Origin: a virus
Direction: 5' to 3' (one strand)
Virus record (IMG/VR): IMGVR_UViG_3300044490_000374
Coordinates: 1-45,456 of that record
DNA length: 45,456 bases
In this document: piece by piece, positions 1 to 45,456 of the stretch
How positions within the stretch are numbered: position 1 is the stretch's first letter
Layout: each line of letters starts with the position of its first letter
The notes under the pieces: generated by a model
Database searches by the model: none
What the model saw: the letters and a program-made list of their open reading frames with translations, nothing else
What the model was told of the DNA's origin: nothing
Translations under genes and position numbers: made by a program

Positions 1-334
1 CGGCGGGCAAGTGCAGGGAGGCGGTGGGACTGGCCGTGCGCACCCCCACCAGCCCCGCGGCATTCACCGTGACGGCTTCCGGGGAGCCATCCGAGGCCCA
101 TAATTTACTGTGCTTATGGCCGGGGTCGATGATGGAGCTGGAGAAAAGGCTGTTGAAGGCAGCCCAGTCTTCTTTGGAGAGGTAGCCGTCTCGGGAGGCG
201 CTGGCTTGTTTAACTTGTAGGGTTGTGCCCAAACCCATTACAGCAGCCTCGCCGCCGCCGATAATTAATACTGAAGACCCTGTTTCCGTAAGGTCATTGC
301 GGATAAATTCTGTAATTTCAAATGGCAACGACAT
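1..334 (-). CDS. Tail fibre or distal tail protein, N-terminal part (runs off the left edge)
   Basis: The reading frame starts at an ATG at 334, just after the stop of the J-like gene, and runs off the left edge, so only about 111 residues are visible. Two phrases mark it as phage adhesin-like: DGYLSKEDWAAFNS, a motif common in tail-fibre and related structural proteins, and GVRTASPTASLHL, which resembles the GIGTTSPTAKLHV-type repeat found in many long phage fibres. Its place directly after the tail-tip gene is where receptor-binding proteins usually sit. The rest of the protein, including any receptor-binding or chaperone domain, is outside the window. The assignment as a fibre is inferred from motif and position. 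Confidence 0.6.
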   Translation of the reverse strand, partial: MSLPFEITEFIRNDLTETGSSVLIIGGGEAAVMGLGTTLQVKQASASRDGYLSKEDWAAFNSLFSSSIIDPGHKHSKLWASDGSPEAVTVNAAGLVGVRTASPTASLHLPA

Positions 335-339
335 GGGCT

Positions 340-3069
340 TTACCCGTATAGACTCATATCTATGGGAACATCTTCTTCCCCGGGCTCAATTCCAATTGGA
401 ATCAACCATCGGGGCCAATCTTGGGGGATTAAGATTTCATAGGGCGCCACTTCATCCAAAGACTGGCGCTTAGTGCCGGCAAGATTGTAAGATAAAAATT
501 TAAGAAAATATCTTTTTCCGGCCCCATTGGGATTTCCAGGGTCTTTCATGGCTCCCACCGGGAGCTTGAACTTATAAATGGAATTATCCAGTAACAGCAC
601 CCGGGTTGCTGTTGTTGCGGCCAACCATCCATCAAAAGGTTGCCTGACTAAATAGTTTAACCAATATTCATAATTGCCTTGATAGGTGGCCGCAGCATAA
701 GACAGCATTTGGCCATAATAAATAGGGGTTGGCGATATATCTGGGGCGCCAAATTGTTCAATCCGTTCCCCGCAGATTTGGATTAATGTTCGCAAGGCGT
801 CAGCATCTTCTTCCGTCCCCGAAACCATCTCCCCTCGGGACATTCCTAAATCTATTTTTAACGTATTGGTTTCATCGGGGGTATCGTGGCGATATTTGGG
901 CAAGGCGGCGGTTAATTGACCCATCCGGCAGGGGTCCCGAAATGTGTGTTTATAGCGATAAATGGTTCCCGCAGGCCCCGCAATCCATAGTTCACAGCCG
1001 CCCCAATTCTCGCCCCCGGAAACCCCCACCCAAATTTCTACTTGCTGGTGCCTCAGTCTTGCATTGGGCCAAATCAGGATGGGCGGGTTAACCGGCTCCG
1101 GCAGGGCGGAATGAATATAAATAGGTGTCTGGCTGGAGATCACCGGCGGGTAGACGGCCGCGGCTGCGGTGCCGGTGATCACCTCCTCCGCCAGCATTTG
1201 TAGGTGATCGTCTTCCGTTTCCTCCACGGTAACCAGGCGCACCAGCTTTCGGTCGAGGCTCAGGCTGCCCCGGGTGGTGGAGAGGGTCACCAGGTCCATG
1301 GGTTCCAAGCGGCAGTATTTCCAGCCGGAAACGGTGAATTCGAACTGCGTTTTGACGTGCAGGGAGTTTTGCAGTAATAGGTGGGCCAGGTCCGTGGCTG
1401 TCTGCTTATCTGTGACTTCATGGCATTGCTTGGTTTCCATCTCCCGCAGGCCGTTGGCCTCGATGTCCGCCAGGTCTTTGGCTTCGGCAATTTCCGGGTT
1501 CCATTCGTTATCCTTGTTCAGGTACTCGACCTTCACGCAGTTGTAACAGTCGGCCTGACTCTTGCGGATCACCTTCACTGGGTCGCCGTCGCCAGCCAAA
1601 TAATCGTCGTCGGTCAAGTCGTATTGCGGGGTCAGGTCCGGCGTCCAGGTGACCCCATTGCCGGTAGCCGCTTCATCGCCATAAGGCGCCACTTTGACCT
1701 GGCCGCCGGATTCGATAATCTCCGCGTGGCAGGCCAGCATCATTTGCCGCAGCACCTCCACCCCGGGCTTTTGATCAATATAGGCCGGGGAAAGGAGCCG
1801 GTTATTCGCCAGACAATAGTCCGAGAAATCCGAGAGGTCCGCCAGGTTCAAAGGGTTCAGGCCCATGCCCCAATGGGTATTGGTAAGAATTTCGGTCAAA
1901 ATATCCTTGGGGTCGGCGCCCACTAATTTATAATAGCTGTAACTGATGAGCAGTGAAGCGCCGCCGTCGAACTTGTTGAATTTATAAACCCCGTCCCGGT
2001 CCCCCACGGTGACCACCGCATACTGGCCCTTGGCCGGGTTGTCGGCGACTTTGGTGAGGGCGCCGCCGCCGGCATAGTCCACCCCCAGGTCTTCTTTGAA
2101 GGCGTCCCATAAGGGGTCGTTCGGATTCGGGGTGCCCTGTTGCGTCCAGCCCACCCAAAGGCGGGGATCGGGGACATAAGAGGGCGGCGGGTTTTTTACC
2201 TCGCCGTCCGCGCCTAAATAGACGTAAAAATAATTGCCGCTGGCCGCATAGTAATAGGCGATGGTTACCGTATCCGAAGTGTCAGCGGGGATACGAATTT
2301 TGTAAAAGCCGGTGGCCTCATTAACCGAATATTCCCAAGGATTAGCCGGATCGCCGCTGACCTTGGTCAGTAATTCGTTGGTGCTTACCCGCCAAACCCC
2401 CTCATTCTGCACGTAAGCGCCGCCGCCTGGGGGCATCGCGGTATATTCCAGGGTGTAATCTGTGGGGGAGGAACTTACGATAATGGTTTCGGAAGTCGCC
2501 ACGGCCTTGGGGAGGGTCACCGGGGCATCAGTCACCGTTTCGTAAGTGCCGGTGTAAGGATTTAGGGCCACCACCAGGAAGGAAAGCGGCGGCAGGGTGT
2601 CGGCGCTTCCCAGGTCGAAATCCTGCCCCCCCACCATGGCAATGCCGGGATAAGGCAGGGCGTGGGACGGATAATTGGAGGTTAGGTAGGCCCATGGAGT
2701 TTGCGGCCAGGTGCCCCGGAAGATTTCAAATGAGCCGAAACTGATTTTTTCCTTGCCGCTCCAGCACTGGCGGATAGGTTTGGTCCAAAAGGGGCCTTCT
2801 CCCAGGGCCAAGAGAAAGGACACGGAATAGGTGTAGGTCGTCTGGCTGGGCAGGTCCGCGCCGCCTTTGCCGCCTTGGGTGGCCGTGGAAGTATGCGGGA
2901 TGGCTCGGAAATTAATCCAATCCAGCAGATTCCCGGAAATCCGGGTCACTCCGAAAATTACAGGGATGGGCAGACCAAGGGCGGAAGATTGCGCCCGTAG
3001 CCCCGTAAAGGCCGGAGCGGAAGGGGGGCTTTTGGGACCGCCGGAGTTGGAACCGAATAAGAACGCCAT
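340..3069 (-). CDS. Phage tail tip / J-like protein (Phage-tail_3 type)
   Basis: This is a 909-residue tail-tip protein, likely forming the hub that contacts the fibre and starts DNA ejection. The N-terminus (PVIFGVTRISGNLLDW) is typical of J/gp15-like tip proteins. The middle carries the conserved phrase VLRQMMLACHAEIIESGGQ, followed by a DLTDDD segment, as in the Phage-tail_3 family of siphophages and gene transfer agents. The ATG at 3069 overlaps the stop of the NlpC gene (TGATG), which implies translational coupling and is preferred over the GTG nine bases upstream. It is the last of four distal-tail genes in the order DUF2460, BR0599, NlpC, tip. The exact family is inferred from motifs and context. 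Confidence 0.8.
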   Translation of the reverse strand: MAFLFGSNSGGPKSPPSAPAFTGLRAQSSALGLPIPVIFGVTRISGNLLDWINFRAIPHTSTATQGGKGGADLPSQTTYTYSVSFLLALGEGPFWTKPIRQCWSGKEKISFGSFEIFRGTWPQTPWAYLTSNYPSHALPYPGIAMVGGQDFDLGSADTLPPLSFLVVALNPYTGTYETVTDAPVTLPKAVATSETIIVSSSPTDYTLEYTAMPPGGGAYVQNEGVWRVSTNELLTKVSGDPANPWEYSVNEATGFYKIRIPADTSDTVTIAYYYAASGNYFYVYLGADGEVKNPPPSYVPDPRLWVGWTQQGTPNPNDPLWDAFKEDLGVDYAGGGALTKVADNPAKGQYAVVTVGDRDGVYKFNKFDGGASLLISYSYYKLVGADPKDILTEILTNTHWGMGLNPLNLADLSDFSDYCLANNRLLSPAYIDQKPGVEVLRQMMLACHAEIIESGGQVKVAPYGDEAATGNGVTWTPDLTPQYDLTDDDYLAGDGDPVKVIRKSQADCYNCVKVEYLNKDNEWNPEIAEAKDLADIEANGLREMETKQCHEVTDKQTATDLAHLLLQNSLHVKTQFEFTVSGWKYCRLEPMDLVTLSTTRGSLSLDRKLVRLVTVEETEDDHLQMLAEEVITGTAAAAVYPPVISSQTPIYIHSALPEPVNPPILIWPNARLRHQQVEIWVGVSGGENWGGCELWIAGPAGTIYRYKHTFRDPCRMGQLTAALPKYRHDTPDETNTLKIDLGMSRGEMVSGTEEDADALRTLIQICGERIEQFGAPDISPTPIYYGQMLSYAAATYQGNYEYWLNYLVRQPFDGWLAATTATRVLLLDNSIYKFKLPVGAMKDPGNPNGAGKRYFLKFLSYNLAGTKRQSLDEVAPYEILIPQDWPRWLIPIGIEPGEEDVPIDMSLYG

Positions 3070-3596
3070 CAGGCCCACCCCCGGAACCGGAAGAACACCG
3101 CCCGCCGGGGCCGGTGCTTCTTAATCACTACCTGCTCGCCATTACCAAAGATCACCCCTGCCTGAACCACTGCATGGATGATCCGGGGCCACTCCAGGAT
3201 AATGGCCCCATGGCTCAGGCAATGCCCGAACTGATACAGCACCACATCCCCGGGCAACAGCAGCCCGCCGCCGATCTCCCGGCCGAACTGCTCCACCAGT
3301 CCCCGGTATACCTCTTCCCGCTGGTGCAGATGCCATTGCGGGGAGTAGGATTCAATGGAGATGCAGGCTGAAAAGCCTGCATTACCGCCGGAAGCCTGCT
3401 GCTCCGGGGTCAGGCTCCGGAGGCTCCGGACCTCCACCGGCGGGGTCAGCCCGGCCCGGTGAAAGACTTCCCCCAGAAACATGGCGCAATCCACCCCCTG
3501 GCCCTTGATCCGGGCCTGGTGATGGTAGGGGGTGCGCAGCCAGGAGATCGCTTCCTGGACCACCGCCTGGCGCTGGAGGTATTCGAGATGCCGCAT
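3069..3596 (-). CDS. NlpC/P60-family peptidase, tail tip assembly
   Basis: This 175-residue protein belongs to the NlpC/P60 cysteine peptidase group that sits next to tip proteins (lambda K-like, GTA gp14-like). The catalytic Cys is in VDCAMFL (Cys37). Candidate histidines are in SHGAIIL (His129) and IIHAVVQ (His141), which gives the expected C-H-H arrangement. LPGDVVLY is the conserved strand before the histidine. In the virion it probably cleaves cell-wall peptide crosslinks during DNA entry, or processes the tail tip. It begins directly after the stop of the BR0599 gene and overlaps the start of the tip gene. The fold assignment is strong; the substrate is inferred. Confidence 0.85.
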   Translation of the reverse strand: MRHLEYLQRQAVVQEAISWLRTPYHHQARIKGQGVDCAMFLGEVFHRAGLTPPVEVRSLRSLTPEQQASGGNAGFSACISIESYSPQWHLHQREEVYRGLVEQFGREIGGGLLLPGDVVLYQFGHCLSHGAIILEWPRIIHAVVQAGVIFGNGEQVVIKKHRPRRAVFFRFRGWA

Positions 3597-4514
3597 TCAG
3601 GCCACCGTCTCGGGCACCGGCACATAGGGGGTGCCCCGGAAATTCGCCAGGTTATTAAATTTGTCGGTGCAAGTGGCTTTCGACTTATTGCATCCCGGAT
3701 AGAGGGTAAAACCATCGCCCAAGGCCCAAGCAGAGAAAAAGGGGTTGACCACCTTGATTTGGCCCGGCGTACCCTTGATATAGTGCTTCACCGTGCGCCG
3801 TTGCCCCGCATTGGCCCCGGAGGTGCAGGCGATCACCCCCAGGTCGAAATAGCCGGTATCTTCGGCCCGGGTGACCTTGATGTTGCTGGGGAGGCTCCCA
3901 GCTTCGGCGGTATCGGTCACCGTGTAGGTAGCCTGGATCACCCCGCAGTCCGTGGAGTAGAGGTTGAGCAGACATCCAGACTGATAGAGGTTCCGGGGCC
4001 AGGAGCGGTTAAGTACCTCCACCCAAGACTTAACCTTGGGGCGGCATACCGTGGCGCTGTAGTCGCCGTCGGAGAAGTTTCCTAAAAACAGAGTAATCCG
4101 GCCCATGGGCACGGTATCCGTAGGCGCGGCGAAGAAGGCCCGCTCCACCTGTACCACCGCGCCGTCGAGCTGTCCATTCAGGGCCGCGGCCGTGAGCCAG
4201 GCGACGCCGTTGATCAAATCCGTGGGCTTAGGATTGATGGTTAAATCCAGTTCGTCCACCTCCAGGCCCCGGGTGACCTTCGTGCCGATCCGGGAGATTA
4301 GAAACGGCGTCCAGGGCCCTGGCCCGCCTTCCAGCCCTGTGGAAATGCTGCGGCCGGCGGAGGTGTAATAAAGCGAGGCGGCTTCCGGCGGCGCGGCGGG
4401 CATACCCCAGAGTGGCGTGATGGTGTAGAGGTCCGCCATGTAAAAAACCGGGCCGTTCAGGAGCGCCATAAACTGTTCCAGGGTATAAGGGGCGGTGAGG
4501 GTGACTGCTCTCAT
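3597..4514 (-). CDS. BR0599-family (DUF2163) distal tail hub protein
   Basis: This 305-residue protein resembles the DUF2163/phage BR0599 family, one of the baseplate or hub components of siphophage and gene-transfer-agent tails. The diagnostic features are the central LYSTDCGV motif and the C-terminal PGCNKSKATCTDKFNNL segment, which ends with a GTPYVPVPE-like stretch. Members of this family can bind iron-sulfur clusters or metals through the conserved cysteines, which are present here. The ATG at 4514 overlaps the stop of the DUF2460 gene (ATGA), so the two are probably translated together. Length is normal for the family. Confidence 0.85.
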   Translation of the reverse strand: MRAVTLTAPYTLEQFMALLNGPVFYMADLYTITPLWGMPAAPPEAASLYYTSAGRSISTGLEGGPGPWTPFLISRIGTKVTRGLEVDELDLTINPKPTDLINGVAWLTAAALNGQLDGAVVQVERAFFAAPTDTVPMGRITLFLGNFSDGDYSATVCRPKVKSWVEVLNRSWPRNLYQSGCLLNLYSTDCGVIQATYTVTDTAEAGSLPSNIKVTRAEDTGYFDLGVIACTSGANAGQRRTVKHYIKGTPGQIKVVNPFFSAWALGDGFTLYPGCNKSKATCTDKFNNLANFRGTPYVPVPETVA

Positions 4515-5155
4515 GCGGACACCTGGATTAAATCTACCTGGTTAAGGCGCCAGAGCTTGTAGAGGAAATTTTCGAACTCCAGGCCGTCTGTTGATCCACC
4601 AGCCCCGCCCCCTCCTTCCGCAAATCGCACCAGATATTGATGGTTAAAGTCGGCGGTCACCACCACCCCCATGCCAGGCGCAGAGACAAAGGTCACCAGC
4701 CCCGTATCCATGTTGATGGAATAATGAGTGGGGGTAGCCTTTAGCACCCCGCCCAGGTAAATCCTGGGCACCGGGGAAGCCAGGATGCGGGCGCAATCTT
4801 CGGAGTAGTACCCGCCCCAATCGTGGATCAGTTGGAACTCGGTTTCGCTGGTGTCCCCGGTGCCGATAGTCACCCCTTCCGTGCCGTAGGTAGCGGCACC
4901 GCAGAGGGGATCGAAAAGAAAGGCATTGGCCGGTCCCTGCATAAGTAGGTAAAACCCCATGAGCTTTTCGTACTCGCTGGGGGATACCCGGCCATTGAGG
5001 GGATCGTAACTGAGGGTGAACCCCAATTTGGGTTCGTTCCAAAAGGGGGCCCGGAATTCGGCCCCAGAAACCGCGATCTGTACCCGGGTATTCCAGAGTG
5101 GCCGCCGGATGAGGGAGTTGAATTTGGGAGCGGTGGGGAAAGAGACGTAAGGCAT
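4511..5155 (-). CDS. DUF2460-like distal tail protein
   Basis: This protein of about 214 residues starts MPYVSFPTAPKFN and continues with WNTRVQIAVSGAEFR, which looks like the DUF2460/TIGR02217 distal tail proteins (GTA gp12-like) that form the ring closing the tail tube. The central part has the family-like FEFLMG/LMQGPANAFLFDP region and a GDGTSTEFQL-like strand (here GDTSETEFQL). The ATG at 5155 overlaps the tape-measure stop codon (TGATG). A GTG one codon upstream could also serve. It lies, as in relatives, immediately downstream of the tape measure gene and upstream of the BR0599 gene. Confidence 0.8.
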   Translation of the reverse strand: MPYVSFPTAPKFNSLIRRPLWNTRVQIAVSGAEFRAPFWNEPKLGFTLSYDPLNGRVSPSEYEKLMGFYLLMQGPANAFLFDPLCGAATYGTEGVTIGTGDTSETEFQLIHDWGGYYSEDCARILASPVPRIYLGGVLKATPTHYSINMDTGLVTFVSAPGMGVVVTADFNHQYLVRFAEGGGGAGGSTDGLEFENFLYKLWRLNQVDLIQVSA

Positions 5156-8049
5156 CACCGCCCCCCGTTGATGTTCTTGAAGGTGCTCATGGACCGGGAG
5201 TTGCGGGTCGGATGTCGCTGGGCATCAAAGACGGCGTTTCCGTGTCGTTTAAGGAACCGCGCCACGTCTTCAGAATCCCAAGCCTGAATAATGATGGTTC
5301 CGCCAGGGCTGGGGAATGATCCCGAAGGAGAAGCATTTACCATAGTAGGCCCAGTTTCAGTTTCAAAATTCCCGCTACGAAGAGATTCGAACCGCCGTGG
5401 TCCCAAACGCCGCATGGCATCCCGGGGGAGCACCCCTTCGCCGGTTTGGGCAACAATCAACCGTTCATCGGCGGCAAGGCCCCGGTGGGCTACAGGAAGG
5501 CCTTGGTGGGCCACGATAGCGCCGAGATGGAAGGGCACCGCCATATCTACCATGGCGGCCCCCATGAGCATCCCTGCCGCCACATTCAAGGCACCTGCCG
5601 CTCCGGTCAAAGCGATAGCCGCCGTGTTCATGGTCACGCCAGCGATAGCCTGATAAAGCTGTATCCCCAAGCCAGCCATTTGCAACACAGTTCCCGCCAC
5701 TACTAGGGCCTGTGAGTTGGTGGCGATACCGATGCCGGAAAGAACTAGACCCCCGGCGGCAAGGCCGAACTGTGCAGCGTTCAGATTGAAGCCGGCGCTG
5801 GCTTGTTTCAATCCCTGGGCAGCTTGGATAAGGGGTTGACCAGCTCCTTGGGCCGTCGCTCCTTGGCGAGCCTGTTCTGGAGAAAGAAATTTGGCCCCCA
5901 TGTCAAAAATCGTCCGGGCACTGATTTTATAGAGGTCCTGGAAGGCGCTGCTCATGGCGTCGCTAAAAAGTTGGCGGATGTCTGCCTGTTTTCCTTGTAG
6001 GGACTCAAAGGCACTTTGACCAAAAGTTTGCCCCAGCCAGGATTCGGCGCGGCCCATATAATTCTTGAAATCTTCATAGCCGCGCTTCTCCATCTCTGTA
6101 ATCCGCTCGAAAGCCCACCCCTGAGACCACCCGGGAAGGCCGGCGGCGGCCCATTCTTTTATCTGTAGGGCATTTCGCCGGTATTGATCCGCCACCGCCT
6201 GCAATCCGCGGATTTCATCTGCCTGAGATGCGGTAATCTGCCGGGCGGCCAGGAGGGTTTGCAATTCCAGGTCCTGCTTGATCCGGTTGCGGGATATTTC
6301 GATTTCAAGCAGTTGCCGCTCCAAGACAAGCTGCTCCGATTGGAAGGGCGAGGCCTGGACCATGGCGGAAAGGGCGGTTTTCTGGAAGCCCTCGATTTGT
6401 TCCTGGTATTTTTGGGAGGTCTCGTATCTCTTTTTCTCCCGGATGTAATCAAGCTGCTCTTTAGCCTCAGAAATGCCCTGATATTTTTTGAGGTCTTTCT
6501 GATATTGGGCGTCGATTTCTACATAGGCGTCGCCGGACTCCTTGGCCACCTTGAGCCAGAACTCATCTTCGATATGCTCTTTTTGGAGAGCTGCCCGTTT
6601 GCGGGCCAAGACTTCAAGCTCTGATTCCGAAACCACCTTCTGCTTAATGCGGCTGTAAATTTGATCGATGGTCTTCTGGAGATTCGCCTCCACCTCGGAA
6701 ATGGCCCCCTCAGACAACCGGGCGATGTCTTTCATTAGGGTGTCATAGATGGTCATCAGGCGCCGGGCCTCGGTTTCGGCGCCCTTGCCAGCGCCTTCCT
6801 CTCCTTTTGGTTTAACAGTTTCGGGAGCCCCGAGGCTCTTGGTATATATCTCAAAAGTTTCTCGCTTGTACCGAGCAACCTCCTCTGTCAAAGCCGCATT
6901 TTGCTTGTGTTTAAACTCGGGGGAGTCAAGGCCGGTTCCTTCTTTTCCGAAATTGAGAAGTTCCCCGCCCATGAGTCCGCCCGTACCTTCTCCGCTGCCG
7001 GCTAGCCATTTAGCTGCCCCGCCGATGGTAAAGGTGATGGGAATCACGATGCCCTTTTGAGCAAGTTTGGCGATTTCACTGATAAAGCCGTGCACTCCGC
7101 CTACGAGGTCTCTGATTCCTTGCCAGGCAGACCGGATTTTCCCTTCGATTTCCGCGCGGTGTTCGGTGAGGTAATCGTTGATCCGCTTGACAATATTAAC
7201 AATATCCTCATAAGCATCTCGGAGCCCGCCTCGGGCAATCTGGGAAAGCAGGGTCCCAAGGGTGGATTTCTGAGATTCGAGGGTTTCCTGAATGTCCCTG
7301 GAGGCCAGGGCCAGCCCCTTGAATTGTTCCGCGAGGGGGGCGAGGGAGCCGGTTTCCCTGACTTTCTCCACCACCTTTTCCCATTCCGGCCCCAGACGGT
7401 CCCGAAGTAGCATTGCCACCTGATCAGTAGCGCGGGCTTGGCCGGAAAGAATCGCCCGGAGCTCCTGGGCAATCTGGAGGCCCTGCACTTGGCCCTGAGT
7501 GCTCAGTTTGATCCGGTCAACTATGACCCCCAGGTGATCGATTTCTTCTTTTCGGAGCACCACACCTTTCTGGGCCATGATGTTCCAGGCCTGGACCATC
7601 TCTTTCCCGGAAGCGAAGTACCGCGCCGCGGCCAACTCCAATTCGTTATACATATCCTTGGAGTAGGCCATGGCCCGGGCGTAATTCATCTGCATATTGC
7701 TCTGGTCTTTGGAAAGGTCCGTGATAGTGGCGGAGACGCCGATGGTGGTGAGATTAAACTCGTCTACTACGTTGATGCCCTTCTTGAAGGCCGCCGTAAC
7801 CACTCCGGCAGCCCCGGCCACACCCACCAGAGCCAGGGTCTTGGCGGCCAATCCGGAAACCACCCGGGCAATGGAAACTTCCATGTCACCATAAGCCCGG
7901 ATTGCTGCCTGTGATCCCGCGGCGCTACCCTGGGAAGCCTTCTGTGCTTCTGCCCCGGCCCGTTTGATCGCCTCCCCGACGCGCTGCACCGCAACAGCGG
8001 CTGCACCCTCGCCGGAAGCCGTGATGATGAATTCTACCCGATCCGCCAT
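5155..8049 (-). CDS. Tail tape measure protein
   Basis: This 964-residue protein is the tape measure that sets tail length and is ejected with the DNA. It has an Ala/Lys/Glu-rich N-terminal helical part, long predicted coiled coil between roughly residues 400 and 650, and a hydrophobic segment near residues 770-860 with several Gly/Ala-rich membrane-like stretches (for example ALVVAGTVLQMAGLGIQLY). The C-terminal 70 residues are basic and polar. It follows the two tail-chaperone frames directly (TAATG overlap at 8049) and precedes the distal tail genes, the classical order. Length suggests a tail of ordinary siphovirus size. Confidence 0.92.
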   Translation of the reverse strand: MADRVEFIITASGEGAAAVAVQRVGEAIKRAGAEAQKASQGSAAGSQAAIRAYGDMEVSIARVVSGLAAKTLALVGVAGAAGVVTAAFKKGINVVDEFNLTTIGVSATITDLSKDQSNMQMNYARAMAYSKDMYNELELAAARYFASGKEMVQAWNIMAQKGVVLRKEEIDHLGVIVDRIKLSTQGQVQGLQIAQELRAILSGQARATDQVAMLLRDRLGPEWEKVVEKVRETGSLAPLAEQFKGLALASRDIQETLESQKSTLGTLLSQIARGGLRDAYEDIVNIVKRINDYLTEHRAEIEGKIRSAWQGIRDLVGGVHGFISEIAKLAQKGIVIPITFTIGGAAKWLAGSGEGTGGLMGGELLNFGKEGTGLDSPEFKHKQNAALTEEVARYKRETFEIYTKSLGAPETVKPKGEEGAGKGAETEARRLMTIYDTLMKDIARLSEGAISEVEANLQKTIDQIYSRIKQKVVSESELEVLARKRAALQKEHIEDEFWLKVAKESGDAYVEIDAQYQKDLKKYQGISEAKEQLDYIREKKRYETSQKYQEQIEGFQKTALSAMVQASPFQSEQLVLERQLLEIEISRNRIKQDLELQTLLAARQITASQADEIRGLQAVADQYRRNALQIKEWAAAGLPGWSQGWAFERITEMEKRGYEDFKNYMGRAESWLGQTFGQSAFESLQGKQADIRQLFSDAMSSAFQDLYKISARTIFDMGAKFLSPEQARQGATAQGAGQPLIQAAQGLKQASAGFNLNAAQFGLAAGGLVLSGIGIATNSQALVVAGTVLQMAGLGIQLYQAIAGVTMNTAAIALTGAAGALNVAAGMLMGAAMVDMAVPFHLGAIVAHQGLPVAHRGLAADERLIVAQTGEGVLPRDAMRRLGPRRFESLRSGNFETETGPTMVNASPSGSFPSPGGTIIIQAWDSEDVARFLKRHGNAVFDAQRHPTRNSRSMSTFKNINGGR

Positions 8050-8384
8050 TATTTTCGGTGCCTTTTGGCTGCCTCTACTGCCGCCTTCTCGTCCGCAACA
8101 ATAGAAAAGGCCTGAAGGTCAATTTCATATTGATTGTTCAACCCCCCGGCCTCCGGTAAGATTCCCGCCTCGATGAAATTAAACTCATTGATCCAGGAAA
8201 TGCTTTGTGCCGTGACCTCCTGGATCAGACAGTGGCGATAGGTTTTCCCCTCCCACTCAAACCAGATATTGGGATGCTCCCCGGATATTTCCGGACATCC
8301 CCGGGACTGCTGCAAGCCATCTTTCCGGCAAGCCGCGCAGTTGTGGAGGCTGTCAGTAGCCCACAACCCCACGGCTAACCGGAG
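8049..8384 (-). CDS. Tail assembly chaperone, frameshift extension (T part of a G-T type fusion)
   Basis: This 111-codon frame lies in the -1 frame relative to the preceding small tail gene and is best explained as its frameshifted extension, as with lambda gpG/gpGT. It is entered at the slippery site at 8384-8390. A ribosome that slips continues with LRLAVGLWATDS and makes a fusion of about 199 residues. A GTG at 8372 could act as an independent start but has no convincing ribosome binding site of its own. The T-like part holds a cysteine group (CAACRK then RGC), which hints at metal binding. It sits directly upstream of the tape measure gene, the fixed position of tail chaperone frameshifts. 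Confidence 0.75.
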   Translation of the reverse strand, partial: LRLAVGLWATDSLHNCAACRKDGLQQSRGCPEISGEHPNIWFEWEGKTYRHCLIQEVTAQSISWINEFNFIEAGILPEAGGLNNQYEIDLQAFSIVADEKAAVEAAKRHRK

Positions 8385-8647
8385 TTTTTTTCCGTGTCCG
8401 CCTTGGGATAGGTGGCCTCCAATATAGCCCCGTAAAGTTCGAGGGCCTTTCCGTCAATCAGATCGTCGATCTTGGCCTGGTCCTCTTCGTGCACTGCAAT
8501 TTTGAACACCGCATCGATGCGTTGTTCAATCTCGGCATCATCAGAGAGGGCTACGGTTAGTACGATTCCTTGACCCCGCAGCGCCTTGACCTCTTTCCGC
8601 AGCAGGCCCCGAAAGCGAATCTCAGAGCCATTAAAAGTCTGAAGCAT
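8375..8647 (-). CDS. Tail assembly chaperone (gpG-like, short product)
   Basis: This 90-residue, mostly acidic and helical protein lies between the tube gene and the tape measure gene, the usual site of the short tail chaperone that coats the tape measure during assembly. It opens MLQTFNGSEIRFRG and ends TEKNSG. Five residues before its stop the message reads GAA AAA AAC, a canonical -1 slippery site, so part of the translation should continue into the next frame. No enzymatic motif is visible. The family assignment rests on position, size and the frameshift signal rather than on sequence similarity. Confidence 0.8.
   Translation of the reverse strand: MLQTFNGSEIRFRGLLRKEVKALRGQGIVLTVALSDDAEIEQRIDAVFKIAVHEEDQAKIDDLIDGKALELYGAILEATYPKADTEKNSG
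8384..8390 (-). promoter_or_regulatory. Programmed -1 ribosomal frameshift heptamer A AAA AAC
   Basis: In the zero frame of the short chaperone the codons are GAA AAA AAC TCC GGT TAG. The heptamer A AAA AAC fits X XXY YYZ exactly. Slippage by one base places the ribosome in the frame of the long extension that ends at 8049. The zero-frame stop is only two sense codons further on, as in lambda-like G/GT genes. Confidence 0.8.
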
Positions 8648-8661
8648 GATTCCTCCCCGGT

Positions 8662-9612
8662 TTAAGTAAAGGCGATGCTGATTTCATCGTTTCCGGCGTT
8701 CCGGTAAATGCCGAAAGAAATATCGTAAGTGGCGATGCCGTCCCGGTCGCCCCACTCCACATTTTTCTTGGCGCATTTGGGAGCGGCGATGGTGCAGCGG
8801 TTGCCCGCCACGCTGCCGATGACAATGCTCAGGGCCGCCTCGTTCACCGTCTGGAGATTGGACCAGATGTTACGGGTGGCCAAGGTGTTGGCTTCCGGGT
8901 CGAAGCTGCCTTCCGGCTCCCGGTCGGCCACGAAGAACCCCATCACCCCAGAAGATTCATGAACATCGGGCCGCTCCACCAGTTTGTTTTTGATGTCCAA
9001 GGAAAACTTGGAGAGCGGCGGTGCCCATCCACCATAGGAAAAAGTGGCCCCCAGGACTAGGGGCGGCTCCAGGTTGAGCAGTGTCGGCGTCTCCAGAGCC
9101 ACGTCGGAAGGCAGTTCCTTGAGTTTGCCCTTGAGTTCAAAGCTGATCATGATGGGCTTTCCGACTTCCCCTGCCATCTTCCAGGAGCCCACGCATCCCA
9201 CGAATTTGTGCATCTGGCCGTCTTTGTTACAGTAGATGGTCACGGACTCCTGACTGTCGGATTCGGGGAGATAGGTCACGCTCCCCCCGGGGCCAGCCAC
9301 GATGTTTTCCGCCATGGAACAGGCTCGCAAGAGGCAGCCGAAATCCGGGGGCACGTCCCCGTCCGTGTCTGCGCTGCCTTTGAGCTCCACATCAAAGCTG
9401 ATTTCCGCCCAATACTTGCCGATCAGGTGAGGCAGTTTCGACAGGTCCGGCAGGGCTACGTTGTTTCGATCCAGGGCATCGAAGGCAGGTTTCACCTTCA
9501 GGTTCTCCACCAAAACGGCATTCGATGCAGCGGTGGGCGTGGGGTCGGTGCCGTAAACCCCCTCGATCTTGGCCAGGAGCAGATATTTCCGTGTCAGTTT
9601 GGGTAAGGCCAT
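8662..9612 (-). CDS. Major tail tube protein
   Basis: This 316-residue protein resembles the siphophage tube proteins of the Phage_tube_2 type. It starts ALPKLTRKYLLLAKIEGVYG, followed by DPTPTAASNAVLVEN, the typical family opening, and the body alternates short strands (GKYWAEISFDVELKGS, TIYCNKDGQMHKFVGC) as expected for a stacked beta-barrel ring. The start has a good AAAAGGAGG ribosome site. No sheath gene is found near it, which supports a long non-contractile tail. It is followed by the chaperone frames and the tape measure. Confidence 0.88.
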   Translation of the reverse strand: MALPKLTRKYLLLAKIEGVYGTDPTPTAASNAVLVENLKVKPAFDALDRNNVALPDLSKLPHLIGKYWAEISFDVELKGSADTDGDVPPDFGCLLRACSMAENIVAGPGGSVTYLPESDSQESVTIYCNKDGQMHKFVGCVGSWKMAGEVGKPIMISFELKGKLKELPSDVALETPTLLNLEPPLVLGATFSYGGWAPPLSKFSLDIKNKLVERPDVHESSGVMGFFVADREPEGSFDPEANTLATRNIWSNLQTVNEAALSIVIGSVAGNRCTIAAPKCAKKNVEWGDRDGIATYDISFGIYRNAGNDEISIAFT

Positions 9613-9636
9613 AACAACCTCCTTTTCGGGCCGTGG

Positions 9637-10137
9637 TTAGACGGTGCCGATGATCGCAATGTTATAGGTGGTGTCTCCCCCGGCCGCGTTCAAAACTTTA
9701 AGGATGTCCCCGGTATCGGCGACAACCGCCATGCCGCTAGCCCCTGGCGCGGTAATCAGAAAGACCCCGCCGGGCTGGATCACGATCAGGTCGTTGGTGG
9801 CGACCAAGGCCCCGATCCAGGCGTTCGACGACGCCCCACCGATGGTCAGCGTTCGGGAAGAGTTCAGGTTTTCGATAAGGAGCGCCTTGATCTTGGTAAA
9901 AGTGATCGTAGTTCCGAAGGCGTTTGTCAGCGCCCCGGCCAGGTCAATGTTTTCGCTGGCCCCGGTGCTTAAGGTGCGCTGGTCGTGCCAGAGCATATTG
10001 GCCTGGTTCGCTCCGGTGCCGTTGGCCAAATCTTCCTGGTGGGAAAGGCGGAGAGGGTCTTTCGGCGAAGTCAGGTCCAGGGCATTGATTAAGTCGGCGA
10101 TGATGCTCACGGTGACCTTGGCGTTTAAGGTGGCCAT
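9637..10137 (-). CDS. Hypothetical structural protein, possibly a decoration or tail-associated protein
   Basis: This 166-residue protein is rich in Ala, Gly, Thr and Asn and has an alternating pattern of short hydrophobic strands (TITFTKIKALLIENLN, GVFLITAPGASGMAVV), so an all-beta fold is likely. It has no signal peptide and no catalytic motif. An AGGAGG site precedes the ATG. It lies between the DUF1834-like gene and the tube gene, among tail-completion genes, so a structural role in the tail or a surface-exposed jelly-roll role is plausible. I do not recognise the family. Confidence 0.6.
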   Translation of the reverse strand: MATLNAKVTVSIIADLINALDLTSPKDPLRLSHQEDLANGTGANQANMLWHDQRTLSTGASENIDLAGALTNAFGTTITFTKIKALLIENLNSSRTLTIGGASSNAWIGALVATNDLIVIQPGGVFLITAPGASGMAVVADTGDILKVLNAAGGDTTYNIAIIGTV

Positions 10138-10149
10138 GATTAAATCCTC

Positions 10150-10620
10150 CTATGCGGATAAGATTCTGTCGTTGATTAGGGTGTACCGGGTCACATAGAG
10201 GACCACCCGGCTACCAAAGCCATGCACGATTTCAGCCTCGTCGAGTGGGAGGAGAGGCCTAATTTCCAAACCCAGGTTATTGCCCAAAAGAACCGTGCGT
10301 AAATCCTTGAGGACCGTATAAGCCCCCTTAGCTCCGCCCCGGGCGTCCGCCTGGTCCCGCCAGGAGATGGCGCCGATGTAAAGGGCAACGGTGGCCGTCT
10401 GCTTAAGGATATGCGGCGGAAAAGGCTTTTTGGTTTCCTCATACTCGGCGTCAGTGATTTTCGCCAAGACGCCGGGAAACCGGCCATAGAACAAATCCCA
10501 GACGGCCCGGTCATCGAACTGTCCAGAGTATCCCTCGATGACCTTGAGATAGCCCAGGCCAGCAGCGCCTATCAGGGCATCGAGAATCGCTCTCTCATAG
10601 TCTTCAAAGGAATAGTTCAC
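10150..10620 (-). CDS. DUF1834 (Mu gp37-like) tail completion protein
   Basis: This 156-residue protein fits the DUF1834 family of small phage proteins encoded between head-tail connector and tube genes. Features include the N-terminal YERAILDALIGAAGL helix, the FPGVLAKI strand and the C-terminal LYVTRYTLINDRIL segment. In Mu-like and many siphophages this protein sits at the head-tail joint or acts as a tail terminator, though the biochemical role is not well established. It starts one base before the stop of the morphogenesis gene and follows it in the operon. Confidence 0.75.
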   Translation of the reverse strand: MNYSFEDYERAILDALIGAAGLGYLKVIEGYSGQFDDRAVWDLFYGRFPGVLAKITDAEYEETKKPFPPHILKQTATVALYIGAISWRDQADARGGAKGAYTVLKDLRTVLLGNNLGLEIRPLLPLDEAEIVHGFGSRVVLYVTRYTLINDRILSA

Positions 10621-11211
10621 TTAATCCGCCTTCTCCGCCAGGAGGTGCCGTTTAAACACTCCCCGGATGGCCAACCGGTCTTCCGGCTGCATCACCATAT
10701 AAGGCCGGGCCGGGACCCCGGGGTGGTTTACTCTTTTGACCGGGTGCGCCGCCCCTTCCCAATAGAGAGCTTTTTTCTTATTGGGAATGATGACGTGTGG
10801 CTTGCCCCCGAACTGATGCACCGCAGCATAAGGGACAGCACCGCCTCCGGCCTGGAGTAAGGCCCGATTGCTGGTAGCGGATGCCCGTACTGACCGCCGC
10901 AAAGCCCCTGTGTCCATCAGGGGGCGCCTGGAGGTAATCCGCCGGGCCGTGGCTATGGTGATGCGCCCCTTTTTGGTAAACCAGGTTTTTCGATGCGGCG
11001 TCTTGGGGCTCCCCACCCAGCCGACCAAGGTGCTTATGGCCAGGGGCTTCCATGCAGGGCGCCCGCCCACGTCGAAATTCTTGAGGATCGAAGCCCACAT
11101 GAGCTTTCCTATCTCCTGATAGGCTGGCCGCATATTTTTTGATCGCTCCAACATGAGCTGGAGCTTCTTTTCAAGCTGCACTTTTTCAATATGGATGCGA
11201 AATTTAGGCAT
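10621..11211 (-). CDS. Phage virion morphogenesis protein (Mu gpG / tail completion type)
   Basis: This 196-residue, strongly basic protein carries the hallmarks of the phage virion morphogenesis family: MWASILKNFDVGGRP near residue 40, WKPLAISTL, DTGALRRSVRA near residue 100, VPYAAVHQFGG near residue 130, and GVPARPYMVMQPED near the C-terminus. Family members finish the tail or joint during assembly. It overlaps the end of the connector gene and is followed immediately by the DUF1834-like gene. The order connector, morphogenesis, DUF1834, tube is standard. Confidence 0.88.
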   Translation of the reverse strand: MPKFRIHIEKVQLEKKLQLMLERSKNMRPAYQEIGKLMWASILKNFDVGGRPAWKPLAISTLVGWVGSPKTPHRKTWFTKKGRITIATARRITSRRPLMDTGALRRSVRASATSNRALLQAGGGAVPYAAVHQFGGKPHVIIPNKKKALYWEGAAHPVKRVNHPGVPARPYMVMQPEDRLAIRGVFKRHLLAEKAD

Positions 11212-11749
11212 TGCGCCTCCGTTTCACTTCCACCAGGGCCTTGAATTCGTCCAGTAGACTGTCCAGTTTTTCCGTGTCCTGGAAATTCTTGGTTTGTCTG
11301 TACCAATGGGCCGCCTGGCGCAAGAGGACCTGCTTGATCCCGGGAGGAAATCCGGCCGCCAGATACCCGGCGTCGTAAACCACCTTGACGTTGCGATCAC
11401 CTTTATAGAAATAATAGCCGGGCTTCAGTTGGACTATGCCGCTGGCCGCGTCGTAAGCGTAGTTAGTCGCGGCAAGAAGGGTGCTGGTTCCGTAACTCCA
11501 ATTCACATCGTCATGGATGCTGGTTATGGTCGTCACAGGGTATTGCTTTAGATAAAGCCGAGTTTCATAATCCTCTTGGCAGCTGTGATATTCAGTAATA
11601 CCGGAGACCTTTTCCCAGATGCGGCCGGTAAGCTGTTCCCAGAGGCTCCAGACGCCCGCGGCAAGATCAGTCAGCAGGGAGTCGTCTTCCGTAGGAATTT
11701 GATTCCCGCCTAATTGCTGCCGCAGCATATCTTTGTCGATCAAGGCCAT
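11204..11749 (-). CDS. Head-tail connector (gp6-like adaptor)
   Basis: This 181-residue protein looks like the DNA-packaging head-tail adaptor that binds below the portal. The N-terminus (MALIDKDMLRQQLGG) is helical. The middle holds LYLKQYPVTTITSIHDD, the typical central beta hairpin, and PPGIKQVLLRQAAHWYRQ forms the C-terminal helix seen in gp6/gp15-like adaptors. It is separated from the capsid genes by the inserted glycosyl/methyltransferase cassette, which is unusual, since adaptors normally follow the capsid gene directly. Confidence 0.8.
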   Translation of the reverse strand: MALIDKDMLRQQLGGNQIPTEDDSLLTDLAAGVWSLWEQLTGRIWEKVSGITEYHSCQEDYETRLYLKQYPVTTITSIHDDVNWSYGTSTLLAATNYAYDAASGIVQLKPGYYFYKGDRNVKVVYDAGYLAAGFPPGIKQVLLRQAAHWYRQTKNFQDTEKLDSLLDEFKALVEVKRRRNA

Positions 11750-11752
11750 GGA

Positions 11753-12439
11753 TTACCTCGATTCCGGGGCTTCCTTAATCATCCGGTCTTTCGGGGGCTT
11801 CTTCGGAGATTTGGTTTCATTTTTGGGTTCTTCCGCTTCCGCCTTTTCCGGCTTCCCGGGCTTATTCATCCAAACCCCCATGCCCACCCGCCGGATGTTT
11901 TCGGCGCTTTGCCCTTCTGAGGTTTTAAACCAATCCAGGACCGCCCTGGTGGAAAGATAGCCGGGGCGATTCTTCGGGAGGTATTCAGCAATCACCAGTA
12001 GGCCCCCGGGATGAAGTTTGGGCCAAGCCCAGCGAATTGCATCCAGGGTAGGGCCGTAGTGCACCATGTTAATCAGCACGGCAGCGAAGCAAAAATGCTT
12101 TCTGATCTCCTGGTCGAAATTGGGAAAGCACTCCGGGATAAAGCCGGGCCAGATTCGGTATCCTTCCGGGTCCATGTCAGCCATGATCTGCCGGAAAGCA
12201 TCGACGCCGCCGACATTAAACGCTCCTTCCGGGTAGAGATGGGCGATGTCGAAGAGGCCGGGAGCGGGCAAGCCCTGAAAGGAATCGAAGGCGTGGAGCA
12301 CCCGGCCGGTTCCTTTAAGGCCCAGGAGCAACCGCTTGAAGTTGTCTCCGCCATAGACTCCGATTTCGGCAAAATCTCCTTGGATCTGGAGGCCCTGCTC
12401 CAAAAAGTCGTTTACGAAATCTCCCGATTGTAGGCCCAT
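11753..12439 (-). CDS. TylF/macrocin-O-methyltransferase family protein
   Basis: This 228-residue protein resembles SAM-dependent O-methyltransferases of the TylF family, which methylate sugars. The SAM-binding motif is FAEIGVYGGDNFKRLL near residue 23, followed by VLHAFDSFQGLP with the conserved acidic residue, and LHPGGLLVIAEY near residue 145. The last 40 residues are a charged Lys/Glu/Pro-rich tail not usual in the family. It is the last gene of a four-gene sugar-modification cassette within the virion operon. A role in methylating a glycan on virion proteins is an inference from context. Confidence 0.75.
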   Translation of the reverse strand: MGLQSGDFVNDFLEQGLQIQGDFAEIGVYGGDNFKRLLLGLKGTGRVLHAFDSFQGLPAPGLFDIAHLYPEGAFNVGGVDAFRQIMADMDPEGYRIWPGFIPECFPNFDQEIRKHFCFAAVLINMVHYGPTLDAIRWAWPKLHPGGLLVIAEYLPKNRPGYLSTRAVLDWFKTSEGQSAENIRRVGMGVWMNKPGKPEKAEAEEPKNETKSPKKPPKDRMIKEAPESR

Positions 12440-12440
12440 G

Positions 12441-13010
12441 CTACCCTTTCCTTTTGCGGCTTTTGGTCAAATCCACCGCCCAGATATTTGTGCCGGGAAT
12501 AATTTCGAAGGTGCGAAACATTTCCTTGACTGCCTTCACCACCCCGGGGGTTGCCGTCTCAGAAAAATCGTGACCGCAAATCAGTTTTCGGGCTTTGGGA
12601 AGCCAAGCAGCGATGTCCGCGGTGACTGCTTCGTATGAGTGGTCCCCGTCGATAAAAACCATGTCGATGGAGCGGTTTTTGAAATCGCCAGCCGCCTCCA
12701 GGGACGGCATTTGGACGATTTTGAGATTTGGAAAGCCCCCCACGTTTTCTTGAAATGCCTGAAAGGTCTTGCTTCGAAATTGACCTGCAAGGGGGCCGGT
12801 GGGCATGATCCAGTTATCCACGGCGTAAACCGTGCCCTGGCAGCCGCTCAGGAGGGCATGGATAGAGCGGCCCTTATATGAACCCACCTCTACCACCTGG
12901 CGCATCTTCTGAGCCGTCTTATAAAGCCACTGGAGGCAAGCCAGGCTCATGCTGGCGGCCCCTTCGATCTCCGGGTTAGGCATTTTGTAGAGCAAGAGGT
13001 TTGTCTCCAT
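12441..13010 (-). CDS. Class I SAM-dependent methyltransferase (Methyltransf_24 type)
   Basis: This 189-residue protein has a clear Rossmann methyltransferase signature: VVEVGSYKGRSIHALL (motif I) near residue 38, VYAVDNW after it, and IDMVFIDGDHSYEAVTADI near residue 115, as in the small O-methyltransferases associated with glycan synthesis. It ends next to the TylF-like gene and overlaps the rhamnosyltransferase-like gene. The start is uncertain: an ATG at 12983 (MPNPEIEG) gives a shorter overlap, and neither ATG has a good ribosome site. The substrate is unknown; sugar methylation is inferred from the neighbours. Confidence 0.75.
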   Translation of the reverse strand: METNLLLYKMPNPEIEGAASMSLACLQWLYKTAQKMRQVVEVGSYKGRSIHALLSGCQGTVYAVDNWIMPTGPLAGQFRSKTFQAFQENVGGFPNLKIVQMPSLEAAGDFKNRSIDMVFIDGDHSYEAVTADIAAWLPKARKLICGHDFSETATPGVVKAVKEMFRTFEIIPGTNIWAVDLTKSRKRKG

Positions 13011-13647
13011 TCAAAATGACGGTGAGTTTGTTTTTGTCGTGAATCACCATGTCACAGTAGCCTTCCGGGATGGTGACCACCTGCACCGGTTCGCCCAATT
13101 CTTTCCAGATATGGCCGTGCCGGTAGTCATAAATCTGCCAGTATTTCTCTCCGGAGATTTCCGGCTGATAAAGCGAGAGGAACATCGAGGTAAGTTGGCC
13201 CGAATACCGCTGGCCCATGCGGTAGCGGGTCAAGGTGTAGAGGTCGAGTTTCCAGGGCTGGAAGCTGACCAATAAGGGGCGTTCTGGGGAAACGGCCACT
13301 TCCGTATGTATCCGGCCCACAAAATCCTCGCTAACCAGGTCGTCGCAATCTACCCGGGTCTGGATATGGGAACGGGGGAGTTTGAAGGTTTGGGAGGTTC
13401 CTTCTTTCGGAAGCCCCATGAGAGAATCTTCCGCCCCATAACCCTGGAACGGATGAACTTTAGGATGCAGGGCCGCCACGATCTCATTATGCGCCTTATG
13501 GCATCGCACCCAGATTTCAAAGTCCTGGTCCGTCTGCCGCAGAAATCGGGGAAGGACCATGGATTGGTAAAAAGCCAAGCGCCAGGGCCATTGCGGATCA
13601 TCAGGCTTGAAAGCCATGCGGGTGATGATGTGGTGGCGCAGATTCAT
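12976..13647 (-). CDS. Putative rhamnosyltransferase-like glycosyltransferase
   Basis: This 223-residue protein resembles the putative rhamnosyl transferase family (PF11316). It opens NLRHHIITRMAFKPDD and carries LPRFLRQTDQDFEIWV, then TRVDCDDLVSEDFV near residue 118, an acidic DxDD-type nucleotide-sugar and metal-binding site. The ATG at 13647 overlaps the stop of the GT2 gene (TGATG), with AGAGAGG upstream. With the neighbouring glycosyltransferase and two methyltransferases it would form a short pathway that decorates an acceptor with one or two sugars and methylates them. The sugar identity is not supported by sequence alone. Confidence 0.7.
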   Translation of the reverse strand: MNLRHHIITRMAFKPDDPQWPWRLAFYQSMVLPRFLRQTDQDFEIWVRCHKAHNEIVAALHPKVHPFQGYGAEDSLMGLPKEGTSQTFKLPRSHIQTRVDCDDLVSEDFVGRIHTEVAVSPERPLLVSFQPWKLDLYTLTRYRMGQRYSGQLTSMFLSLYQPEISGEKYWQIYDYRHGHIWKELGEPVQVVTIPEGYCDMVIHDKNKLTVILNGDKPLALQNA

Positions 13648-14576
13648 CAATAAATCCTCTCTGGCTCCACGGTCACCAGGCCGACGTTGACAATCCCGAT
13701 CTTATGCAGTTCGTTGATTTGCCGCATGTAGCCAGCCCTCAAGGTTGATCCGAAGCCGCTGTCAGGTCTTTGGGTAAGCTGGTTTTCGTGCGCCCGGCGC
13801 CGCATTAGTATTTGTCCTGGAGGGAAAACCTTTTTAATTCGGGCCATGGGAAGGCGTGCCATAAATTCCGTATCCGCCGCACATCGCCAGGGCATGAACC
13901 CCCCCATGTCTAAAAAGTTGGCCCGCCTGATAAGGAATACTCCGCACGTCCGTTTAACCTCGTCTGCTCCGAGAGTCTGGCCGTACATATAAACGGCCGC
14001 CGGCTCCTGATTAAGGTCAAATTTTAATAGCTGTTCCAGCATCTCCGGGATAGCGACATCATCGGCATCAAAAAAAAGGAGCCGGTCGTATTGGGCCAAT
14101 TCTGCCAAGGTGTTCTTTACTAAGTAAGGGCCGTTGTTTTGTTCAAACCAGTAGACGGCCAGGTGTTCATAGTTCCGCGCTATTTTGAGGGCCTGCTTTC
14201 TGGTGGATTTGCAGGCATCGATCCCCAGGAGGATTTCGTACTTTGCCCCGGACAGAAGATGGGTTTGGGCCGCCAGCGAATCTATGCACTCCCGCAAAAA
14301 TCCCGCCGACTTCCAGGCTGGGATAATAATGGAAACATCTCCTTCCGGCTTCCAGGGGTCGGGAAAAAGAGAAACCTCCTTTTCTACTGGTGAGGTTTGG
14401 GGCATGGCCGCGGAACCGTTGGCCGGCTCAACCTTCCAGTGCTCATTCTCCAAGATTTCCCTGGGGAAAAATTCAGGCAGCTTCTCCCCGCCCCGGAAAA
14501 TCAAGTGTGGAGAAAGACGCACCACGTAACCGGGCCGAACCCGGTAAGATTGTGCGGTCTGTGATTCCAAGGCCAT
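13647..14576 (-). CDS. Family 2 glycosyltransferase with an N-terminal virion-like segment
   Basis: This 309-residue protein has a GT-A catalytic domain from about residue 79: VSIIIPAWKSAGFLREC, then ILLGIDACKS, NGPYLVKNTLAE and LLFFDADDVAIPEM (DADD at 170-173, the metal-binding DxD). The first 75 residues are not part of a GT2 domain. They contain YRVRPGYVVRLSPHLIFRGG followed by EKLPEF, which resembles small stand-alone phage proteins usually encoded near capsid genes. The gene may therefore be a fusion of a small virion-associated domain with a glycosyltransferase. It follows the decoration-like gene by a few bases. Confidence 0.8.
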   Translation of the reverse strand: MALESQTAQSYRVRPGYVVRLSPHLIFRGGEKLPEFFPREILENEHWKVEPANGSAAMPQTSPVEKEVSLFPDPWKPEGDVSIIIPAWKSAGFLRECIDSLAAQTHLLSGAKYEILLGIDACKSTRKQALKIARNYEHLAVYWFEQNNGPYLVKNTLAELAQYDRLLFFDADDVAIPEMLEQLLKFDLNQEPAAVYMYGQTLGADEVKRTCGVFLIRRANFLDMGGFMPWRCAADTEFMARLPMARIKKVFPPGQILMRRRAHENQLTQRPDSGFGSTLRAGYMRQINELHKIGIVNVGLVTVEPERIY

Positions 14577-14587
14577 GCCCCTTGATT

Positions 14588-15001
14588 TTAGAGGTTGAAG
14601 GCCACGGCGTTGACCTGGGTCACCGGCTCCACCGCCGCCTGGGAGAGAATCACCAGGGCGGAAGCCAGGAGAGCTTGGTTACTGCCCTGGTTATGAATCC
14701 GGATATACCGTTTCCGCTTCCGCAGATTCAGCCGGCCCACATAGACCGCGGCGTCGTTGGAGGTGGTGATCGGTGTAAATGTCGCGCCGGTGATGTCGGC
14801 GTAAGTGGAATTGTCGGAGCTTTCTTGGATCTTGAAAGCGTGGGAGCCGTTGCTGGAGGTAAGCCCCGCTTCAATGACAATCAGGGCCTCGTCGTATCCC
14901 CGGCAATCAATCCCCGTCCCCAGATTTTCTTGAGCGGCCAAAGATTGCGGCAAGAGGCTATGGATGGCCTTGAGTTCTTTCTGAGCAGTTCCTTTCGGCA
15001 T
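14588..15001 (-). CDS. Putative head decoration-type beta protein
   Basis: This 137-residue protein lies directly downstream of the major capsid gene and reads as an all-beta domain: CRGYDEALIVIEAGL, HAFKIQESSDNSTYADI, AAVYVGRLNLRKRKRYIRIH. Proteins with this pattern next to capsid genes are often head decoration or stabilisation proteins. The acceptor of the adjoining glycosyltransferases could be this protein, the capsid or a tail protein; nothing in the sequence decides. No signal peptide or catalytic motif is seen. Confidence 0.6.
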   Translation of the reverse strand: MPKGTAQKELKAIHSLLPQSLAAQENLGTGIDCRGYDEALIVIEAGLTSSNGSHAFKIQESSDNSTYADITGATFTPITTSNDAAVYVGRLNLRKRKRYIRIHNQGSNQALLASALVILSQAAVEPVTQVNAVAFNL

Positions 15002-15067
15002 GGCCGTTACTCCTTATGGATTACGGGGGGAAGGAAACCATGAAAAGCCTCCTTCCCCTGGTTAGAT

Positions 15068-16339
15068 TTAGCTGGCGGCGATCCGGGCGCTGTTGCAAAG
15101 ACACATGCTCTCGGCATGGCGCAGCGCAGTATCCACCTCGGAAATGATCCGCACCCAAGTCTGGTCCGTGGTAAAGGAGGTTCCGGCCACGTTGGACGCC
15201 AGAATCTCGAAGCCCATCCACTGGCCGATCAGCAGCTCAGCCCAGTTGCCGAAGAAAATCTCCGTGCAGTTGGTAGATTCGCCGGTCGTTAAGTTAATGG
15301 GGAGCTGGGTCGTCTGGGCGAAGGGGTAGCCGATGGCGCCGGCGATGATCTCGTCGGTCACCGGCAGCAACGGATATTCGCCCCCGGTATCCCCGGAGTA
15401 GTAGGGATTCCGCAGCTTCTTCAACGCCCGCTTGATGGCCGGATGGAACACGAACCCGAGACGGCCCAGAAGGGCGTTGTCTACGGAAAGTTCGTATTCC
15501 ATATCTACCCAGGGGGCTTGCCAGTTGGGCACCGCGCCGTTGCCGGTTCCCAGGGTCACGGTGTTGATCCCGGAGGTTTGGGCTATGCCCAGCGGTTGAT
15601 TTTCTGAGCCAGACCCCCGGAGGCAGGCCAGGTCAATGGCCAACCCCAGCCGGGTGGCGAAGTCCTGGCGAACCAGAGCTTCCGCCCCGGGGTTGGAGCG
15701 CCGGATCAGCTCGTTATTGATGTAGGTCAAGGCCATAACCTTCTTGGGCACCATCTTGAGCAACCCGGTGGCCAGATCGGAAGCCGTCGGAGGTTCGCCC
15801 TCACCCACCCAATAGGCCGTGGCGCCGCCGGTTTGTTTCACGAAGGTAACCGGAGCGCCCATCAGATTCTCGAGCACCCGGGCACCCATACGGATGCAGA
15901 CCGATTGGGCATTGAAGAGTTCGATGAACTCCGGCATGGCCTGAGCCGGAACCAGGTAGCCCCCCACGGTATCGTCCGTGGTGGACATGGTGCGCTGCTG
16001 TGCGGTCTGCCGGAAGACATCGGCCTCGAATTGGGCATTTTTCCAGTTCTCCAGGGGGACCCCGTTTTTGATGTATTGGATCGCCCGCAGGATGGAGAAC
16101 TTGTCAGCTTCCATTTCCAGGCCGGGGAGTCCCATATATTTCCGGGCCTTGATCTTTTCTTCCGCGGCCTGAAGCCGGGCCTCCAGGCCCTGGTATTTTT
16201 CCTGGAGGGCCGGGAACATTTTGAACATATCGAGCAGTTTGATTACCTGCCCGTCTTCGGTTTTAGTCTCCAGGTTGTTTTGTACCTCCTGGAGCATCCC
16301 CTTGACTTCTTCGAGTTGCACGGCCAGTTCAGGCGGCAT
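15068..16339 (-). CDS. Major capsid protein, HK97 fold
   Basis: This 423-residue protein fits the HK97-type Phage_capsid family. Residues 1-100 form a charged coiled-coil delta/scaffold domain (LEEVKGMLQEVQNNLE, QGLEARLQAAEEKIK), normally removed by the prohead protease. The mature part starts near residue 105-115, with the family phrases VGGYLVPAQAMPEFIEL, VPKKVMALTYINNELIRRS, ALVRQDFATRLGLAID and CLRGSGSENQPLGI, and LGFVFHPAIKRALKKLR later. A terminal segment with FTTDQTWVRIISEVDTALRH is typical. It follows the protease gene directly, so the scaffold is carried as an N-terminal domain rather than as a separate gene. Confidence 0.93.
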   Translation of the reverse strand: MPPELAVQLEEVKGMLQEVQNNLETKTEDGQVIKLLDMFKMFPALQEKYQGLEARLQAAEEKIKARKYMGLPGLEMEADKFSILRAIQYIKNGVPLENWKNAQFEADVFRQTAQQRTMSTTDDTVGGYLVPAQAMPEFIELFNAQSVCIRMGARVLENLMGAPVTFVKQTGGATAYWVGEGEPPTASDLATGLLKMVPKKVMALTYINNELIRRSNPGAEALVRQDFATRLGLAIDLACLRGSGSENQPLGIAQTSGINTVTLGTGNGAVPNWQAPWVDMEYELSVDNALLGRLGFVFHPAIKRALKKLRNPYYSGDTGGEYPLLPVTDEIIAGAIGYPFAQTTQLPINLTTGESTNCTEIFFGNWAELLIGQWMGFEILASNVAGTSFTTDQTWVRIISEVDTALRHAESMCLCNSARIAAS

Positions 16340-16351
16340 ATAGAACCTCCT

Positions 16352-17332
16352 TTATCCCTGCTTGGCGGGGACAATGGTCTTAAATCGGTTGATGGTTTGG
16401 GATAGGTCGAGGGCCGCTGTCTCCCCTTGAGGCGGCACCCCTTCAGGCTGATAGCCGGGGTCCATTGCCAGGGAGTAAAAATCAGTCAGTCGTCCGCAGA
16501 CCTGGCCTTTGGCGGCCAAGGTCTCCAGGGCGGCGGTGACGGCATCTTTGAGTTGATCGGGATCGATGGCGAGATTCATCTCAGCCGGGACCAGGGCGGT
16601 GGCTTCCAGTTCAGCGATTCTGGCCTCGAGGCCGTCGATGTGCATAAATAATTGCTCCAAATGCCACCAAGAGGGGTCTTCTCCTTCTCCGGGGAGAGGC
16701 ATCTCCAGATCAAGGAGCCGCTGCTCCAGAGGGGACGGGGCGTCTTCCTCCTGCTTTGCCAAAGCCTGCAAGAGGGCCAGCTCCTGCTCACTCACCACCT
16801 CATGCTCCCGGGCCTCCTGGAAAGCCTTGGAGATATTAGCGTGCGGATTGGCCGGAACCACGACTGCACTCACTTCATAAAGAGAAGATTTCAGGAACCG
16901 CCAGCCGGTTTGCCGGCCGTCCTGCTTGGGATCGGTAATGGGCTCCCGCTCCAAGGGCATGAACCCCACGGAGACCGATTTGAGGTAGCCGGATTTGTAA
17001 AGCCGATACACCGTATCCGGCGTCGGGTAAATGGCGGGCCAGCCGATCCCATATTCTTCCGGCGAGGCGAACTGTACCCGGATTTTGAACTGCTTCCCCT
17101 CCACCCAGGCTTTAAGAATCTTGCCGGGGTTGGGGGCGCTGTAATTGTGTCCCCAGGCAAACGGCCCCGGGCCGGAGCGGAAGAAGTCTTTCGTGTCCCA
17201 TCCGTCCGGCTCGATAATGTCACCGTAGCGGTCAACATGAGAGGTGGAGGCCACGAACTCCAGAATACGCTTGGCATCGTCAACCTGACGAACCTCGAAC
17301 TCCAGGGCCTTTTTGACTAATTCTGTCGTCAT
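16352..17332 (-). CDS. Prohead protease, HK97/U35 family
   Basis: This 326-residue protein is the capsid maturation serine protease. The catalytic His is in FAWGHNYS (His62) and the Ser in LKSVSVGFMP (Ser121), with VDRYGDIIEPDGWD as the conserved opening. The catalytic domain covers about residues 10-190. The remaining 130 residues are Glu/Leu-rich and helical, and may act as a scaffold that is removed by self-cleavage. It lies upstream of the capsid gene in transcription order and downstream of the portal. A second, unrelated phage protease domain (Mu I-like) is found at 20840-21424. Confidence 0.92.
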   Translation of the reverse strand: MTTELVKKALEFEVRQVDDAKRILEFVASTSHVDRYGDIIEPDGWDTKDFFRSGPGPFAWGHNYSAPNPGKILKAWVEGKQFKIRVQFASPEEYGIGWPAIYPTPDTVYRLYKSGYLKSVSVGFMPLEREPITDPKQDGRQTGWRFLKSSLYEVSAVVVPANPHANISKAFQEAREHEVVSEQELALLQALAKQEEDAPSPLEQRLLDLEMPLPGEGEDPSWWHLEQLFMHIDGLEARIAELEATALVPAEMNLAIDPDQLKDAVTAALETLAAKGQVCGRLTDFYSLAMDPGYQPEGVPPQGETAALDLSQTINRFKTIVPAKQG

Positions 17333-17335
17333 GGC

Positions 17336-17584
17336 CTACTCCTTCTCGTAAACGGGGGCCTGCCATTGCACGGCCCCGGGGTTCTGATCTCCCTTTTCCC
17401 GGAAGACAAAGAAGAACTGGCCTTCTTTTCGGATAAATCCGAAATCCACTAGGAGCATGTTGCCAGGGATACCCTTCTCTGTCAGTCGAGCCGCGAAACC
17501 TTCTTGTCCGGTAATTTTGGCTCCAACCCGAAACAGCATTCCGAAGACATCCGGATTGACCTTAACGCCGATTTGTCCTGCCAT
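17336..17584 (-). CDS. Small hypothetical protein between portal and protease
   Basis: This 82-residue protein has the phrases VFGMLFRVGAKITGQEGF and GNMLLVDFGFIRKEGQFFFVF, which suggest a small beta-sheet domain. There is no signal peptide or membrane segment. It abuts the portal stop codon and ends four bases before the protease start, so it is part of the head operon. I do not recognise the family, and a role in portal or head assembly is only inferred from position. Confidence 0.65.
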   Translation of the reverse strand: MAGQIGVKVNPDVFGMLFRVGAKITGQEGFAARLTEKGIPGNMLLVDFGFIRKEGQFFFVFREKGDQNPGAVQWQAPVYEKE

Positions 17585-19657
17585 TCAGTTTTTCTCCAGA
17601 TATGGCCTGGCGCAACAACGGCAGTTAATGATTTCATCGGCCGGGCCTTTGGGGTCGGCAGGGTAAAGGCAGCCGTTAATGAAGAGTTGGCCCAAGACCA
17701 CTACCGCCCCCATGAGCAACCGATGCCGGGGCCGGACCCTTTCGTCACCCGCGGTCACCCATTGGATTTTTTCTACCTCCAGAGACTTCATGCCTTGATG
17801 CCGGGCCATGCCCATACATTGGCTGGTTTCCGTGCGAGCGATGGTCCAAGAGCGGGTGTCGGTGAAGTCGTTGAATTTGTCCCGGATGCGCTGGGCCATG
17901 GTCTGCCAGGATTCTGCCTTCTCCATGGCGTCCTGGATAATTTCCTTCACGTCGGCCCGGGTCTTTTCGTTGACTTTGACTAGGTTGACCAGCTTACTTT
18001 GTAGGGCAGCCAGGGTGCCGGAGTCCTGAACGCTAAATTCCCCGGCCAACTCTCCCATCTCTTCGAAGAGGGCCTTTCCTGCTTCGTTGGCCACCTCGAC
18101 ATAGAGAGGCCACATGAGCTTTTGGAGCTTTTCGGTCTGCTCAATGAGGTCAAAAAGGAGGTCATCGAGGTTTTCCGGGGCCCGGGTTAATCCCTTATCC
18201 GCCAGCTTTTCCTCTAAAATGGATAGTTGGAGTTTGCGTTGTTCATAGAAAAACCGCTTGACCTTTTTCTGAACCTTCTTTTCCAGGACATCATGGAGCT
18301 TGATATAATTTTCCCAATATCTCTCCAGATCCATGGCCTTTTGCTCTGGAGCAGGGAGGGCGGCGGGGGCGATGGTTTCGATGATTACGGCTTTGACTGG
18401 AGTCGGTTCAGGGACCGATTTCTGATCTGTGGATTGGAGATTAAAAGGGAGCCAGCTTTGATCCCACCCCGGAAATTCTTCGAAACCCAAGTCGAGTTTT
18501 TCATTGATTTGGACGAAAGGAACCCCCATGCCCCATAGGGATTTGCCTTGCTCAATCTTTTCGCCCAGGTCTTCCTGTAGGGCTGCGATGTTGCGGCGGT
18601 CGAATTCAGCCCAAACGTTACCGCCCATTAATTTAGAAAAGAGCTGCTGCCAGAGGGCGAACTCAATTAAGGCCATTTTGGGCAACAAACAATCTTCCCA
18701 AAACAGCTTCCGGTTAGCCCGGGCCTTGGCGTTGCTGTCGAATTTTTCCTGAACGCCCCCTAGAGCATGAAGAGGGACCTTGAAGGCCGCTAAGATTTCT
18801 TCCCGGTTAAAGCGTCGGCCTTCCAGGAAGTCCATATCTTTTTGTGAAAGGCCAGCGGTCTTGTAGATGGCCCCGCCTTCCAGGATCATGATCCTGTGAC
18901 CTTTAGAGGCGCCCTGGTGACGGCTTTCAATTTGACCCCGGACCCGATCATAATCCGGATCGTCCATTGGGTCTTTGGTTTCGATAACCCCACCGGGCAC
19001 GGCTGAATTCTTAAAAAAGGCGCTGTTGTATTGCCCGGCCCACCAGTCTTGCTCTACTGAGGCCGCGGCCGCTTCCAGGGGAGACAGACCCCGGTAATCG
19101 TTATAGGGATTGAAATAACGAGCGTGGAGGACTTCGTAGTCCTGAAGCGTAATCGTCTTGGAACCGTTGCGGTAAATCCAGGAGGATATAAGGCCAGATT
19201 CCGGATCGGTTTTATGTTCGAACCGGCGGGGGTCAAAACACCAGATTTCCCGGGGAAGTTGGGCGATGTTGTCCCGGTCGAGAATCAAGATAAATTCGCC
19301 AGCCAAGCCCAGATAAACCAGCATCGCCTCGATGAGGGCCTGTCCGCTCATCATCGGATTAGGCATCTCCAGTAGTTTTGCCAGGGGGCCGGATTCGATT
19401 AAGCGTTTATCCTTTCGTGTCCCGGTGAAAAGCTGAAGGTCCACTCCAGAAATATTTTTGGCGATAGCGTCAATGCAAGCGTAGACCCAGACATGCTGCT
19501 TGAAGGGTTGCGTGATGCGGTCGGTGCGGAGTCCGTCGAGGGAAAAGGTGCCGGCGAAGAAAAGCCGCTGAACATCAAGAAAATTGGGGGTGCTCCGGCG
19601 GAGACCCCCGGTCATTCCTATAACCCGATTCAATCCGCGACCAAGAAGATTGAGCAC
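17585..19657 (-). CDS. Portal protein fused to a Mu F-like minor head domain
   Basis: This 690-residue protein joins two head proteins that are usually separate. Residues 1-420 are an HK97-type portal (VWVYACIDAIAKNISG, YNPYNDYRGLSPLEAA, FNREEILAAFKVPLHALG). A helical linker of about 100 residues follows. The C-terminal 130 residues are a Mu F-like domain (ARTETSQCMGMARHQGMK, WVTAGDERVRPRH, PADEIINCRCCARPYL). The portal forms the DNA entry ring, and F-like proteins help head assembly and DNA entry. The start is a GTG at 19657; the upstream ATG is in another frame. This is the first gene after a terminator and probable late promoter. Confidence 0.9.
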   Translation of the reverse strand: MLNLLGRGLNRVIGMTGGLRRSTPNFLDVQRLFFAGTFSLDGLRTDRITQPFKQHVWVYACIDAIAKNISGVDLQLFTGTRKDKRLIESGPLAKLLEMPNPMMSGQALIEAMLVYLGLAGEFILILDRDNIAQLPREIWCFDPRRFEHKTDPESGLISSWIYRNGSKTITLQDYEVLHARYFNPYNDYRGLSPLEAAAASVEQDWWAGQYNSAFFKNSAVPGGVIETKDPMDDPDYDRVRGQIESRHQGASKGHRIMILEGGAIYKTAGLSQKDMDFLEGRRFNREEILAAFKVPLHALGGVQEKFDSNAKARANRKLFWEDCLLPKMALIEFALWQQLFSKLMGGNVWAEFDRRNIAALQEDLGEKIEQGKSLWGMGVPFVQINEKLDLGFEEFPGWDQSWLPFNLQSTDQKSVPEPTPVKAVIIETIAPAALPAPEQKAMDLERYWENYIKLHDVLEKKVQKKVKRFFYEQRKLQLSILEEKLADKGLTRAPENLDDLLFDLIEQTEKLQKLMWPLYVEVANEAGKALFEEMGELAGEFSVQDSGTLAALQSKLVNLVKVNEKTRADVKEIIQDAMEKAESWQTMAQRIRDKFNDFTDTRSWTIARTETSQCMGMARHQGMKSLEVEKIQWVTAGDERVRPRHRLLMGAVVVLGQLFINGCLYPADPKGPADEIINCRCCARPYLEKN

Positions 19658-19664
19658 ACCCCAT

Positions 19665-19693
19665 GGTAAACAGAAATATTAACCGATTGTCAA
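19665..19693 (-). promoter_or_regulatory. Probable late promoter upstream of the portal gene
   Basis: Reading leftward, a perfect TTGACA lies at 19693-19688. After a 17-base spacer comes TTTACC (19670-19665), a poor -10. The short distance to the portal GTG at 19657 makes the exact start doubtful. Three direct repeats upstream suggest that an activator compensates for the weak -10. Confidence 0.4.
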
Positions 19694-19712
19694 AGCGGGT
19701 TTAGTATGGCGG

Positions 19713-19755
19713 AAGTGGGGTAAAAGTGGGGTCCAAGGCGTGGTGGAAGTGGGGT
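19713..19755. repeat. Three direct repeats AAGTGGGGT upstream of the late operon
   Basis: The 9-mer AAGTGGGGT occurs at 19713-19721, 19724-19732 and 19747-19755. It falls between the terminator at 19770-19802 and the TTGACA at 19688-19693. The spacings are 11 and 23 bases, about one and two helical turns, which suits binding of an activator on one face of the DNA. Confidence 0.45.
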
Positions 19756-19769
19756 ATTTGGCGTTAAAC

Positions 19770-19802
19770 AAAAAAAGCCGGGGCACCCGAAGGTACCCCG
19801 GC
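19770..19802 (-). terminator. Rho-independent terminator ending the early region
   Basis: On the minus strand GCCGGGG pairs with CCCCGGC around a short apical GGT/ACC pairing, followed by a run of seven T. It lies just after the stop of the 109-residue gene at 19807 and before the late promoter region, so it separates early from late transcription. Confidence 0.85.
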
Positions 19803-19806
19803 GCGA

Positions 19807-20136
19807 TCAAAGGATTTTTAATTTTTGCTCCAGAGCCGAACAATCTGAAGATTTCAGAGATTCAATATAAACTTCGATACCAGTTTTTGATAGAATGTTT
19901 TTTATCAGATTACCCAGGTTGATGGCTGGATTGAATTTCACCCTTAGTTGGAAGCTCCCTGTAGGCTCAATCTCTTCAAGTTCAAGCAGGGTCCCTATAA
20001 CCATAGCCGGGGCGGTTGCTCCGGGAATTATATCTCCATAGGTTATGTCTGCCCCAATCTCTTTGTGAAACATTGTCATTGAGATTACGGCCTTCATTAC
20101 AATAATTATGGGGGATGGCCTTTCGCTACGATTCAT
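19807..20136 (-). CDS. Hypothetical protein
   Basis: This 109-residue protein has the phrases IGADITYGDIIPGATAPAM and FQLRVKFNPAINLGNLIKNI. No membrane segment, metal site or catalytic motif is visible. The ATG overlaps the stop of the next upstream gene (ATGA) and has a GGAGGAGAT site inside it, so the two genes are coupled. It is the last gene before a strong terminator. I do not recognise it. Confidence 0.6.
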   Translation of the reverse strand: MNRSERPSPIIIVMKAVISMTMFHKEIGADITYGDIIPGATAPAMVIGTLLELEEIEPTGSFQLRVKFNPAINLGNLIKNILSKTGIEVYIESLKSSDCSALEQKLKIL

Positions 20137-20462
20137 ATCTCCTCCAGGGATTCAACCCCGTCCCTAAAAATCCTTCTCCACCAATCTTGAATGGAGGGGA
20201 TCGAAAGTATATTCCCATTTATTTTGAAAGGGACCAGCATCCCATCGGGAATGCTCAGGATTTTCATATTTTTCCCGGAAGGGAAATCATAGGAAATAGA
20301 GACGAGGATTGGTTGGCCTTCCTTAATTGGAATCAACGGCGTTGAGCCGAAATCCGATTCTGTTTTTGCCAAGATAATCGGGGGTGATTTTAGTTTGACC
20401 ACATGCTCTCCCTGTCCCCATAAGATAGCGCGTATCCGATGTTTTAGCAATGACCGGGGCAA
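20133..20462 (-). CDS. Hypothetical protein
   Basis: This 109-residue protein probably starts at a TTG at 20462. A second TTG lies 12 bases further on. Its sequence has several short strands (GEHVVKLKSPPIILAK, GQPILVSISYDFPSG, GMLVPFKINGN) and ends with an aromatic helix, DWWRRIFRDGVESLEEI. There is no recognisable domain. It overlaps the following gene by four bases, and the two look like a small coupled pair at the end of the early operon. Confidence 0.55.
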   Translation of the reverse strand: MPRSLLKHRIRAILWGQGEHVVKLKSPPIILAKTESDFGSTPLIPIKEGQPILVSISYDFPSGKNMKILSIPDGMLVPFKINGNILSIPSIQDWWRRIFRDGVESLEEI

Positions 20463-20496
20463 GCCCCTGGGGAGGGACCTGCCCCGGCTACTTTGT

Positions 20497-20787
20497 CTAC
20501 CAAGCGACGTTACGCCTACCTACCGCGTCCTTCGCCGCCTTCGACGGCCTAAAGATAATGCGTTTACCGGCAGGGATGGGCACCGTATCCCCGGTCTGGG
20601 GGTTCCGGCCTACCCGGGCGGGTCGGTCCTTCACCAGGAACTTGCCGATTCCGGGCAAGACCGCTTCGGCTCCGTTCTTCAGGGATTTCAGGATGGAATA
20701 GGTCACGGCCAAAACCGCGGCCTCCGCCTGTTTCTTGGTTAACTGCGCATGTGATGCCACTTCGACAATAAAATTCGCCTTGGTCAT
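20497..20787 (-). CDS. HU-family DNA-binding protein
   Basis: This 96-residue protein is a clear HU/IHF homologue. It has the N-terminal helices TKANFIVEVASHAQLTKKQA and AVLAVTYSILKSLKNG, the VLPGIGKFLVKDRPARVGRN strand and arm, with PQTG and IPAGKRIIFRPSKAAKDAV at the end. HU bends DNA and compacts it. In a phage it may help replication, packaging or transcription regulation. It is separated from the next upstream gene by about 50 bases that hold a small GC hairpin (around 20817-20830). Confidence 0.93.
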   Translation of the reverse strand: MTKANFIVEVASHAQLTKKQAEAAVLAVTYSILKSLKNGAEAVLPGIGKFLVKDRPARVGRNPQTGDTVPIPAGKRIIFRPSKAAKDAVGRRNVAW

Positions 20788-20839
20788 TTAAAGACCCTCC
20801 GGCTTTTGGTTTGAACGCCCCGCATGGGGCGAGTGGTGC

Positions 20840-21424
20840 CTAACTTAATGAATGGATATGTTTGATGGTTGATATATTGGTTAACCCCACTTGCATCAAG
20901 GCCAGGGGTTTGCGCGTTTCCGGGTCCAGTTGCAGCACCGGCGAGAAATAGCGGTATTTCCGGTTGTGCAGATATTCCCGGGCCTGGGAGGTCCATTCCA
21001 CCCGGGCCCAGAGGCCGTCGGGGCGGCCCTCCAGGTCCTTGATCCAACCCGCGGCCGGGGCCTGCCTGCCTTGCAGGGATTGATGCTCATAATCGATGAC
21101 CAGGTCCAACCCCCGGGAGCGGAAGGCCGCCACCATGGATGCCAGGGACTCCGAGTCCACCTGCAACGGCTCCAGCCGGCCCAGCAATTCCACCTGGCCC
21201 GCTGGCAGCAGGAGAATCCACTCCGGCAAGGGTTGGATAGGGGAATTCTCTGCCGTCTTAACAGCCTGCTCCAACATGGCCCGGTCGATTTCAGCCACCA
21301 TGTGGAGGAGGCAGGATTTGCAGGCATCTACCTCCTTTACAGTGGTTGCCAGCTTTCCACAAAATGAGCAGTAATTTCCGTTTTCAAACTGCTCCCCGTT
21401 CCATTTATTCAAAGAGACTGTCAT
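20840..21424 (-). CDS. Mu I-like phage protease domain with an N-terminal zinc-binding segment
   Basis: This 194-residue protein has a cysteine set at its start (CSFCGK near residue 19, then CKSC near residue 35), likely a zinc ribbon. Residues 70-190 match the Mu-like prophage I protein (PEWILLLPAG, LDLVIDYEHQSLQG, PAAGWIKDLEGRPDGLWARV, YRYFSPVLQLD, LMQVGLTNIS). Full I proteins are nearly twice as long and serve as head protease and scaffold; here the C-terminal half is absent. It lies far from the capsid genes, coupled to the SbcC-like gene by an ATGA overlap, and the phage already has an HK97-type protease. Its job may be different from capsid maturation. Confidence 0.75.
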   Translation of the reverse strand: MTVSLNKWNGEQFENGNYCSFCGKLATTVKEVDACKSCLLHMVAEIDRAMLEQAVKTAENSPIQPLPEWILLLPAGQVELLGRLEPLQVDSESLASMVAAFRSRGLDLVIDYEHQSLQGRQAPAAGWIKDLEGRPDGLWARVEWTSQAREYLHNRKYRYFSPVLQLDPETRKPLALMQVGLTNISTIKHIHSLS

Positions 21425-23235
21425 GCCGCCTCCTTCACCTTCACCATGGCTCCATCCTGGTATTCGAAACCGGGGTTAAGAGGCGTCACTTTCCCCGCCT
21501 GCATGACCCAGATTTGCATCTCCGGAATGGGGGAGGGGCAGGCGTGGTCCGTGGTGGAGAAAATCAAGATGTTGTCGAAGTCCGGCTGGATTTCCAGCAG
21601 GAAGTTGATTAACGCGGCTCTGTTGGGGGAATCAAGCTGGTCCGCCTCGTCCACCATCAGGAGACGTGCCCCTGACAACTTGGCGAGGGCGTATTGAAAG
21701 GCAATCCCTACCCGCAGCCTGGCGGATTTACTGAGGGTGACGTAGGGCTGCCCCTGGAGCACGATCTCCAGGTCTTCGGTAAGGGTTAGAAGGCGTCCTG
21801 GGAAGAGATGGGCCGCAGCTTTGCCCAAGAGCCCATTGATTGGCCCCAGGGTTTCGGCGATCAGGGCGGAAGGGATGCCGTTAGGGGCCAGGGCCTTGGC
21901 CAGGGTGTCATAAAGCGCCGCCTCTTTTTCGGCCTGTCCCACCCGCTCCATGACCGCGTCCGCCTCTTTCTGCTTGCGCCAGAACTCCCGCACCCGGTCC
22001 CGGAGTTCTTCACCCAGGGCGATCCGGCTGGCCAGGGCGTCGATGTCTGTTTGGAGCTTGGCGGTTTCTTCGACCTGGACTTGCTGGTTCTGGAGGGCCT
22101 CAATCCTCTCTTCCAGGATCACCTTGCCCTTTATCCCCCGGTTATATTCCACCACCTGATCCTGGACAGATTTGAGTCCCGCCTCCAATCGCTCCACCTG
22201 TTGCACCTGCTCCTGGAGTTGGGCCTTCAGATTTTCAGCTTGGGCCGGGTTAGCTGAGGGCACCGCGGGCACCGCCTCCTTGCCGCTGGAAGGGCACCCC
22301 ACCTCGCAAGCCGGGCAAAGAGCCGGGAACTTCCTGGCAGGCCTGCCCTGCTCCAAGCCGGCCACTGCCGCCCGGAGCTTTTCCAGGATGGGTCGGTTAA
22401 TGTCCAGGGCCTCTTGCCATTCCTGGAGTTCTCCTTCTTCTGGGGGGTCCGGGATTATCAGGGAGGCAAGCTCAGCCTCCAGGCCGGGGAGTTTGTCCAA
22501 TTCACCCTCCGCCTTACCTTGGCGCTTCAGGAGCTTGTCCCGTTCGGCGTAGAGCTTGGCCAGGCCCTCCTCCACCTGCTGGATTTGGATGTCGGGGAGG
22601 ATGTATTCCCGCTCCCCAATCGCCGCTTTCTGCTCCGGCTCTTGGGCCTGGAGTTCCTTGACCACTCGTTTGGCTTCCCGGCGGCGGGTAATGGCCTCAT
22701 CTTCGGCTGCCTTGAAAGAGCGGGAGGTGGCGATTTGCCCCAGGTCCAGGGTGATCTTGCGGAAGGGTACACTATCCGGCTCTCCTTCCGCAGCCTTGAA
22801 CAGCCGTACAGCGATCTCTTCTGCCGTGGGCTGGAGGCCGGGGATCAGCCGGAAGAGTTCGGCCCGCCGGTCCTTCTCCGGGAGGGCCAGAAAGTGGTGG
22901 CTATCGCAAAGGGCCGTAACCAGCCCCAGGTCATCGGGCAAGGTGCCTTCCAGGGTCGGGGGTGACTTGAGGGTCTTGCGCCTGGTCAGCTTCGATCCGT
23001 TGTCAAAGGTGAGGGTGACTTCGGCGGCTTTGTGGCCGTGGGCGATAAGTAGGGCTTGCTGCTCATGGGTTTTGAGGCCACGAGCGCAGCCGGTAAGCCC
23101 CCACTGAATCGCGTCCCGCAAGCTGGACTTTCCTGCTTCATTCGCCCCGCAGAAAACGTCGATGGGGGCCTGGAGGTTGAGCTCCAGGTGGGAAAGGGCG
23201 AGAAAGCCCTTAATTGAAATGTGGGAGATTTTCAA
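21421..23235 (-). CDS. SbcC/RecF-type SMC-like ATPase
   Basis: This 604-residue protein has ABC/SMC-like ATPase ends and a long coiled coil. Walker A is GANEAGKSS at residues 30-38, after ISIKGFLALSHLELN. Walker B is LLMVDEADQLDS near residue 535, preceded by a signature-like LSKSARLRVGIAFQYAL. The middle helices carry FPALCPACEVGCPSSG near residue 300, comparable to the zinc hook of SbcC/Rad50. These proteins act on DNA ends during repair or recombination, usually with a nuclease. No SbcD-like gene is seen, but a RecB/Cas4-like nuclease lies a few genes upstream. It is shorter than cellular SbcC. Confidence 0.85.
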   Translation of the reverse strand: MKISHISIKGFLALSHLELNLQAPIDVFCGANEAGKSSLRDAIQWGLTGCARGLKTHEQQALLIAHGHKAAEVTLTFDNGSKLTRRKTLKSPPTLEGTLPDDLGLVTALCDSHHFLALPEKDRRAELFRLIPGLQPTAEEIAVRLFKAAEGEPDSVPFRKITLDLGQIATSRSFKAAEDEAITRRREAKRVVKELQAQEPEQKAAIGEREYILPDIQIQQVEEGLAKLYAERDKLLKRQGKAEGELDKLPGLEAELASLIIPDPPEEGELQEWQEALDINRPILEKLRAAVAGLEQGRPARKFPALCPACEVGCPSSGKEAVPAVPSANPAQAENLKAQLQEQVQQVERLEAGLKSVQDQVVEYNRGIKGKVILEERIEALQNQQVQVEETAKLQTDIDALASRIALGEELRDRVREFWRKQKEADAVMERVGQAEKEAALYDTLAKALAPNGIPSALIAETLGPINGLLGKAAAHLFPGRLLTLTEDLEIVLQGQPYVTLSKSARLRVGIAFQYALAKLSGARLLMVDEADQLDSPNRAALINFLLEIQPDFDNILIFSTTDHACPSPIPEMQIWVMQAGKVTPLNPGFEYQDGAMVKVKEAA

Positions 23236-23570
23236 AATGAGTCCTCCTCTTGATCTTCTAAGGGCAGTTCCCGTTCAGTCTTATGCTCCAGACGCCGCAT
23301 GAGCATGCCCATGTCATAGGCATTGACCGGCCCAGCTTCGACCTCAGCAAAAGCCCGGGCGATTTGTTCCGCACAAGGATTGATAGAGTAAATGGCGCCA
23401 GGGCCAAATAGCCGCGTGAAAGTTTCGGGAGAGTCCTCTTCGACTGGCACATCAACCCGTATAAAGCCCTGCCCAGCAATAACCTGTTCAGAAACCCGGC
23501 CAGCAAGCCGGACGTGACCGAAAAGCTCCACCACGGCCCAGGAATCAAATTTTTCGGTTTGGTCTTTCAA
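23232..23570 (-). CDS. Hypothetical protein, conserved phage type
   Basis: This 112-residue acidic protein starts at a TTG inside the stop of the preceding gene and contains the phrase FDSWAVVELFGHVRLAGRVSE, which I recognise from short proteins found in other phages and mobile elements without known function. A GGAGGAGAAGG site precedes the TTG. It also overlaps the SbcC-like gene by four bases. A role in DNA metabolism is suggested only by the neighbours. Confidence 0.7.
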   Translation of the reverse strand: MKDQTEKFDSWAVVELFGHVRLAGRVSEQVIAGQGFIRVDVPVEEDSPETFTRLFGPGAIYSINPCAEQIARAFAEVEAGPVNAYDMGMLMRRLEHKTERELPLEDQEEDSF

Positions 23571-24052
23571 GCCTTCTCCTCCTTCTCAAAATAGGGAATC
23601 AGGGGCGGCATTCGCCCCTCTAAATAAACCTTCTCCAGTTGCGGATTGATCCAATCTCCCACCGTCCGGTCGTCCGGCAGGAGGGTGAACGAAAGCAGGA
23701 TTTCCTCTGCGGTCTTGATCCCGGACTCCGTGGCCTCCAAGATCGCTTTGATTAAGAGCGCCACGGCCCGCCAGCGTTGCCGGACGGCTTGCTCATAGGC
23801 CCGTTCCTGAGAATCTGGGGAGCGCAAGAAGCCGCGGTCAGGGGTATTGGTAAATTCCCGGCTGTTGCGATTGGGCAGGGGAATCATCATCCGGTAATAG
23901 CGATTATTGAGTTTGAAAGAAATCGTCGCCTGGTTCGATTCATCATCCCAGGCATAGGCGAAAGCCCCGGCGCCATAGCGGGCCAGGGTGCGCTCGATTT
24001 CATCCCGGGATTTGGAAGAGTTTACTTCGGTTTTAGATGCGTAACGCGACAT
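23567..24052 (-). CDS. Hypothetical protein, conserved in phage early regions
   Basis: This 161-residue protein has the N-terminal phrase SRDEIERTLARYGAGAFAY and then NNRYYRMMIPLPNRNSREF, followed by AYEQAVRQRWRAVALLIKAILE near residue 90. Related sequences occur in many prophage early regions next to replication and recombination genes, with no assigned function. The start has a strong AAAGGAGG site. The helix around residue 90-115 is basic and might bind nucleic acid, but this is only an inference. Confidence 0.75.
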   Translation of the reverse strand: MSRYASKTEVNSSKSRDEIERTLARYGAGAFAYAWDDESNQATISFKLNNRYYRMMIPLPNRNSREFTNTPDRGFLRSPDSQERAYEQAVRQRWRAVALLIKAILEATESGIKTAEEILLSFTLLPDDRTVGDWINPQLEKVYLEGRMPPLIPYFEKEEKA

Positions 24053-24196
24053 GCGCCCTCCTTTTCTCCATCCATTAGTTTAAAGTTCTTCCCCCGCGGC
24101 CACCCGCAGGGGCATACCGGCATAGTTCGTCAGTTCCGGTAGCAGCCGCAGTTCAGGCAGCGGCGGCGGTCGGAGAGGTATGTCGGGGGATGGATT

Positions 24197-24379
24197 TCAT
24201 GGCAAAGCTTCTCCACAATAGGGACAGAATGACACTCCTCCATCAGGACCTCTGTAGGTTTGTTGATTGAACCCGGGCCTTTTCTCAATTAAAAAGTCCG
24301 GAAGGCCTTCTTTTTTCTCGGGTTCGGGGCTGCCATGAACATAAACCACGAAAGATGTTTCACATTCTGGGCAATGCAA
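24197..24379 (-). CDS. Small zinc-ribbon protein
   Basis: This 60-residue protein begins at a TTG with a good AAAGGAGGG site and has two knuckles, MHCPEC near the start and FCPYCGEALP at the end, which form a four-cysteine zinc ribbon. The middle is polar (GSPEPEKKEG). Such proteins are frequent in phage early regions as small regulators or accessory factors. A 201-base stretch upstream holds a GCCTC/GAGGC hairpin (around 24418-24434) and nothing else I can support. Confidence 0.65.
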   Translation of the reverse strand: MHCPECETSFVVYVHGSPEPEKKEGLPDFLIEKRPGFNQQTYRGPDGGVSFCPYCGEALP

Positions 24380-24580
24380 GTTAAATTCCCTCCTTTACCT
24401 ATTACCCCTTTCGGGGGCCTCGTCTGGTGAGGCTGACCCCTGTACCGGAATTGGCGGCCAACTAGATGTATGCCCGATGATCCGCAAGGGCATTCCCCCA
24501 ACCGCCTTGACTTTCGAGGGGCAGGGAAAGCATTCCGATGTGACCCCTCAGCGAGCGGGGGTGGAGGTGGGGGATATGAC

Positions 24581-25708
24581 TTACTTCATTTTGATAAATT
24601 GGATTCGCTCAGTAATTTTGCCCTCCGCCTGGGCCAGGATCTGCCCGATCAGTTCCTTGCGCTTCAGCTTCTTAAGGCCCCGCTCCAGGGAGGTTTTGGT
24701 GATCCCCAGCAGCCCCCAGACCTGATCCCGGTCCAGGCCGGCATCCAGGAGTTGTTGTGTGACCGCCTGGGGGTCGAGGTCATAGGAGGTCGAGATGATA
24801 GGGCCATATATCAAGTCCCCCACCACCAGTGCCCCATATTTCATCACCCATTCCTTGAGCCGGTCTTTGAGGGTCTTGCTCATTTCTTCGATGGCCAAAA
24901 GCAATGTTGCCGCTTTCACCGCCTGCTCCTGGGACACCGGGGCCAGGATTTCCATCGGGATCAGAGCTTGAGACATAACCGGGCAATGGGCGGTTACCCC
25001 GCACCAGCCGCAAAAGGAGCCGGGGCGGGGGTCAAAATGCTTTTCCGCCTCGATAATGGTGATTTTCTCTTCCAATTCCTGGGGCACTCCCGCCAGGTCT
25101 CCGGGGGCCAGGAGAATTTCCCGTTCGGCGCCGTAGCGCAGGAAGTGGAGGCGTAGCAGAACCTCTTGGGCATCCGGGTAGAGGGCTTTCTTGACCCCCC
25201 AGCCGTAGATTTTTAATTGGAGGTTTTTTTCGATAGTCTCCGGAATTACCCGGTTGCTCTTCCAATCCACCACGATCGCCAGGCCGTCTTGCCGAAAGGT
25301 GAGGTCCACCACCAGCCGGAAAAAAGCATCCGGGGCAAAGAAATTCACCGGCTCCCAAGAGCGGTTAAAAGCCAGTTTCCGCTCCACCCCTGGGGCTTCC
25401 ATGGGGGGGAGGACAAAGTTTTCATAGAACCGTTGCCAGATTTCCGGCACATCCGCCGGGACTTCTCCGGGGGTTGCGCCTTGCGCCCATTCCCAATCCG
25501 TAGCGTGGCCGTAGTGGATCAGGCGGTTAAGGTAGTCGGCAATCAGCCGGTGTAAGATTTCCCCTCTTGACTTAGCTTCGTTGTCTGCCCTGGGGATTTT
25601 GTCTATGCGTACTTTTTTGTAGGCATACGGACAGCCGCTCCAGGCGTCGTTGCCGAAAAACATCTCCAGGGCGGACCAGGAGTAGCCGGGCTGCTTGGGC
25701 TTGGTCAT
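24581..25708 (-). CDS. PD-(D/E)XK nuclease, RecB/Cas4-like
   Basis: This 375-residue protein has the PD-(D/E)XK layout: GEILHRL (His53), LVVDLTF (Asp135) and AIVVDWKSN (Asp148, Lys150). One cysteine near residue 26 (CPYAYKK) and three near residues 233-242 (FCGWCGVTAHCP) fit the Fe-S cluster of Cas4/AddB-type nucleases. It would trim DNA ends, probably in recombination together with the annealing-type and SbcC-like proteins of this region. The ATG at 25708, with GAGGAG upstream, is preferred over a TTG five codons earlier. It is not next to any CRISPR array or Cas1. Confidence 0.88.
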   Translation of the reverse strand: MTKPKQPGYSWSALEMFFGNDAWSGCPYAYKKVRIDKIPRADNEAKSRGEILHRLIADYLNRLIHYGHATDWEWAQGATPGEVPADVPEIWQRFYENFVLPPMEAPGVERKLAFNRSWEPVNFFAPDAFFRLVVDLTFRQDGLAIVVDWKSNRVIPETIEKNLQLKIYGWGVKKALYPDAQEVLLRLHFLRYGAEREILLAPGDLAGVPQELEEKITIIEAEKHFDPRPGSFCGWCGVTAHCPVMSQALIPMEILAPVSQEQAVKAATLLLAIEEMSKTLKDRLKEWVMKYGALVVGDLIYGPIISTSYDLDPQAVTQQLLDAGLDRDQVWGLLGITKTSLERGLKKLKRKELIGQILAQAEGKITERIQFIKMK

Positions 25709-25719
25709 AAGTTGTCTCC

Positions 25720-25998
25720 TCAATTTAATTGGTTTTTACCCAAAGGCGGCACCTCCACCACCCGGCCCAAAACCAGGTTGGGGCCAGCCGCCAGTTCTGC
25801 CATGGCCGCGGCTTGATATTGAAAGGTGCTGGTCCCTATGCTCATGGCGGTGATGATGACCTGATAGTCGGTCAAGGAATTAACGGTTTCCGGGGAATGG
25901 CCCAGGGCCAGCAGGTATCGCCGGGTGTCCCGAACCAGGGATTTGATAATGTGCCGGTGGTCACGCCAGGCTTGAAAGCGTTTGATGAGGTTTACCAT
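25720..25998 (-). CDS. Hypothetical protein
   Basis: This 92-residue protein has a basic, helical N-terminal half (LIKRFQAWRDHRHIIKSLVRD, truncated here to the pattern) and an Ala-rich middle. No metal site or membrane segment is evident. It lies 12 bases upstream of the nuclease gene and probably belongs to the same transcript. I do not recognise it. Confidence 0.6.
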   Translation of the reverse strand: MVNLIKRFQAWRDHRHIIKSLVRDTRRYLLALGHSPETVNSLTDYQVIITAMSIGTSTFQYQAAAMAELAAGPNLVLGRVVEVPPLGKNQLN

Positions 25999-26001
25999 GG
26001 A

Positions 26002-26208
26002 CTACTCTCTCATTCCTGCTTCGCGGGCCAGGTTTGCAAGCACATAAAGGCTTCCCGCCTTATCCTGAAAGGCTTCTTCAGAATATGCGGGGGGCTCGCC
26101 ACGGATACTACATTCCGCATTGGTCGCTTTCATTCCTTCGATTTCGGCCTGAACAGCCATAGCTTCGATGAAGTTCTGGGCAATTAAGCCCGCGGTAAAT
26201 GCCTGCAT
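26002..26208 (-). CDS. Small hypothetical protein
   Basis: This 68-residue protein is mostly helical (FTAGLIAQNFIEAMAVQAEI) and has an AGGGAGG ribosome site before its ATG. It follows a terminator and precedes the 92-residue gene by three bases. There is no recognisable motif. A promoter for this unit would have to lie in the short gap downstream of the RMF-like gene, but I do not see a clear one. Confidence 0.6.
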   Translation of the reverse strand: MQAFTAGLIAQNFIEAMAVQAEIEGMKATNAECSIRGEPPAYSEEAFQDKAGSLYVLANLAREAGMRE

Positions 26209-26222
26209 GGGGCCTCCCTAAT

Positions 26223-26246
26223 AAAAAAGGGGGCACATGGCCCCCT
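26223..26246 (-). terminator. Rho-independent terminator
   Basis: On the minus strand GGGGGC pairs with GCCCCC around a five-base loop, followed by six T. It lies directly after the stop of the RMF-like gene at 26252. Confidence 0.85.
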
Positions 26247-26251
26247 GTGGG

Positions 26252-26455
26252 TTATCCTTTACGCGGGTTTGCACCCACTTGTCTGGCCAAGTCCCGACTT
26301 CGGTTTTCGCTCCATTTTTGTTCGGCCCTCCATCCTTCTTCCCAGGCAAGCCGGGAATCTGGAGCTTTCATCGGGTTAGCTGCAAGAGGCTGGCCTTCCC
26401 AAAAGGCATATTTGCCCTTCCGCCGCGCATTGTTTCTCTTGTCTTTCTCAGACAT
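26252..26455 (-). CDS. RMF/CrpP-like small protein
   Basis: This 67-residue basic protein has the phrase KYAFWEGQPLAANPMKAP followed by RLAWEEGWRAEQ, the pattern of ribosome modulation factor and CrpP-like small proteins often carried by phages and plasmids. In RMF the domain binds 100S ribosome dimers; the role of phage versions is unknown. The ATG overlaps the stop of the preceding gene (TGATG). A terminator follows it. The similarity is moderate and based on the spacing of aromatic and Asn-Pro residues. Confidence 0.6.
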   Translation of the reverse strand: MSEKDKRNNARRKGKYAFWEGQPLAANPMKAPDSRLAWEEGWRAEQKWSENRSRDLARQVGANPRKG

Positions 26456-27726
26456 CAAAACAGCACCTTCCCCGGACCCTTCCGGCCACTACCAGCACCT
26501 GCACCTTGGGCTTGGGCCTGCTCCGGGGGGGTGGTGGGCAGGGGTTCTTCTTCGTCAGTACCCGGCTTGTCAGCCTCAGTCCCCGGAGCCTGAAAGATCA
26601 CCTTCCGCCCGGACTCCGAGAAGCTCTTGGCGATGTAGTCCTTGGTTAGGCCTTGCGCCACTTCCTCCAGGTCCGGCCGCATCTCGAAAACCAGGTGGGA
26701 CATTTCTTCGGCGAAGTAGCGGTCAACCCACTGGCCGATCTGGACGCCTTTGGTGGTCACCAGGGTAATCGGCAGCTCAACGTGCGTCTGTTTCTCGCAG
26801 ACATCCATCACCTCGGGAAGGGTTAGGCCGTCCCCTTTTTTCGCTCCCTGGCTTTGTGTGCTGGGCGCTGTGGTGGGTTCGGGGGTCGGGGGAGGGGTGG
26901 TGGTATGTGCCGGGCTGGGGGGGACGGCGACTCCTGAGGCTTCCTGGGCCGATTTCTTTCCATTTGGCTCCGGGGCCGGTTCCATCTCGAACCAATCCGC
27001 GGGTTTGCTCATACCGTCTTTAATGGAGTTGTAGATTTTTCGCAGGCCGATAACCTGAGCCGGGGTGATATTTTTAAGTTTTCGCTGGATACGCTGCTCC
27101 AACATCTCCTGGGAAACCCCGATCTCTCCGAAGACCACCACCATCTTTTGGAGGGCTTCCGGGGAGGTGTCAGCTTTGGCCTTTAAAGTGATCTCACACT
27201 GGTTCACCGCGGCCTCAACCACGTCACCGGGGATAATCCCTAAAATGCAGGCCCGGAGACGCCGGGCACCCTGGTTTGCTACCATTTCGTAAATATCCCG
27301 GGGGTCTTTCAAGAGATAAGAACCCCTCCTGGTGTGGCGGGTATGTTTCACCTGAAAAACCTTGTTCTCCCGAACATTGGTCTCCAAATCCCAAGCATAC
27401 GCCTCTACCGTGGATTCGGCGAGGCGCTGCTCCAGCTCCCGGATGCCGAATTGCATGTTTCCCCACTGTTGCGCGATGGCTTCCGCAAGCCGGATGGAGG
27501 GGCCGGTGACTTCGGTCCCGCCCCGGGAATAGGTGTAAAGCGCACCTTCCGCCAGGGCGAGGCGCTGACAGACAATGGTTATCCGGTCAATGGCCTGGAG
27601 ATGGTTCCGTGGAAACCTCTTGGCAATGGTCATGGCCGCTTGCACTTCGGCGATTTCCCGCTGCATGGCGACTTCGGTAAGAACCGCGACCTCTTTGTCT
27701 CTGGTTTGAAGCTGGTTTTCTTCCAC
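26455..27726 (-). CDS. Probable phage recombination-associated protein
   Basis: This 423-residue protein has the conserved N-terminal region AAMTIAKRFPRNHLQAIDRI, then GALYTYSRGGTEVTGPSIRL, MVANQGARRLRACILGIIPG and AAVNQCE, which I recognise from a widespread phage early family. Its members are encoded next to exonucleases and are suspected single-strand annealing (RecT/Sak-like) proteins. Here the neighbours are a Cas4/RecB-like nuclease and an SbcC-like ATPase, which supports that idea. The C-terminal 150 residues are Pro/Thr-rich linker and a second small domain. The start is a GTG with an AAGGAGG site. The annealing role is an inference. Confidence 0.6.
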   Translation of the reverse strand: MEENQLQTRDKEVAVLTEVAMQREIAEVQAAMTIAKRFPRNHLQAIDRITIVCQRLALAEGALYTYSRGGTEVTGPSIRLAEAIAQQWGNMQFGIRELEQRLAESTVEAYAWDLETNVRENKVFQVKHTRHTRRGSYLLKDPRDIYEMVANQGARRLRACILGIIPGDVVEAAVNQCEITLKAKADTSPEALQKMVVVFGEIGVSQEMLEQRIQRKLKNITPAQVIGLRKIYNSIKDGMSKPADWFEMEPAPEPNGKKSAQEASGVAVPPSPAHTTTPPPTPEPTTAPSTQSQGAKKGDGLTLPEVMDVCEKQTHVELPITLVTTKGVQIGQWVDRYFAEEMSHLVFEMRPDLEEVAQGLTKDYIAKSFSESGRKVIFQAPGTEADKPGTDEEEPLPTTPPEQAQAQGAGAGSGRKGPGKVLF

Positions 27727-27749
27727 AAAAAGCCTCCTTGAAAGGGTTT

Positions 27750-28208
27750 TTACTTAAAGAGAGAATCAGGCACTTCCACGTCGAAAAGGCCCTGCTTGCC
27801 GCGGACCGGGAAAGGGTCAATGGCCCGGATGTTTTCCAGTTTCCAAGCGAAGCGGCCAGGGGAGAAATCGCCGAAAGGCATCGCTCCATCCATTTGGGCA
27901 GGAAAGCAATTTTTGTTAGGAATAATTTTGGTTAAGTCCGCAATCGCTACCGCCTCCCCGAACGGAAGGTTATAAAACATGGTTAAGGGGCCCCTTCCGA
28001 TTCTGTAGTATTTGGGGCCAAGGTGGTTAAATAAGTCGAGTTCAGGATAAAGCCCCAAAATTTCCCTGACCGGCAAAATTTTTTTGGAAGAGCATATCAA
28101 TATGGGACCCCGATATTTTGTCTCCCAAGACCGCGTTTCATATTTTTTGGCCCCCACCGCTATCAGGGACGCCCAGGGTTGCCAGATCGAAATAGCCTTG
28201 ATCTTCAT
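27750..28208 (-). CDS. ASCH-domain protein
   Basis: This 152-residue protein has the ASCH signature near its start (ISIWQPWASLIAVGAKKYET, then RSWETKYRGPILICSSKK), with a later strand GEAVAIADLTKI. ASCH domains are PUA-like folds that bind RNA, and some hydrolyse modified nucleosides such as N4-acetylcytidine. The role in phages is unknown. The ATG overlaps the stop of the preceding gene (ATGA). The sequence around its own stop is shared with the leader of the next gene (see the leader repeats). Confidence 0.85.
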   Translation of the reverse strand: MKIKAISIWQPWASLIAVGAKKYETRSWETKYRGPILICSSKKILPVREILGLYPELDLFNHLGPKYYRIGRGPLTMFYNLPFGEAVAIADLTKIIPNKNCFPAQMDGAMPFGDFSPGRFAWKLENIRAIDPFPVRGKQGLFDVEVPDSLFK

Positions 28209-28408
28209 CCCTCATAACCCTCCAGCTCCCGGGCCTTCATCAGCCAGCGGGGAATGACAACTTCTTTGCGGGTTTCGATAATGTCCTCGACCTGGCTCTT
28301 GGGGAGAAAGACGGTTTCATCCCCGAAAACAAAACACCAGGATGCTCCGGTTTCCCGGGAGTCGATAATGCGGTCATAGGTTAGCGTTACCAGTTCATTC
28401 CCGTTCAT
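28205..28408 (-). CDS. Small hypothetical protein
   Basis: This 67-residue protein starts at an ATG (MNGNELVTLTYDRI) that overlaps the stop of the MazG-like gene, and its own stop overlaps the ASCH start. It has the strand-rich phrase WCFVFGDETVFLPKSQVEDI. The sequence is typical of a compact beta-alpha domain but not diagnostic. It is part of a tightly coupled chain of small genes between 29000 and 27750. Confidence 0.65.
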   Translation of the reverse strand: MNGNELVTLTYDRIIDSRETGASWCFVFGDETVFLPKSQVEDIIETRKEVVIPRWLMKARELEGYEG

Positions 28409-28659
28409 GGCAACCTCAGGCAAGCATAGGCGAAGATAGCCCCGACCGCGAGGTCCATTAATTCAGCCTCGATATCGGGAAGTTTTTTGGAGTGCATGGC
28501 TTCCTTGAGTTCCTGCCATTCTTCGCTGAGAACACCCCTCATTTCATGGATAGAGACAAAGGCCCCGTCCCCCTTTTCCCTAATTCTGGCCTCCAAACAA
28601 GCCTTGAGTTCGAAGAGAGCCAGATCGCGGGTGCTTTCGGGAATATGTTTCCGGCTCAC
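28405..28659 (-). CDS. Small MazG-like helical protein
   Basis: This 84-residue protein starts at a GTG (overlapping the previous stop, GTGA) with a GGGGGTGG site. It carries EEWQELKEAMH followed 13 residues later by ELMD, which matches the EExxE...ExxD metal-binding motif of the MazG-type nucleotide pyrophosphohydrolases. The protein is somewhat short for an active enzyme, so it may be a minimal MazG-like domain. Phage MazG proteins are thought to influence host nucleotide pools. The call rests on the motif and helical context. Confidence 0.55.
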   Translation of the reverse strand: MSRKHIPESTRDLALFELKACLEARIREKGDGAFVSIHEMRGVLSEEWQELKEAMHSKKLPDIEAELMDLAVGAIFAYACLRLP

Positions 28660-28793
28660 GGCCCACCCCCTAACCACCACGCCGCCGCGTGCAGTGTGGC
28701 ATATCCCAGGACCAGCAGGGCCGCATAAAGGAGGCCCCGCACTTTTTCTTTCAGGGTGCCGCCGCGCCAGGGCCAGAAGAGATTTTCAGACAT
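28656..28793 (-). CDS. 45-residue single-pass membrane protein
   Basis: This short gene encodes MSENLFWPWRGG, a Lys/Glu-rich stretch and then a hydrophobic helix (GLLYAALLVLGYATL) that should cross the membrane, ending GGGP. A GGGAGG site lies seven bases before the ATG. It overlaps the zinc-ribbon gene by eight bases and the next gene by four. Its size and hydrophobic helix could suit a small phage membrane effector, but it is not next to lysis genes, and I give no function. Confidence 0.6.
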   Translation of the reverse strand: MSENLFWPWRGGTLKEKVRGLLYAALLVLGYATLHAAAWWLGGGP

Positions 28794-28983
28794 AAGGCAC
28801 CTCCCGGTACTTGGTAGCGTGCTCCCGTACTCGGATATTCCAATCCACTTTGCAATTCTTGCATTTGTAAACCAGGGATTCCCCGGCCTGAAGGTTGTCG
28901 GTTCGCACCTTAATTTCCACCTGATCCCCGCAGAAACAGGGGAAGGCCGTGGCCTTCAGGTTTTCGGGCTTGGATTTCGCCAT
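28786..28983 (-). CDS. Small zinc-ribbon protein
   Basis: This 65-residue protein starts at the ATG at 28983 with a strong AAAGGAGGTGG site. It has FPCFCGD near residue 17 and YKCKNCKVDW near residue 40, four cysteines of a zinc ribbon. It is the first gene after a terminator and begins the chain of small genes that leads into the ASCH and recombination genes. Function unknown; a regulatory role is possible. Confidence 0.7.
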   Translation of the reverse strand: MAKSKPENLKATAFPCFCGDQVEIKVRTDNLQAGESLVYKCKNCKVDWNIRVREHATKYREVPYV

Positions 28984-28995
28984 ATCCACCTCCTT

Positions 28996-29028
28996 TAAAA
29001 AAAGGGGGCGGCCCCAGAAGGACCGCCC
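28996..29028 (-). terminator. Rho-independent terminator after dnaN
   Basis: On the minus strand GGGCGG pairs with CCGCCC, followed by CC and then seven T. It lies just after the dnaN stop at 29053 and ends the parB-dnaN unit. Confidence 0.85.
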
Positions 29029-29052
29029 TTCCAAAACTTAACCGCCTTACTC

Positions 29053-30168
29053 TTACAAGCTCGCCGGCATCACGATACTAAAATAATCCGGGTCTGCCGG
29101 GTCCATAATCCGGCAGGGGCGGTCACCCTCATTGATCTGCAATACCGCCTCGGCTCCAGTCATGGCCTGTAACGGCTCCAGAAGGTAGCGGGCGTTCAGG
29201 TTGATTTTAAGGGGGAGGTCATCGCCGTCGCCGGAATAGTTGGTGATGGGCAGTTCTTCCCTGCCTTCCCCTTCTTCCGGGCTTTCAAAGATGAGTTCGG
29301 CGTTCTCCTGGCCCAACTCGAAAAGCACCATCCGGAACCGCTCGGAAGACAGCACCGTTAATCGCTTCAAGGCGTTAATCAGTTCCTGCCGCCGGAAGGT
29401 GAAGCCGTGCGCCCAGCCGTCCGGGATGATCCGCCGGTACTCCGGGAAATTCTTGTCCATCAGCCGGATGGAGAGTTGCCGGTTGCCGTCCTGGAGGTGA
29501 AGCAGCCGATTATTATTACCGGAAATGCCAATTTGCACTGTATCGCCTTCCAGGAACCGCACGATCTCCCGGGCACCTTTGGCCGGTAGCAGGATCGGTG
29601 ATTCACTGGCCAAATGCGCCAGGGGCCGGTTGATCAAGGTGAGCCGATGGCCATCGGTGGAGACCATGCGCAGGGGTTTGTCTTTCGCCGATTCCAGGAG
29701 GATGGAAGAAAGATGGTAGTTCATATCATCGGCGCTCACGGAATAAAGCACCTTAGCTAAGGTGTCCTTCAGGGTTTTGCTGGTGATCTCCAGCATCTCC
29801 GCCTGGGGAACCGGGGGCTCCGGATATTGGTCTTGGGAAAGCCCGTTTAAGGTGTATTTCGATTCACCCCGCCGGATAATCAGTCTGTCCCGGGCGGTCG
29901 TGTGGATCTCCACCTCTCCGGGGGGCAACTCCTTGAGCAGGGAAAAAAGTTTGGCCGCGGAGACCGTAACCCCGCCTTTTTCGGTCACCTGGGCTGGAGC
30001 CTGGCCGCGGTAGTAAATCTCCAGGTCCGTGGCCAGCAGATCCAGAACGTCTCCGTTGGCCTTGATGAGCACATGACTTAAGATGGGCAAGGTGCCCCGC
30101 CGGTCCACAACTCCCTGGACCCCGGCAACGGCTTTTTGGAACGCGTCTTTGTCGATAGTGAGTTGCAT
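29053..30168 (-). CDS. dnaN: DNA polymerase III beta sliding clamp
   Basis: This 371-residue protein is a full-length bacterial-type beta clamp, close to the usual 366 residues. The three-domain repeat is visible: QLTIDKDAFQKAVAGVQGV with PILSHVLIKA in domain I, YHLSSILLE with RMVSTDGHRL in domain II, and RFRMVLFELGQ with YLLEPLQAM in domain III, ending YFSIVMPASL, the typical C-terminus that contacts partner proteins. A phage-coded clamp would recruit the host polymerase or a phage enzyme carried elsewhere. The ATG overlaps the stop of the small gene upstream (TAATG), with GGAGG before it. Confidence 0.95.
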   Translation of the reverse strand: MQLTIDKDAFQKAVAGVQGVVDRRGTLPILSHVLIKANGDVLDLLATDLEIYYRGQAPAQVTEKGGVTVSAAKLFSLLKELPPGEVEIHTTARDRLIIRRGESKYTLNGLSQDQYPEPPVPQAEMLEITSKTLKDTLAKVLYSVSADDMNYHLSSILLESAKDKPLRMVSTDGHRLTLINRPLAHLASESPILLPAKGAREIVRFLEGDTVQIGISGNNNRLLHLQDGNRQLSIRLMDKNFPEYRRIIPDGWAHGFTFRRQELINALKRLTVLSSERFRMVLFELGQENAELIFESPEEGEGREELPITNYSGDGDDLPLKINLNARYLLEPLQAMTGAEAVLQINEGDRPCRIMDPADPDYFSIVMPASL

Positions 30169-30377
30169 TAGTGCCTCCTTGGATCGTCAAGATATGCCTT
30201 TTGAACTACGAGAGATGAATTTTTAAGAAGGGGGACGAGGGACAGGGACTCGACATTATAGCGTCCCTGCTTGCAGGCAAAACAGGTTTTGCTCAAGGAA
30301 TGACGCCCCAACTCCTTCCGGTGGGAAAAGTGTATCTCGGCCGCATATTGCTGCAAATAGCAATCATGCAAACTCAT
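30168..30377 (-). CDS. Small hypothetical protein coupled to parB and dnaN
   Basis: This 69-residue protein starts at an ATG that overlaps the parB stop (ATGA) and ends at a stop that overlaps the dnaN start (TAATG). The middle has TCFACKQGRY, and the C-terminus is basic (DDPRRH). The coupling at both ends argues that it is a real gene. The CxxC with nearby histidines might bind zinc. No family is recognised. A role in replication or partition is suggested only by its neighbours. Confidence 0.65.
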   Translation of the reverse strand: MSLHDCYLQQYAAEIHFSHRKELGRHSLSKTCFACKQGRYNVESLSLVPLLKNSSLVVQKAYLDDPRRH

Positions 30378-31405
30378 CCGCTCTCCATATTTGCGACATT
30401 GGAAAAAGATGGCGCTGGGAATAAGGAATCACCTCCTTTAAGCGATTGCACTTCCTGCTTTGAAGCATTCTCCAGCAGAGCCTTCTTGATCAGATTCAAG
30501 TGCCGGACGATCATGTCGATTTTCTGGAGATTGGCGGCAGAATTGCCGTTCATCACCTTAGCCAGAACGTCGCAATCATCCGGGCCGAAGGATTTGACCA
30601 GCAGGCCGGTAACCGCGTCCAGGGCTTTCTCCCATCGGGAAATCGTCTCCAGGTCCTCCTTTTTGGGGAGAACGAAAAGGGTCTTTTCACGCTTTGAGTC
30701 GATCATGGCGGACACAAATTTCCGAAGGTGATTATAGGTAGGAAGGGCGCCGGAGCCGATCTTCTGGAAGACGATCTCCTGACTTTCCGCATCCTGTAGG
30801 CGGCTGATCTCGAACGCCTGGGAAGGGGAGATGGCGCCGAAGGTTAGAGCGTCCTGGTATTTGGAGGACAGGTTCAGCAGGGACAGGCGCTCGTCTATCC
30901 GCCAGGCCTGCTTGAACCCCAGCTTTTGGGCCAGGTCTTCCCGGGTGTAGCCGCGGCCCAGCATCTCCTTGAAAGCCTTGGCCTCTTCCAAAGGCGTGAG
31001 GTCCTGGCGCTGGATGTTCTCGACCAAGGCCATTTCTGCGATCTGGTTATCGTTGGCTTTGAGGATGCGCACCGGGACCATGGTCAGTCCGGCGATTCGG
31101 CAAGCCCGCCAGCGCCGCTCTCCGGCCACCAGCATGAAAACTTTGACGGTATCCTTGATGGGCCGCTTCACCACCACCAGAGGCTCGATTAAGCCCTGCT
31201 CTTTAATGGATTGGGCCAGCTCCTCCAGTTTGGCCTTGTTAAATATCTTGCGGGGCTGATCCGGGTTAGGATATATTTGGGTCAGGTATGCAGTGCCGGC
31301 CGGACTTGATAAGGGGTCCGGTGAAGTTTGCGGAGACTTTCTTTGCCTGGGGGCCTTCTTGGGGGAGGCCCCTTTTTCGTTAGGCTTCGGGGGTCGTATT
31401 GCCAC
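30374..31405 (-). CDS. ParB-like DNA-binding protein
   Basis: This protein of about 343 residues has the ParB N-terminal domain ([38 protein letters not shown]) and the helix-turn-helix core ([39 protein letters not shown]). The last third is helical and divergent from chromosomal ParB. The GTG at 31405 with AGGAGG six bases upstream is chosen; a longer frame to 31546 would overlap the upstream gene by 167 bases. No ParA gene is seen in the window. It may serve partition of a plasmid-like prophage, or regulation. It is coupled to the 69-residue gene and dnaN. Confidence 0.88.
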
Positions 31406-31811
31406 CGAGCACCTCCTGTAAGTTTGTTGGGAAAGGCTGGTTGAATTGAAACCACTCCTGCGTTTCGGCGAGGATTTCGTAATCATCGCCGTCGTTTTCC
31501 TCCACCGCCCCCGGGGAAGCGTCTTCCTCGATGTCCAGATAGGCAACCGCCGCCAGCAGGTCTTCTCTGGAGAGTGTCTGCCAGTAATTGCGGGCCCATT
31601 CCATGATTTCTTGCCGGGTTCGGGTTTTGAGGTCTGGAGGCACCACTTCCTGGGGAACCTTCACCATCCCTTGGCAAACAAACCGAATATTGATCGGATA
31701 GTCTTCCGGAGAATATTCCGGCTCCAGGCCAATGCCAAAGGTGGAGAGCTTCTTGGGGTTATCCACCGCGTCCGCCATGGCGTTTAGTGTCGGGTCTTTA
31801 AAGATGCTCAT
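31380..31811 (-). CDS. Hypothetical protein
   Basis: This 143-residue acidic protein starts IFKDPTLNAMADAVDNPKK and has the phrases PINIRFVCQGMVKVPQEV and TRQEIMEWARNYWQTL, with a Glu/Asp-rich C-terminal third. A GGAGGTAACGT site precedes the ATG. Its end overlaps the parB start by 26 bases. There is no catalytic or metal motif that I recognise. The leader carries the TAAAAAC...GGAGG pattern shared with three other genes. Confidence 0.65.
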   Translation of the reverse strand: MSIFKDPTLNAMADAVDNPKKLSTFGIGLEPEYSPEDYPINIRFVCQGMVKVPQEVVPPDLKTRTRQEIMEWARNYWQTLSREDLLAAVAYLDIEEDASPGAVEENDGDDYEILAETQEWFQFNQPFPTNLQEVLGGNTTPEA

Positions 31812-31835
31812 ACGTTACCTCCAGAAAAGATGTTT

Positions 31836-32198
31836 TTACTTAAAGAGGTTTTCCTGTTTTCCCGGGGCCTCATGCTCCGGCACCTCAATTTCCAGCGCCT
31901 CCTCCAGCCATTCCGCCACCAGTCGCCGGTGACAGAACTTGCCAGGTTTTTCCCAGCAGAGAAGGATCGCATCGGAGCCGAGTTCCTCGAAGACTTTTTG
32001 GGGGTCAAGGAAGTCCAGGATGCCTTCCTGGTAATGGTAGCGAAAATCGTCTTCTGTCAAACCTACCATCTCTTTCCAGGGGATCAGTTTTCGATAATGC
32101 CGCACATGCTTAAATCCCTTCGGTGCCCACCTTGCGATGGACACAAGCCGGGGGTCGGTGGGGTCGAGGTCGGGATGTTTAAAATATGATGTTAGCAA
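31836..32198 (-). CDS. DUF488-like protein (first of two paralogues)
   Basis: This 120-residue protein starts at a TTG six bases after an AGGAGG site. It has ISIARWAPKG-like opening residues (VSIARWAPKGFKHVRHY) and the core LLCWEKPGKFCHRRLVAEWL near residue 80, which is the conserved region of DUF488-type proteins, including phage versions. Conserved Cys, Trp, His and Arg in that core suggest a binding or catalytic site. A paralogue with the same core lies at 44683-45063. Function unknown. Its last residues and the gene leader after it hold the shared TTTAAGTAAAAAC sequence. Confidence 0.8.
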   Translation of the reverse strand: MLTSYFKHPDLDPTDPRLVSIARWAPKGFKHVRHYRKLIPWKEMVGLTEDDFRYHYQEGILDFLDPQKVFEELGSDAILLCWEKPGKFCHRRLVAEWLEEALEIEVPEHEAPGKQENLFK

Positions 32199-32210
32199 AC
32201 CATACCTCCT

Positions 32211-32408
32211 TTAAATTGATTTCAGCGCCTTATAAATCTGCGGCAAGGCCTCTTGCAGGGCCACCCATGAGCAGTTATCTTCATGCTCAATGTCGGTATC
32301 GTTCCCGTCATCGTCTTGCCCCAAGATGCCGCCACAGGCAGGACAGTCAAGTTCTATGGTGGCCTCGAAGTCTTCTAAGAATTTTCTTAAAATCTCTAAG
32401 GTCTTCAT
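32211..32408 (-). CDS. Small zinc-finger-like acidic protein
   Basis: This 65-residue protein begins MKTLEILRKFLEDFEATI and carries LDCPACGGILG, an Asp-rich loop, then IEHEDNCSWV, a Cys-Cys-His-Cys set that could bind zinc. The C-terminus is helical. It lies 12 bases upstream of the DUF488-like gene. No function is known to me. The small zinc-binding proteins in this region (24197, 28786, 32211, 36970) may be unrelated accessory genes. Confidence 0.65.
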   Translation of the reverse strand: MKTLEILRKFLEDFEATIELDCPACGGILGQDDDGNDTDIEHEDNCSWVALQEALPQIYKALKSI

Positions 32409-32419
32409 GGGGAATCCTC

Positions 32420-32776
32420 TTAGAAATGTCTGAGGTTTTGTGCAATGCGCCGCGAAATGGGGTCTCTAGGGGAATAGAGCGTTTCTCCTGCATCCGCAAG
32501 CGCAGCGGTAAGAACGATCTTGGGTAGCCGATAATCGTTTGCAAATCCTGTCAGGTCAATGCCCCCGGAAGTCAGGAGTTCATCACACCTTTTCAAAAGC
32601 CACTCCTGAAAATCGGGAATCATTTCCTTGATCTTTTCCATAGCCTGCTCTTTGGTTGCCATAATTTTCCTTTCTCCGTCGCCATGCAGCAAAGGCCTCT
32701 CTCGTTGACGCTCTACCTCTGCAAGCTGGGCATCGGCTTCTTGGAATTTTAGGGGATCGAGGGAATAGAGGCTCAA
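32420..32776 (-). CDS. Hypothetical protein
   Basis: The most certain part is the C-terminal 80 residues starting MATKEQAMEKIKEMIPDF (ATG at 32662), with helical phrases and the end PISRRIAQNLRHF. A TTG at 32776 in the same frame has a better AAAGGAGAAGG site and would give 118 residues, so this start is listed. The region just upstream is a perfect 10-base-stem hairpin (32792-32825), so translation may be affected by it. No domain is recognised. Confidence 0.55.
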   Translation of the reverse strand: MSLYSLDPLKFQEADAQLAEVERQRERPLLHGDGERKIMATKEQAMEKIKEMIPDFQEWLLKRCDELLTSGGIDLTGFANDYRLPKIVLTAALADAGETLYSPRDPISRRIAQNLRHF

Positions 32777-32791
32777 ATCCTTCTCCTTTCC

Positions 32792-32825
32792 GGCCCCGGA
32801 CACCGGAGGGGGTTAGTCCGGGGCC
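32792..32825 (-). other. Perfect GC hairpin before the next gene's ribosome site
   Basis: On the minus strand GGCCCCGGAC pairs perfectly with GTCCGGGGCC around a 14-base loop. No T run follows; instead the sequence continues into an AAAGGAGAAGG ribosome site. It may be a weak terminator, an mRNA stabiliser or a translational control element rather than an ordinary terminator. Confidence 0.5.
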
Positions 32826-32855
32826 TGATATGGATGGCCTTTCCTTTCTCAAGCG

Positions 32856-33131
32856 TTAGCTCAAATCTATCGCCCTCCGATACCTGAAAAGGTCCGTCTG
32901 AAAATTGCTAATCGAGGGGGCCGTTTGGTTTTGGAAAGCGGTCAACATACCCTTAAGGAACCAGTTGATCGCTCCGCCGTTGATGCTTTTGGAGAGCACG
33001 ACACCACCACCAAGGATTTCGATGGTGGTGCCGTTTCCGGAACTGCTCGGCCTGGTGTTTATTTCTATGGCCGGCTGTCCCACATTTTGCCGAAAAGCGT
33101 TGATCTTCGAAATTAGCTCCGCCAGACTCAT
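32856..33131 (-). CDS. Hypothetical protein
   Basis: This 91-residue protein starts SLAELISKINAFRQNVGQ and has the strand-like PSSSGNGTTIEILGGGVVL, then NWFLKGMLTAF. An AAAGGAAAGG site lies before the ATG. The gap of 179 bases upstream (33132-33310) holds overlapping short frames, of which I can support none firmly. I do not recognise the family. Confidence 0.6.
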   Translation of the reverse strand: MSLAELISKINAFRQNVGQPAIEINTRPSSSGNGTTIEILGGGVVLSKSINGGAINWFLKGMLTAFQNQTAPSISNFQTDLFRYRRAIDLS

Positions 33132-33310
33132 GTTGCGCCGCCTTTCCTTTTTTCAAAAGCTCCTGGGGGCCGGAGTTCTTAGTATCCGGCTTGGCAGCTT
33201 GCCACTTGGAGTCCAAGCGCCTTGTTTCTGCCTCGGTTTGGTTGCGATCCGTTTCCACATGTTCATGGAAACCCTATCCCGGTTCCCGCCGGGCCGCCCC
33301 AGGATTCTTG

Positions 33311-34246
33311 TTAGTTTAGGTCGATCATTCTCTTGTAATTCCCGCTGACCATGTTCACGTCCTCCACCTGAGAGGCGACCGCGGCCACCTGATCGGCCAG
33401 ACCCGCCAACTGCTTTTTGAGGGCGTCGTTGTCTTTGAGGGCCTTGATGTCCACCCCGCCCAGGCTGTCCTTGAGCTTCGCCAGTTCCTCTTCCAGGGGC
33501 TTGTATCCGAAGATGTTCATCTCCCGGGCCCAGGCGGAGAGGTTGCGCACCTTCTCCAGGGACTCGTTGCGGATGATTTTGCCTTCCTTGAGGCTGGCCG
33601 ACAGATGCTCCACCACCTCCCGGATGCGCTTCTGGTAATCGAGGAAGGCCAACTCCACGGCTTCCTGACACTTGGCCTCCAGTTCGGCCCGGGCCCGTTT
33701 GTAAGCGTCGATCACTTCCGGAGCGCTGGTCTTGCTGGGGGGCTCGGCCGCCTTGATTTCGGTGATGGTCCAGAACATATCGAATTTCCGGCACAGGACC
33801 TCCGGGGAGGGATAATGCGGTTTCATCTTTTCCCAGGACCCGGGCCACTTTTCTTCACAGAAGACTTGCCATTTGTCCCGGATTTCATCGTACTGGGAGC
33901 AGAAGTCCTCGGCCAAAGCCTTATACTCGGACTGGAACTGCTCCAGCCTTTTGATAATCTCGGGCACCTTTCTTTTGGGGGTGCAGCGCACCCATTGCAG
34001 AACAAAATCATAAGTGACGCTGTTCAGGTAGCGGAACGCCTCAGAGATTTTCCGGCTGAACGCCTGCCGCCATTCCGCCGGGTAGAGCTTTTTATTACCC
34101 AGATGGTAGAACTCCGGGACCTCTTTTTCTTCCAGGCCTAGGTCTTTGGGGGTGAGGTTAACGATACCAGGCCAGCTCCGGGTGCAAAGCTGGATTGCCA
34201 CCAGGCCGTCAAAACCGTTGTCGTCTTTCTTCGCTTTCGGGGTCAT
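33311..34246 (-). CDS. DUF3150-like protein
   Basis: This 311-residue protein resembles DUF3150 proteins, which occur in phages and plasmids, often with AAA ATPase genes. Support comes from LVAIQLCTRSWPGIVNL near the start, LGNKKLYPAEWRQAFSRKI near residue 50, and the pattern of a basic helical C-terminal half with coiled-coil character (EEELAKLKDSLGG, LADQVAAVASQVEDVN). The ATG at 34246 has a GGAGGACAAGACG leader like three other genes here. A longer frame to 34447 would run over a small membrane gene. The function of DUF3150 is unknown. It lies downstream of the Ycf46/Ycf35 unit. Confidence 0.65.
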   Translation of the reverse strand: MTPKAKKDDNGFDGLVAIQLCTRSWPGIVNLTPKDLGLEEKEVPEFYHLGNKKLYPAEWRQAFSRKISEAFRYLNSVTYDFVLQWVRCTPKRKVPEIIKRLEQFQSEYKALAEDFCSQYDEIRDKWQVFCEEKWPGSWEKMKPHYPSPEVLCRKFDMFWTITEIKAAEPPSKTSAPEVIDAYKRARAELEAKCQEAVELAFLDYQKRIREVVEHLSASLKEGKIIRNESLEKVRNLSAWAREMNIFGYKPLEEELAKLKDSLGGVDIKALKDNDALKKQLAGLADQVAAVASQVEDVNMVSGNYKRMIDLN

Positions 34247-34299
34247 CGTCTTGTCCTCCAAAATAGGGTTTTTACTTATAGGGTGATTAACCCGTTCCA

Positions 34300-34322
34300 A
34301 GAGAGGGGCGGACTCGCCGCCC
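34300..34322 (-). other. GC hairpin, terminator-like, after the small membrane gene
   Basis: On the minus strand GGGGCGG pairs with CCGCCCC around a five-base loop. It is followed by TCTCTTGG rather than a pure T run, so termination would be weak. It separates the small cysteine/membrane gene from the DUF3150-like gene. Confidence 0.5.
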
Positions 34323-34337
34323 CCTACTCGCAAGGGG

Positions 34338-34454
34338 TTAATGGTTTGCCCAAATTGATAGGGCAAGCAAAATAATGGCTGCAAGCCAGAGACCCCAATG
34401 AGGTGGTTTATCGTGCAACCGTCGAAGCTGGCAGAAAGGACAGTCACAGTTCAT
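34338..34454 (-). CDS. 38-residue membrane protein with N-terminal cysteines
   Basis: This short frame encodes MNCDCPFCQLRRLHD, then a hydrophobic helix LWLAAIILLALSIW that would cross the membrane. A GGGGG stretch lies about eight bases before the ATG. The CxCxxC at the start with a following membrane anchor is distinctive, and could hold a metal or be a redox or lipid site. It sits directly downstream of the 49-residue acidic gene. Its small size makes the call moderate. Confidence 0.55.
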   Translation of the reverse strand: MNCDCPFCQLRRLHDKPPHWGLWLAAIILLALSIWANH

Positions 34455-34464
34455 AAGGAACCCC

Positions 34465-34614
34465 CTACCCGCACCAGGGGTTTTGGTTCACCGCCTCATA
34501 CCCAGGAGCCGGAGCGCCTAGGGCCGATAGGATTTCGTCAGCCTCTTCGGTCCACCAGTCACAGGAGGCGGTGCCGTCTTCCGTGAAGTCGATTTCAAGC
34601 TCGCTGGTTGGCAT
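34465..34614 (-). CDS. 49-residue acidic protein
   Basis: This small protein starts MPTSELEIDFTEDGTASC and ends NQNPWCG, with eleven or more acidic residues and several Trp. A GGGAGG site precedes the ATG, which lies inside the end of the DUF2997 gene (20-base overlap). It may be translated by coupling with that gene. No family is recognised. Its position makes it a possible accessory of the Ycf46/Ycf35 unit. Confidence 0.55.
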   Translation of the reverse strand: MPTSELEIDFTEDGTASCDWWTEEADEILSALGAPAPGYEAVNQNPWCG

Positions 34615-34780
34615 TAGTGCGCACCTCCCGAAAATATTCCGGCTTGTTTTTCCGGTTAGTGGTTATCCCCAGGGCCTTCTCGAAAGCGCCCATGGCCTCA
34701 TCGCAGCTTTTGCCCTGGAAGCCTTTTCCTTCCAGCTTGACCTCGCCGGTCACATCGATGTCGATGATGATCTCTTGCAT
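34595..34780 (-). CDS. DUF2997 protein
   Basis: This 61-residue protein starts MQEIIIDIDVTGEVKLEGKG and continues with FQGKSCDEAMGAFEKALG, the full signature of DUF2997, a family known mainly from cyanobacteria and other bacteria where it neighbours DUF1257 (Ycf35). The biochemical role is unknown. The ATG at 34780 follows an AGGAGG site that overlaps the end of the DUF1257 gene. Tight spacing with that gene suggests the two proteins work together. Confidence 0.85.
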   Translation of the reverse strand: MQEIIIDIDVTGEVKLEGKGFQGKSCDEAMGAFEKALGITTNRKNKPEYFREVRTNANQRA

Positions 34781-34782
34781 GA

Positions 34783-35202
34783 TTACCTCCTGCAAACCAG
34801 CCGGATTCGGCCGTCGTCTTGTTTCTGTTCACTCACCCGATAGCCCTTCTTCTTGGCTTCCGCCTTGGCCTTCTCGATGCCGTAAGCCTGCTTGAGCTTT
34901 CCCAGCCAAACCCCGTCGTACCGGGTGCCGCCAGATTTCCAGGTCTGGTCAAACTCAGAAATCCAGGCCCGGTAAGAGCCGTCTGCCTGATGCTCAAACC
35001 CGATGTCGTTAGAAGCAGTGCCCACATGCCGCTTCCGGATGATGATATGGGCCTGCTGCGCCCGCCGGTCCCCTTGGTAGCCGTAAAGAGCTTGGGGGGC
35101 CTGGTGGACTTCAACCTTGCCCTGAAACCCTAAACGGCCAAGGGCGGCTACCAGCGCCGCCCCATCCCGGAACTCGATTTGAACTTCGCTGTAATGACTC
35201 AT
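34783..35202 (-). CDS. Ycf35-like DUF1257 protein
   Basis: This 139-residue protein matches the DUF1257 (plastid Ycf35) family. It starts MSHYSEVQIEFRDGAALVAA, has LGFQGKVEVHQ, YGYQGDRRAQQAHIIIRK, NDIGFEHQADGSYRAWISE and the C-terminal DDGRIRLVCRR, all standard family segments. Ycf35 is conserved in red-algal plastids and cyanobacteria, but its function is not settled. The ATG overlaps the stop of the cysteine-cluster gene (ATGA). In this unit it follows a Ycf46-type ATPase and precedes DUF2997. Confidence 0.9.
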   Translation of the reverse strand: MSHYSEVQIEFRDGAALVAALGRLGFQGKVEVHQAPQALYGYQGDRRAQQAHIIIRKRHVGTASNDIGFEHQADGSYRAWISEFDQTWKSGGTRYDGVWLGKLKQAYGIEKAKAEAKKKGYRVSEQKQDDGRIRLVCRR

Positions 35203-35510
35203 ACTGTTGCCTCCTGTTTTTTCTTGAGAGCCTGTGCGAGCTCCCTCTTCATGGGCCCCGGTATAGAGGCAAAATCATAGATTATGCCGTCTTTGATGCA
35301 ACGGGCCCTAATACAGCAGCCCTCCCCGGCCCCTATGAGGTGGGGAAGGACGGTAGCCACGCGGCAGGTTGCCTTGTCCCCTTCAAACGATAGTTCTGGA
35401 CACCGGTCATATTTGCCCAAACCTTTTATCCATGACCGGATGCCAGGGCAGGTTTCGCTTAAGCAGCAATACCCGCAGCGGCAGCAGGGATTGGGAAATT
35501 CGGCACTCAT
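35199..35510 (-). CDS. Cysteine-cluster protein, probable metal or Fe-S binding
   Basis: This 103-residue protein starts MSAEFPNPCCRCGYCCLSET and holds ten or more cysteines: CCRCGYCC, then CPGI, RCPEL, TCRV and GEGCCIRARC. The spacing resembles short bacterial cysteine-cluster proteins thought to bind zinc or an Fe-S cluster. The ATG at 35510 overlaps the ATPase stop (ATGA), and its own stop overlaps the Ycf35-like start. The role is unknown. It takes the place that ferredoxin-like genes hold near Ycf35 genes in some bacteria, but this comparison is from memory and unverified. Confidence 0.8.
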   Translation of the reverse strand: MSAEFPNPCCRCGYCCLSETCPGIRSWIKGLGKYDRCPELSFEGDKATCRVATVLPHLIGAGEGCCIRARCIKDGIIYDFASIPGPMKRELAQALKKKQEATV

Positions 35511-36946
35511 AGCTGCACCCTCCTTGCCCCCCTGGCCTCTTCGGTCACCGTCCGGCTGGCCGGGATGGTCCGATACCTCGCCCACTCCCGCAAGGCATCC
35601 ATCTGGGCTTTCTGGGACCGGGATATGGGGATCACGAAATTGGCCGCGGCGTCCAGGTTTCCGCCGTTATAGGCGGCTTCGATGGCCACCTGCCGGATCT
35701 CTGCGCCGGAGTAGCCGGAAAGACAGGGGACCGTGATCTTGCCGTCGCTTTCTGCCATCATAATGGTGGAGGTTTTGCCCATAAACCGCTTCAGGTAAAT
35801 GTCCAGGATGTCCCATTCCTCTTTAGGTCTCGGGTTATCCACAAAAAAGATTGCATCCCAGCGCCCCATCCGGGTGTATTCCGGGGGCAACTTCGAATAG
35901 TCGTTGCATGTAGCAATTACAAAGACCTCTGAGGTATGATCGTTTAGCCAGGTCAAGAAGGTGCCGCCCACCCGCTGCGTCGTGCCGCCGTCCGTGGAGG
36001 ACCCGCCGACACCGGCCAGCCCTTTCTCGATCTCGTCCAGAAAAAGGATGCAGGGCGCCATGGCGTCCACCACCTTCAGGGCCTCCCGCATTTTGGCTTC
36101 ACTCTCGCCCACCAGGGAGCCAAAGACTTTCCCCAGATTCAGGGAGAGACAAGGCCAGCCCACCTGATTGCCCAGGGCCTTGGCAAAGTGGCTCTTGCCG
36201 GTCCCGGGAACCCCCAGAAGCAGGATACCCCGGAAGGGCAGCCCAGGCCGGCGGTGCTCGAATCGGTTAAGCGTCCAATCCTTAAGATTCTCCAGGCCGC
36301 CCAAGGTCTCAAAGGTTTCGGTGAACTGACTGAACTCCAGAGCCGCAGACTTCTCCACCATCTGCGCCTTCAAGGTGGTGATGGTCTTGGGGTCGAAGCA
36401 CTTGGTCCGCACCAGGGCCAGGGCCAGGGCGTTCTCTGCCTCCTCCCAGGTCAGCCCCTGGGCTGCGTCCAGAACCGTCTCCGAATCGTCCGGCTCGATG
36501 CCGGTGCTTTCCACCAGGCCCGCCAGGATGGTATAAATCTCTTCCCGAGTGGGCAGGGGAAAATCCAGGACCACTATCTCCCGCTCCAGCTCCGGGGGAA
36601 GGGAAGCGTCTGGGGCCAGGATTACCAGGGTAATGCCCTTGGCTTTGTAAATCGGCAGGCTATTTTGAAGTGCCTGAATGACAACCGGCTCCTTAATATG
36701 AAAATGATAGTTGCGGAGAAACCAGACCGCTTTTTCCTTCCCCCGGGCTGCCATGTTGGGGAGGTCGTAAGGGTCTGCCTCCTGCCAATCGGCCCCATTG
36801 CCCATCTCCCGGAAGCCCCGCACTAGGTCCCACTGGTAGGCGGAGCGGCCATTGATCTGGGGGAGTGTGGAGCTGATGAACCGCTCCTGCTCATGGGTCC
36901 GAATCAAAAGTGCCGGGTATCCGGCCTTGACGTAATCGGCGATCAT
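35507..36946 (-). CDS. Ycf46-type AAA ATPase
   Basis: This 479-residue protein has two parts. Residues 1-200 resemble the degenerate N-terminal AAA domain of Ycf46 (YPALLIRTHEQERFI, VILAPDASLPPELEREIVV, LDFPLPTREEIYTIL). Residues 215-450 are a standard AAA module: Walker A GVPGTGKSH, Walker B CILFLDEIEK, the sensor phrase VFVIATCNDYSKLP and the arginine finger segment TRMGRWDAIFFVD. Ycf46 is widespread in cyanobacteria and plastids, and its substrate is unclear; AAA proteins of this class remodel or unfold proteins. The ATG has the shared GGAGGCAAGACG leader. It heads the coupled unit with the cysteine-cluster, Ycf35 and DUF2997 genes. Confidence 0.9.
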   Translation of the reverse strand: MIADYVKAGYPALLIRTHEQERFISSTLPQINGRSAYQWDLVRGFREMGNGADWQEADPYDLPNMAARGKEKAVWFLRNYHFHIKEPVVIQALQNSLPIYKAKGITLVILAPDASLPPELEREIVVLDFPLPTREEIYTILAGLVESTGIEPDDSETVLDAAQGLTWEEAENALALALVRTKCFDPKTITTLKAQMVEKSAALEFSQFTETFETLGGLENLKDWTLNRFEHRRPGLPFRGILLLGVPGTGKSHFAKALGNQVGWPCLSLNLGKVFGSLVGESEAKMREALKVVDAMAPCILFLDEIEKGLAGVGGSSTDGGTTQRVGGTFLTWLNDHTSEVFVIATCNDYSKLPPEYTRMGRWDAIFFVDNPRPKEEWDILDIYLKRFMGKTSTIMMAESDGKITVPCLSGYSGAEIRQVAIEAAYNGGNLDAAANFVIPISRSQKAQMDALREWARYRTIPASRTVTEEARGARRVQL

Positions 36947-36969
36947 CGTCTTGCCTCCAAAAAAGGTTT

Positions 36970-37320
36970 TTATATAAAGGAGAAATTCCGACGAAAAAAA
37001 GGGGTCCCGGTTGCCCAGGCCCCCAGAGAATTAGCCGATTGATGAATTAATCTGGTCGCCGGGTCAAACCAGCCGTGGCGCCGATAAATGGTAAACCGCC
37101 CATCGAACGGGCCGGCAAGGCCACAAAAATCATAATACCGCAGATTTTCATGGGGCACGGTCTCTCTGGCCATTCGGGGAAGGACATAATCGTATGACTT
37201 TTCTTGCGGGACCCCATAACCGATGATCCCCAGGCAGGATTGACACTCGTAAACCGAAGCAGCGATAACCCTAAATTTATCGCCGCTGCAGCCAGGACAT
37301 TGCAGTTTAGGTGCAGCCAT
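36970..37320 (-). CDS. Zinc-ribbon hypothetical protein
   Basis: This 116-residue protein starts MAAPKLQCPGCSGDKFRVI and has YECQSCLGII, forming a four-cysteine zinc ribbon in the first 30 residues. The remaining part has aromatic, polar phrases (ENLRYYDFCGLAGPFDGRF) without a known domain. The ATG has the shared leader GGAGGCAAGACG, and a 17-base inverted repeat lies just upstream. It is the first gene after the terminator at 37356-37382. Confidence 0.7.
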   Translation of the reverse strand: MAAPKLQCPGCSGDKFRVIAASVYECQSCLGIIGYGVPQEKSYDYVLPRMARETVPHENLRYYDFCGLAGPFDGRFTIYRRHGWFDPATRLIHQSANSLGAWATGTPFFRRNFSFI

Positions 37321-37341
37321 CGTCTTGCCTCCATTTGGGAT

Positions 37342-37358
37342 TTGAGTTTGTCGCTCAA
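37342..37358 (-). repeat. 17-base inverted repeat, third copy
   Basis: On the minus strand this reads TTGAGCGACAAACTCAA. It resembles the two copies (TTGAGCGCCAAGCTCAA and a one-end variant) that form the 3' part of the 64-base repeats at 37691 and 37999. Each of the three lies between a preceding structure and the ribosome site of the next gene. Confidence 0.55.
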
Positions 37359-37382
37359 AAGAAAAGCCGCCCGAAGGCGGCT
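37356..37382 (-). terminator. Rho-independent terminator
   Basis: On the minus strand AGCCGCC pairs with GGCGGCT around a TTCG loop, followed by TTTTCTTTT. It ends transcription after the acidic 79-residue gene and before the zinc-ribbon gene; the third inverted repeat adjoins its T run. Confidence 0.85.
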
Positions 37383-37415
37383 CTCATTAATCAGTTCTCG
37401 GCTGCTGGGGAGGAG

Positions 37416-37655
37416 TTATTTCACGCTATACAGGTAATCTCCCAGGTAGCCGTCCGGGTTGACCTTGCGGATGCCCGATTCATCAACGTAAACCTTGTCG
37501 TCCAGGAGGACATAGCCAAGTTCCCGGGCTTCTTCCGGGTCTTCATTCTGTCCCAGGACTTCCAGTAGATTGTCTTGATCCCAATCCTGCGCCCCATCCG
37601 TCAAGACTTCGCCCTCAAATTGGGAGAGAGCTTCCCGTAAAGTCATGGTCCCCAT
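37416..37655 (-). CDS. Small acidic hypothetical protein
   Basis: This 79-residue protein starts MGTMTLREALSQFEGEVL and is rich in Asp/Glu, ending GYLGDYLYSVK. The ATG at 37655 has a GGAGG site eight bases upstream. A longer frame to 37739 runs back through the 64-base repeat and is unlikely to be translated, since the same codons (MGVRFWRIVTPLERQA) would then also precede the next gene. No family is recognised. It may be regulated by the repeat element in its leader. Confidence 0.6.
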   Translation of the reverse strand: MGTMTLREALSQFEGEVLTDGAQDWDQDNLLEVLGQNEDPEEARELGYVLLDDKVYVDESGIRKVNPDGYLGDYLYSVK

Positions 37656-37690
37656 CTGTTTTTCCTCCAGCAAAGATAGTAGCACAAATT

Positions 37691-37754
37691 GAGCTTGGCG
37701 CTCAAGGGGGGTAACGATCCGCCAGAATCGCACCCCCATTCAGGGCCAAGCTAA
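37691..37754 (-). repeat. 64-base structured repeat, copy A (leader of the 79-residue gene)
   Basis: This copy matches the one at 37999-38062 except at three positions. On the minus strand it folds as nested stems: GCTTGGC/GCCAAGC outside, GGGGGT/ACCCCC in the middle and GCGATTC/GGATCGT inside around a TGGC loop. It lies about 35 bases before the gene start at 37655, in its 5' leader. Confidence 0.75.
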
Positions 37755-37761
37755 CCAAGGA

Positions 37762-37974
37762 TTAAAGGTTGCCCTCTTCGCCTTCCAGTTCCACCCCGGC
37801 CTGGTCTGCCAGATGGAACACCATCTCCATCAGGTTTTCATGCGCCTGCCGGAATTCACCGAAAAATTCTGAAGGAAAGTCGCAGCCATTGGCAACTTCA
37901 AAGGCCCGGTCTTCGATTAGCTCCATCGCCTTCATGATTTGGTCCAGATTTTCTTTTCTGTCTTCGGGGGTCAT
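37762..37974 (-). CDS. Small hypothetical protein
   Basis: This 70-residue, mostly helical acidic protein starts MTPEDRKENLDQIMKAMELI, passes through DRAFEVANGCDFPSEFFGEF and ends LEGEEGNL. The ATG has the shared leader GGAGGTAAGACC, and copy B of the 64-base repeat lies just upstream. It is the first protein gene downstream of the structured-RNA region and probably the first translated gene of the leftward transcript. No family is recognised. Confidence 0.6.
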   Translation of the reverse strand: MTPEDRKENLDQIMKAMELIEDRAFEVANGCDFPSEFFGEFRQAHENLMEMVFHLADQAGVELEGEEGNL

Positions 37975-37998
37975 GGTCTTACCTCCAAGGTTTGATGT

Positions 37999-38062
37999 GA
38001 GCTTGGCGCTCAAGGGGAGTAACGATCCGCCAGAATCGCACCCCCATTCAGAGCCATGCTAA
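37999..38062 (-). repeat. 64-base structured repeat, copy B (leader of the 70-residue gene)
   Basis: This copy has three differences from copy A. The outer stem has one mismatch (GCATGGC/GCCAAGC) and the middle stem one changed pair; the inner stem and loop are identical. It sits at the 3' end of the structured-RNA region, between it and the first gene of the leftward transcript. Confidence 0.75.
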
Positions 38063-38615
38063 AAGTTCAATCCGCACGTCCTCCCCGCCCGGCCCTATTC
38101 CCGCTTTCAATGTTTTCACCGCCCCGGCCTTCCTTCCGCCGCCTTGCGCTACTTGGCTGGTTACCCTGGGGGCCTGCTACGTCGCATCTCCTACGGTTTC
38201 GCTCACTTCCGTCGGGCTTATCCGCTCCGGCTTGAGGTTGCCGGTCTGCCAGGGTTCTTTCAGGTAAACCCACAAACCCTTGAGCTTTCAGGTTCATCGC
38301 CTTTGGCGCTCAGTTCCAGATGGTTTCGGTTCCATCGCCTACCCGCCGTTCCAGATTCGGTTCGTCTGGGCGCCGGGGGAGTTCTCAGGGGACCGCAGTA
38401 CCCCTTGCCTCTCACTTGCATTTTTTCGGGAGTTTCTTTCTCCCCTCACCCCGCCTTTGAACCATTCTCAGGTTTCGGTTTTTCTAGGGTTGGGCTGGCC
38501 TGGTTCGGCTGTTCCGGGTTTTTTTGCTGGGGGCCCATTCCCTGCCCCCGCCCGCCCTGTATGTGGAGAGTTTTTAATCTATAGGCCCGGCCCCCTCGGT
38601 TTGTGATAAGGTGTA
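38063..38615 (-). ncRNA. Candidate large structured RNA of about 550 nt
   Basis: This stretch has no convincing protein on either strand but many local stems: GGGGGC/GCCCCC at 38529-38549, GGGAG/CTCCC at 38428-38444, GGGG/CCCC at 38388-38404, CCAGA/TCTGG at 38351-38369, GATGG/CCATC at 38319-38336, CGCC/GGCG at 38298-38308 inside TGAGC/GCTCA at 38281-38312, AGGGTT/AACCCT at 38251-38280, CCGGC/GCCGG at 38227-38244 and ACGG/CCGT at 38193-38212. It begins just after a strong leftward promoter. The size is in the range of large phage-associated RNAs such as ROOL and GOLLD, but no family match is claimed. A high-GC sequence gives chance stems, so this is a candidate. Confidence 0.45.
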
Positions 38616-38680
38616 CTTGATGATAAGAAGGTAGCATATGCTAACTTTGATGTCAAGAAAAAAGTATCAAGTGCTAACTT
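38608..38680. promoter_or_regulatory. Operator array around the leftward promoter
   Basis: A near-perfect palindrome AAGGTAGCATATGCTAACTT lies at 38628-38647, over the -10 and part of the spacer. An imperfect palindrome AAGTATCAAGTGCTAACTT lies at 38662-38680, upstream of the -35. They share the half-site TGCTAACTT. A weaker related site is at 38608-38627 and shares the ATCAAGT core on the other strand. The arrangement is typical of a repressor-controlled phage promoter. The repressor gene is not seen in the window. Confidence 0.6.
38628..38656 (-). promoter_or_regulatory. Strong sigma70-like leftward promoter
   Basis: On the minus strand a perfect TTGACA (38656-38651) is followed after 17 bases by TACCTT (38633-38628). 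Transcription would start near 38620 and run into the structured region and the early genes. The overlap of the -10 with a palindrome implies repression. Confidence 0.7.
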
Positions 38681-38835
38681 TTTTATGCTATTTTTCCGAA
38701 AACCTTTAATTCCTGTCCAGAGCCATAAGGGACAAGGATTTCCGGATACACGCTTTTTTTCTTGTAAATCCAGCGGGGGGTATGGGATAAAGAAAGTCTC
38801 GATTCGACGGAATAAATGCCTAAAAGGAGTGCCCT

Positions 38836-39237
38836 ATGAAAGTCCGTGTTTCCTTTTTATTACTGGCCCTATTTCTTCTGTCCATCGCTTCCCCCGCCCC
38901 CGCCATTCCGCCGGAATATGTCGGCACCTGGACTGGAACGGCGAGTCTGGCCACCCAAAATTATGGTTACCTGACCAAAACAGTCACCATAACGGTTACT
39001 TCAAACTCTCAGCAGGTATTCAAAGGGGCTTATAACGTCCAGAATGGCGAACTGACCGGAAATTTGTCCGGGTGTCTTATCGGTAGCAAGGTCTATTTGA
39101 CCGGAAATTATTTTGTGGGAGAGGGAACCGTCTCTTACGATTCCGTGAAGAAAAAATATCAAATTAAGGGGTGCTGGCAATACGTTGGAAGCAGCCCCCC
39201 TTACGCTTATACGGCCTACTTTCATGTATTTAAGTAA
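38836..39237 (+). CDS. Small secreted protein, the only convincing plus-strand gene
   Basis: This 133-residue protein has a clear signal peptide (VRVSFLLLALFLLSIASPAPA, about 23 residues with cleavage after PAPA) and a mature part rich in Thr, Gly and aromatic residues with an alternating strand pattern (YVGTWTGTASL, TVTITVTSNSQ, KVYLTGNYFVG, YTAYFHVFK), so an exported beta-barrel-like fold is likely. Two cysteines (in SGCLIG and KGCWQY) may form a disulfide. AAGGAGT lies eight bases before the ATG. It is transcribed opposite to all neighbours and carries its own hairpin after the stop, features of a phage cargo (moron) gene expressed in the lysogen. Function unknown. Confidence 0.8.
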   Translation: MKVRVSFLLLALFLLSIASPAPAIPPEYVGTWTGTASLATQNYGYLTKTVTITVTSNSQQVFKGAYNVQNGELTGNLSGCLIGSKVYLTGNYFVGEGTVSYDSVKKKYQIKGCWQYVGSSPPYAYTAYFHVFK

Positions 39238-39251
39238 TTGATGGAAAAGGG

Positions 39252-39303
39252 CTACCGGCTTGAGGCTCCCTCCTCACAAATATAGGGCGGGGGGAGCCGG
39301 TAG
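39252..39303 (+). terminator. Long hairpin after the secreted-protein gene
   Basis: CTACCGGCT pairs with AGCCGGTAG at the base, with GGCTCCC/GGGAGCC inside. Only a weak T-rich stretch follows on the plus strand. It probably ends the plus-strand transcript and may also slow leftward transcription. Confidence 0.55.
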
Positions 39304-39344
39304 TGATTTATTGGGATAGGATTAGGTTGGCGAGTTGCGCCTAA

Positions 39345-39373
39345 TAAAACAAAGGCCCGGCTAAACGGGCCTT
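39345..39373 (-). terminator. Rho-independent terminator after the terminase ATPase gene
   Basis: On the minus strand AGGCCCG pairs with CGGGCCT around a six-base loop, followed by TTGTTTTATT. It lies about 50 bases after the ATPase stop at 39424 and closes the right-hand leftward operon. Confidence 0.75.
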
Positions 39374-39423
39374 CATTAGGTCGGGTTAATCGGGGGAGTC
39401 CTCCTTGGTCTATGATAATGGTT

Positions 39424-40443
39424 TTAAGTTCCCTGTCCAGCAGCCTCCCCCTCTGGCTCATCAAAGAAAGGTTCGGCCACTACATGCACCGCGTAATCGA
39501 ATTCTTTGTAAATCAGGCCTTCACTGGACGGCTGATAACAAAGCATTTCCGACATCCAGGTATCATGCGATACCTTGCGTTTGTGCTTAATGGCGTTGTC
39601 GATTTTAAAGAAGCCTGAGGCGTTCCGGGCCTTTCCCTGGCAGTCTTCCCATAGCGCGCACTCTTCGCAGTTCCGGTCGATGCACTTTTCCATCACGTCA
39701 AAGACGCACCACTTGAAGATGCGGAAGCCCGACTCGTGGGCTTCTTCGATGACCCGATTCATCAGCCCGTAAGCCTTGTGCATGGTGGAGTAGATGTGTG
39801 TGCTGGCCTCGATACCCCTGGCAGTCAAGGGGGTGAGTAGGGCGGCCTCATATATGCTGTCCTCGAATTCGTCTATTTCGTCAAGACGTAACTTTTGGGG
39901 ATGGGGACCACGGACGGATCGGGAAGATGCGGTGAGTATCTGGATTTCGGATTTATTGGTTAATTTGGTTAGGGTCCGCATGGCTTCGCCCACGACCAGA
40001 TGTTGAAACGGGCCGGTGATAAAGTTTTTCATGTGTCCGTACATGCGGAGCGATTGCTCTCCTGACCCCCCCAAGATCTTGGTTTCGCAGCTATCCTTAA
40101 AAACCGACTCTAGCCAGGTTATCAGGGCGCCCGCAAAGGTTTTGCCGCCTGCTCGATTGGCCCAACAGATGCAGTCCAGGTCGTCTTCAAAAAAGGCCGC
40201 GGTTATATAGTCGGCCAAACAATTATGGTCATCGCATACCGAATTGCGGGGTATCTTCATGCCCCAGGAGATCTCACAAAACCGCAGCAATTCTTCGGGG
40301 CTTTTGAAGCCCCGTCGCCGCTTGGCCTCCACCCATTCCCGCCATTGTTGGACCGAATTAGCCGATTTGGGGGCGTACATCTTTGCAACCAGTATGCCAA
40401 AGCGCCTTGAAGGGCAAGGATGATGGCGAAAACAAACTGTCAT
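39424..40443 (-). CDS. Terminase large subunit, ATPase part (nuclease part encoded separately)
   Basis: This protein of up to 339 residues (an ATG at 40380 gives 318) is the packaging ATPase. Walker A is ANRAGGKT near residue 96-102, Walker B is LRLDEIDE near 185-192 with the catalytic Glu, and the coupling segment TASSRSVRGPHP precedes it. A cysteine set (CIDRNCEECALWEDCQ near residue 255) is present, as in several Mu-like large terminases. It ends after SSEGLIYKEFDYAVHVV, exactly where the RNase H-like nuclease domain should begin. The matching nuclease is a separate gene at 41241-41729, upstream in transcription. No good ribosome site distinguishes the two starts. Confidence 0.88.
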   Translation of the reverse strand: MTVCFRHHPCPSRRFGILVAKMYAPKSANSVQQWREWVEAKRRRGFKSPEELLRFCEISWGMKIPRNSVCDDHNCLADYITAAFFEDDLDCICWANRAGGKTFAGALITWLESVFKDSCETKILGGSGEQSLRMYGHMKNFITGPFQHLVVGEAMRTLTKLTNKSEIQILTASSRSVRGPHPQKLRLDEIDEFEDSIYEAALLTPLTARGIEASTHIYSTMHKAYGLMNRVIEEAHESGFRIFKWCVFDVMEKCIDRNCEECALWEDCQGKARNASGFFKIDNAIKHKRKVSHDTWMSEMLCYQPSSEGLIYKEFDYAVHVVAEPFFDEPEGEAAGQGT

Positions 40444-40638
40444 TTACGCAACTTAAAAAGGGCTTTTTAGGGCAAAGCCAGGGTGTGGGTGATTGATTAG
40501 GTATAGTGGGGAACGTGTCTATACGGGCATTTACGAACGTCGTTTGGCGTAGGATTGGTAAGGGTTTGCGGGTTTTGGGTTGTTCGGCGTAAATTATTGC
40601 CCCAAAAGTGGGGAGCTGGCCCTTTCTACAAACTGTTA

Positions 40639-40659
40639 CGCCCCCAGATTGTGGGGGCG
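40639..40659 (-). other. GC hairpin in the gap before the terminase ATPase gene
   Basis: CGCCCCC pairs with GGGGGCG around a seven-base loop. No T run follows in either direction. The 273-base gap (40444-40716) otherwise holds an AT-rich segment next to the upstream gene and no convincing protein. It might contain a promoter or a packaging start site, but I see no direct proof. Confidence 0.45.
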
Positions 40660-40716
40660 GTGGGGAAGCTACCTTTTTGTAGGGTTTGGTATACATTATT
40701 GTAAATATTAGATAAG

Positions 40717-41244
40717 TTACCGTAATCCCAATAAATTTACTCCTCGCCCCAGTGCTTTCATTACCAGCAGCTCAAATTCCAGGGTAAATTCATCATCATC
40801 AAAGGGGCTGGTCTCGCCGATTAGGATTTGCTTAGGCACCTCTTTCAACAGACCCACCCGCTGCAAAAATTCAGTATATTGCTTGGTCAGCTCGGCCGCC
40901 GTGCGCATTGCCCCTATCTTGCCGTTTTCGGAGCGGAAGGTTTGGTAGTCTCTCAAAGCTGCGCGGATGCTGGTTTCATAAAACCTGATTCGAGCTTTCA
41001 CGACCGCGGTCTGGTCAACATCGATGGGGATTTCCCGGTCAAGCCTCCTGCCGTCCTGTAGGTCTCGGTCAATCATCCGAGGGTTGATATTATATCGAAC
41101 TGCGAGTTCGTCTATCTTCATGCCGGATTCATAAAGAACCATAACCTCTTTAATCCGCTGCATCCGCTTGGCAGAAATCCCCTTGACCCCCAGGACCTCT
41201 TCTGTTTTGCTTATGGGGGGTGGCGCTATCGTCAAGTGCGTCAT
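40717..41244 (-). CDS. HTH protein, possible small terminase subunit
   Basis: This 175-residue protein has a helix-turn-helix near residue 45 (SGMKIDELAVRYNINPRMID) preceded by KRMQRIKEVMVLYE, and a long helical middle (ARIRFYETSIRAALRDYQ, MRTAAELTKQYTEFLQRVG). The C-terminus is acidic. Small terminases combine an N-terminal DNA-binding domain with helices for oligomerisation and a tail that contacts the large subunit. The position between the nuclease and ATPase genes of the split large subunit fits. The ATG at 41244 overlaps the nuclease stop (ATGA). A transcription regulator remains possible. Confidence 0.6.
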   Translation of the reverse strand: MTHLTIAPPPISKTEEVLGVKGISAKRMQRIKEVMVLYESGMKIDELAVRYNINPRMIDRDLQDGRRLDREIPIDVDQTAVVKARIRFYETSIRAALRDYQTFRSENGKIGAMRTAAELTKQYTEFLQRVGLLKEVPKQILIGETSPFDDDEFTLEFELLVMKALGRGVNLLGLR

Positions 41245-41729
41245 TTTGCCCACCCCGCGAAAAAGTACCGGAGCGCATCCAGGGCGTGGTGGTCCCCGGA
41301 GCCGGGCTCATGTTGGAGGTACAGCCTGATCTCCCGAATAAGATTCCTGCAGCGGTGGCCGATGATTAAACAGGGAACCCCATCGTACCGACGCTCCAGC
41401 CACAGTTTAACTAGTTCCTGGCCCACCTTCACCGGGAGGCGCGGGCCTTTGATTTCGACGCCCAACTCTTCGCCCAAAAGCACCAGGCGCTCCGGGTTGG
41501 CCGGATCACCATAACCGCCCCTGAATGGCGGGTAACCCCGTTCTTCATGTTGCTTCTTGATCGCCCTGGCGTTCTCTGGGGTTGTGCGCATGGTCTCGTA
41601 ATACTCATCGATGACCACTACCCGCTCGCCCTTTTCGACTGGCATGACCCAGAGGCCGGCAAAAGGGTTAGTATAGCCGGGGTCAACGGAGAGATAGAGG
41701 CCTTGCGCCGGTTCGTAATGATATTTCAT
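41241..41729 (-). CDS. Terminase large subunit, nuclease part (stand-alone RNase H-like domain)
   Basis: This 162-residue protein is a terminase nuclease domain by itself. It starts MKYHYEPAQGLYLSVDPGYT (Asp16, as in the SVDPGYTNP strand of RNase H-like domains), followed by FAGLWV and VVVIDEYYET, then GGYGDPANPERL (Asp75) and the end DHHALDALRYFFAGW (Asp146, Asp151). These acidic residues match the two-metal site that cuts concatemers. The ATPase part that normally precedes it is downstream in another gene. Both genes lie in one operon, with a possible small terminase between them. The ATG overlaps the preceding stop (ATGA). Confidence 0.88.
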   Translation of the reverse strand: MKYHYEPAQGLYLSVDPGYTNPFAGLWVMPVEKGERVVVIDEYYETMRTTPENARAIKKQHEERGYPPFRGGYGDPANPERLVLLGEELGVEIKGPRLPVKVGQELVKLWLERRYDGVPCLIIGHRCRNLIREIRLYLQHEPGSGDHHALDALRYFFAGWAK

Positions 41730-42103
41730 TTCTTCAGGTCCCCGGGCTTAATGCCGAAGTCGGCCAGAAGCTGACCGGCCGCGTCTTTTCTAAGAAGCTG
41801 CTCTGCCGTGTGGTTAAGGGTTCCGTCCGGCAAGATGATCCCGTTGCCCCGGAGCACCAGGTAACCCTCGGTGGCTTGGATGGGGGAGACCTGGGCCAGA
41901 GATTCCCATCGTTCAAAACTCAACCAGACGCCCCTCCATGCTTCCTCCAGGGTCTCCGGGGCTTCTTGGAGGGATAAAGCCTTTATGGTCCGGGGCACCT
42001 GGGGCCATGCGGCGGCTAATCGTTTTAGGATTGGGTCTTGAGCCAGAATAGCAGCGCCCTCGAAGTTCTCAGCCGCCCTGAAGATCAAAAGCGAATCAGC
42101 CAT
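41726..42103 (-). CDS. Hypothetical protein
   Basis: This 125-residue protein has FRAAENFEGAAILAQDPI and a tract rich in Ala and Glu, then VLRGNGIILPDGTLNHTAEQLLR near residue 85. It has no metal site or membrane segment. The ATG lies within the end of the ParB-like gene, and the stop overlaps the nuclease start, so it is translated between them. A packaging-related role is suggested only by neighbours. I do not recognise it. Confidence 0.6.
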   Translation of the reverse strand: MADSLLIFRAAENFEGAAILAQDPILKRLAAAWPQVPRTIKALSLQEAPETLEEAWRGVWLSFERWESLAQVSPIQATEGYLVLRGNGIILPDGTLNHTAEQLLRKDAAGQLLADFGIKPGDLKK

Positions 42104-42860
42104 TCTCTGCCCCCTCGACTTTCATCAACAGCTCCAATCCTGCCCGAGCCAAATCCATCAGCTTGAGAAATGCGGCGGCGCTATTCTTGATCTGGCACTG
42201 TTTCTTGATCTTCACCACCAAGTCAAAAAAGGCCTCGTAGGTTTTTAGGTTTGCCAAGTAAACAGTATCAGCAGCAAAGGCGATGGCCGTTTCTTTCAAC
42301 AAGGCGTCCAGGTCTTGCAGCTCTTCCGGTAGGAACATGAAATTGACGATCTTGTAGCGGGTCCGGTAATCTTGCAGGCCCGAAAACTTGATTGATTCCA
42401 TGGCATTTAGGGTTTCAGAGTCAAGACCAGCATAAACCTTCTCCGCCATGCTCTGGATACTCTCCCATAATTCTTTTAAGAGGGACAGGTCGTCCTGACC
42501 GCTGATGGCGTTGTGCGAAAGCTGAATGCTTATTTGCTCGTCCTTATTTTTTTCTCCAGCCACAACCAGCACAAGGACTCTCTCAATACCTGCCTGCACT
42601 GCGGCCTTGATCCGATGGTTGCCTGACAAAACAATAAGCGGGCCTTCTTTTGTTTCACGGTAACAGAGAGGCATCGATGACAGCCCACCATCGCGTTTAA
42701 TGTTCGCAACAAGCGCGCCGTATTGTTCCGCTTTCATATACCGAGCGTTTTTTTCTAATAATTTTATACTATCTGGGGCTACGATTTCTATTTTACAAGG
42801 AAATTCCCCGGCGAGCTTTTCGTTCAGCCGATTTATTATTTCTGGTATTTCTTTATCCAT
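42096..42860 (-). CDS. ParB-domain protein, phage type
   Basis: This 254-residue protein has a ParB/sulfiredoxin-like N-terminal domain: APDSIKLLEKNARYMKAEQY, LVANIKRDGGLSSMPLCY and LIVLSGNHRIKAAVQAGI (the GNHR motif of the nucleotide-binding pocket). The C-terminal half is helical and differs from partition ParB. Such proteins are frequent next to phage terminase and DNA-modification genes. It overlaps the methyltransferase-like gene by 25 bases. The ATG at 42860 with GAGGTAA upstream is preferred to one six codons earlier. It is distinct from the ParB at 30374-31405. Confidence 0.8.
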   Translation of the reverse strand: MDKEIPEIINRLNEKLAGEFPCKIEIVAPDSIKLLEKNARYMKAEQYGALVANIKRDGGLSSMPLCYRETKEGPLIVLSGNHRIKAAVQAGIERVLVLVVAGEKNKDEQISIQLSHNAISGQDDLSLLKELWESIQSMAEKVYAGLDSETLNAMESIKFSGLQDYRTRYKIVNFMFLPEELQDLDALLKETAIAFAADTVYLANLKTYEAFFDLVVKIKKQCQIKNSAAAFLKLMDLARAGLELLMKVEGAENG

Positions 42861-44152
42861 GTTGATATTACCTCGCATAATTTGATAGTTCCTAATTGGC
42901 CCTTATATTTTAATCGTGGCGGGGATTGTTTCCTTTCAATCAACTCAAACAACGGTCTGTATTTCATCGAAACCGGCTTATCGGTAAATACAGAAGTCAA
43001 ACAGTAGTTAAATTCTTGCAGGTGTTTTTCTTCAAGATATCTCTTCATTTCGTCCGATTTAATTACCAACAGAAGCAGCTTCGCAAGACGGTTGTATTTG
43101 GTAGAGGGAACCACGAAATCGCACAAAAGATTTATTCTGCGCCAATCTTTTGCCCGATCAAAAATCCTATTGAATCCGACGAAGCCAATTATTTTACTAT
43201 CTACTAAAATAGCCAGCGCAGTTTCGGCTATAGAGGGGATGCCCACCGTTTTCCCTAAATATAAATCCCTATAATAATTCATCGTTACTGAATCGATGGG
43301 CGCTATGCTTATTTGGGCCGATTGATCGATTTCGTCCTCGTCTTTTAATAAATCAAAATATTTTTTGTTCGAACCTATCCGCCACCTTGTTATGGCCCTG
43401 CGAAATTCTAAATTCGAATAAATAAATATCGAGTGAAATTGAATTTTTTGAGCGATCATCACTGGATCACCCATATCTTGTCTCGGCGAGTCGGTAAACA
43501 ATACATATTCTTGTTGGGCCATATTGTGGATAGCCTCTTCTCTCCTTTCATTTGTAAGCATTTCGTATTTGGGAGACTCCCATCGAAAGGCTTTATGCAG
43601 ACGATTATATAATTTTTCATACCCGCCTTGATATGTTGGCAGAAACCCTAACAATATTGCATCTTTTAAAGGAGGGTCCTTGAACAAATCAAATACGTCT
43701 ATCGTGGTATATTCATGTATCCGAATCTTTTCCTTCCAGCCCAGGAGGAGGCTTTTGTTTTGATTAAAATATTCAATGAAATTATCTTTATAATGTTTCC
43801 ACATCCTTTTTCGGAATTCGGTATCTTGTTGATAATGCTTAATCAAAGAGCTGAACATCAAGATAATGGTGGCCTTATCGTCTATGGATTTCATGTGGTC
43901 TTTTAAGAAAAATAATTCCTCATCTATTGGTTCAAGCATCATGTCTCTTCCCAATAAACAATTTCCTAAGACGGATGAATAGAGGGCTATGTCGTTCGCC
44001 TGCAAATAATAGTCTTTCGAATAAGTCGAGATGATTTGCTCCGTGGTAAAATTTCCACAACAGCCATCGATGATCTTTCTTCCATTAAAAATATGGGCGT
44101 TGTTTCCAAAAAATTTTCTGACTGCGTGTGGGATAGCCCCGACGAAGCTCAT
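42836..44152 (-). CDS. Putative adenine methyltransferase with GNAT/Mom-like tail, antirestriction type
   Basis: This protein of about 438 residues starts MSFVGAIPHAVRKFFG. IIDGCCGNFTTEQII near residue 26 and LQANDIALYSSVLGNCLLG near residue 50 look like D12-type adenine methyltransferase motifs, and this family is named putative antirestriction adenine methyltransferase in annotations I remember. The C-terminal 130 residues (IIGFVGFNRIFDRAKDW, NLLCDFVVPSTKYNRLAKLL) read like a GNAT fold, as in Mom-type adenine modification. It would act on phage DNA to avoid restriction. The gene is much richer in A+T than its surroundings, which suggests recent transfer. The reaction is an inference. Confidence 0.65.
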   Translation of the reverse strand: MSFVGAIPHAVRKFFGNNAHIFNGRKIIDGCCGNFTTEQIISTYSKDYYLQANDIALYSSVLGNCLLGRDMMLEPIDEELFFLKDHMKSIDDKATIILMFSSLIKHYQQDTEFRKRMWKHYKDNFIEYFNQNKSLLLGWKEKIRIHEYTTIDVFDLFKDPPLKDAILLGFLPTYQGGYEKLYNRLHKAFRWESPKYEMLTNERREEAIHNMAQQEYVLFTDSPRQDMGDPVMIAQKIQFHSIFIYSNLEFRRAITRWRIGSNKKYFDLLKDEDEIDQSAQISIAPIDSVTMNYYRDLYLGKTVGIPSIAETALAILVDSKIIGFVGFNRIFDRAKDWRRINLLCDFVVPSTKYNRLAKLLLLVIKSDEMKRYLEEKHLQEFNYCLTSVFTDKPVSMKYRPLFELIERKQSPPRLKYKGQLGTIKLCEVISTWIKKYQK

Positions 44153-44215
44153 AAAAAATATCTCGCTATTAAATTTGAAGGCAATCAGGGGGGTCTTTTG
44201 CACCCCCCTAATCGC

Positions 44216-44283
44216 TGGAGCGGATCGGGGGAGTCGAACCCCCGGCATCAGGTGGTCCCCAATGCCCCCGCCTGGGTCTCCGC
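44216..44283 (-). tRNA. tRNA-like element (degenerate or partial)
   Basis: On the minus strand a perfect T arm (GGGGG TTCGACT CCCCC) is followed by GATCCGC, T and CCA. The 5' end GCGGA pairs with TCCGC for five of seven acceptor positions. The 68-base total is short and no normal D arm or seven-base anticodon loop forms; instead a CAGGCGG/CCACCTG stem is possible. It may be a decayed tRNA, a tRNA-like RNA or a former integration site. Confidence 0.35.
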
Positions 44284-44289
44284 GCTGCT

Positions 44290-44679
44290 TTAGTTAAGTT
44301 CAATCTGCCGGGGCCCTTGAGCTTCCAGGAACAAAGACTGCTGGCGTTCCTCGGTAGTCATCGGGCGTTGTTCCACCATCTCGTCGCTGTCGTTGCGGAA
44401 GATGCGCACCGTATGCGTCATCATGTCCTTTTCCTCCCGGCATTCGATCATACGCATCTCGCCCCCGAGCCGGATTTTCTGGGCGCAAGATTTGATCTGG
44501 TTTCTGGTTTTGTCTTTCCGGTCCTTGAAGTCCGCCATGGCCGACGCCTTCTCTTTTTCGATCTCGCCTTCCTTCTCCACCGCGGTGGCCATTTCGTTGC
44601 CCAGATTTTGCATGTCTTCGGGCGTGAATTTGTACCAGAGTTCTTTAGTGATGATTACCGCTTGGCCATTCCCTGCCAT
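44290..44679 (-). CDS. Hypothetical helical protein
   Basis: This 129-residue protein starts MAGNGQAVIITKELWYKFTP and has a Lys/Glu-rich coiled-coil region (EKEGEIEKEKASAMADFKD, RKDKTRNQIKSCAQKIRL), then MIECREEKDMMTHTVRIFRN near residue 78, a strand-rich end. Similar small coiled-coil proteins occur in phage early regions without known function. It ends seven bases before the tRNA-like element. The ATG has an AGGAGG site. Confidence 0.65.
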   Translation of the reverse strand: MAGNGQAVIITKELWYKFTPEDMQNLGNEMATAVEKEGEIEKEKASAMADFKDRKDKTRNQIKSCAQKIRLGGEMRMIECREEKDMMTHTVRIFRNDSDEMVEQRPMTTEERQQSLFLEAQGPRQIELN

Positions 44680-44682
44680 AGT

Positions 44683-45063
44683 TCAAACTCCTCCTCTCAT
44701 TTGCCGCAGCCAGGCGTCATGCCGCCGCAGTTTGGGGTTAAATTCATCTATGACGGCTCCGGTTAGCTTCCGGAGCCAGGCGGCCACCATTTGGCGGTGA
44801 CAGAACTCGCCGGCCGATTCCCAGCAAAGCATGATGAAATTGTCGCCGCCAAGGTCTTGGAGCACCTTCTGGGGGTCGAGCTTATCCAGGACCTCTAAAC
44901 GGTATGCCTGGACGAACTGCGAGGGGTTGACAATTTTGATTAATTTTCGAGAGGGGGCCAGGGGCATATACCTCCGGCCGACAAACCCCCTGGGCACACC
45001 GCGGGAGATGGCCACGGCGCCGGGCAGGTGGGAGGCGGTCTTGAAATTGGAGGTCAGGATCAA
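44683..45063 (-). CDS. DUF488-like protein (second of two paralogues)
   Basis: This 126-residue protein has a core LMLCWESAGEFCHRQMVAAW-like stretch (MLCWESAGEFCHRQMVAAWL) that matches the paralogue at 31836-32198, including the LDPQKVLQDLGGD segment before it. The N-terminus (ILTSNFKTASHLPGAVAISRG) is the DUF488-like opening. It follows the terminase-like frame at the right edge by 14 bases. Retention of two diverged copies in one phage suggests two targets or two times of expression. Function unknown. Confidence 0.8.
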   Translation of the reverse strand: MILTSNFKTASHLPGAVAISRGVPRGFVGRRYMPLAPSRKLIKIVNPSQFVQAYRLEVLDKLDPQKVLQDLGGDNFIMLCWESAGEFCHRQMVAAWLRKLTGAVIDEFNPKLRRHDAWLRQMRGGV

Positions 45064-45077
45064 TGTCGCATGTCTCC

Positions 45078-45456
45078 TTAAAGCCAGCGAACCCGCACCG
45101 TCCGCTCTAGACTCAATCCCACCACCAGGAACTCCAGGGCTCGGAGCGCATAATTGTCAACTTCGACCGGCTTATCCTTCATGGGCTTTCCTTTTTTTTT
45201 CTCCGGCGTATGCAGCTTGGGAAATTCGGAAAGCACCATCGGACAATCTGGAGTAGCGGACAAAGCCCCCGTCTGCCGTAGATGATACCGGAGCAGCCGC
45301 TGTTTGATCGTATTGATGGCCAATTCCAACTCTTTTTCCGCGGCCACGGCCCAAAGTCGCGCCTTGCGCATCCTGGCGATGAATTCCGGCTGGGAAGGGT
45401 CGCAAAAAAACTTGCGAATTTGCAATTCTTCTTTCCATTCCTTGCCGATTCGAATG
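45078..45456 (-). CDS. C-terminal part of a second terminase-like nuclease domain (runs off the right edge)
   Basis: The frame is open to the window edge, so the start is not seen; an internal TTG at 45425 need not be the real start. The visible 126 residues include FFCDPSQPEFIARMRKARLW, INTIKQRLLRYHL, PDCPMVLSEFPKLHTPE and DKPVEVDNYALRALEFLV. The order (DPS..., a basic helix, CP...L.EF...PE, DNxALxAL) is that of the end of large terminase nuclease domains. The last motif has Arg (ALRAL) where Asp is usual, so activity is uncertain. The ATPase domain, if present, lies outside the window. Confidence 0.55.
   Translation of the reverse strand, partial: IRIGKEWKEELQIRKFFCDPSQPEFIARMRKARLWAVAAEKELELAINTIKQRLLRYHLRQTGALSATPDCPMVLSEFPKLHTPEKKKGKPMKDKPVEVDNYALRALEFLVVGLSLERTVRVRWL

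Follow-up and report, generated by a model that had tools for sequence, protein, structure and literature searches.

A phage operon of a Cdc48/Ycf46-like AAA ATPase with DUF1257 and DUF2997, and its relatives in viruses and bacteria

The window analysed here, a 45,456-nucleotide stretch of viral DNA (IMG/VR record IMGVR_UViG_3300044490_000374), carries on its minus strand a run of four genes, which encode a Cdc48/Ycf46-like AAA ATPase, a cysteine protein, a DUF1257 (Ycf35) protein and a DUF2997 protein (Table 1). Do these genes specify one machine, or are they unrelated early genes that are merely co-transcribed? The junctions of this run entail two ATGA overlaps and one gap of 2 bases. The cysteine protein starts inside the ATGA of the AAA stop, DUF1257 starts inside the ATGA of the cysteine-protein stop, and DUF2997 starts 2 bases past the stop of DUF1257, with an AGGAGG within the end of the DUF1257 gene. 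The preliminary description had the four genes joined by ATGA overlaps or by a ribosome site within the end of the gene before, and this arrangement was borne out. The gene for a 49-residue protein further overlaps DUF2997 by 20 bases. Such overlaps are by themselves ordinary for phages, and their crowding in phage early operons is what mere co-transcription would predict. The part that is not due to chance is the recurrent association of the families. The unit is also wider than first described, as it includes the 49-residue protein, which ends in Cys-Gly, and a DUF3150 protein. The likeliest account, which we put at about even odds, is that the phage carries its own version of a protein-remodelling machine found widely elsewhere, in which DUF1257 and DUF2997 act as helpers.

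Table 1. Genes and open frames of the operon region, in positions of the window
Feature	Coordinates	Strand	Length	Family or remark
116-aa open frame, 5' of AAA	37320-36970	minus	116 aa	two CxxC pairs, zinc-ribbon-like below cut-off
AAA ATPase	36946-35507	minus	479 aa	
Cysteine protein	35510-35199	minus	103 aa	CCRCGYCC...
DUF1257 (Ycf35)	35202-34783	minus	139 aa	PF06868
DUF2997	34780-34595	minus	61 aa	PF11211
Small -WCG protein	34614-34465	minus	49 aa	
38-aa open frame	34454-34338	minus	38 aa	
DUF3150 protein	34246-33311	minus	311 aa	PF11348; start set by comparison with relatives

In profile searches the AAA protein matched PF00004 (6.5e-27) and, across almost its full length, PHROG_8638 (2.7e-98). 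The alignments revealed a first AAA domain without a P-loop and a second with Walker A (GVPGTGKS), Walker B (LFLDE) and sensor 1 (ATCN). The AlphaFold2 model (mean pLDDT of 85.2) matched a p97 chain with a Z of 24.0 over 434 residues; p97 D1-D2 aligned to model residues 1-460, consistent with a tandem AAA whose first domain is degenerate. By alignment and predicted fold, the protein is a p97 D1-D2-like tandem AAA with a dead first domain, and its second domain should burn ATP. This predicted fold agrees with the earlier suggestion of an ATP-driven factor acting on a protein. The tandem AAA fold is common to p97/Cdc48, Drg1, Rix7 and NVL (Z about 24 to p97), from which the window protein differs in having no N domain, a dead D1 equivalent and bacterial or phage operon partners. 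The AAA belongs to the classical Cdc48 type and not to MoxR, which speaks against a chelatase-type chaperone set of the MoxR/vWA (CobS-CobT-like) kind, in which DUF3150 would be the partner. DUF3150 does stand next to MoxR/CobT genes in phages. However, no vWA domain (PF13519) was found in the window, whose record may be incomplete, and we regard such a set as very improbable. The FtsH-containing MoxR-vWA ternary systems of PMC7159879 likewise have a tandem AAA whose first domain is inactive, variable partners and, in some of them, a radical-SAM protein, but they require both MoxR and vWA. PMC7159879 is not one of the papers found to name DUF1257, DUF2997 or ycf35.

Both small partners belong to their families. 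DUF1257 scored 53.1 bits against PF06868 (4e-14; curated cut-off 22.2) over residues 30-136, and DUF2997 scored 48.1 bits against PF11211 (1e-12; curated cut-off 24.1) over residues 4-50. A cysteine of DUF2997 is invariant in 85 of 85 distinct rows, a pattern that includes the window copy. DUF1257 has neither a conserved cysteine nor a conserved histidine. The DUF1257 model (AlphaFold2, mean pLDDT of 92.3) is left without a fold name because Foldseek gave no match to solved folds at E <= 0.001 and the best VIA-align Z was just 5.7. Searches of PDB sequences with DUF1257 returned chance-like rows only. Weak Bcs1 rows also appeared in the fold comparison and were given no weight. A glycyl-radical tail on DUF2997 was considered and dropped, because outside the small Cys-Gly-ending protein the C-termini are too variable.

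The association was surveyed among viruses from 20 contigs selected by the AAA; those of L012, L042 and L046 break off at or within the AAA gene and were excluded (n=17). Viral loci fetched repeatedly (L020-L024, L027, L035, L037 and L039-L046 versus L002-L019) were merged, for a total of 30 distinct contigs. DUF1257 is present in 16 and DUF2997 in all 17 of the untruncated AAA-selected contigs. The cultured phages RHph_I4, L338C, HJ05, SM1 and RcDurkin hold AAA, DUF1257 and DUF2997 in this order. With the window DUF1257 as query no phage record was matched, whereas the RHph_I4 protein matched 21. In Rhizobium phage RHph_I4 (MN988552), whose annotation carries both DUF names, and in similar cultured phages, one gene lies between AAA and DUF1257, and in SM1 there are two. 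This intervening gene encodes about 200-240 residues with no match to the profile of the cysteine protein or of X75 (a small protein described below), and DUF3150 was not detected in the stretches fetched from these phages. The stretches read from Mycobacterium phage Catdawg and satellite phage Javan368 contain an AAA relative but neither DUF1257 nor DUF2997, and cyanophage P-SSM2 has the DUF2997-DUF1257 pair with no AAA alongside.

Cellular genomes, those of cyanobacteria and soil bacteria among them, showed the same linkage. In 48 loci selected by DUF1257, with up to 7 kb fetched on each side, AAA was found in 31, DUF2997 in 38 and at least one of them in 43; the surveyed genomes are mutually related, so that p-values serve as a guide only. 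Among 79 sampled Cyanobacteriota genomes, DUF1257 occurs in 40, DUF2997 in 47 and AAA in 52. Every one with either DUF also has the AAA, and four have the AAA with neither. Of 85 cyanobacterial DUF1257 matches, 74 lie within 3 kb of AAA or DUF2997 on the same strand and only six are near both; the DUF1257-DUF2997 pair and the DUF1257-AAA pair usually occupy different loci. Actinomycetota seldom have DUF1257 (1 of 149, that one being the centre genome itself). A lack of repeated association had been named beforehand as what would refute the proposal; AAA, DUF1257 and DUF2997 recur as a unit in phages and bacteria, and the proposal withstood this test. The recurrence of the same three or four families in different gene orders, phyla and replicons refutes mere co-transcription for AAA, DUF1257 and DUF2997, and we find it quite unlikely as an account of the operon. 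It may hold for the 38-residue gene; this gene, the upstream 116-residue gene and the cysteine protein are not conserved.

The plastid names raise a further reading, that of auxiliary genes for photosynthesis or iron acquired from a cyanobacterial host. PMC4284462 equates Ycf35 with DUF1257 and describes a cyanobacterial DUF2997-ycf35-fed7 cluster. The cyanobacterial and plastid set has the same three families, and cyanobacterial copies of the AAA often adjoin DUF1257. According to PMC5940233, the plastid genes ycf35 and ycf46 were lost together with ycf34 and pbsA in freshwater red algae. These points, and the pair in P-SSM2, would suit such an origin. Yet among bacteria the whole set has its closest copies in Deltaproteobacteria and Syntrophales MAGs, and the window AAA is nearer to actinobacterial and planctomycete copies (37-38% identity) than to cyanobacterial ones, which align along its whole length at 32-33% and stand apart in the tree. 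The AAA is a putative relative of Ycf46, the comparison covering copies from cyanobacterial genomes. No photosynthesis family is among the matches listed for the 64 window proteins (25 of 41 families). We deem this origin scarcely credible. The organization differs as well: the two cyanobacterial pairs are mostly apart, whereas the phage set has in addition DUF3150, the -CG protein and either X75 or the cysteine protein, and is without the ferredoxin.

The remaining small genes are conserved unevenly. The preliminary description had set the cysteine protein in the middle of a conserved machine. Synteny ruled it out as a fixed part: the protein is present in two of the 17 viral contigs and two of the 48 genome loci, in the equivalent place in L069 and L011/L066 and elsewhere in L047. 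It is an optional part. In most relatives its position is held by X75 (16 of 17 contigs). No convincing Pfam, PHROG or NCBIfam family was found for the cysteine protein. It has been likened to the YkgJ/CxxCxxCC proteins, and scans of three members gave no such Pfam family at E up to 1 or 0.5. Of the two tiny genes proposed as members, the 49-residue one stood (15 of 17 contigs). Its family ends in -CG in 27 of 28 distinct C-termini, and when it was considered as a candidate DUF2997 paralogue, comparison of the two profiles gave a probability of 72 with just 14 columns aligned. The 38-residue one, with CxCxxC and a hydrophobic stretch, had no blastp relative in L002-L019 and was rejected as a member; it is probably outside the conserved unit. 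The upstream 116-residue frame likewise had no relatives in L002-L019. DUF3150, overlooked before (as were X75 and, in relatives, the partners radical-SAM, Hsp70 and GrpE), travels with the set (14 of 17 contigs). Its longer open frame scored 54.7 bits against PF11348 (1.2e-14; cut-off 24.9), a second profile search gave 6.6e-15, and the window protein as query retrieved nothing from 50,697 phage records.

An NrdG-like radical-SAM protein is part of the set in many bacteria and in two phage contigs, and the gene was counted in 18 of 48 genome loci and five of 30 distinct viral contigs. Five of five such proteins scored 88.0-117 bits against the NrdG equivalog TIGR02491, below its cut-off of 126.1, and four of four exceeded that of Fer4_12 (PF13353). 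A plain NrdG was rejected for the gene near the phage set, given that a search of nine virus records, among them the two with the gene, found no NrdD. Partial Fer4_12 matches in records L017 and L036 lie far from the set and were excluded from the partner counts. In one sampled genome a ferredoxin gene adjoins DUF2997-DUF1257. Planctomycetota and Obscuribacterales operons of the set include relatives of GrpE and Hsp70, and the annotated order on Pseudanabaena plasmid pPg_01 is GrpE, Hsp70, DUF1257, two others, DUF2997, AAA. The earlier idea of a metal cofactor is supported indirectly at most, by radical-SAM or [4Fe-4S] ferredoxin neighbours in relatives; the window has none.

A conflict module was also considered, in which the AAA ring disarms or triggers a factor of the host or of a rival phage, for counter-defence or superinfection exclusion, as in chaperone-centred conflict systems. 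The AAA has a partial match to the defence ATPase IetA (6.4e-18), and Myxococcales and Phycisphaerae DUF2997-DUF1257-radical-SAM genes lie behind a helicase resembling PADLOC MkoA (1.1e-74 in L091); in several of these loci the AAA lies some 7 kb upstream. The IetA and TRIP13 matches, however, are confined to the generic AAA domain, and NCBIfam NF042959 (IteA_antiphage as printed) gave 54.3 bits against a cut-off of 510. IetA acts together with a serine protease, whereas no S8 peptidase (PF00082) was found in the window, subject again to completeness of the record. Partners differ by lineage, as in the conflict systems of PMC7159879, but the presence of the AAA in 52 of 79 sampled Cyanobacteriota genomes, and in plastids, points to housekeeping. 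A conflict role is possible, though on balance unlikely.

For the remodelling machine, family membership suggests that the AAA very likely works as a ring of six subunits, pulling on a client protein or changing its shape. DUF1257 and DUF2997 would be its dedicated small partners, adaptors or handled clients, as the conserved linkage indicates; gene linkage alone does not prove a complex. More tentatively, the ring may help to load, modify or reactivate a partner that depends on a cysteine or on Fe-S, because the DUF2997 cysteine is invariant and a radical-SAM or [4Fe-4S] ferredoxin gene lies alongside in relatives. The Fe-S part may not apply to the window, because the radical-SAM gene is absent there and from all 17 untruncated AAA-selected viral contigs. 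DUF3150, the -CG protein and either X75 or the cysteine protein would be additions of this phage lineage and, speculatively, probably guide the ring, early in infection, towards a target in the phage or the host.

A bolder version, which we hold to be rather unlikely, makes AAA, DUF1257, DUF2997 and the NrdG-like radical-SAM protein the core of a remodelling system, not described before and coupled to radical/Fe-S chemistry, that phages, bacteria and plastids share (the last without radical-SAM). The radical-SAM enzyme or ferredoxin would act on DUF2997 via its invariant cysteine or tail, and its product would be handled by the p97-like ring, which Hsp70 and GrpE would join in some bacteria. 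The stripped copy of the window phages would work with or hijack the host set, with the -Cys-Gly protein as its own carrier. We found no paper joining DUF1257 with "radical SAM" and "AAA ATPase" in a search whose scope excluded subscription papers and most bioRxiv preprints. Searches on Ycf46 and an Hsp70/WD40 operon gave nothing on the unit, and the 33 papers found to name DUF1257, DUF2997 or ycf35 are, judged by title, mostly plastid genome reports. The survey gives a testable lead on ycf35 and ycf46, which have long been orphans in plastids and cyanobacteria: DUF1257 and the Ycf46-like AAA are now associated with DUF2997 and with a radical-SAM or ferredoxin partner, and in some bacteria also with Hsp70 and GrpE. 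The core set is present in isolated phages of readily cultured hosts, Rhizobium and Rhodobacter.

The window, a virus record of 45,456 bases, belongs to a tailed phage, as recognisable genes for portal, Mu-like protease, capsid, tail, sliding clamp, ParB and exonuclease show, and every gene of the set discussed here lies on its minus strand. The preliminary description had proposed a coupled four-gene operon of a Ycf46-type AAA ATPase (hereafter AAA), a cysteine protein, DUF1257 (Ycf35) and DUF2997, and all four genes were found where it placed them. Its family naming held for AAA, DUF1257 and DUF2997, while the cysteine protein (103 aa) gave no convincing family match in three libraries. The coupling was likewise confirmed: ATGA overlaps join AAA to the cysteine protein and the cysteine protein to DUF1257, the ribosome site of DUF2997 is inside the end of DUF1257, and DUF2997 starts 2 bases past it. 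The table collects the coordinates of AAA and of several individual features.

Coordinates of the AAA gene and of individual features in the window and in related records
Feature	Record	Coordinates	Strand
Tandem Cdc48/Ycf46-like AAA ATPase, 479 aa	window	36946-35507	minus
Phage DAM-like methylase domain (PF22555) fused with phage GNAT-like domain (PF22559)	window	42836-44248	minus
DUF2997 and DUF1257, annotated as hypothetical proteins, upstream of gp43 DNA polymerase (L132)	Prochlorococcus phage P-SSM2	147491-148070	
Plasmid operon: GrpE, Hsp70, DUF1257, SMC-like ATPase, unknown, DUF2997, AAA (L134)	NZ_CP112875.1	129817-135761	
Group I intron with HNH gene, splitting the AAA gene at its Walker B codons (L016)	IMG/VR 3300031463_000035	6913-7787	

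The set recurs in other viruses. Viral contigs were scanned with the single AAA sequence and, in a second round, with an AAA alignment; that round gave 20 contigs, 3 of which end at or in the AAA gene, and the counts use the other 17. DUF2997 was present in 17/17, DUF1257 in 16, a DUF3150 protein in 14 and a short protein terminating in -Cys-Gly (the -CG protein) in 15. The cysteine protein was found in 2 of the 17, and X75, a protein of ~70-83 residues, in 16; in most relatives X75 sits between AAA and DUF1257. One contig (L011) carries the cysteine protein and X75 in tandem, and a bacterial MAG contig (L069) has the arrangement of the window, with the cysteine protein and without X75. Selection by DUF1257 recovered larger phage records (103-173 kb; L025, L026, L029, L030 and L034) with AAA, DUF3150, DUF1257 and DUF2997, partly in a different order.

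Among cultured phages, tblastn with AAA matched 95 of 50,697 records. The annotation of RHph_I4 already reads AAA, hypothetical gene, DUF1257, DUF2997, and our profiles recovered this order from L338C, Aeromonas HJ05, Pseudomonas SM1 and Rhodobacter RcDurkin and, with a weak DUF1257 match (E 0.016), from Agrobacterium JP1. In the stretches read, Catdawg and Javan368 show AAA only, and P-SSM2 shows only the DUF2997-DUF1257 pair. Since all the families are known and the core order stands in the RHph_I4 annotation, the set of the window does not represent a new kind of system. In the window it lies close to replication genes, and in RHph_I4 it is found upstream of a DnaB-like helicase; this placement suggests that it is expressed early.

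Searching the genome collection once with DUF1257 yielded 48 loci. Of these, 31 contain AAA and 38 contain DUF2997, 43 have one or both, 16 encode DUF3150 and 18 an NrdG-like radical-SAM protein. Fourteen of the 48, in Deltaproteobacteria, Syntrophales or Syntrophobacterales MAGs, are phage-like and carry the -CG protein. Neither AAA nor DUF2997 was within the fetched stretch of five loci (L076, L078, L081, L085, L094); in the genomes of L081, L085 and L094 both lie elsewhere on the DUF1257-bearing contig. Two Planctomycetota/Obscuribacterales operons also encode a HEAT/WD40-like protein, a GrpE relative (3.8e-08, 1.4e-06) and Hsp70 (6.1e-36 in locus L057). Independently of our profiles, the annotation of Pseudanabaena plasmid pPg_01 lists GrpE, Hsp70, DUF1257, an ATP-binding protein, a hypothetical protein, DUF2997 and AAA.

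In Myxococcales and Phycisphaerae, a helicase and two unnamed proteins precede the genes for DUF2997, DUF1257 and the radical-SAM protein. Such loci are candidate operons for defence or repair, and in several genomes AAA is ~7 kb upstream of them. The three last genes occur in L073, L075, L077, L082-L084, L086, L088, L090, L091 and L093, mostly behind an SF1 helicase and two unnamed conserved proteins, and the helicase of L091 is PADLOC MkoA-like (1.1e-74). Of 17 genomes from the Myxococcales/Phycisphaerae group and Actinomycetota, 16 encode AAA, and none passed in the other, G012; read by eye, AAA and DUF1257 share contig and strand within ~8 kb in 12 and are on separate contigs in 4. In contrast to the Cyanobacteriota sample described below, just one genome among 149 Actinomycetota, the centre genome itself, has DUF1257. 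Locus L128 (genome G233) lines up genes for radical-SAM, AAA, DUF1257 and DUF2997, its DUF1257 being very divergent (E 0.0012); genomes seemingly devoid of DUF1257 may hold divergent copies.

We sampled 79 Cyanobacteriota genomes (AAA threshold, E up to 1e-60) and found DUF1257 in 40, DUF2997 in 47 and AAA in 52. All three occurred in 39 and none in 27; neither DUF occurred without AAA, and AAA was alone in 4 (Fisher's test, 3e-17, the genomes not being independent). Of 85 DUF1257 matches, 74 were within 3 kb of AAA or DUF2997 on the same strand, 6 near both and 11 near neither. An excerpt of one report (PMC4284462) describes a cyanobacterial cluster of DUF2997, ycf35 and fed7, Fed7 being a [4Fe-4S] ferredoxin, an arrangement present in the one such locus read. 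Joint loss of ycf34, ycf35, ycf46 and pbsA in freshwater red algae is recorded in an excerpt of another (PMC5940233).

The AAA model (mean pLDDT 85.2) aligned with p97 over residues 1-460 (Z 24.0, rmsd 5.3, 434 residues), and its first domain has no P-loop, as read directly in the sequence. The DUF1257 model is confident (mean pLDDT 92.3) but gave no convincing fold match in structure comparison. DUF2997 has an invariant cysteine and a glycine, each kept in 85/85 distinct rows, with GxxGxxC in 80, and the -CG end is kept in 27/28 distinct C-termini (L003, which lacks it, seems to carry a frame break), all upper estimates because profile-based row selection favours conserved rows. The families, their order and recurrence, the AAA architecture and the invariant cysteine are shown by these data; most likely AAA acts as a hexameric ring that remodels a client, partnered by DUF1257 and DUF2997.

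The radical-SAM neighbour has GCxxxCxxC and NGPGxR motifs; 4/4 proteins scanned passed the Fer4_12 cut-off and 5/5 missed the NrdG equivalog cut-off. No NrdD was detected in any of the 9 virus records searched. The radical-SAM gene accompanies the whole set in two phage contigs (L030, L034), occurs in three viral-labelled contigs of Phycisphaerae type (L031-L033), and was not found in the window. Coupling of the set to Fe-S or radical chemistry is the weaker proposal, being based on neighbours missing from the window. The literature searched gave no account combining AAA, DUF1257, DUF2997 and a radical-SAM or Hsp70 association.

In the AAA tree (29 sequences) the viral copies require three label changes, at least two of them forced by well-supported branches. 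The AAA of a Heimdallarchaeota MAG chromosome (CP070695.1; L048/L129), where AAA-DUF3150-DUF1257 occur in an Asgard archaeal MAG, nests within a viral lineage; this set is either a provirus or a misbinned phage. The intron in the AAA gene of L016 matches Rfam RF00028 at 49.2 bits (E 3e-11), just below the gathering score of 50.

Follow-up and report, generated by a model that had tools for sequence, protein, structure and literature searches.

The described RNAs nearest in kind to the one reported here are GOLLD and ROOL. GOLLD, which is >800 nt in many of its members, is an ornate RNA of unknown function that is encoded by phages or prophages and includes pseudoknots, while ROOL (659 nt for env-120) is phage-linked, has multiple pseudoknots and has no known partner; both form RNA-only cages (PMC12286853). 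A homo-oligomeric nanocage is characteristic of GOLLD, and an ordered RNA cage together with high abundance in vivo of ROOL. The RNA described below has been placed as a new class among the large structured phage RNAs. The phi29 packaging RNA (pRNA) is approximately 174 nt long. The HK022 put and lambda-type early leader RNAs lie directly downstream of a repressor-controlled early promoter, and the put sites are short, with two hairpins.

The window (the whole 45.5-kb virus record, IMGVR_UViG_3300044490_000374) carries genes for the portal, capsid, terminase and replication, nearly all of which lie on the minus strand. A first-pass annotation had proposed that a stretch with no credible protein encodes a large structured non-coding RNA directly behind a regulated promoter. 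This is now supported, as the homologues contain compensating changes and no reading frame is conserved among them. Both the stems and the promoter-like site exist, though the strand needed correction, as all of them lie on the minus strand and the RNA runs from approximately 38620 down to approximately 37998, flanked by the ORF for the terminase ATPase (39424-40443, minus) and by a small ORF (37762-37974, minus). The 64-base repeat that had been taken simply as the end point of the RNA belongs to the homologous unit as a constant 3' component and, hence, the element extends to approximately 37998. The 5' start (approximately 38620) was estimated from the promoter position and the 3' edge is the end of a GAGC/GCUC hairpin, giving a length of approximately 620 nt in the window and up to approximately 700 nt in relatives. 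The element and the sites on either side of it are:

38628..38656, minus strand, promoter-like site TTGACA-17-TACCTT, consensus matches only
38632..38643, no strand, operator-like perfect palindrome TAGCATATGCTA of 12 bp, between the -35 and -10
37998..38620, minus strand, large structured non-coding RNA, 31 distinct homologues and covariation against a null
37972..37986, minus strand, Shine-Dalgarno GGAGG (37986-37982) with the start codon ATG (37974-37972), first downstream ORF

Homologues were collected by searching IMG/VR with the flanking terminase and AAA ATPase, and species genomes with the terminase, which yielded >100 loci. By blastn, the intergenic region shares 59-74 % identity among relatives, and a profile search recovered at least 31 non-redundant full-length homologues (approximately 570-700 nt without the leader) with a mean pairwise identity of 57 %. 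They occupy the equivalent position in related phages and on MAG contigs from Desulfobacterota; the phages are uncultivated, and the MAGs are titled Deltaproteobacteria, Syntrophales or Syntrophobacterales. With a covariance model of the core, the RNA was found in 7 of the 29 genomes in one class and, outside that class, in a single additional genome out of 395 from the phylum; some genomes have two or three copies. The core model also matches twice in several homologues, with the second match approximately 200-300 nt downstream (L117:5521-5647, L120:6424-6551 and L020:3976-4165), and the pseudoknot module seems to have been duplicated within these RNAs. A nucleotide search of named phages and plasmids returned no copy, only short 33-base chance matches, and there were no close relatives of the flanking proteins among named phages. 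No ORF is conserved in the RNA region: the longest ORFs differ in frame and strand among homologues, and the frame that begins at the one shared ATG is 5 to 99 codons long, where that ATG is present at all.

The many local stems first noted in the window are present, but their number alone is within chance. The minimum free energy of the single sequence (558 nt) is -185.3 kcal/mol compared to -191.3 +/- 6.4 for shuffles (z +0.93), with 84 of 100 shuffles folding as well as the native sequence, and this measure was not significant and was rejected as evidence for structure. Taken alone, it would fit GC-rich intergenic DNA with chance stems, or a misread coding region. However, that explanation is refuted by the covariation, as compensatory changes are far above both phylogenetic and shuffled nulls and there is no conserved frame, and we give it virtually no weight. 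Because a hand-drawn structure can flatter itself, RNAalifold was allowed free choice on real and null alignments. The full-length alignment gave -137.9 kcal/mol versus -18.5 +/- 3.9 (best null -25.1) for 25 phylogeny-preserving alignments in which the tree and substitutions were kept and the pairing broken, and each of three subdomain blocks was better than 100 of 100 nulls. In the core (31 sequences, nine helices including two pseudoknots), 76 % of cells pair, versus 31-56 % when the partners are slid, and there are 124 double changes against 48 +/- 6 in shuffles, a number reached by 0 of 500. The 3' module alignment (32 sequences) has 93.7 % of its cells paired, versus 36-51 % with the partner strand slid, and 71 double changes compare with 26 +/- 4, again reached in 0 of 500 shuffles.

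Pair-by-pair covariation has limited power at full length (best E approximately 0.07). Of its 11 best pairs, 8 were largely canonical, and several of these were adjacent. Two pairs of the 3' module lie above all 200 nulls. When RNAalifold was applied to alignment A4 alone, only the PK1 helix (S1) was recovered because mis-aligned rows blur the other helices, which are visible in the fixed-structure counts and block tests. The covariation check proposed at the outset found compensating changes in the proposed stems beyond shuffled and phylogenetic nulls, and an excess over phylogenetic expectation is what marks a conserved structured RNA. What has been conserved is a minus-strand RNA with numerous helices that covary and several H-type pseudoknots. 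We judge the RNA to be real because of this conservation and not because of the stem count, and it is a large, previously uncatalogued viral RNA found in many related undescribed viruses of Desulfobacterota (deltaproteobacterial) bacteria.

Five stems named by the first-pass annotation, GGGGGC/GCCCCC (PK0), CCAGA/UCUGG (Hh), UGAGC/GCUCA (H3), GGGUU/AACCC (PK1) and CCGGC/GCCGG (PK2), recur with compensating changes, and three of the five form part of H-type pseudoknots. The parts of the body, from 5' to 3', are:

38516..38549, minus strand, PK0, H-type pseudoknot, from a descriptor search and not a statistical test
38429..38444, minus strand, local hairpin GGAG/CUCC, 24 double-change cells, 77 % paired
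38379..38412, minus strand, helix GAG/CUC enclosing a variable loop, 26 double-change cells, 83 % paired
38342..38377, minus strand, H1, CCCG/CGGG (CCUG/CAGG in others), 32 double-change cells, 91 % paired
38319..38336, minus strand, H2, hairpin GAUGG-AACCGAAA-CCAUC, stem varies among homologues
38281..38312, minus strand, H3, UGAGC/GCUCA (homologues UCAGC/GCUGA, CAAGC/GCUUG, CGGG/CCCG, UAUGGC/GCCAUA)
38252..38280, minus strand, PK1, H-type pseudoknot, S1 95 % paired, CG15/AU7/GC4 at one pair
38227..38244, minus strand, PK2, pseudoknot helix CCGGC (38244-38240)/GCCGG (38231-38227), conserved pairing
38076..38225, minus strand, 3' domain closed by long-range helices that are weak in the window

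PK0 is made up of S1, GGGGGC (38549-38544)/GCCCCC (38534-38529), and S2, GGG (38542-38540)/CCC (38518-38516), with an A-rich linker. In homologues, S1 is replaced by GGACC/GGUCC, UGGCC/GGCCA or ACCCC/GGGGU, and S2 by GGGGAG/CUCCCC or GGC/GCC. H1 encloses an inner hairpin, CCAGA-UCUGG (38369-38365/38355-38351). The loop of H2, ACCGA (ACCGAAA), is nearly invariant, and the stem that presents it may be GAUGG/CCAUC, GACGG/CCGUC, GCAG/CUGC or GCAC/GUG. PK1 includes S1, AGG (38280-38278)/CCU (38264-38262), and S2, GGGUU (38271-38267)/AACCC (38256-38252), with a U-rich upstream loop (L1) and an A-rich downstream loop (L3); its upstream strand and the hairpin loop co-vary (CGG/CCG, CAG/CUG, CGUG/CACG and AAGG/CCUU), and it is absent from L040, L066 and L067. 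The partner hairpin of PK2 (GGGG/CCCC), though weak in the window, is strong in homologues. The 3' domain is closed in the window by GCG/CGU (38225-38223/38078-38076) and ACGG/CGGG (38212-38209/38091-38088), which correspond to CCGGCCC/GGGCCGG, CCUGGAG/CUCCAGG or CCAGCGG/CCGCUGG in homologues, and it contains a conserved GGAAGGAAGG stretch (38137-38128).

The RNA ends in the 3' module, which is found twice in the window:

37998..38061, minus strand, 3' module copy 1 (64-base repeat), GCAUGGC pairs with the loop of GAGC-GCCAA-GCUC with one mismatch
37690..37755, minus strand, 3' module copy 2, 60.4 bits, alone between two small genes

In copy 1, an additional hairpin, GGGGGUGCGA...UCGUUACUCCCC, lies between the upstream strand and the GAGC/GCUC hairpin, and in copy 2 the outer pairing, GCUUGGC/GCCAAGC, is perfect. 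Among homologues the upstream strand varies (GCAUGGC, GUGAGGC, UUUUGGC, GUAGGGC and others), pairing with the loop of the GAGC-loop-GCUC hairpin, and most copies score 60-77 bits on the RNA strand versus 15-34 on the opposite strand. The loop is 5 nt in most, 6 nt in L006 and 7 nt in L141. As the loop lengthens with the pairing, a pseudoknot is favoured, and two mutually exclusive folds were considered less likely. A GGAGG-type Shine-Dalgarno sequence and start codon follow the module after approximately 8-35 nt in nearly all homologues. Two copies are also found in L037, L064 and L119, and in L064 and L119 the 5' leader and 3' module are kept and the body is missing. Since the module occurs without the body (window copy 2, L037, L064 and L119), the two are separable.

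The promoter-like site includes TTGACA at 38656-38651, a 17 bp spacer and TACCTT at 38633-38628. The site that had been called a strong promoter is present, but its strength was overstated: though the -35 is perfect, the -10 matches TATAAT at only 3 of 6 positions and the site is not listed by a consensus scan. The nearest relatives have TTGACA-17-TAACCT (L066) and TTGACA-17-TAACTA (L067) at this position, and a conserved TTAGGC-17-TATTAT is found at the corresponding position in other homologues. The palindrome TAGCATATGCTA is unique in the window (one site at <=3 mismatches versus 0.04 expected). Because L066 and L067 carry different palindromes at the equivalent spot between the -35 and -10, it is suggested that the palindrome is a repressor site and that a phage repressor may control the RNA promoter. 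A small ORF on the plus strand with a signal-peptide-like start (38836-39237) lies between the terminase gene and this promoter; it has no Pfam match and was not noticed in the relatives examined.

The RNA heads a co-directional operon, and was upstream of co-directional genes in all cases examined, usually directly behind an ATPase-only terminase gene. The first downstream gene varies between phages while the RNA is retained, L066-type phages have the terminase and a different downstream operon in place of the AAA operon, and L141 has the AAA operon and the RNA and no adjacent terminase. Hence, the RNA is independent of its neighbours. A riboswitch for one downstream gene was rejected, as that gene differs among phages. 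A toxin-antitoxin or defence context was also rejected, the small ORFs having no PADLOC match save one meaningless weak one. Elsewhere in the window, a DUF1257 protein gene adjoins the AAA ATPase gene (34783-35202 and 35507-36946, both on the minus strand), and a phage DAM-like domain is fused with a GNAT-like domain (42836-44248, minus).

The large terminase is split, with an RNaseH-like nuclease ORF (41241-41729, minus) upstream of the ATPase ORF, and this permuted order is conserved in relatives. An intron in the terminase gene was rejected, as the missing nuclease domain is encoded upstream. Like phi29 pRNA, the new RNA is a phage RNA tied to a packaging ATPase that is without a functional nuclease domain (cf. 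PMC7672431). Its usual place directly behind the ATPase-only gene, with the nuclease as a separate ORF, could thus point to a functional pRNA analogue working with the adjacent ATPase. We consider this very improbable, as the RNA is not a constant companion of the packaging ATPase: seven terminase homologues with 55-67 % identity (L009, L109, L110, L114, L118, L121 and L124) are without it, and in L141 it is present without an adjacent terminase. It also has its own promoter, is co-directional with downstream non-packaging genes and has no Rfam pRNA match. As some terminase relatives are without it, the RNA is not essential to the terminase packaging gene. In the MAG contigs L109, L110, L118 and L124, the terminase ATPase gene is paired with a homologue of window 40717-41253 without the RNA or the other tested flanking phage genes, in some cases beside bacterial-looking genes, and this pair may be a remnant or a domesticated cassette.

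The caution of the first-pass annotation in not assigning the RNA to ROOL or GOLLD was well placed. Rfam searches returned only noise for the RNA region at E up to 10, with no match to GOLLD, ROOL, OLE, pRNA or introns, and, at E up to 3, no family matched any of 12 other homologous loci. As a positive control, the same search detects the group I intron in the AAA gene of L006 (14847-15754), which includes an HNH-like ORF (15144-15686) and splits this phage ATPase gene after residue 304. The new RNA might also be an outlying member of a described large RNA or ribozyme class (GOLLD, ROOL, OLE or a group I/II intron) that Rfam has missed, which its size, phage location and many pseudoknots would fit, as GOLLD and ROOL are phage RNAs (PMC12286853). 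We hold this to be most unlikely given the failure to match while the intron control was detected; for an intron, there is also no split exon, the terminase nuclease ORF lying upstream of the ATPase ORF.

The new RNA resembles GOLLD in being large, pseudoknotted and phage-encoded, in a record with portal, capsid and terminase genes. It differs in having no covariance-model match, in preceding an operon and in ending in a module before a ribosome-binding site, and whereas GOLLD is often near tRNA genes or islands, there is no tRNA or tmRNA in the window. Like ROOL, it is a phage-borne RNA of approximately 600 nt with several pseudoknots; unlike ROOL, it has no covariance-model match and no tRNA island, and belongs to another host group (Desulfobacterota). 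It shares with HK022 put and the lambda-type leaders a place directly downstream of a putative repressor-controlled promoter but, at approximately 620 nt with several pseudoknots, is a different kind of structure from put.

The preferred reading, to which we assign a probability of roughly 0.55, is that this is a large phage-encoded structured non-coding RNA of a new class, probably trans-acting, with an operator-bearing promoter, which is parted from the mRNA at the 3' module. A phage repressor would control the promoter, the RNA would be transcribed together with the downstream genes, and the 3' module would mark the point at which it is cleaved from the mRNA, or kept apart from it by folding, and would leave the following start site accessible. 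The body, once released, would work in trans during infection, serving a structural role or binding protein in a way comparable to GOLLD and ROOL. Trans activity, processing and the existence of a partner are inferences in this reading.

No convincing terminator was found in the window between the RNA and the genes behind it and, for this reason, the RNA may never exist as a free molecule. It could instead serve the downstream operon as a giant 5' leader that acts in cis, exerting processive antitermination or translation control on its own transcript only, a possibility that we take seriously though we do not favour it. Its position right behind an operator-bearing promoter and ahead of a long co-directional gene run is what such a leader would have, as is a 3' module just upstream of a ribosome-binding site that is repeated before the next gene. 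However, the RNA is kept while the downstream genes differ widely, and the loss of the body in L064 and L119, with leader and module kept, indicates that the body is dispensable for the operon. The antitermination leaders known so far are also much shorter, and the size and multi-pseudoknot architecture exceed the needs of known leaders.

If the trans-acting reading holds, a further and distinctly tentative suggestion is that the family represents another class of giant phage RNA, separate from GOLLD and ROOL, which works as a free and possibly self-assembling RNA machine and is freed from the operon transcript by a reusable pseudoknot module that would insulate the next gene as well. The family brings its own architecture, a promoter-like site, a constant operon position and ready covariance models, and the natural body-less variants (L064 and L119), together with the repeated 3' module, allow body and module to be tested separately. 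The large structured phage RNAs described so far are few, with GOLLD and ROOL foremost among them, and the new family provides an independent case on the role of giant phage RNAs.

What the first reader, a model, noticed from the sequence alone, without database searches (positions are those of the whole stretch)
39424..41729. Terminase large subunit split between ATPase and nuclease domains, with reversed gene order
The ATPase gene (39424-40443) ends right after SSEGLIYKEFDYAVHVV, the place where the nuclease domain normally starts. The nuclease domain is a complete separate gene (41241-41729) that begins with SVDPGYTNPF and ends DHHALDALRYF. In transcription order the nuclease comes first, then an HTH protein that may be the small terminase, then the ATPase. 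This is a domain-level split plus a circular permutation of the gene. If functional, ATPase and nuclease must assemble as separate subunits, which is unusual for tailed phages.
Basis: partly seen in the sequence, partly recalled or inferred. Interest (0 to 1): 0.78.

Follow-up and report, generated by a model that had tools for sequence, protein, structure and literature searches.

The report
Packaging motor with a detached nuclease
A family of bacterial viruses makes its DNA-packaging machine from a separate motor protein and a separate DNA-cutting protein, two parts that nearly all tailed viruses carry on one chain, and small virus-parasite-like elements carry only the motor half.

Summary
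The ATPase (39424-40443, -) and the RNase H nuclease (41241-41729, -) are separate genes in the order nuclease, HTH, ATPase. About 34 other distinct contigs show the same order; none is fused or ordered differently. This is neither an assembly error nor decay: catalytic motifs are kept and dN/dS is about 0.07-0.15. No fused TerL was found in the window or in relatives up to 54 kb.

It is not simply a gene cut in two and permuted. The ATPase is closest to fused TerLs of phages Mvi-JY20 and Mx1. The nuclease is closest to a different TerL group (Wollypog, HRTV-28). The two GenBank hit lists share no record.

Best reading: a multi-subunit terminase whose motor and nuclease assemble non-covalently. 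Assembly, packaging and satellite transfer are inferred, not shown. I found no published equivalent in the open-access library searched.

The parts
39424..40443 (-). Free-standing terminase ATPase (motor), Walker A NRAGGKT, Walker B LDEID, motif III YSTMH, lid Cys cluster; true start uncertain (ATG 40380 or GTG 40332)
40384..40399 (-). Sigma54 (RpoN)-type promoter TGGCATACTGGTTGCA before the ATPase
   Evidence: 12/12 consensus positions, only match of 11 or more in the window; conserved in several relatives
40717..41244 (-). HTH protein, small-terminase (TerS)-like by position and architecture; the ORF listing start GTG 41253, likely ATG 41244
41241..41729 (-). Nuc: free-standing terminase RNase H nuclease with all three catalytic Asp
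41726..42103 (-). g125: protein of unknown function, overlaps Nuc by ATGA, kept next to HTH-ATPase in several nuclease-less elements
45078..45455 (-). Nuc2: second terminase-nuclease homologue without a complete catalytic site; 5' part lies beyond the window edge
42096..42878 (-). ParB-like protein of the conserved neighbourhood
42836..44248 (-). DAM-like methylase-GNAT fusion of the conserved neighbourhood
44683..45063 (-). DUF488-like protein of the conserved neighbourhood
35507..36946 (-). AAA ATPase downstream, about 80% identical in relatives (neighbourhood marker)
17585..19657 (-). Portal protein (expected docking partner of the motor)

Best explanation
This is a heteromeric large terminase of a clade of tailed phages and prophages linked to deltaproteobacterial hosts. 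The translocating ATPase and the headful-cutting RNase H nuclease are independent proteins, probably of different TerL ancestry, and work as non-covalent subunits. g125, Nuc and HTH (TerS-like) form a start/stop-overlapped operon. The ATPase follows, often with its own sigma54-type promoter. Nuc2, a homologue without a complete catalytic site, is probably a DNA-binding, docking or regulatory subunit. Proposed cycle: HTH recognises phage DNA, Nuc makes the initiating cut, a ring of free ATPase on the portal pumps DNA, and Nuc, perhaps positioned by Nuc2, cuts when the head is full. Shown here: gene separation, conserved order, intact motifs, purifying selection, different affinities of the two halves, no fused TerL in the records searched. 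Inferred: complex formation, division of labour, role of Nuc2, mechanism.
For: Nuclease is Terminase_6C; ATPases of relatives match Terminase_6N. About 34 distinct contigs keep Nuc-HTH-ATPase, 17 loci with Nuc2 upstream; none is fused or reordered. Nuc Asp1, Asp2, Asp3 and the ATPase motifs are invariant; dN/dS 0.07-0.15 for Nuc, Nuc2 and ATPase pairs. No other TerL in the window or relatives. Incongruent ancestry: ATPase vs Mvi-JY20 E=9e-20, vs Mx1 4e-11, vs nuclease-group N-termini 0.1 to 2e-5; Nuc vs nuclease-group C-termini about 1e-12 to 1e-23, vs Mx1 0.011, vs Mvi-JY20 0.05; GenBank hit lists share no record. The ATPase tree groups split ATPases with Mx1 and Mvi-JY20 (100/99). Nuc2 homology: hhalign 95.6%, E=1.3e-8 against Nuc; D6E TerL nuclease E=0.005; found by the Nuc model in related genomes at 1e-10 to 3e-5. 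An isolated ATPase domain can be active: for D6E its kcat is about 60 times that of full-length TerL (PMC5727402).
Against: No experiment, isolate or structure. AlphaFold models were unusable (pLDDT 47 and 41). Window and relatives are fragments, so a fused TerL outside a contig is not strictly excluded. The incongruent ancestry could partly reflect unequal rates: the nuclease tree is weakly resolved, long branches (Mx1, Mvi-JY20) meet in the ATPase tree, and Mx1's nuclease does match the broad PHROG family. The HTH protein's identity as TerS rests on position and architecture.
Confidence: 0.8

Rival explanations
1. One ancestral TerL gene was simply cut at the linker and the pieces changed order, with no mixing of lineages; the different affinities of the halves come from unequal rates of change.
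For: The break lies exactly in the interdomain linker. Mx1's fused TerL has an ATPase related to ours and a nuclease that matches the broad PHROG 5653 family.
Against: Nuc scores 40-72 bits on nuclease-group TerLs and about 0 on Mx1 and Mvi-JY20; the ATPase shows the reverse; hhalign agrees; hit lists are disjoint.
Confidence: 0.2
2. Assembly artefact or decayed prophage: the genes are misassembled or no longer used.
Against: About 34 independent contigs share the order; invariant motifs and dN/dS 0.07-0.15; no fused TerL in the records searched.
Confidence: 0.02
3. An intron- or intein-split TerL whose pieces are rejoined by trans-splicing, so that one protein is still made.
For: terL is a known target of introns and inteins (PMC12363816, PMC3322345, PMC7156551); some relatives have an HNH-like ORF between Nuc and HTH.
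Against: The nuclease lies upstream, so cis-splicing cannot join them in order; no intein-sized extensions; no Rfam intron; genes abut in L016.
Confidence: 0.03
4. The ATPase packages without Nuc; Nuc and Nuc2 are RNase H-fold nucleases for recombination or defence rather than packaging.
For: ATPase and nuclease are not always together: satellite-like elements have the ATPase only. RNase H folds serve many roles (general knowledge).
Against: Nuc is nearest to TerL nuclease domains, sits in the HTH-ATPase operon in every phage-type locus that covers the region, and no other TerL nuclease was found.
Confidence: 0.1

Closest known systems
Fused phage large terminases (D6E TerL 5OE8, T4 gp17, Wollypog and HRTV-28 TerL)
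   Same: Same two domains with the same motifs; the break falls where D6E has its linker
   Different: One chain with both activities in all of these; here two genes, nuclease upstream, with different nearest relatives
Intron- or intein-interrupted terL genes (Jug phages PMC12363816, IBB_35 PMC3322345, Mic1 PMC7156551)
   Same: TerL coded in more than one piece or interrupted
   Different: There the pieces are in order and rejoined; here the order is reversed, no intron or intein was found, and the pieces appear to stay separate
phi29 gp16 packaging ATPase with vestigial nuclease domain (PMC7672431)
   Same: A terminase nuclease fold without catalysis is kept, there for DNA binding, as proposed here for Nuc2
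   Different: [quoted passage not shown] here Nuc2 is a separate protein beside an active-looking Nuc
PHROGs 5653, 6672, 10250 (145-228 positions) and 7579 (239 positions), annotated 'terminase large subunit'
   Same: Domain-sized terminase families that match Nuc, Nuc2 and the ATPase; they suggest that other separate or truncated pieces already sit in reference collections
   Different: Members could not be listed here; whether they are true separate subunits, intron-split genes or fragments is unknown
Phage-inducible chromosomal islands (PICI satellites; PMC9026076)
   Same: L023 and L026 have integrase, AlpA-like HTH, primase, a TerS-like gene at the far end and no virion genes
   Different: These elements also carry the motor half of TerL and lack the nuclease

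Membership tests
Phage large terminase (TerL) | ASCE ATPase with Walker A, Walker B plus catalytic Glu, coupling motif III | tested here: met
   invariant wherever covered in 63 distinct ATPase sequences
Phage large terminase (TerL) | RNase H nuclease domain with three catalytic acidic residues | tested here: met
   Terminase_6C match; all three Asp invariant in Nuc. The fold itself is inferred from homology only
Phage large terminase (TerL) | ATPase and nuclease on one polypeptide | tested here: not met
   always separate ORFs in this clade. Hence 'works like TerL', not a standard TerL
Phage large terminase (TerL) | Oligomerises on the portal, packages and cuts DNA | not testable with these tools
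   Needs biochemistry or cryo-EM; single-chain AlphaFold gave poor models
Intron- or intein-split TerL | Intron or intein sequences allowing re-joining in order | tested here: not met
   reversed order, no extensions, no intron match, genes abut in L016
phi29-type packaging ATPase | ATPase with its own vestigial nuclease domain and no active nuclease | tested here: not met
   the ATPase has no C-terminal nuclease domain; Nuc keeps all catalytic Asp
Small terminase (TerS) for the HTH protein | N-terminal HTH, oligomerising core, TerL-binding C-terminus, next to TerL | tested here: inconclusive
   HTH and position met; TerS PHROG matches weak and in few members
PICI-like phage satellite (L023, L026) | Integrase, replication module and packaging gene, no virion genes, integrated in host DNA | tested here: met
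   met for L023 and L026/L162. L006 and L165 show only the replication-packaging part (no integrase in the stretch held). No att repeat found
PICI-like phage satellite (L023, L026) | Mobilised by a helper phage | not testable with these tools
   Related phage-type genes occur in some genomes that hold nuclease-less loci (G004, G010; a Nuc2 fragment in G003); transfer not shown

The most novel reading that the evidence does not exclude
A modular packaging machine assembled from two TerL lineages: a free motor ATPase, an active nuclease, and a catalytically incomplete nuclease that places or restrains the active one. Because motor and cutter are not linked, satellites can carry their own TerS-like protein and motor and borrow the helper's nuclease.
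Probability: 0.4. Interest if true: 0.88.

Novelty: new variant of a known kind. Interest (0 to 1): 0.76.

Why it matters
Published work states that the nuclease domain joined to the packaging ATPase is universal in tailed phages, with phi29-like phages as the exception that lost catalysis (PMC7824862; PMC7672431). A natural system with the two activities on separate proteins lets one ask directly whether the covalent link is needed to couple cutting to translocation, where the nuclease sits during packaging, and how it is restrained. It also suggests that TerL halves can be exchanged separately, which matters for using TerL as a phylogenetic marker, and it points to a new style of satellite hijacking.

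Tried and rejected
Structure prediction of Nuc2 and of the ATPase gave low confidence (pLDDT 47 and 41), so no fold search was run. Profiles of the ATPase and of Nuc found no solved structure; an alignment including fused relatives gave only weak matches in the nuclease part. Scanning IMG/VR for relatives of the Mvi-JY20 TerL found nothing. Rfam found no RNA family in five sources. No att direct repeat was found for the satellite-like elements; only tRNA-like 3' ends seen by eye, which ARAGORN does not call as tRNAs. A jumbo-phage review describes split enzymes but not a split TerL. Ten paper searches found intron/intein-split terL but no separate ATPase and nuclease subunits; most subscription journals are not covered. 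A wrong start codon in my notebook (M26 at 40368) is corrected here: it is M22 at 40380. Rejected readings: assembly artefact, decay, intron or intein split, simple circular permutation (see rivals).

Full report
OBSERVATION. The minus-strand ORFs at 39424-40443 (339 aa) and 41241-41729 (162 aa) are as described. The nuclease passes Pfam's cut-off for Terminase_6C and hits PHROGs 5653, 10250 and 6672; the ATPase hits PHROGs 9 and 7579 weakly. Pfam Terminase_6N finds the ATPases of two relatives at 8.7e-6 and 4.2e-4, below its curated cut-off. The window is an IMG/VR virus record of 45456 bases with portal, head protease, major head protein and tail genes, so it is a tailed phage.

CONSERVATION. 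Relatives were collected from IMG/VR and GTDB genomes. Every close relative of the ATPase is a free-standing protein, typically about 300 aa. Every relative of Nuc at 38% identity or more is a separate ORF of 134-244 aa. Below that, at 33% identity or less, the Nuc homologues are almost all C-terminal domains (about residues 260-420) of fused TerLs of roughly 400-535 aa. All 38 loci with both genes have the order Nuc-HTH-ATPase on one strand, 17 of them with Nuc2 upstream. Removing the window itself and double-counted loci leaves about 34 other contigs. The wider order Nuc2, DUF488, methylase-GNAT, ParB, g125, Nuc, HTH, ATPase, AAA is kept in many. In L016-L018 the genes abut; in the window g125/Nuc and Nuc/HTH overlap by ATGA (read).

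NOT DECAYED, NOT SPLICED. Asp1, Asp2 and Asp3 of Nuc are present in 39/39, 40/40 and 39/39 sequences that cover them. The ATPase motifs are invariant. dN/dS is about 0.07-0.15 for Nuc, Nuc2 and ATPase pairs. No fused TerL appears in the window or in related records up to 54 kb. The gene order excludes cis-splicing, the protein ends leave no room for inteins and Rfam finds no intron.

DIFFERENT ANCESTRY. Profiles of the two halves have opposite affinities. The ATPase scores 90 bits on the Mvi-JY20 TerL, 37 on Mx1 and 21-32 on T4-like TerLs, but 16 or less on 41 nuclease-group TerLs; Nuc scores 40-72 on the latter and about 0 on Mvi-JY20 and Mx1. hhalign gives the same picture. The GenBank hit lists share no record. 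A Cys cluster in the lid is shared with Mvi-JY20 and Mx1 and was not found in the nuclease-group TerLs by the same pattern. In trees the split ATPases join Mx1 and Mvi-JY20 with 100/99 support, while Nuc falls among nuclease-group TerLs with weak support. The panel is small and was partly gathered with Nuc itself, long branches meet, and Mx1's nuclease still matches the broad PHROG family. I therefore hold mixed origin as likely (about 0.75), not proven.

NUC2. At 45078-45455 lies a second nuclease homologue, cut by the window edge. Full-length relatives (169-196 aa) align with Nuc (hhalign E=1.3e-8), with the D6E nuclease domain (E=0.005) and with PHROGs 5653 and 6672 in all 10 members. Asp1 is Lys or Gln in 20 of 20 sequences that cover it, Asp3 is lost in 22 of 23 (L050 keeps it), Asp2 is kept. 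Low dN/dS shows it is used. The tree does not unite Nuc and Nuc2, so Nuc2 need not be a simple duplicate. Its role is inferred by analogy with the vestigial nuclease domain of phi29, which still binds DNA (PMC7672431).

SIGMA54-TYPE PROMOTER. TGGCATACTGGTTGCA at 40399-40384 matches the consensus at 12 of 12 scored positions and is the only match of 11 or more in the window. Of 20 relatives examined, six have 12/12 and two have 11/12 near the ATPase start. If it is used, the ATPase starts downstream of ATG 40380, perhaps at GTG 40332, and can be expressed apart from Nuc-HTH.

SATELLITE-LIKE ELEMENTS. L023 and L026/L162 carry integrase, an AlpA-like HTH, DUF3987 primase, helicase, HTH and ATPase and no virion genes; L162 has host genes on both sides. 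L006 has the same end of the module. L165 has primase, g125, HTH and ATPase. Neither genome of L023 or L026 has a Nuc match, although these are incomplete assemblies. Their ATPases and HTH are under purifying selection. Nuclease-less ATPases need at least four changes of label on the ATPase tree, with L006, L023 and L026 as one clade. In G010:C121 a decayed Nuc remains between g125 and HTH. L174 (ATPase with a stop) and L175 look like remnants. Genomes G004 and G010 hold phage-type and nuclease-less loci together. Borrowing of a helper nuclease is a hypothesis; interference with helper packaging is an alternative.

MECHANISM. Shown: separate, conserved, selected genes with intact motifs. Inferred: a non-covalent motor-nuclease complex, HTH as TerS, Nuc as headful nuclease, Nuc2 as accessory. 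It is plausible because the isolated D6E ATPase domain turns over about 60 times faster than full-length TerL (PMC5727402).

KNOWN AND NEW. Known interrupted terL genes carry introns or inteins that restore one protein. Short PHROG terminase families hint that other pieces exist in databases. I found no report of a separate motor and nuclease, but the library is open-access only. Verdict: a real, new variant of the phage terminase; interest 0.76.

Noticed in passing
window 40384-40399 (-): Perfect sigma54 (RpoN)-type promoter in front of the ATPase, conserved in several relatives.
   Followed up: yes
L023 1642-10599 and L162 7590-17552: Integrase-primase-helicase-HTH-ATPase elements without nuclease or virion genes, satellite-like, in deltaproteobacterial MAG contigs.
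   Followed up: partly
L023 10606-16445: Gene cluster next to the satellite ATPase with an SNF2-Mrr helicase-nuclease (ZorD/DpdE-like) and two BrxD-like ATPases: possible defence cargo.
   Followed up: partly
L162/L163 joined contig about 17756-17803 and L165 about 17230-17270: Sequences that look like tRNA 3' ends beside the integrase of L162 and upstream of the L165 module; no full tRNA was called and no att repeat found.
   Followed up: partly
L098 4496-6198: A TerL of the nuclease group lies in two overlapping ORFs: an ATPase with an intein-like insert (387 aa) and a nuclease (190 aa); real split or frameshift.
   Followed up: no
L012 5676-6377 (same as in L011): HNH-like ORF inserted between Nuc and HTH.
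   Followed up: no
window 44683-45063 and 42836-44248: DUF488-like protein and DAM-like methylase-GNAT fusion conserved in the terminase neighbourhood; a ParB-methylase pair also precedes the Leptospira phage TerL.
   Followed up: no
window 38836-39237 (+): Small ORF on the opposite strand with a signal-peptide-like N-terminus, beside the ATPase end; not examined.
   Followed up: no
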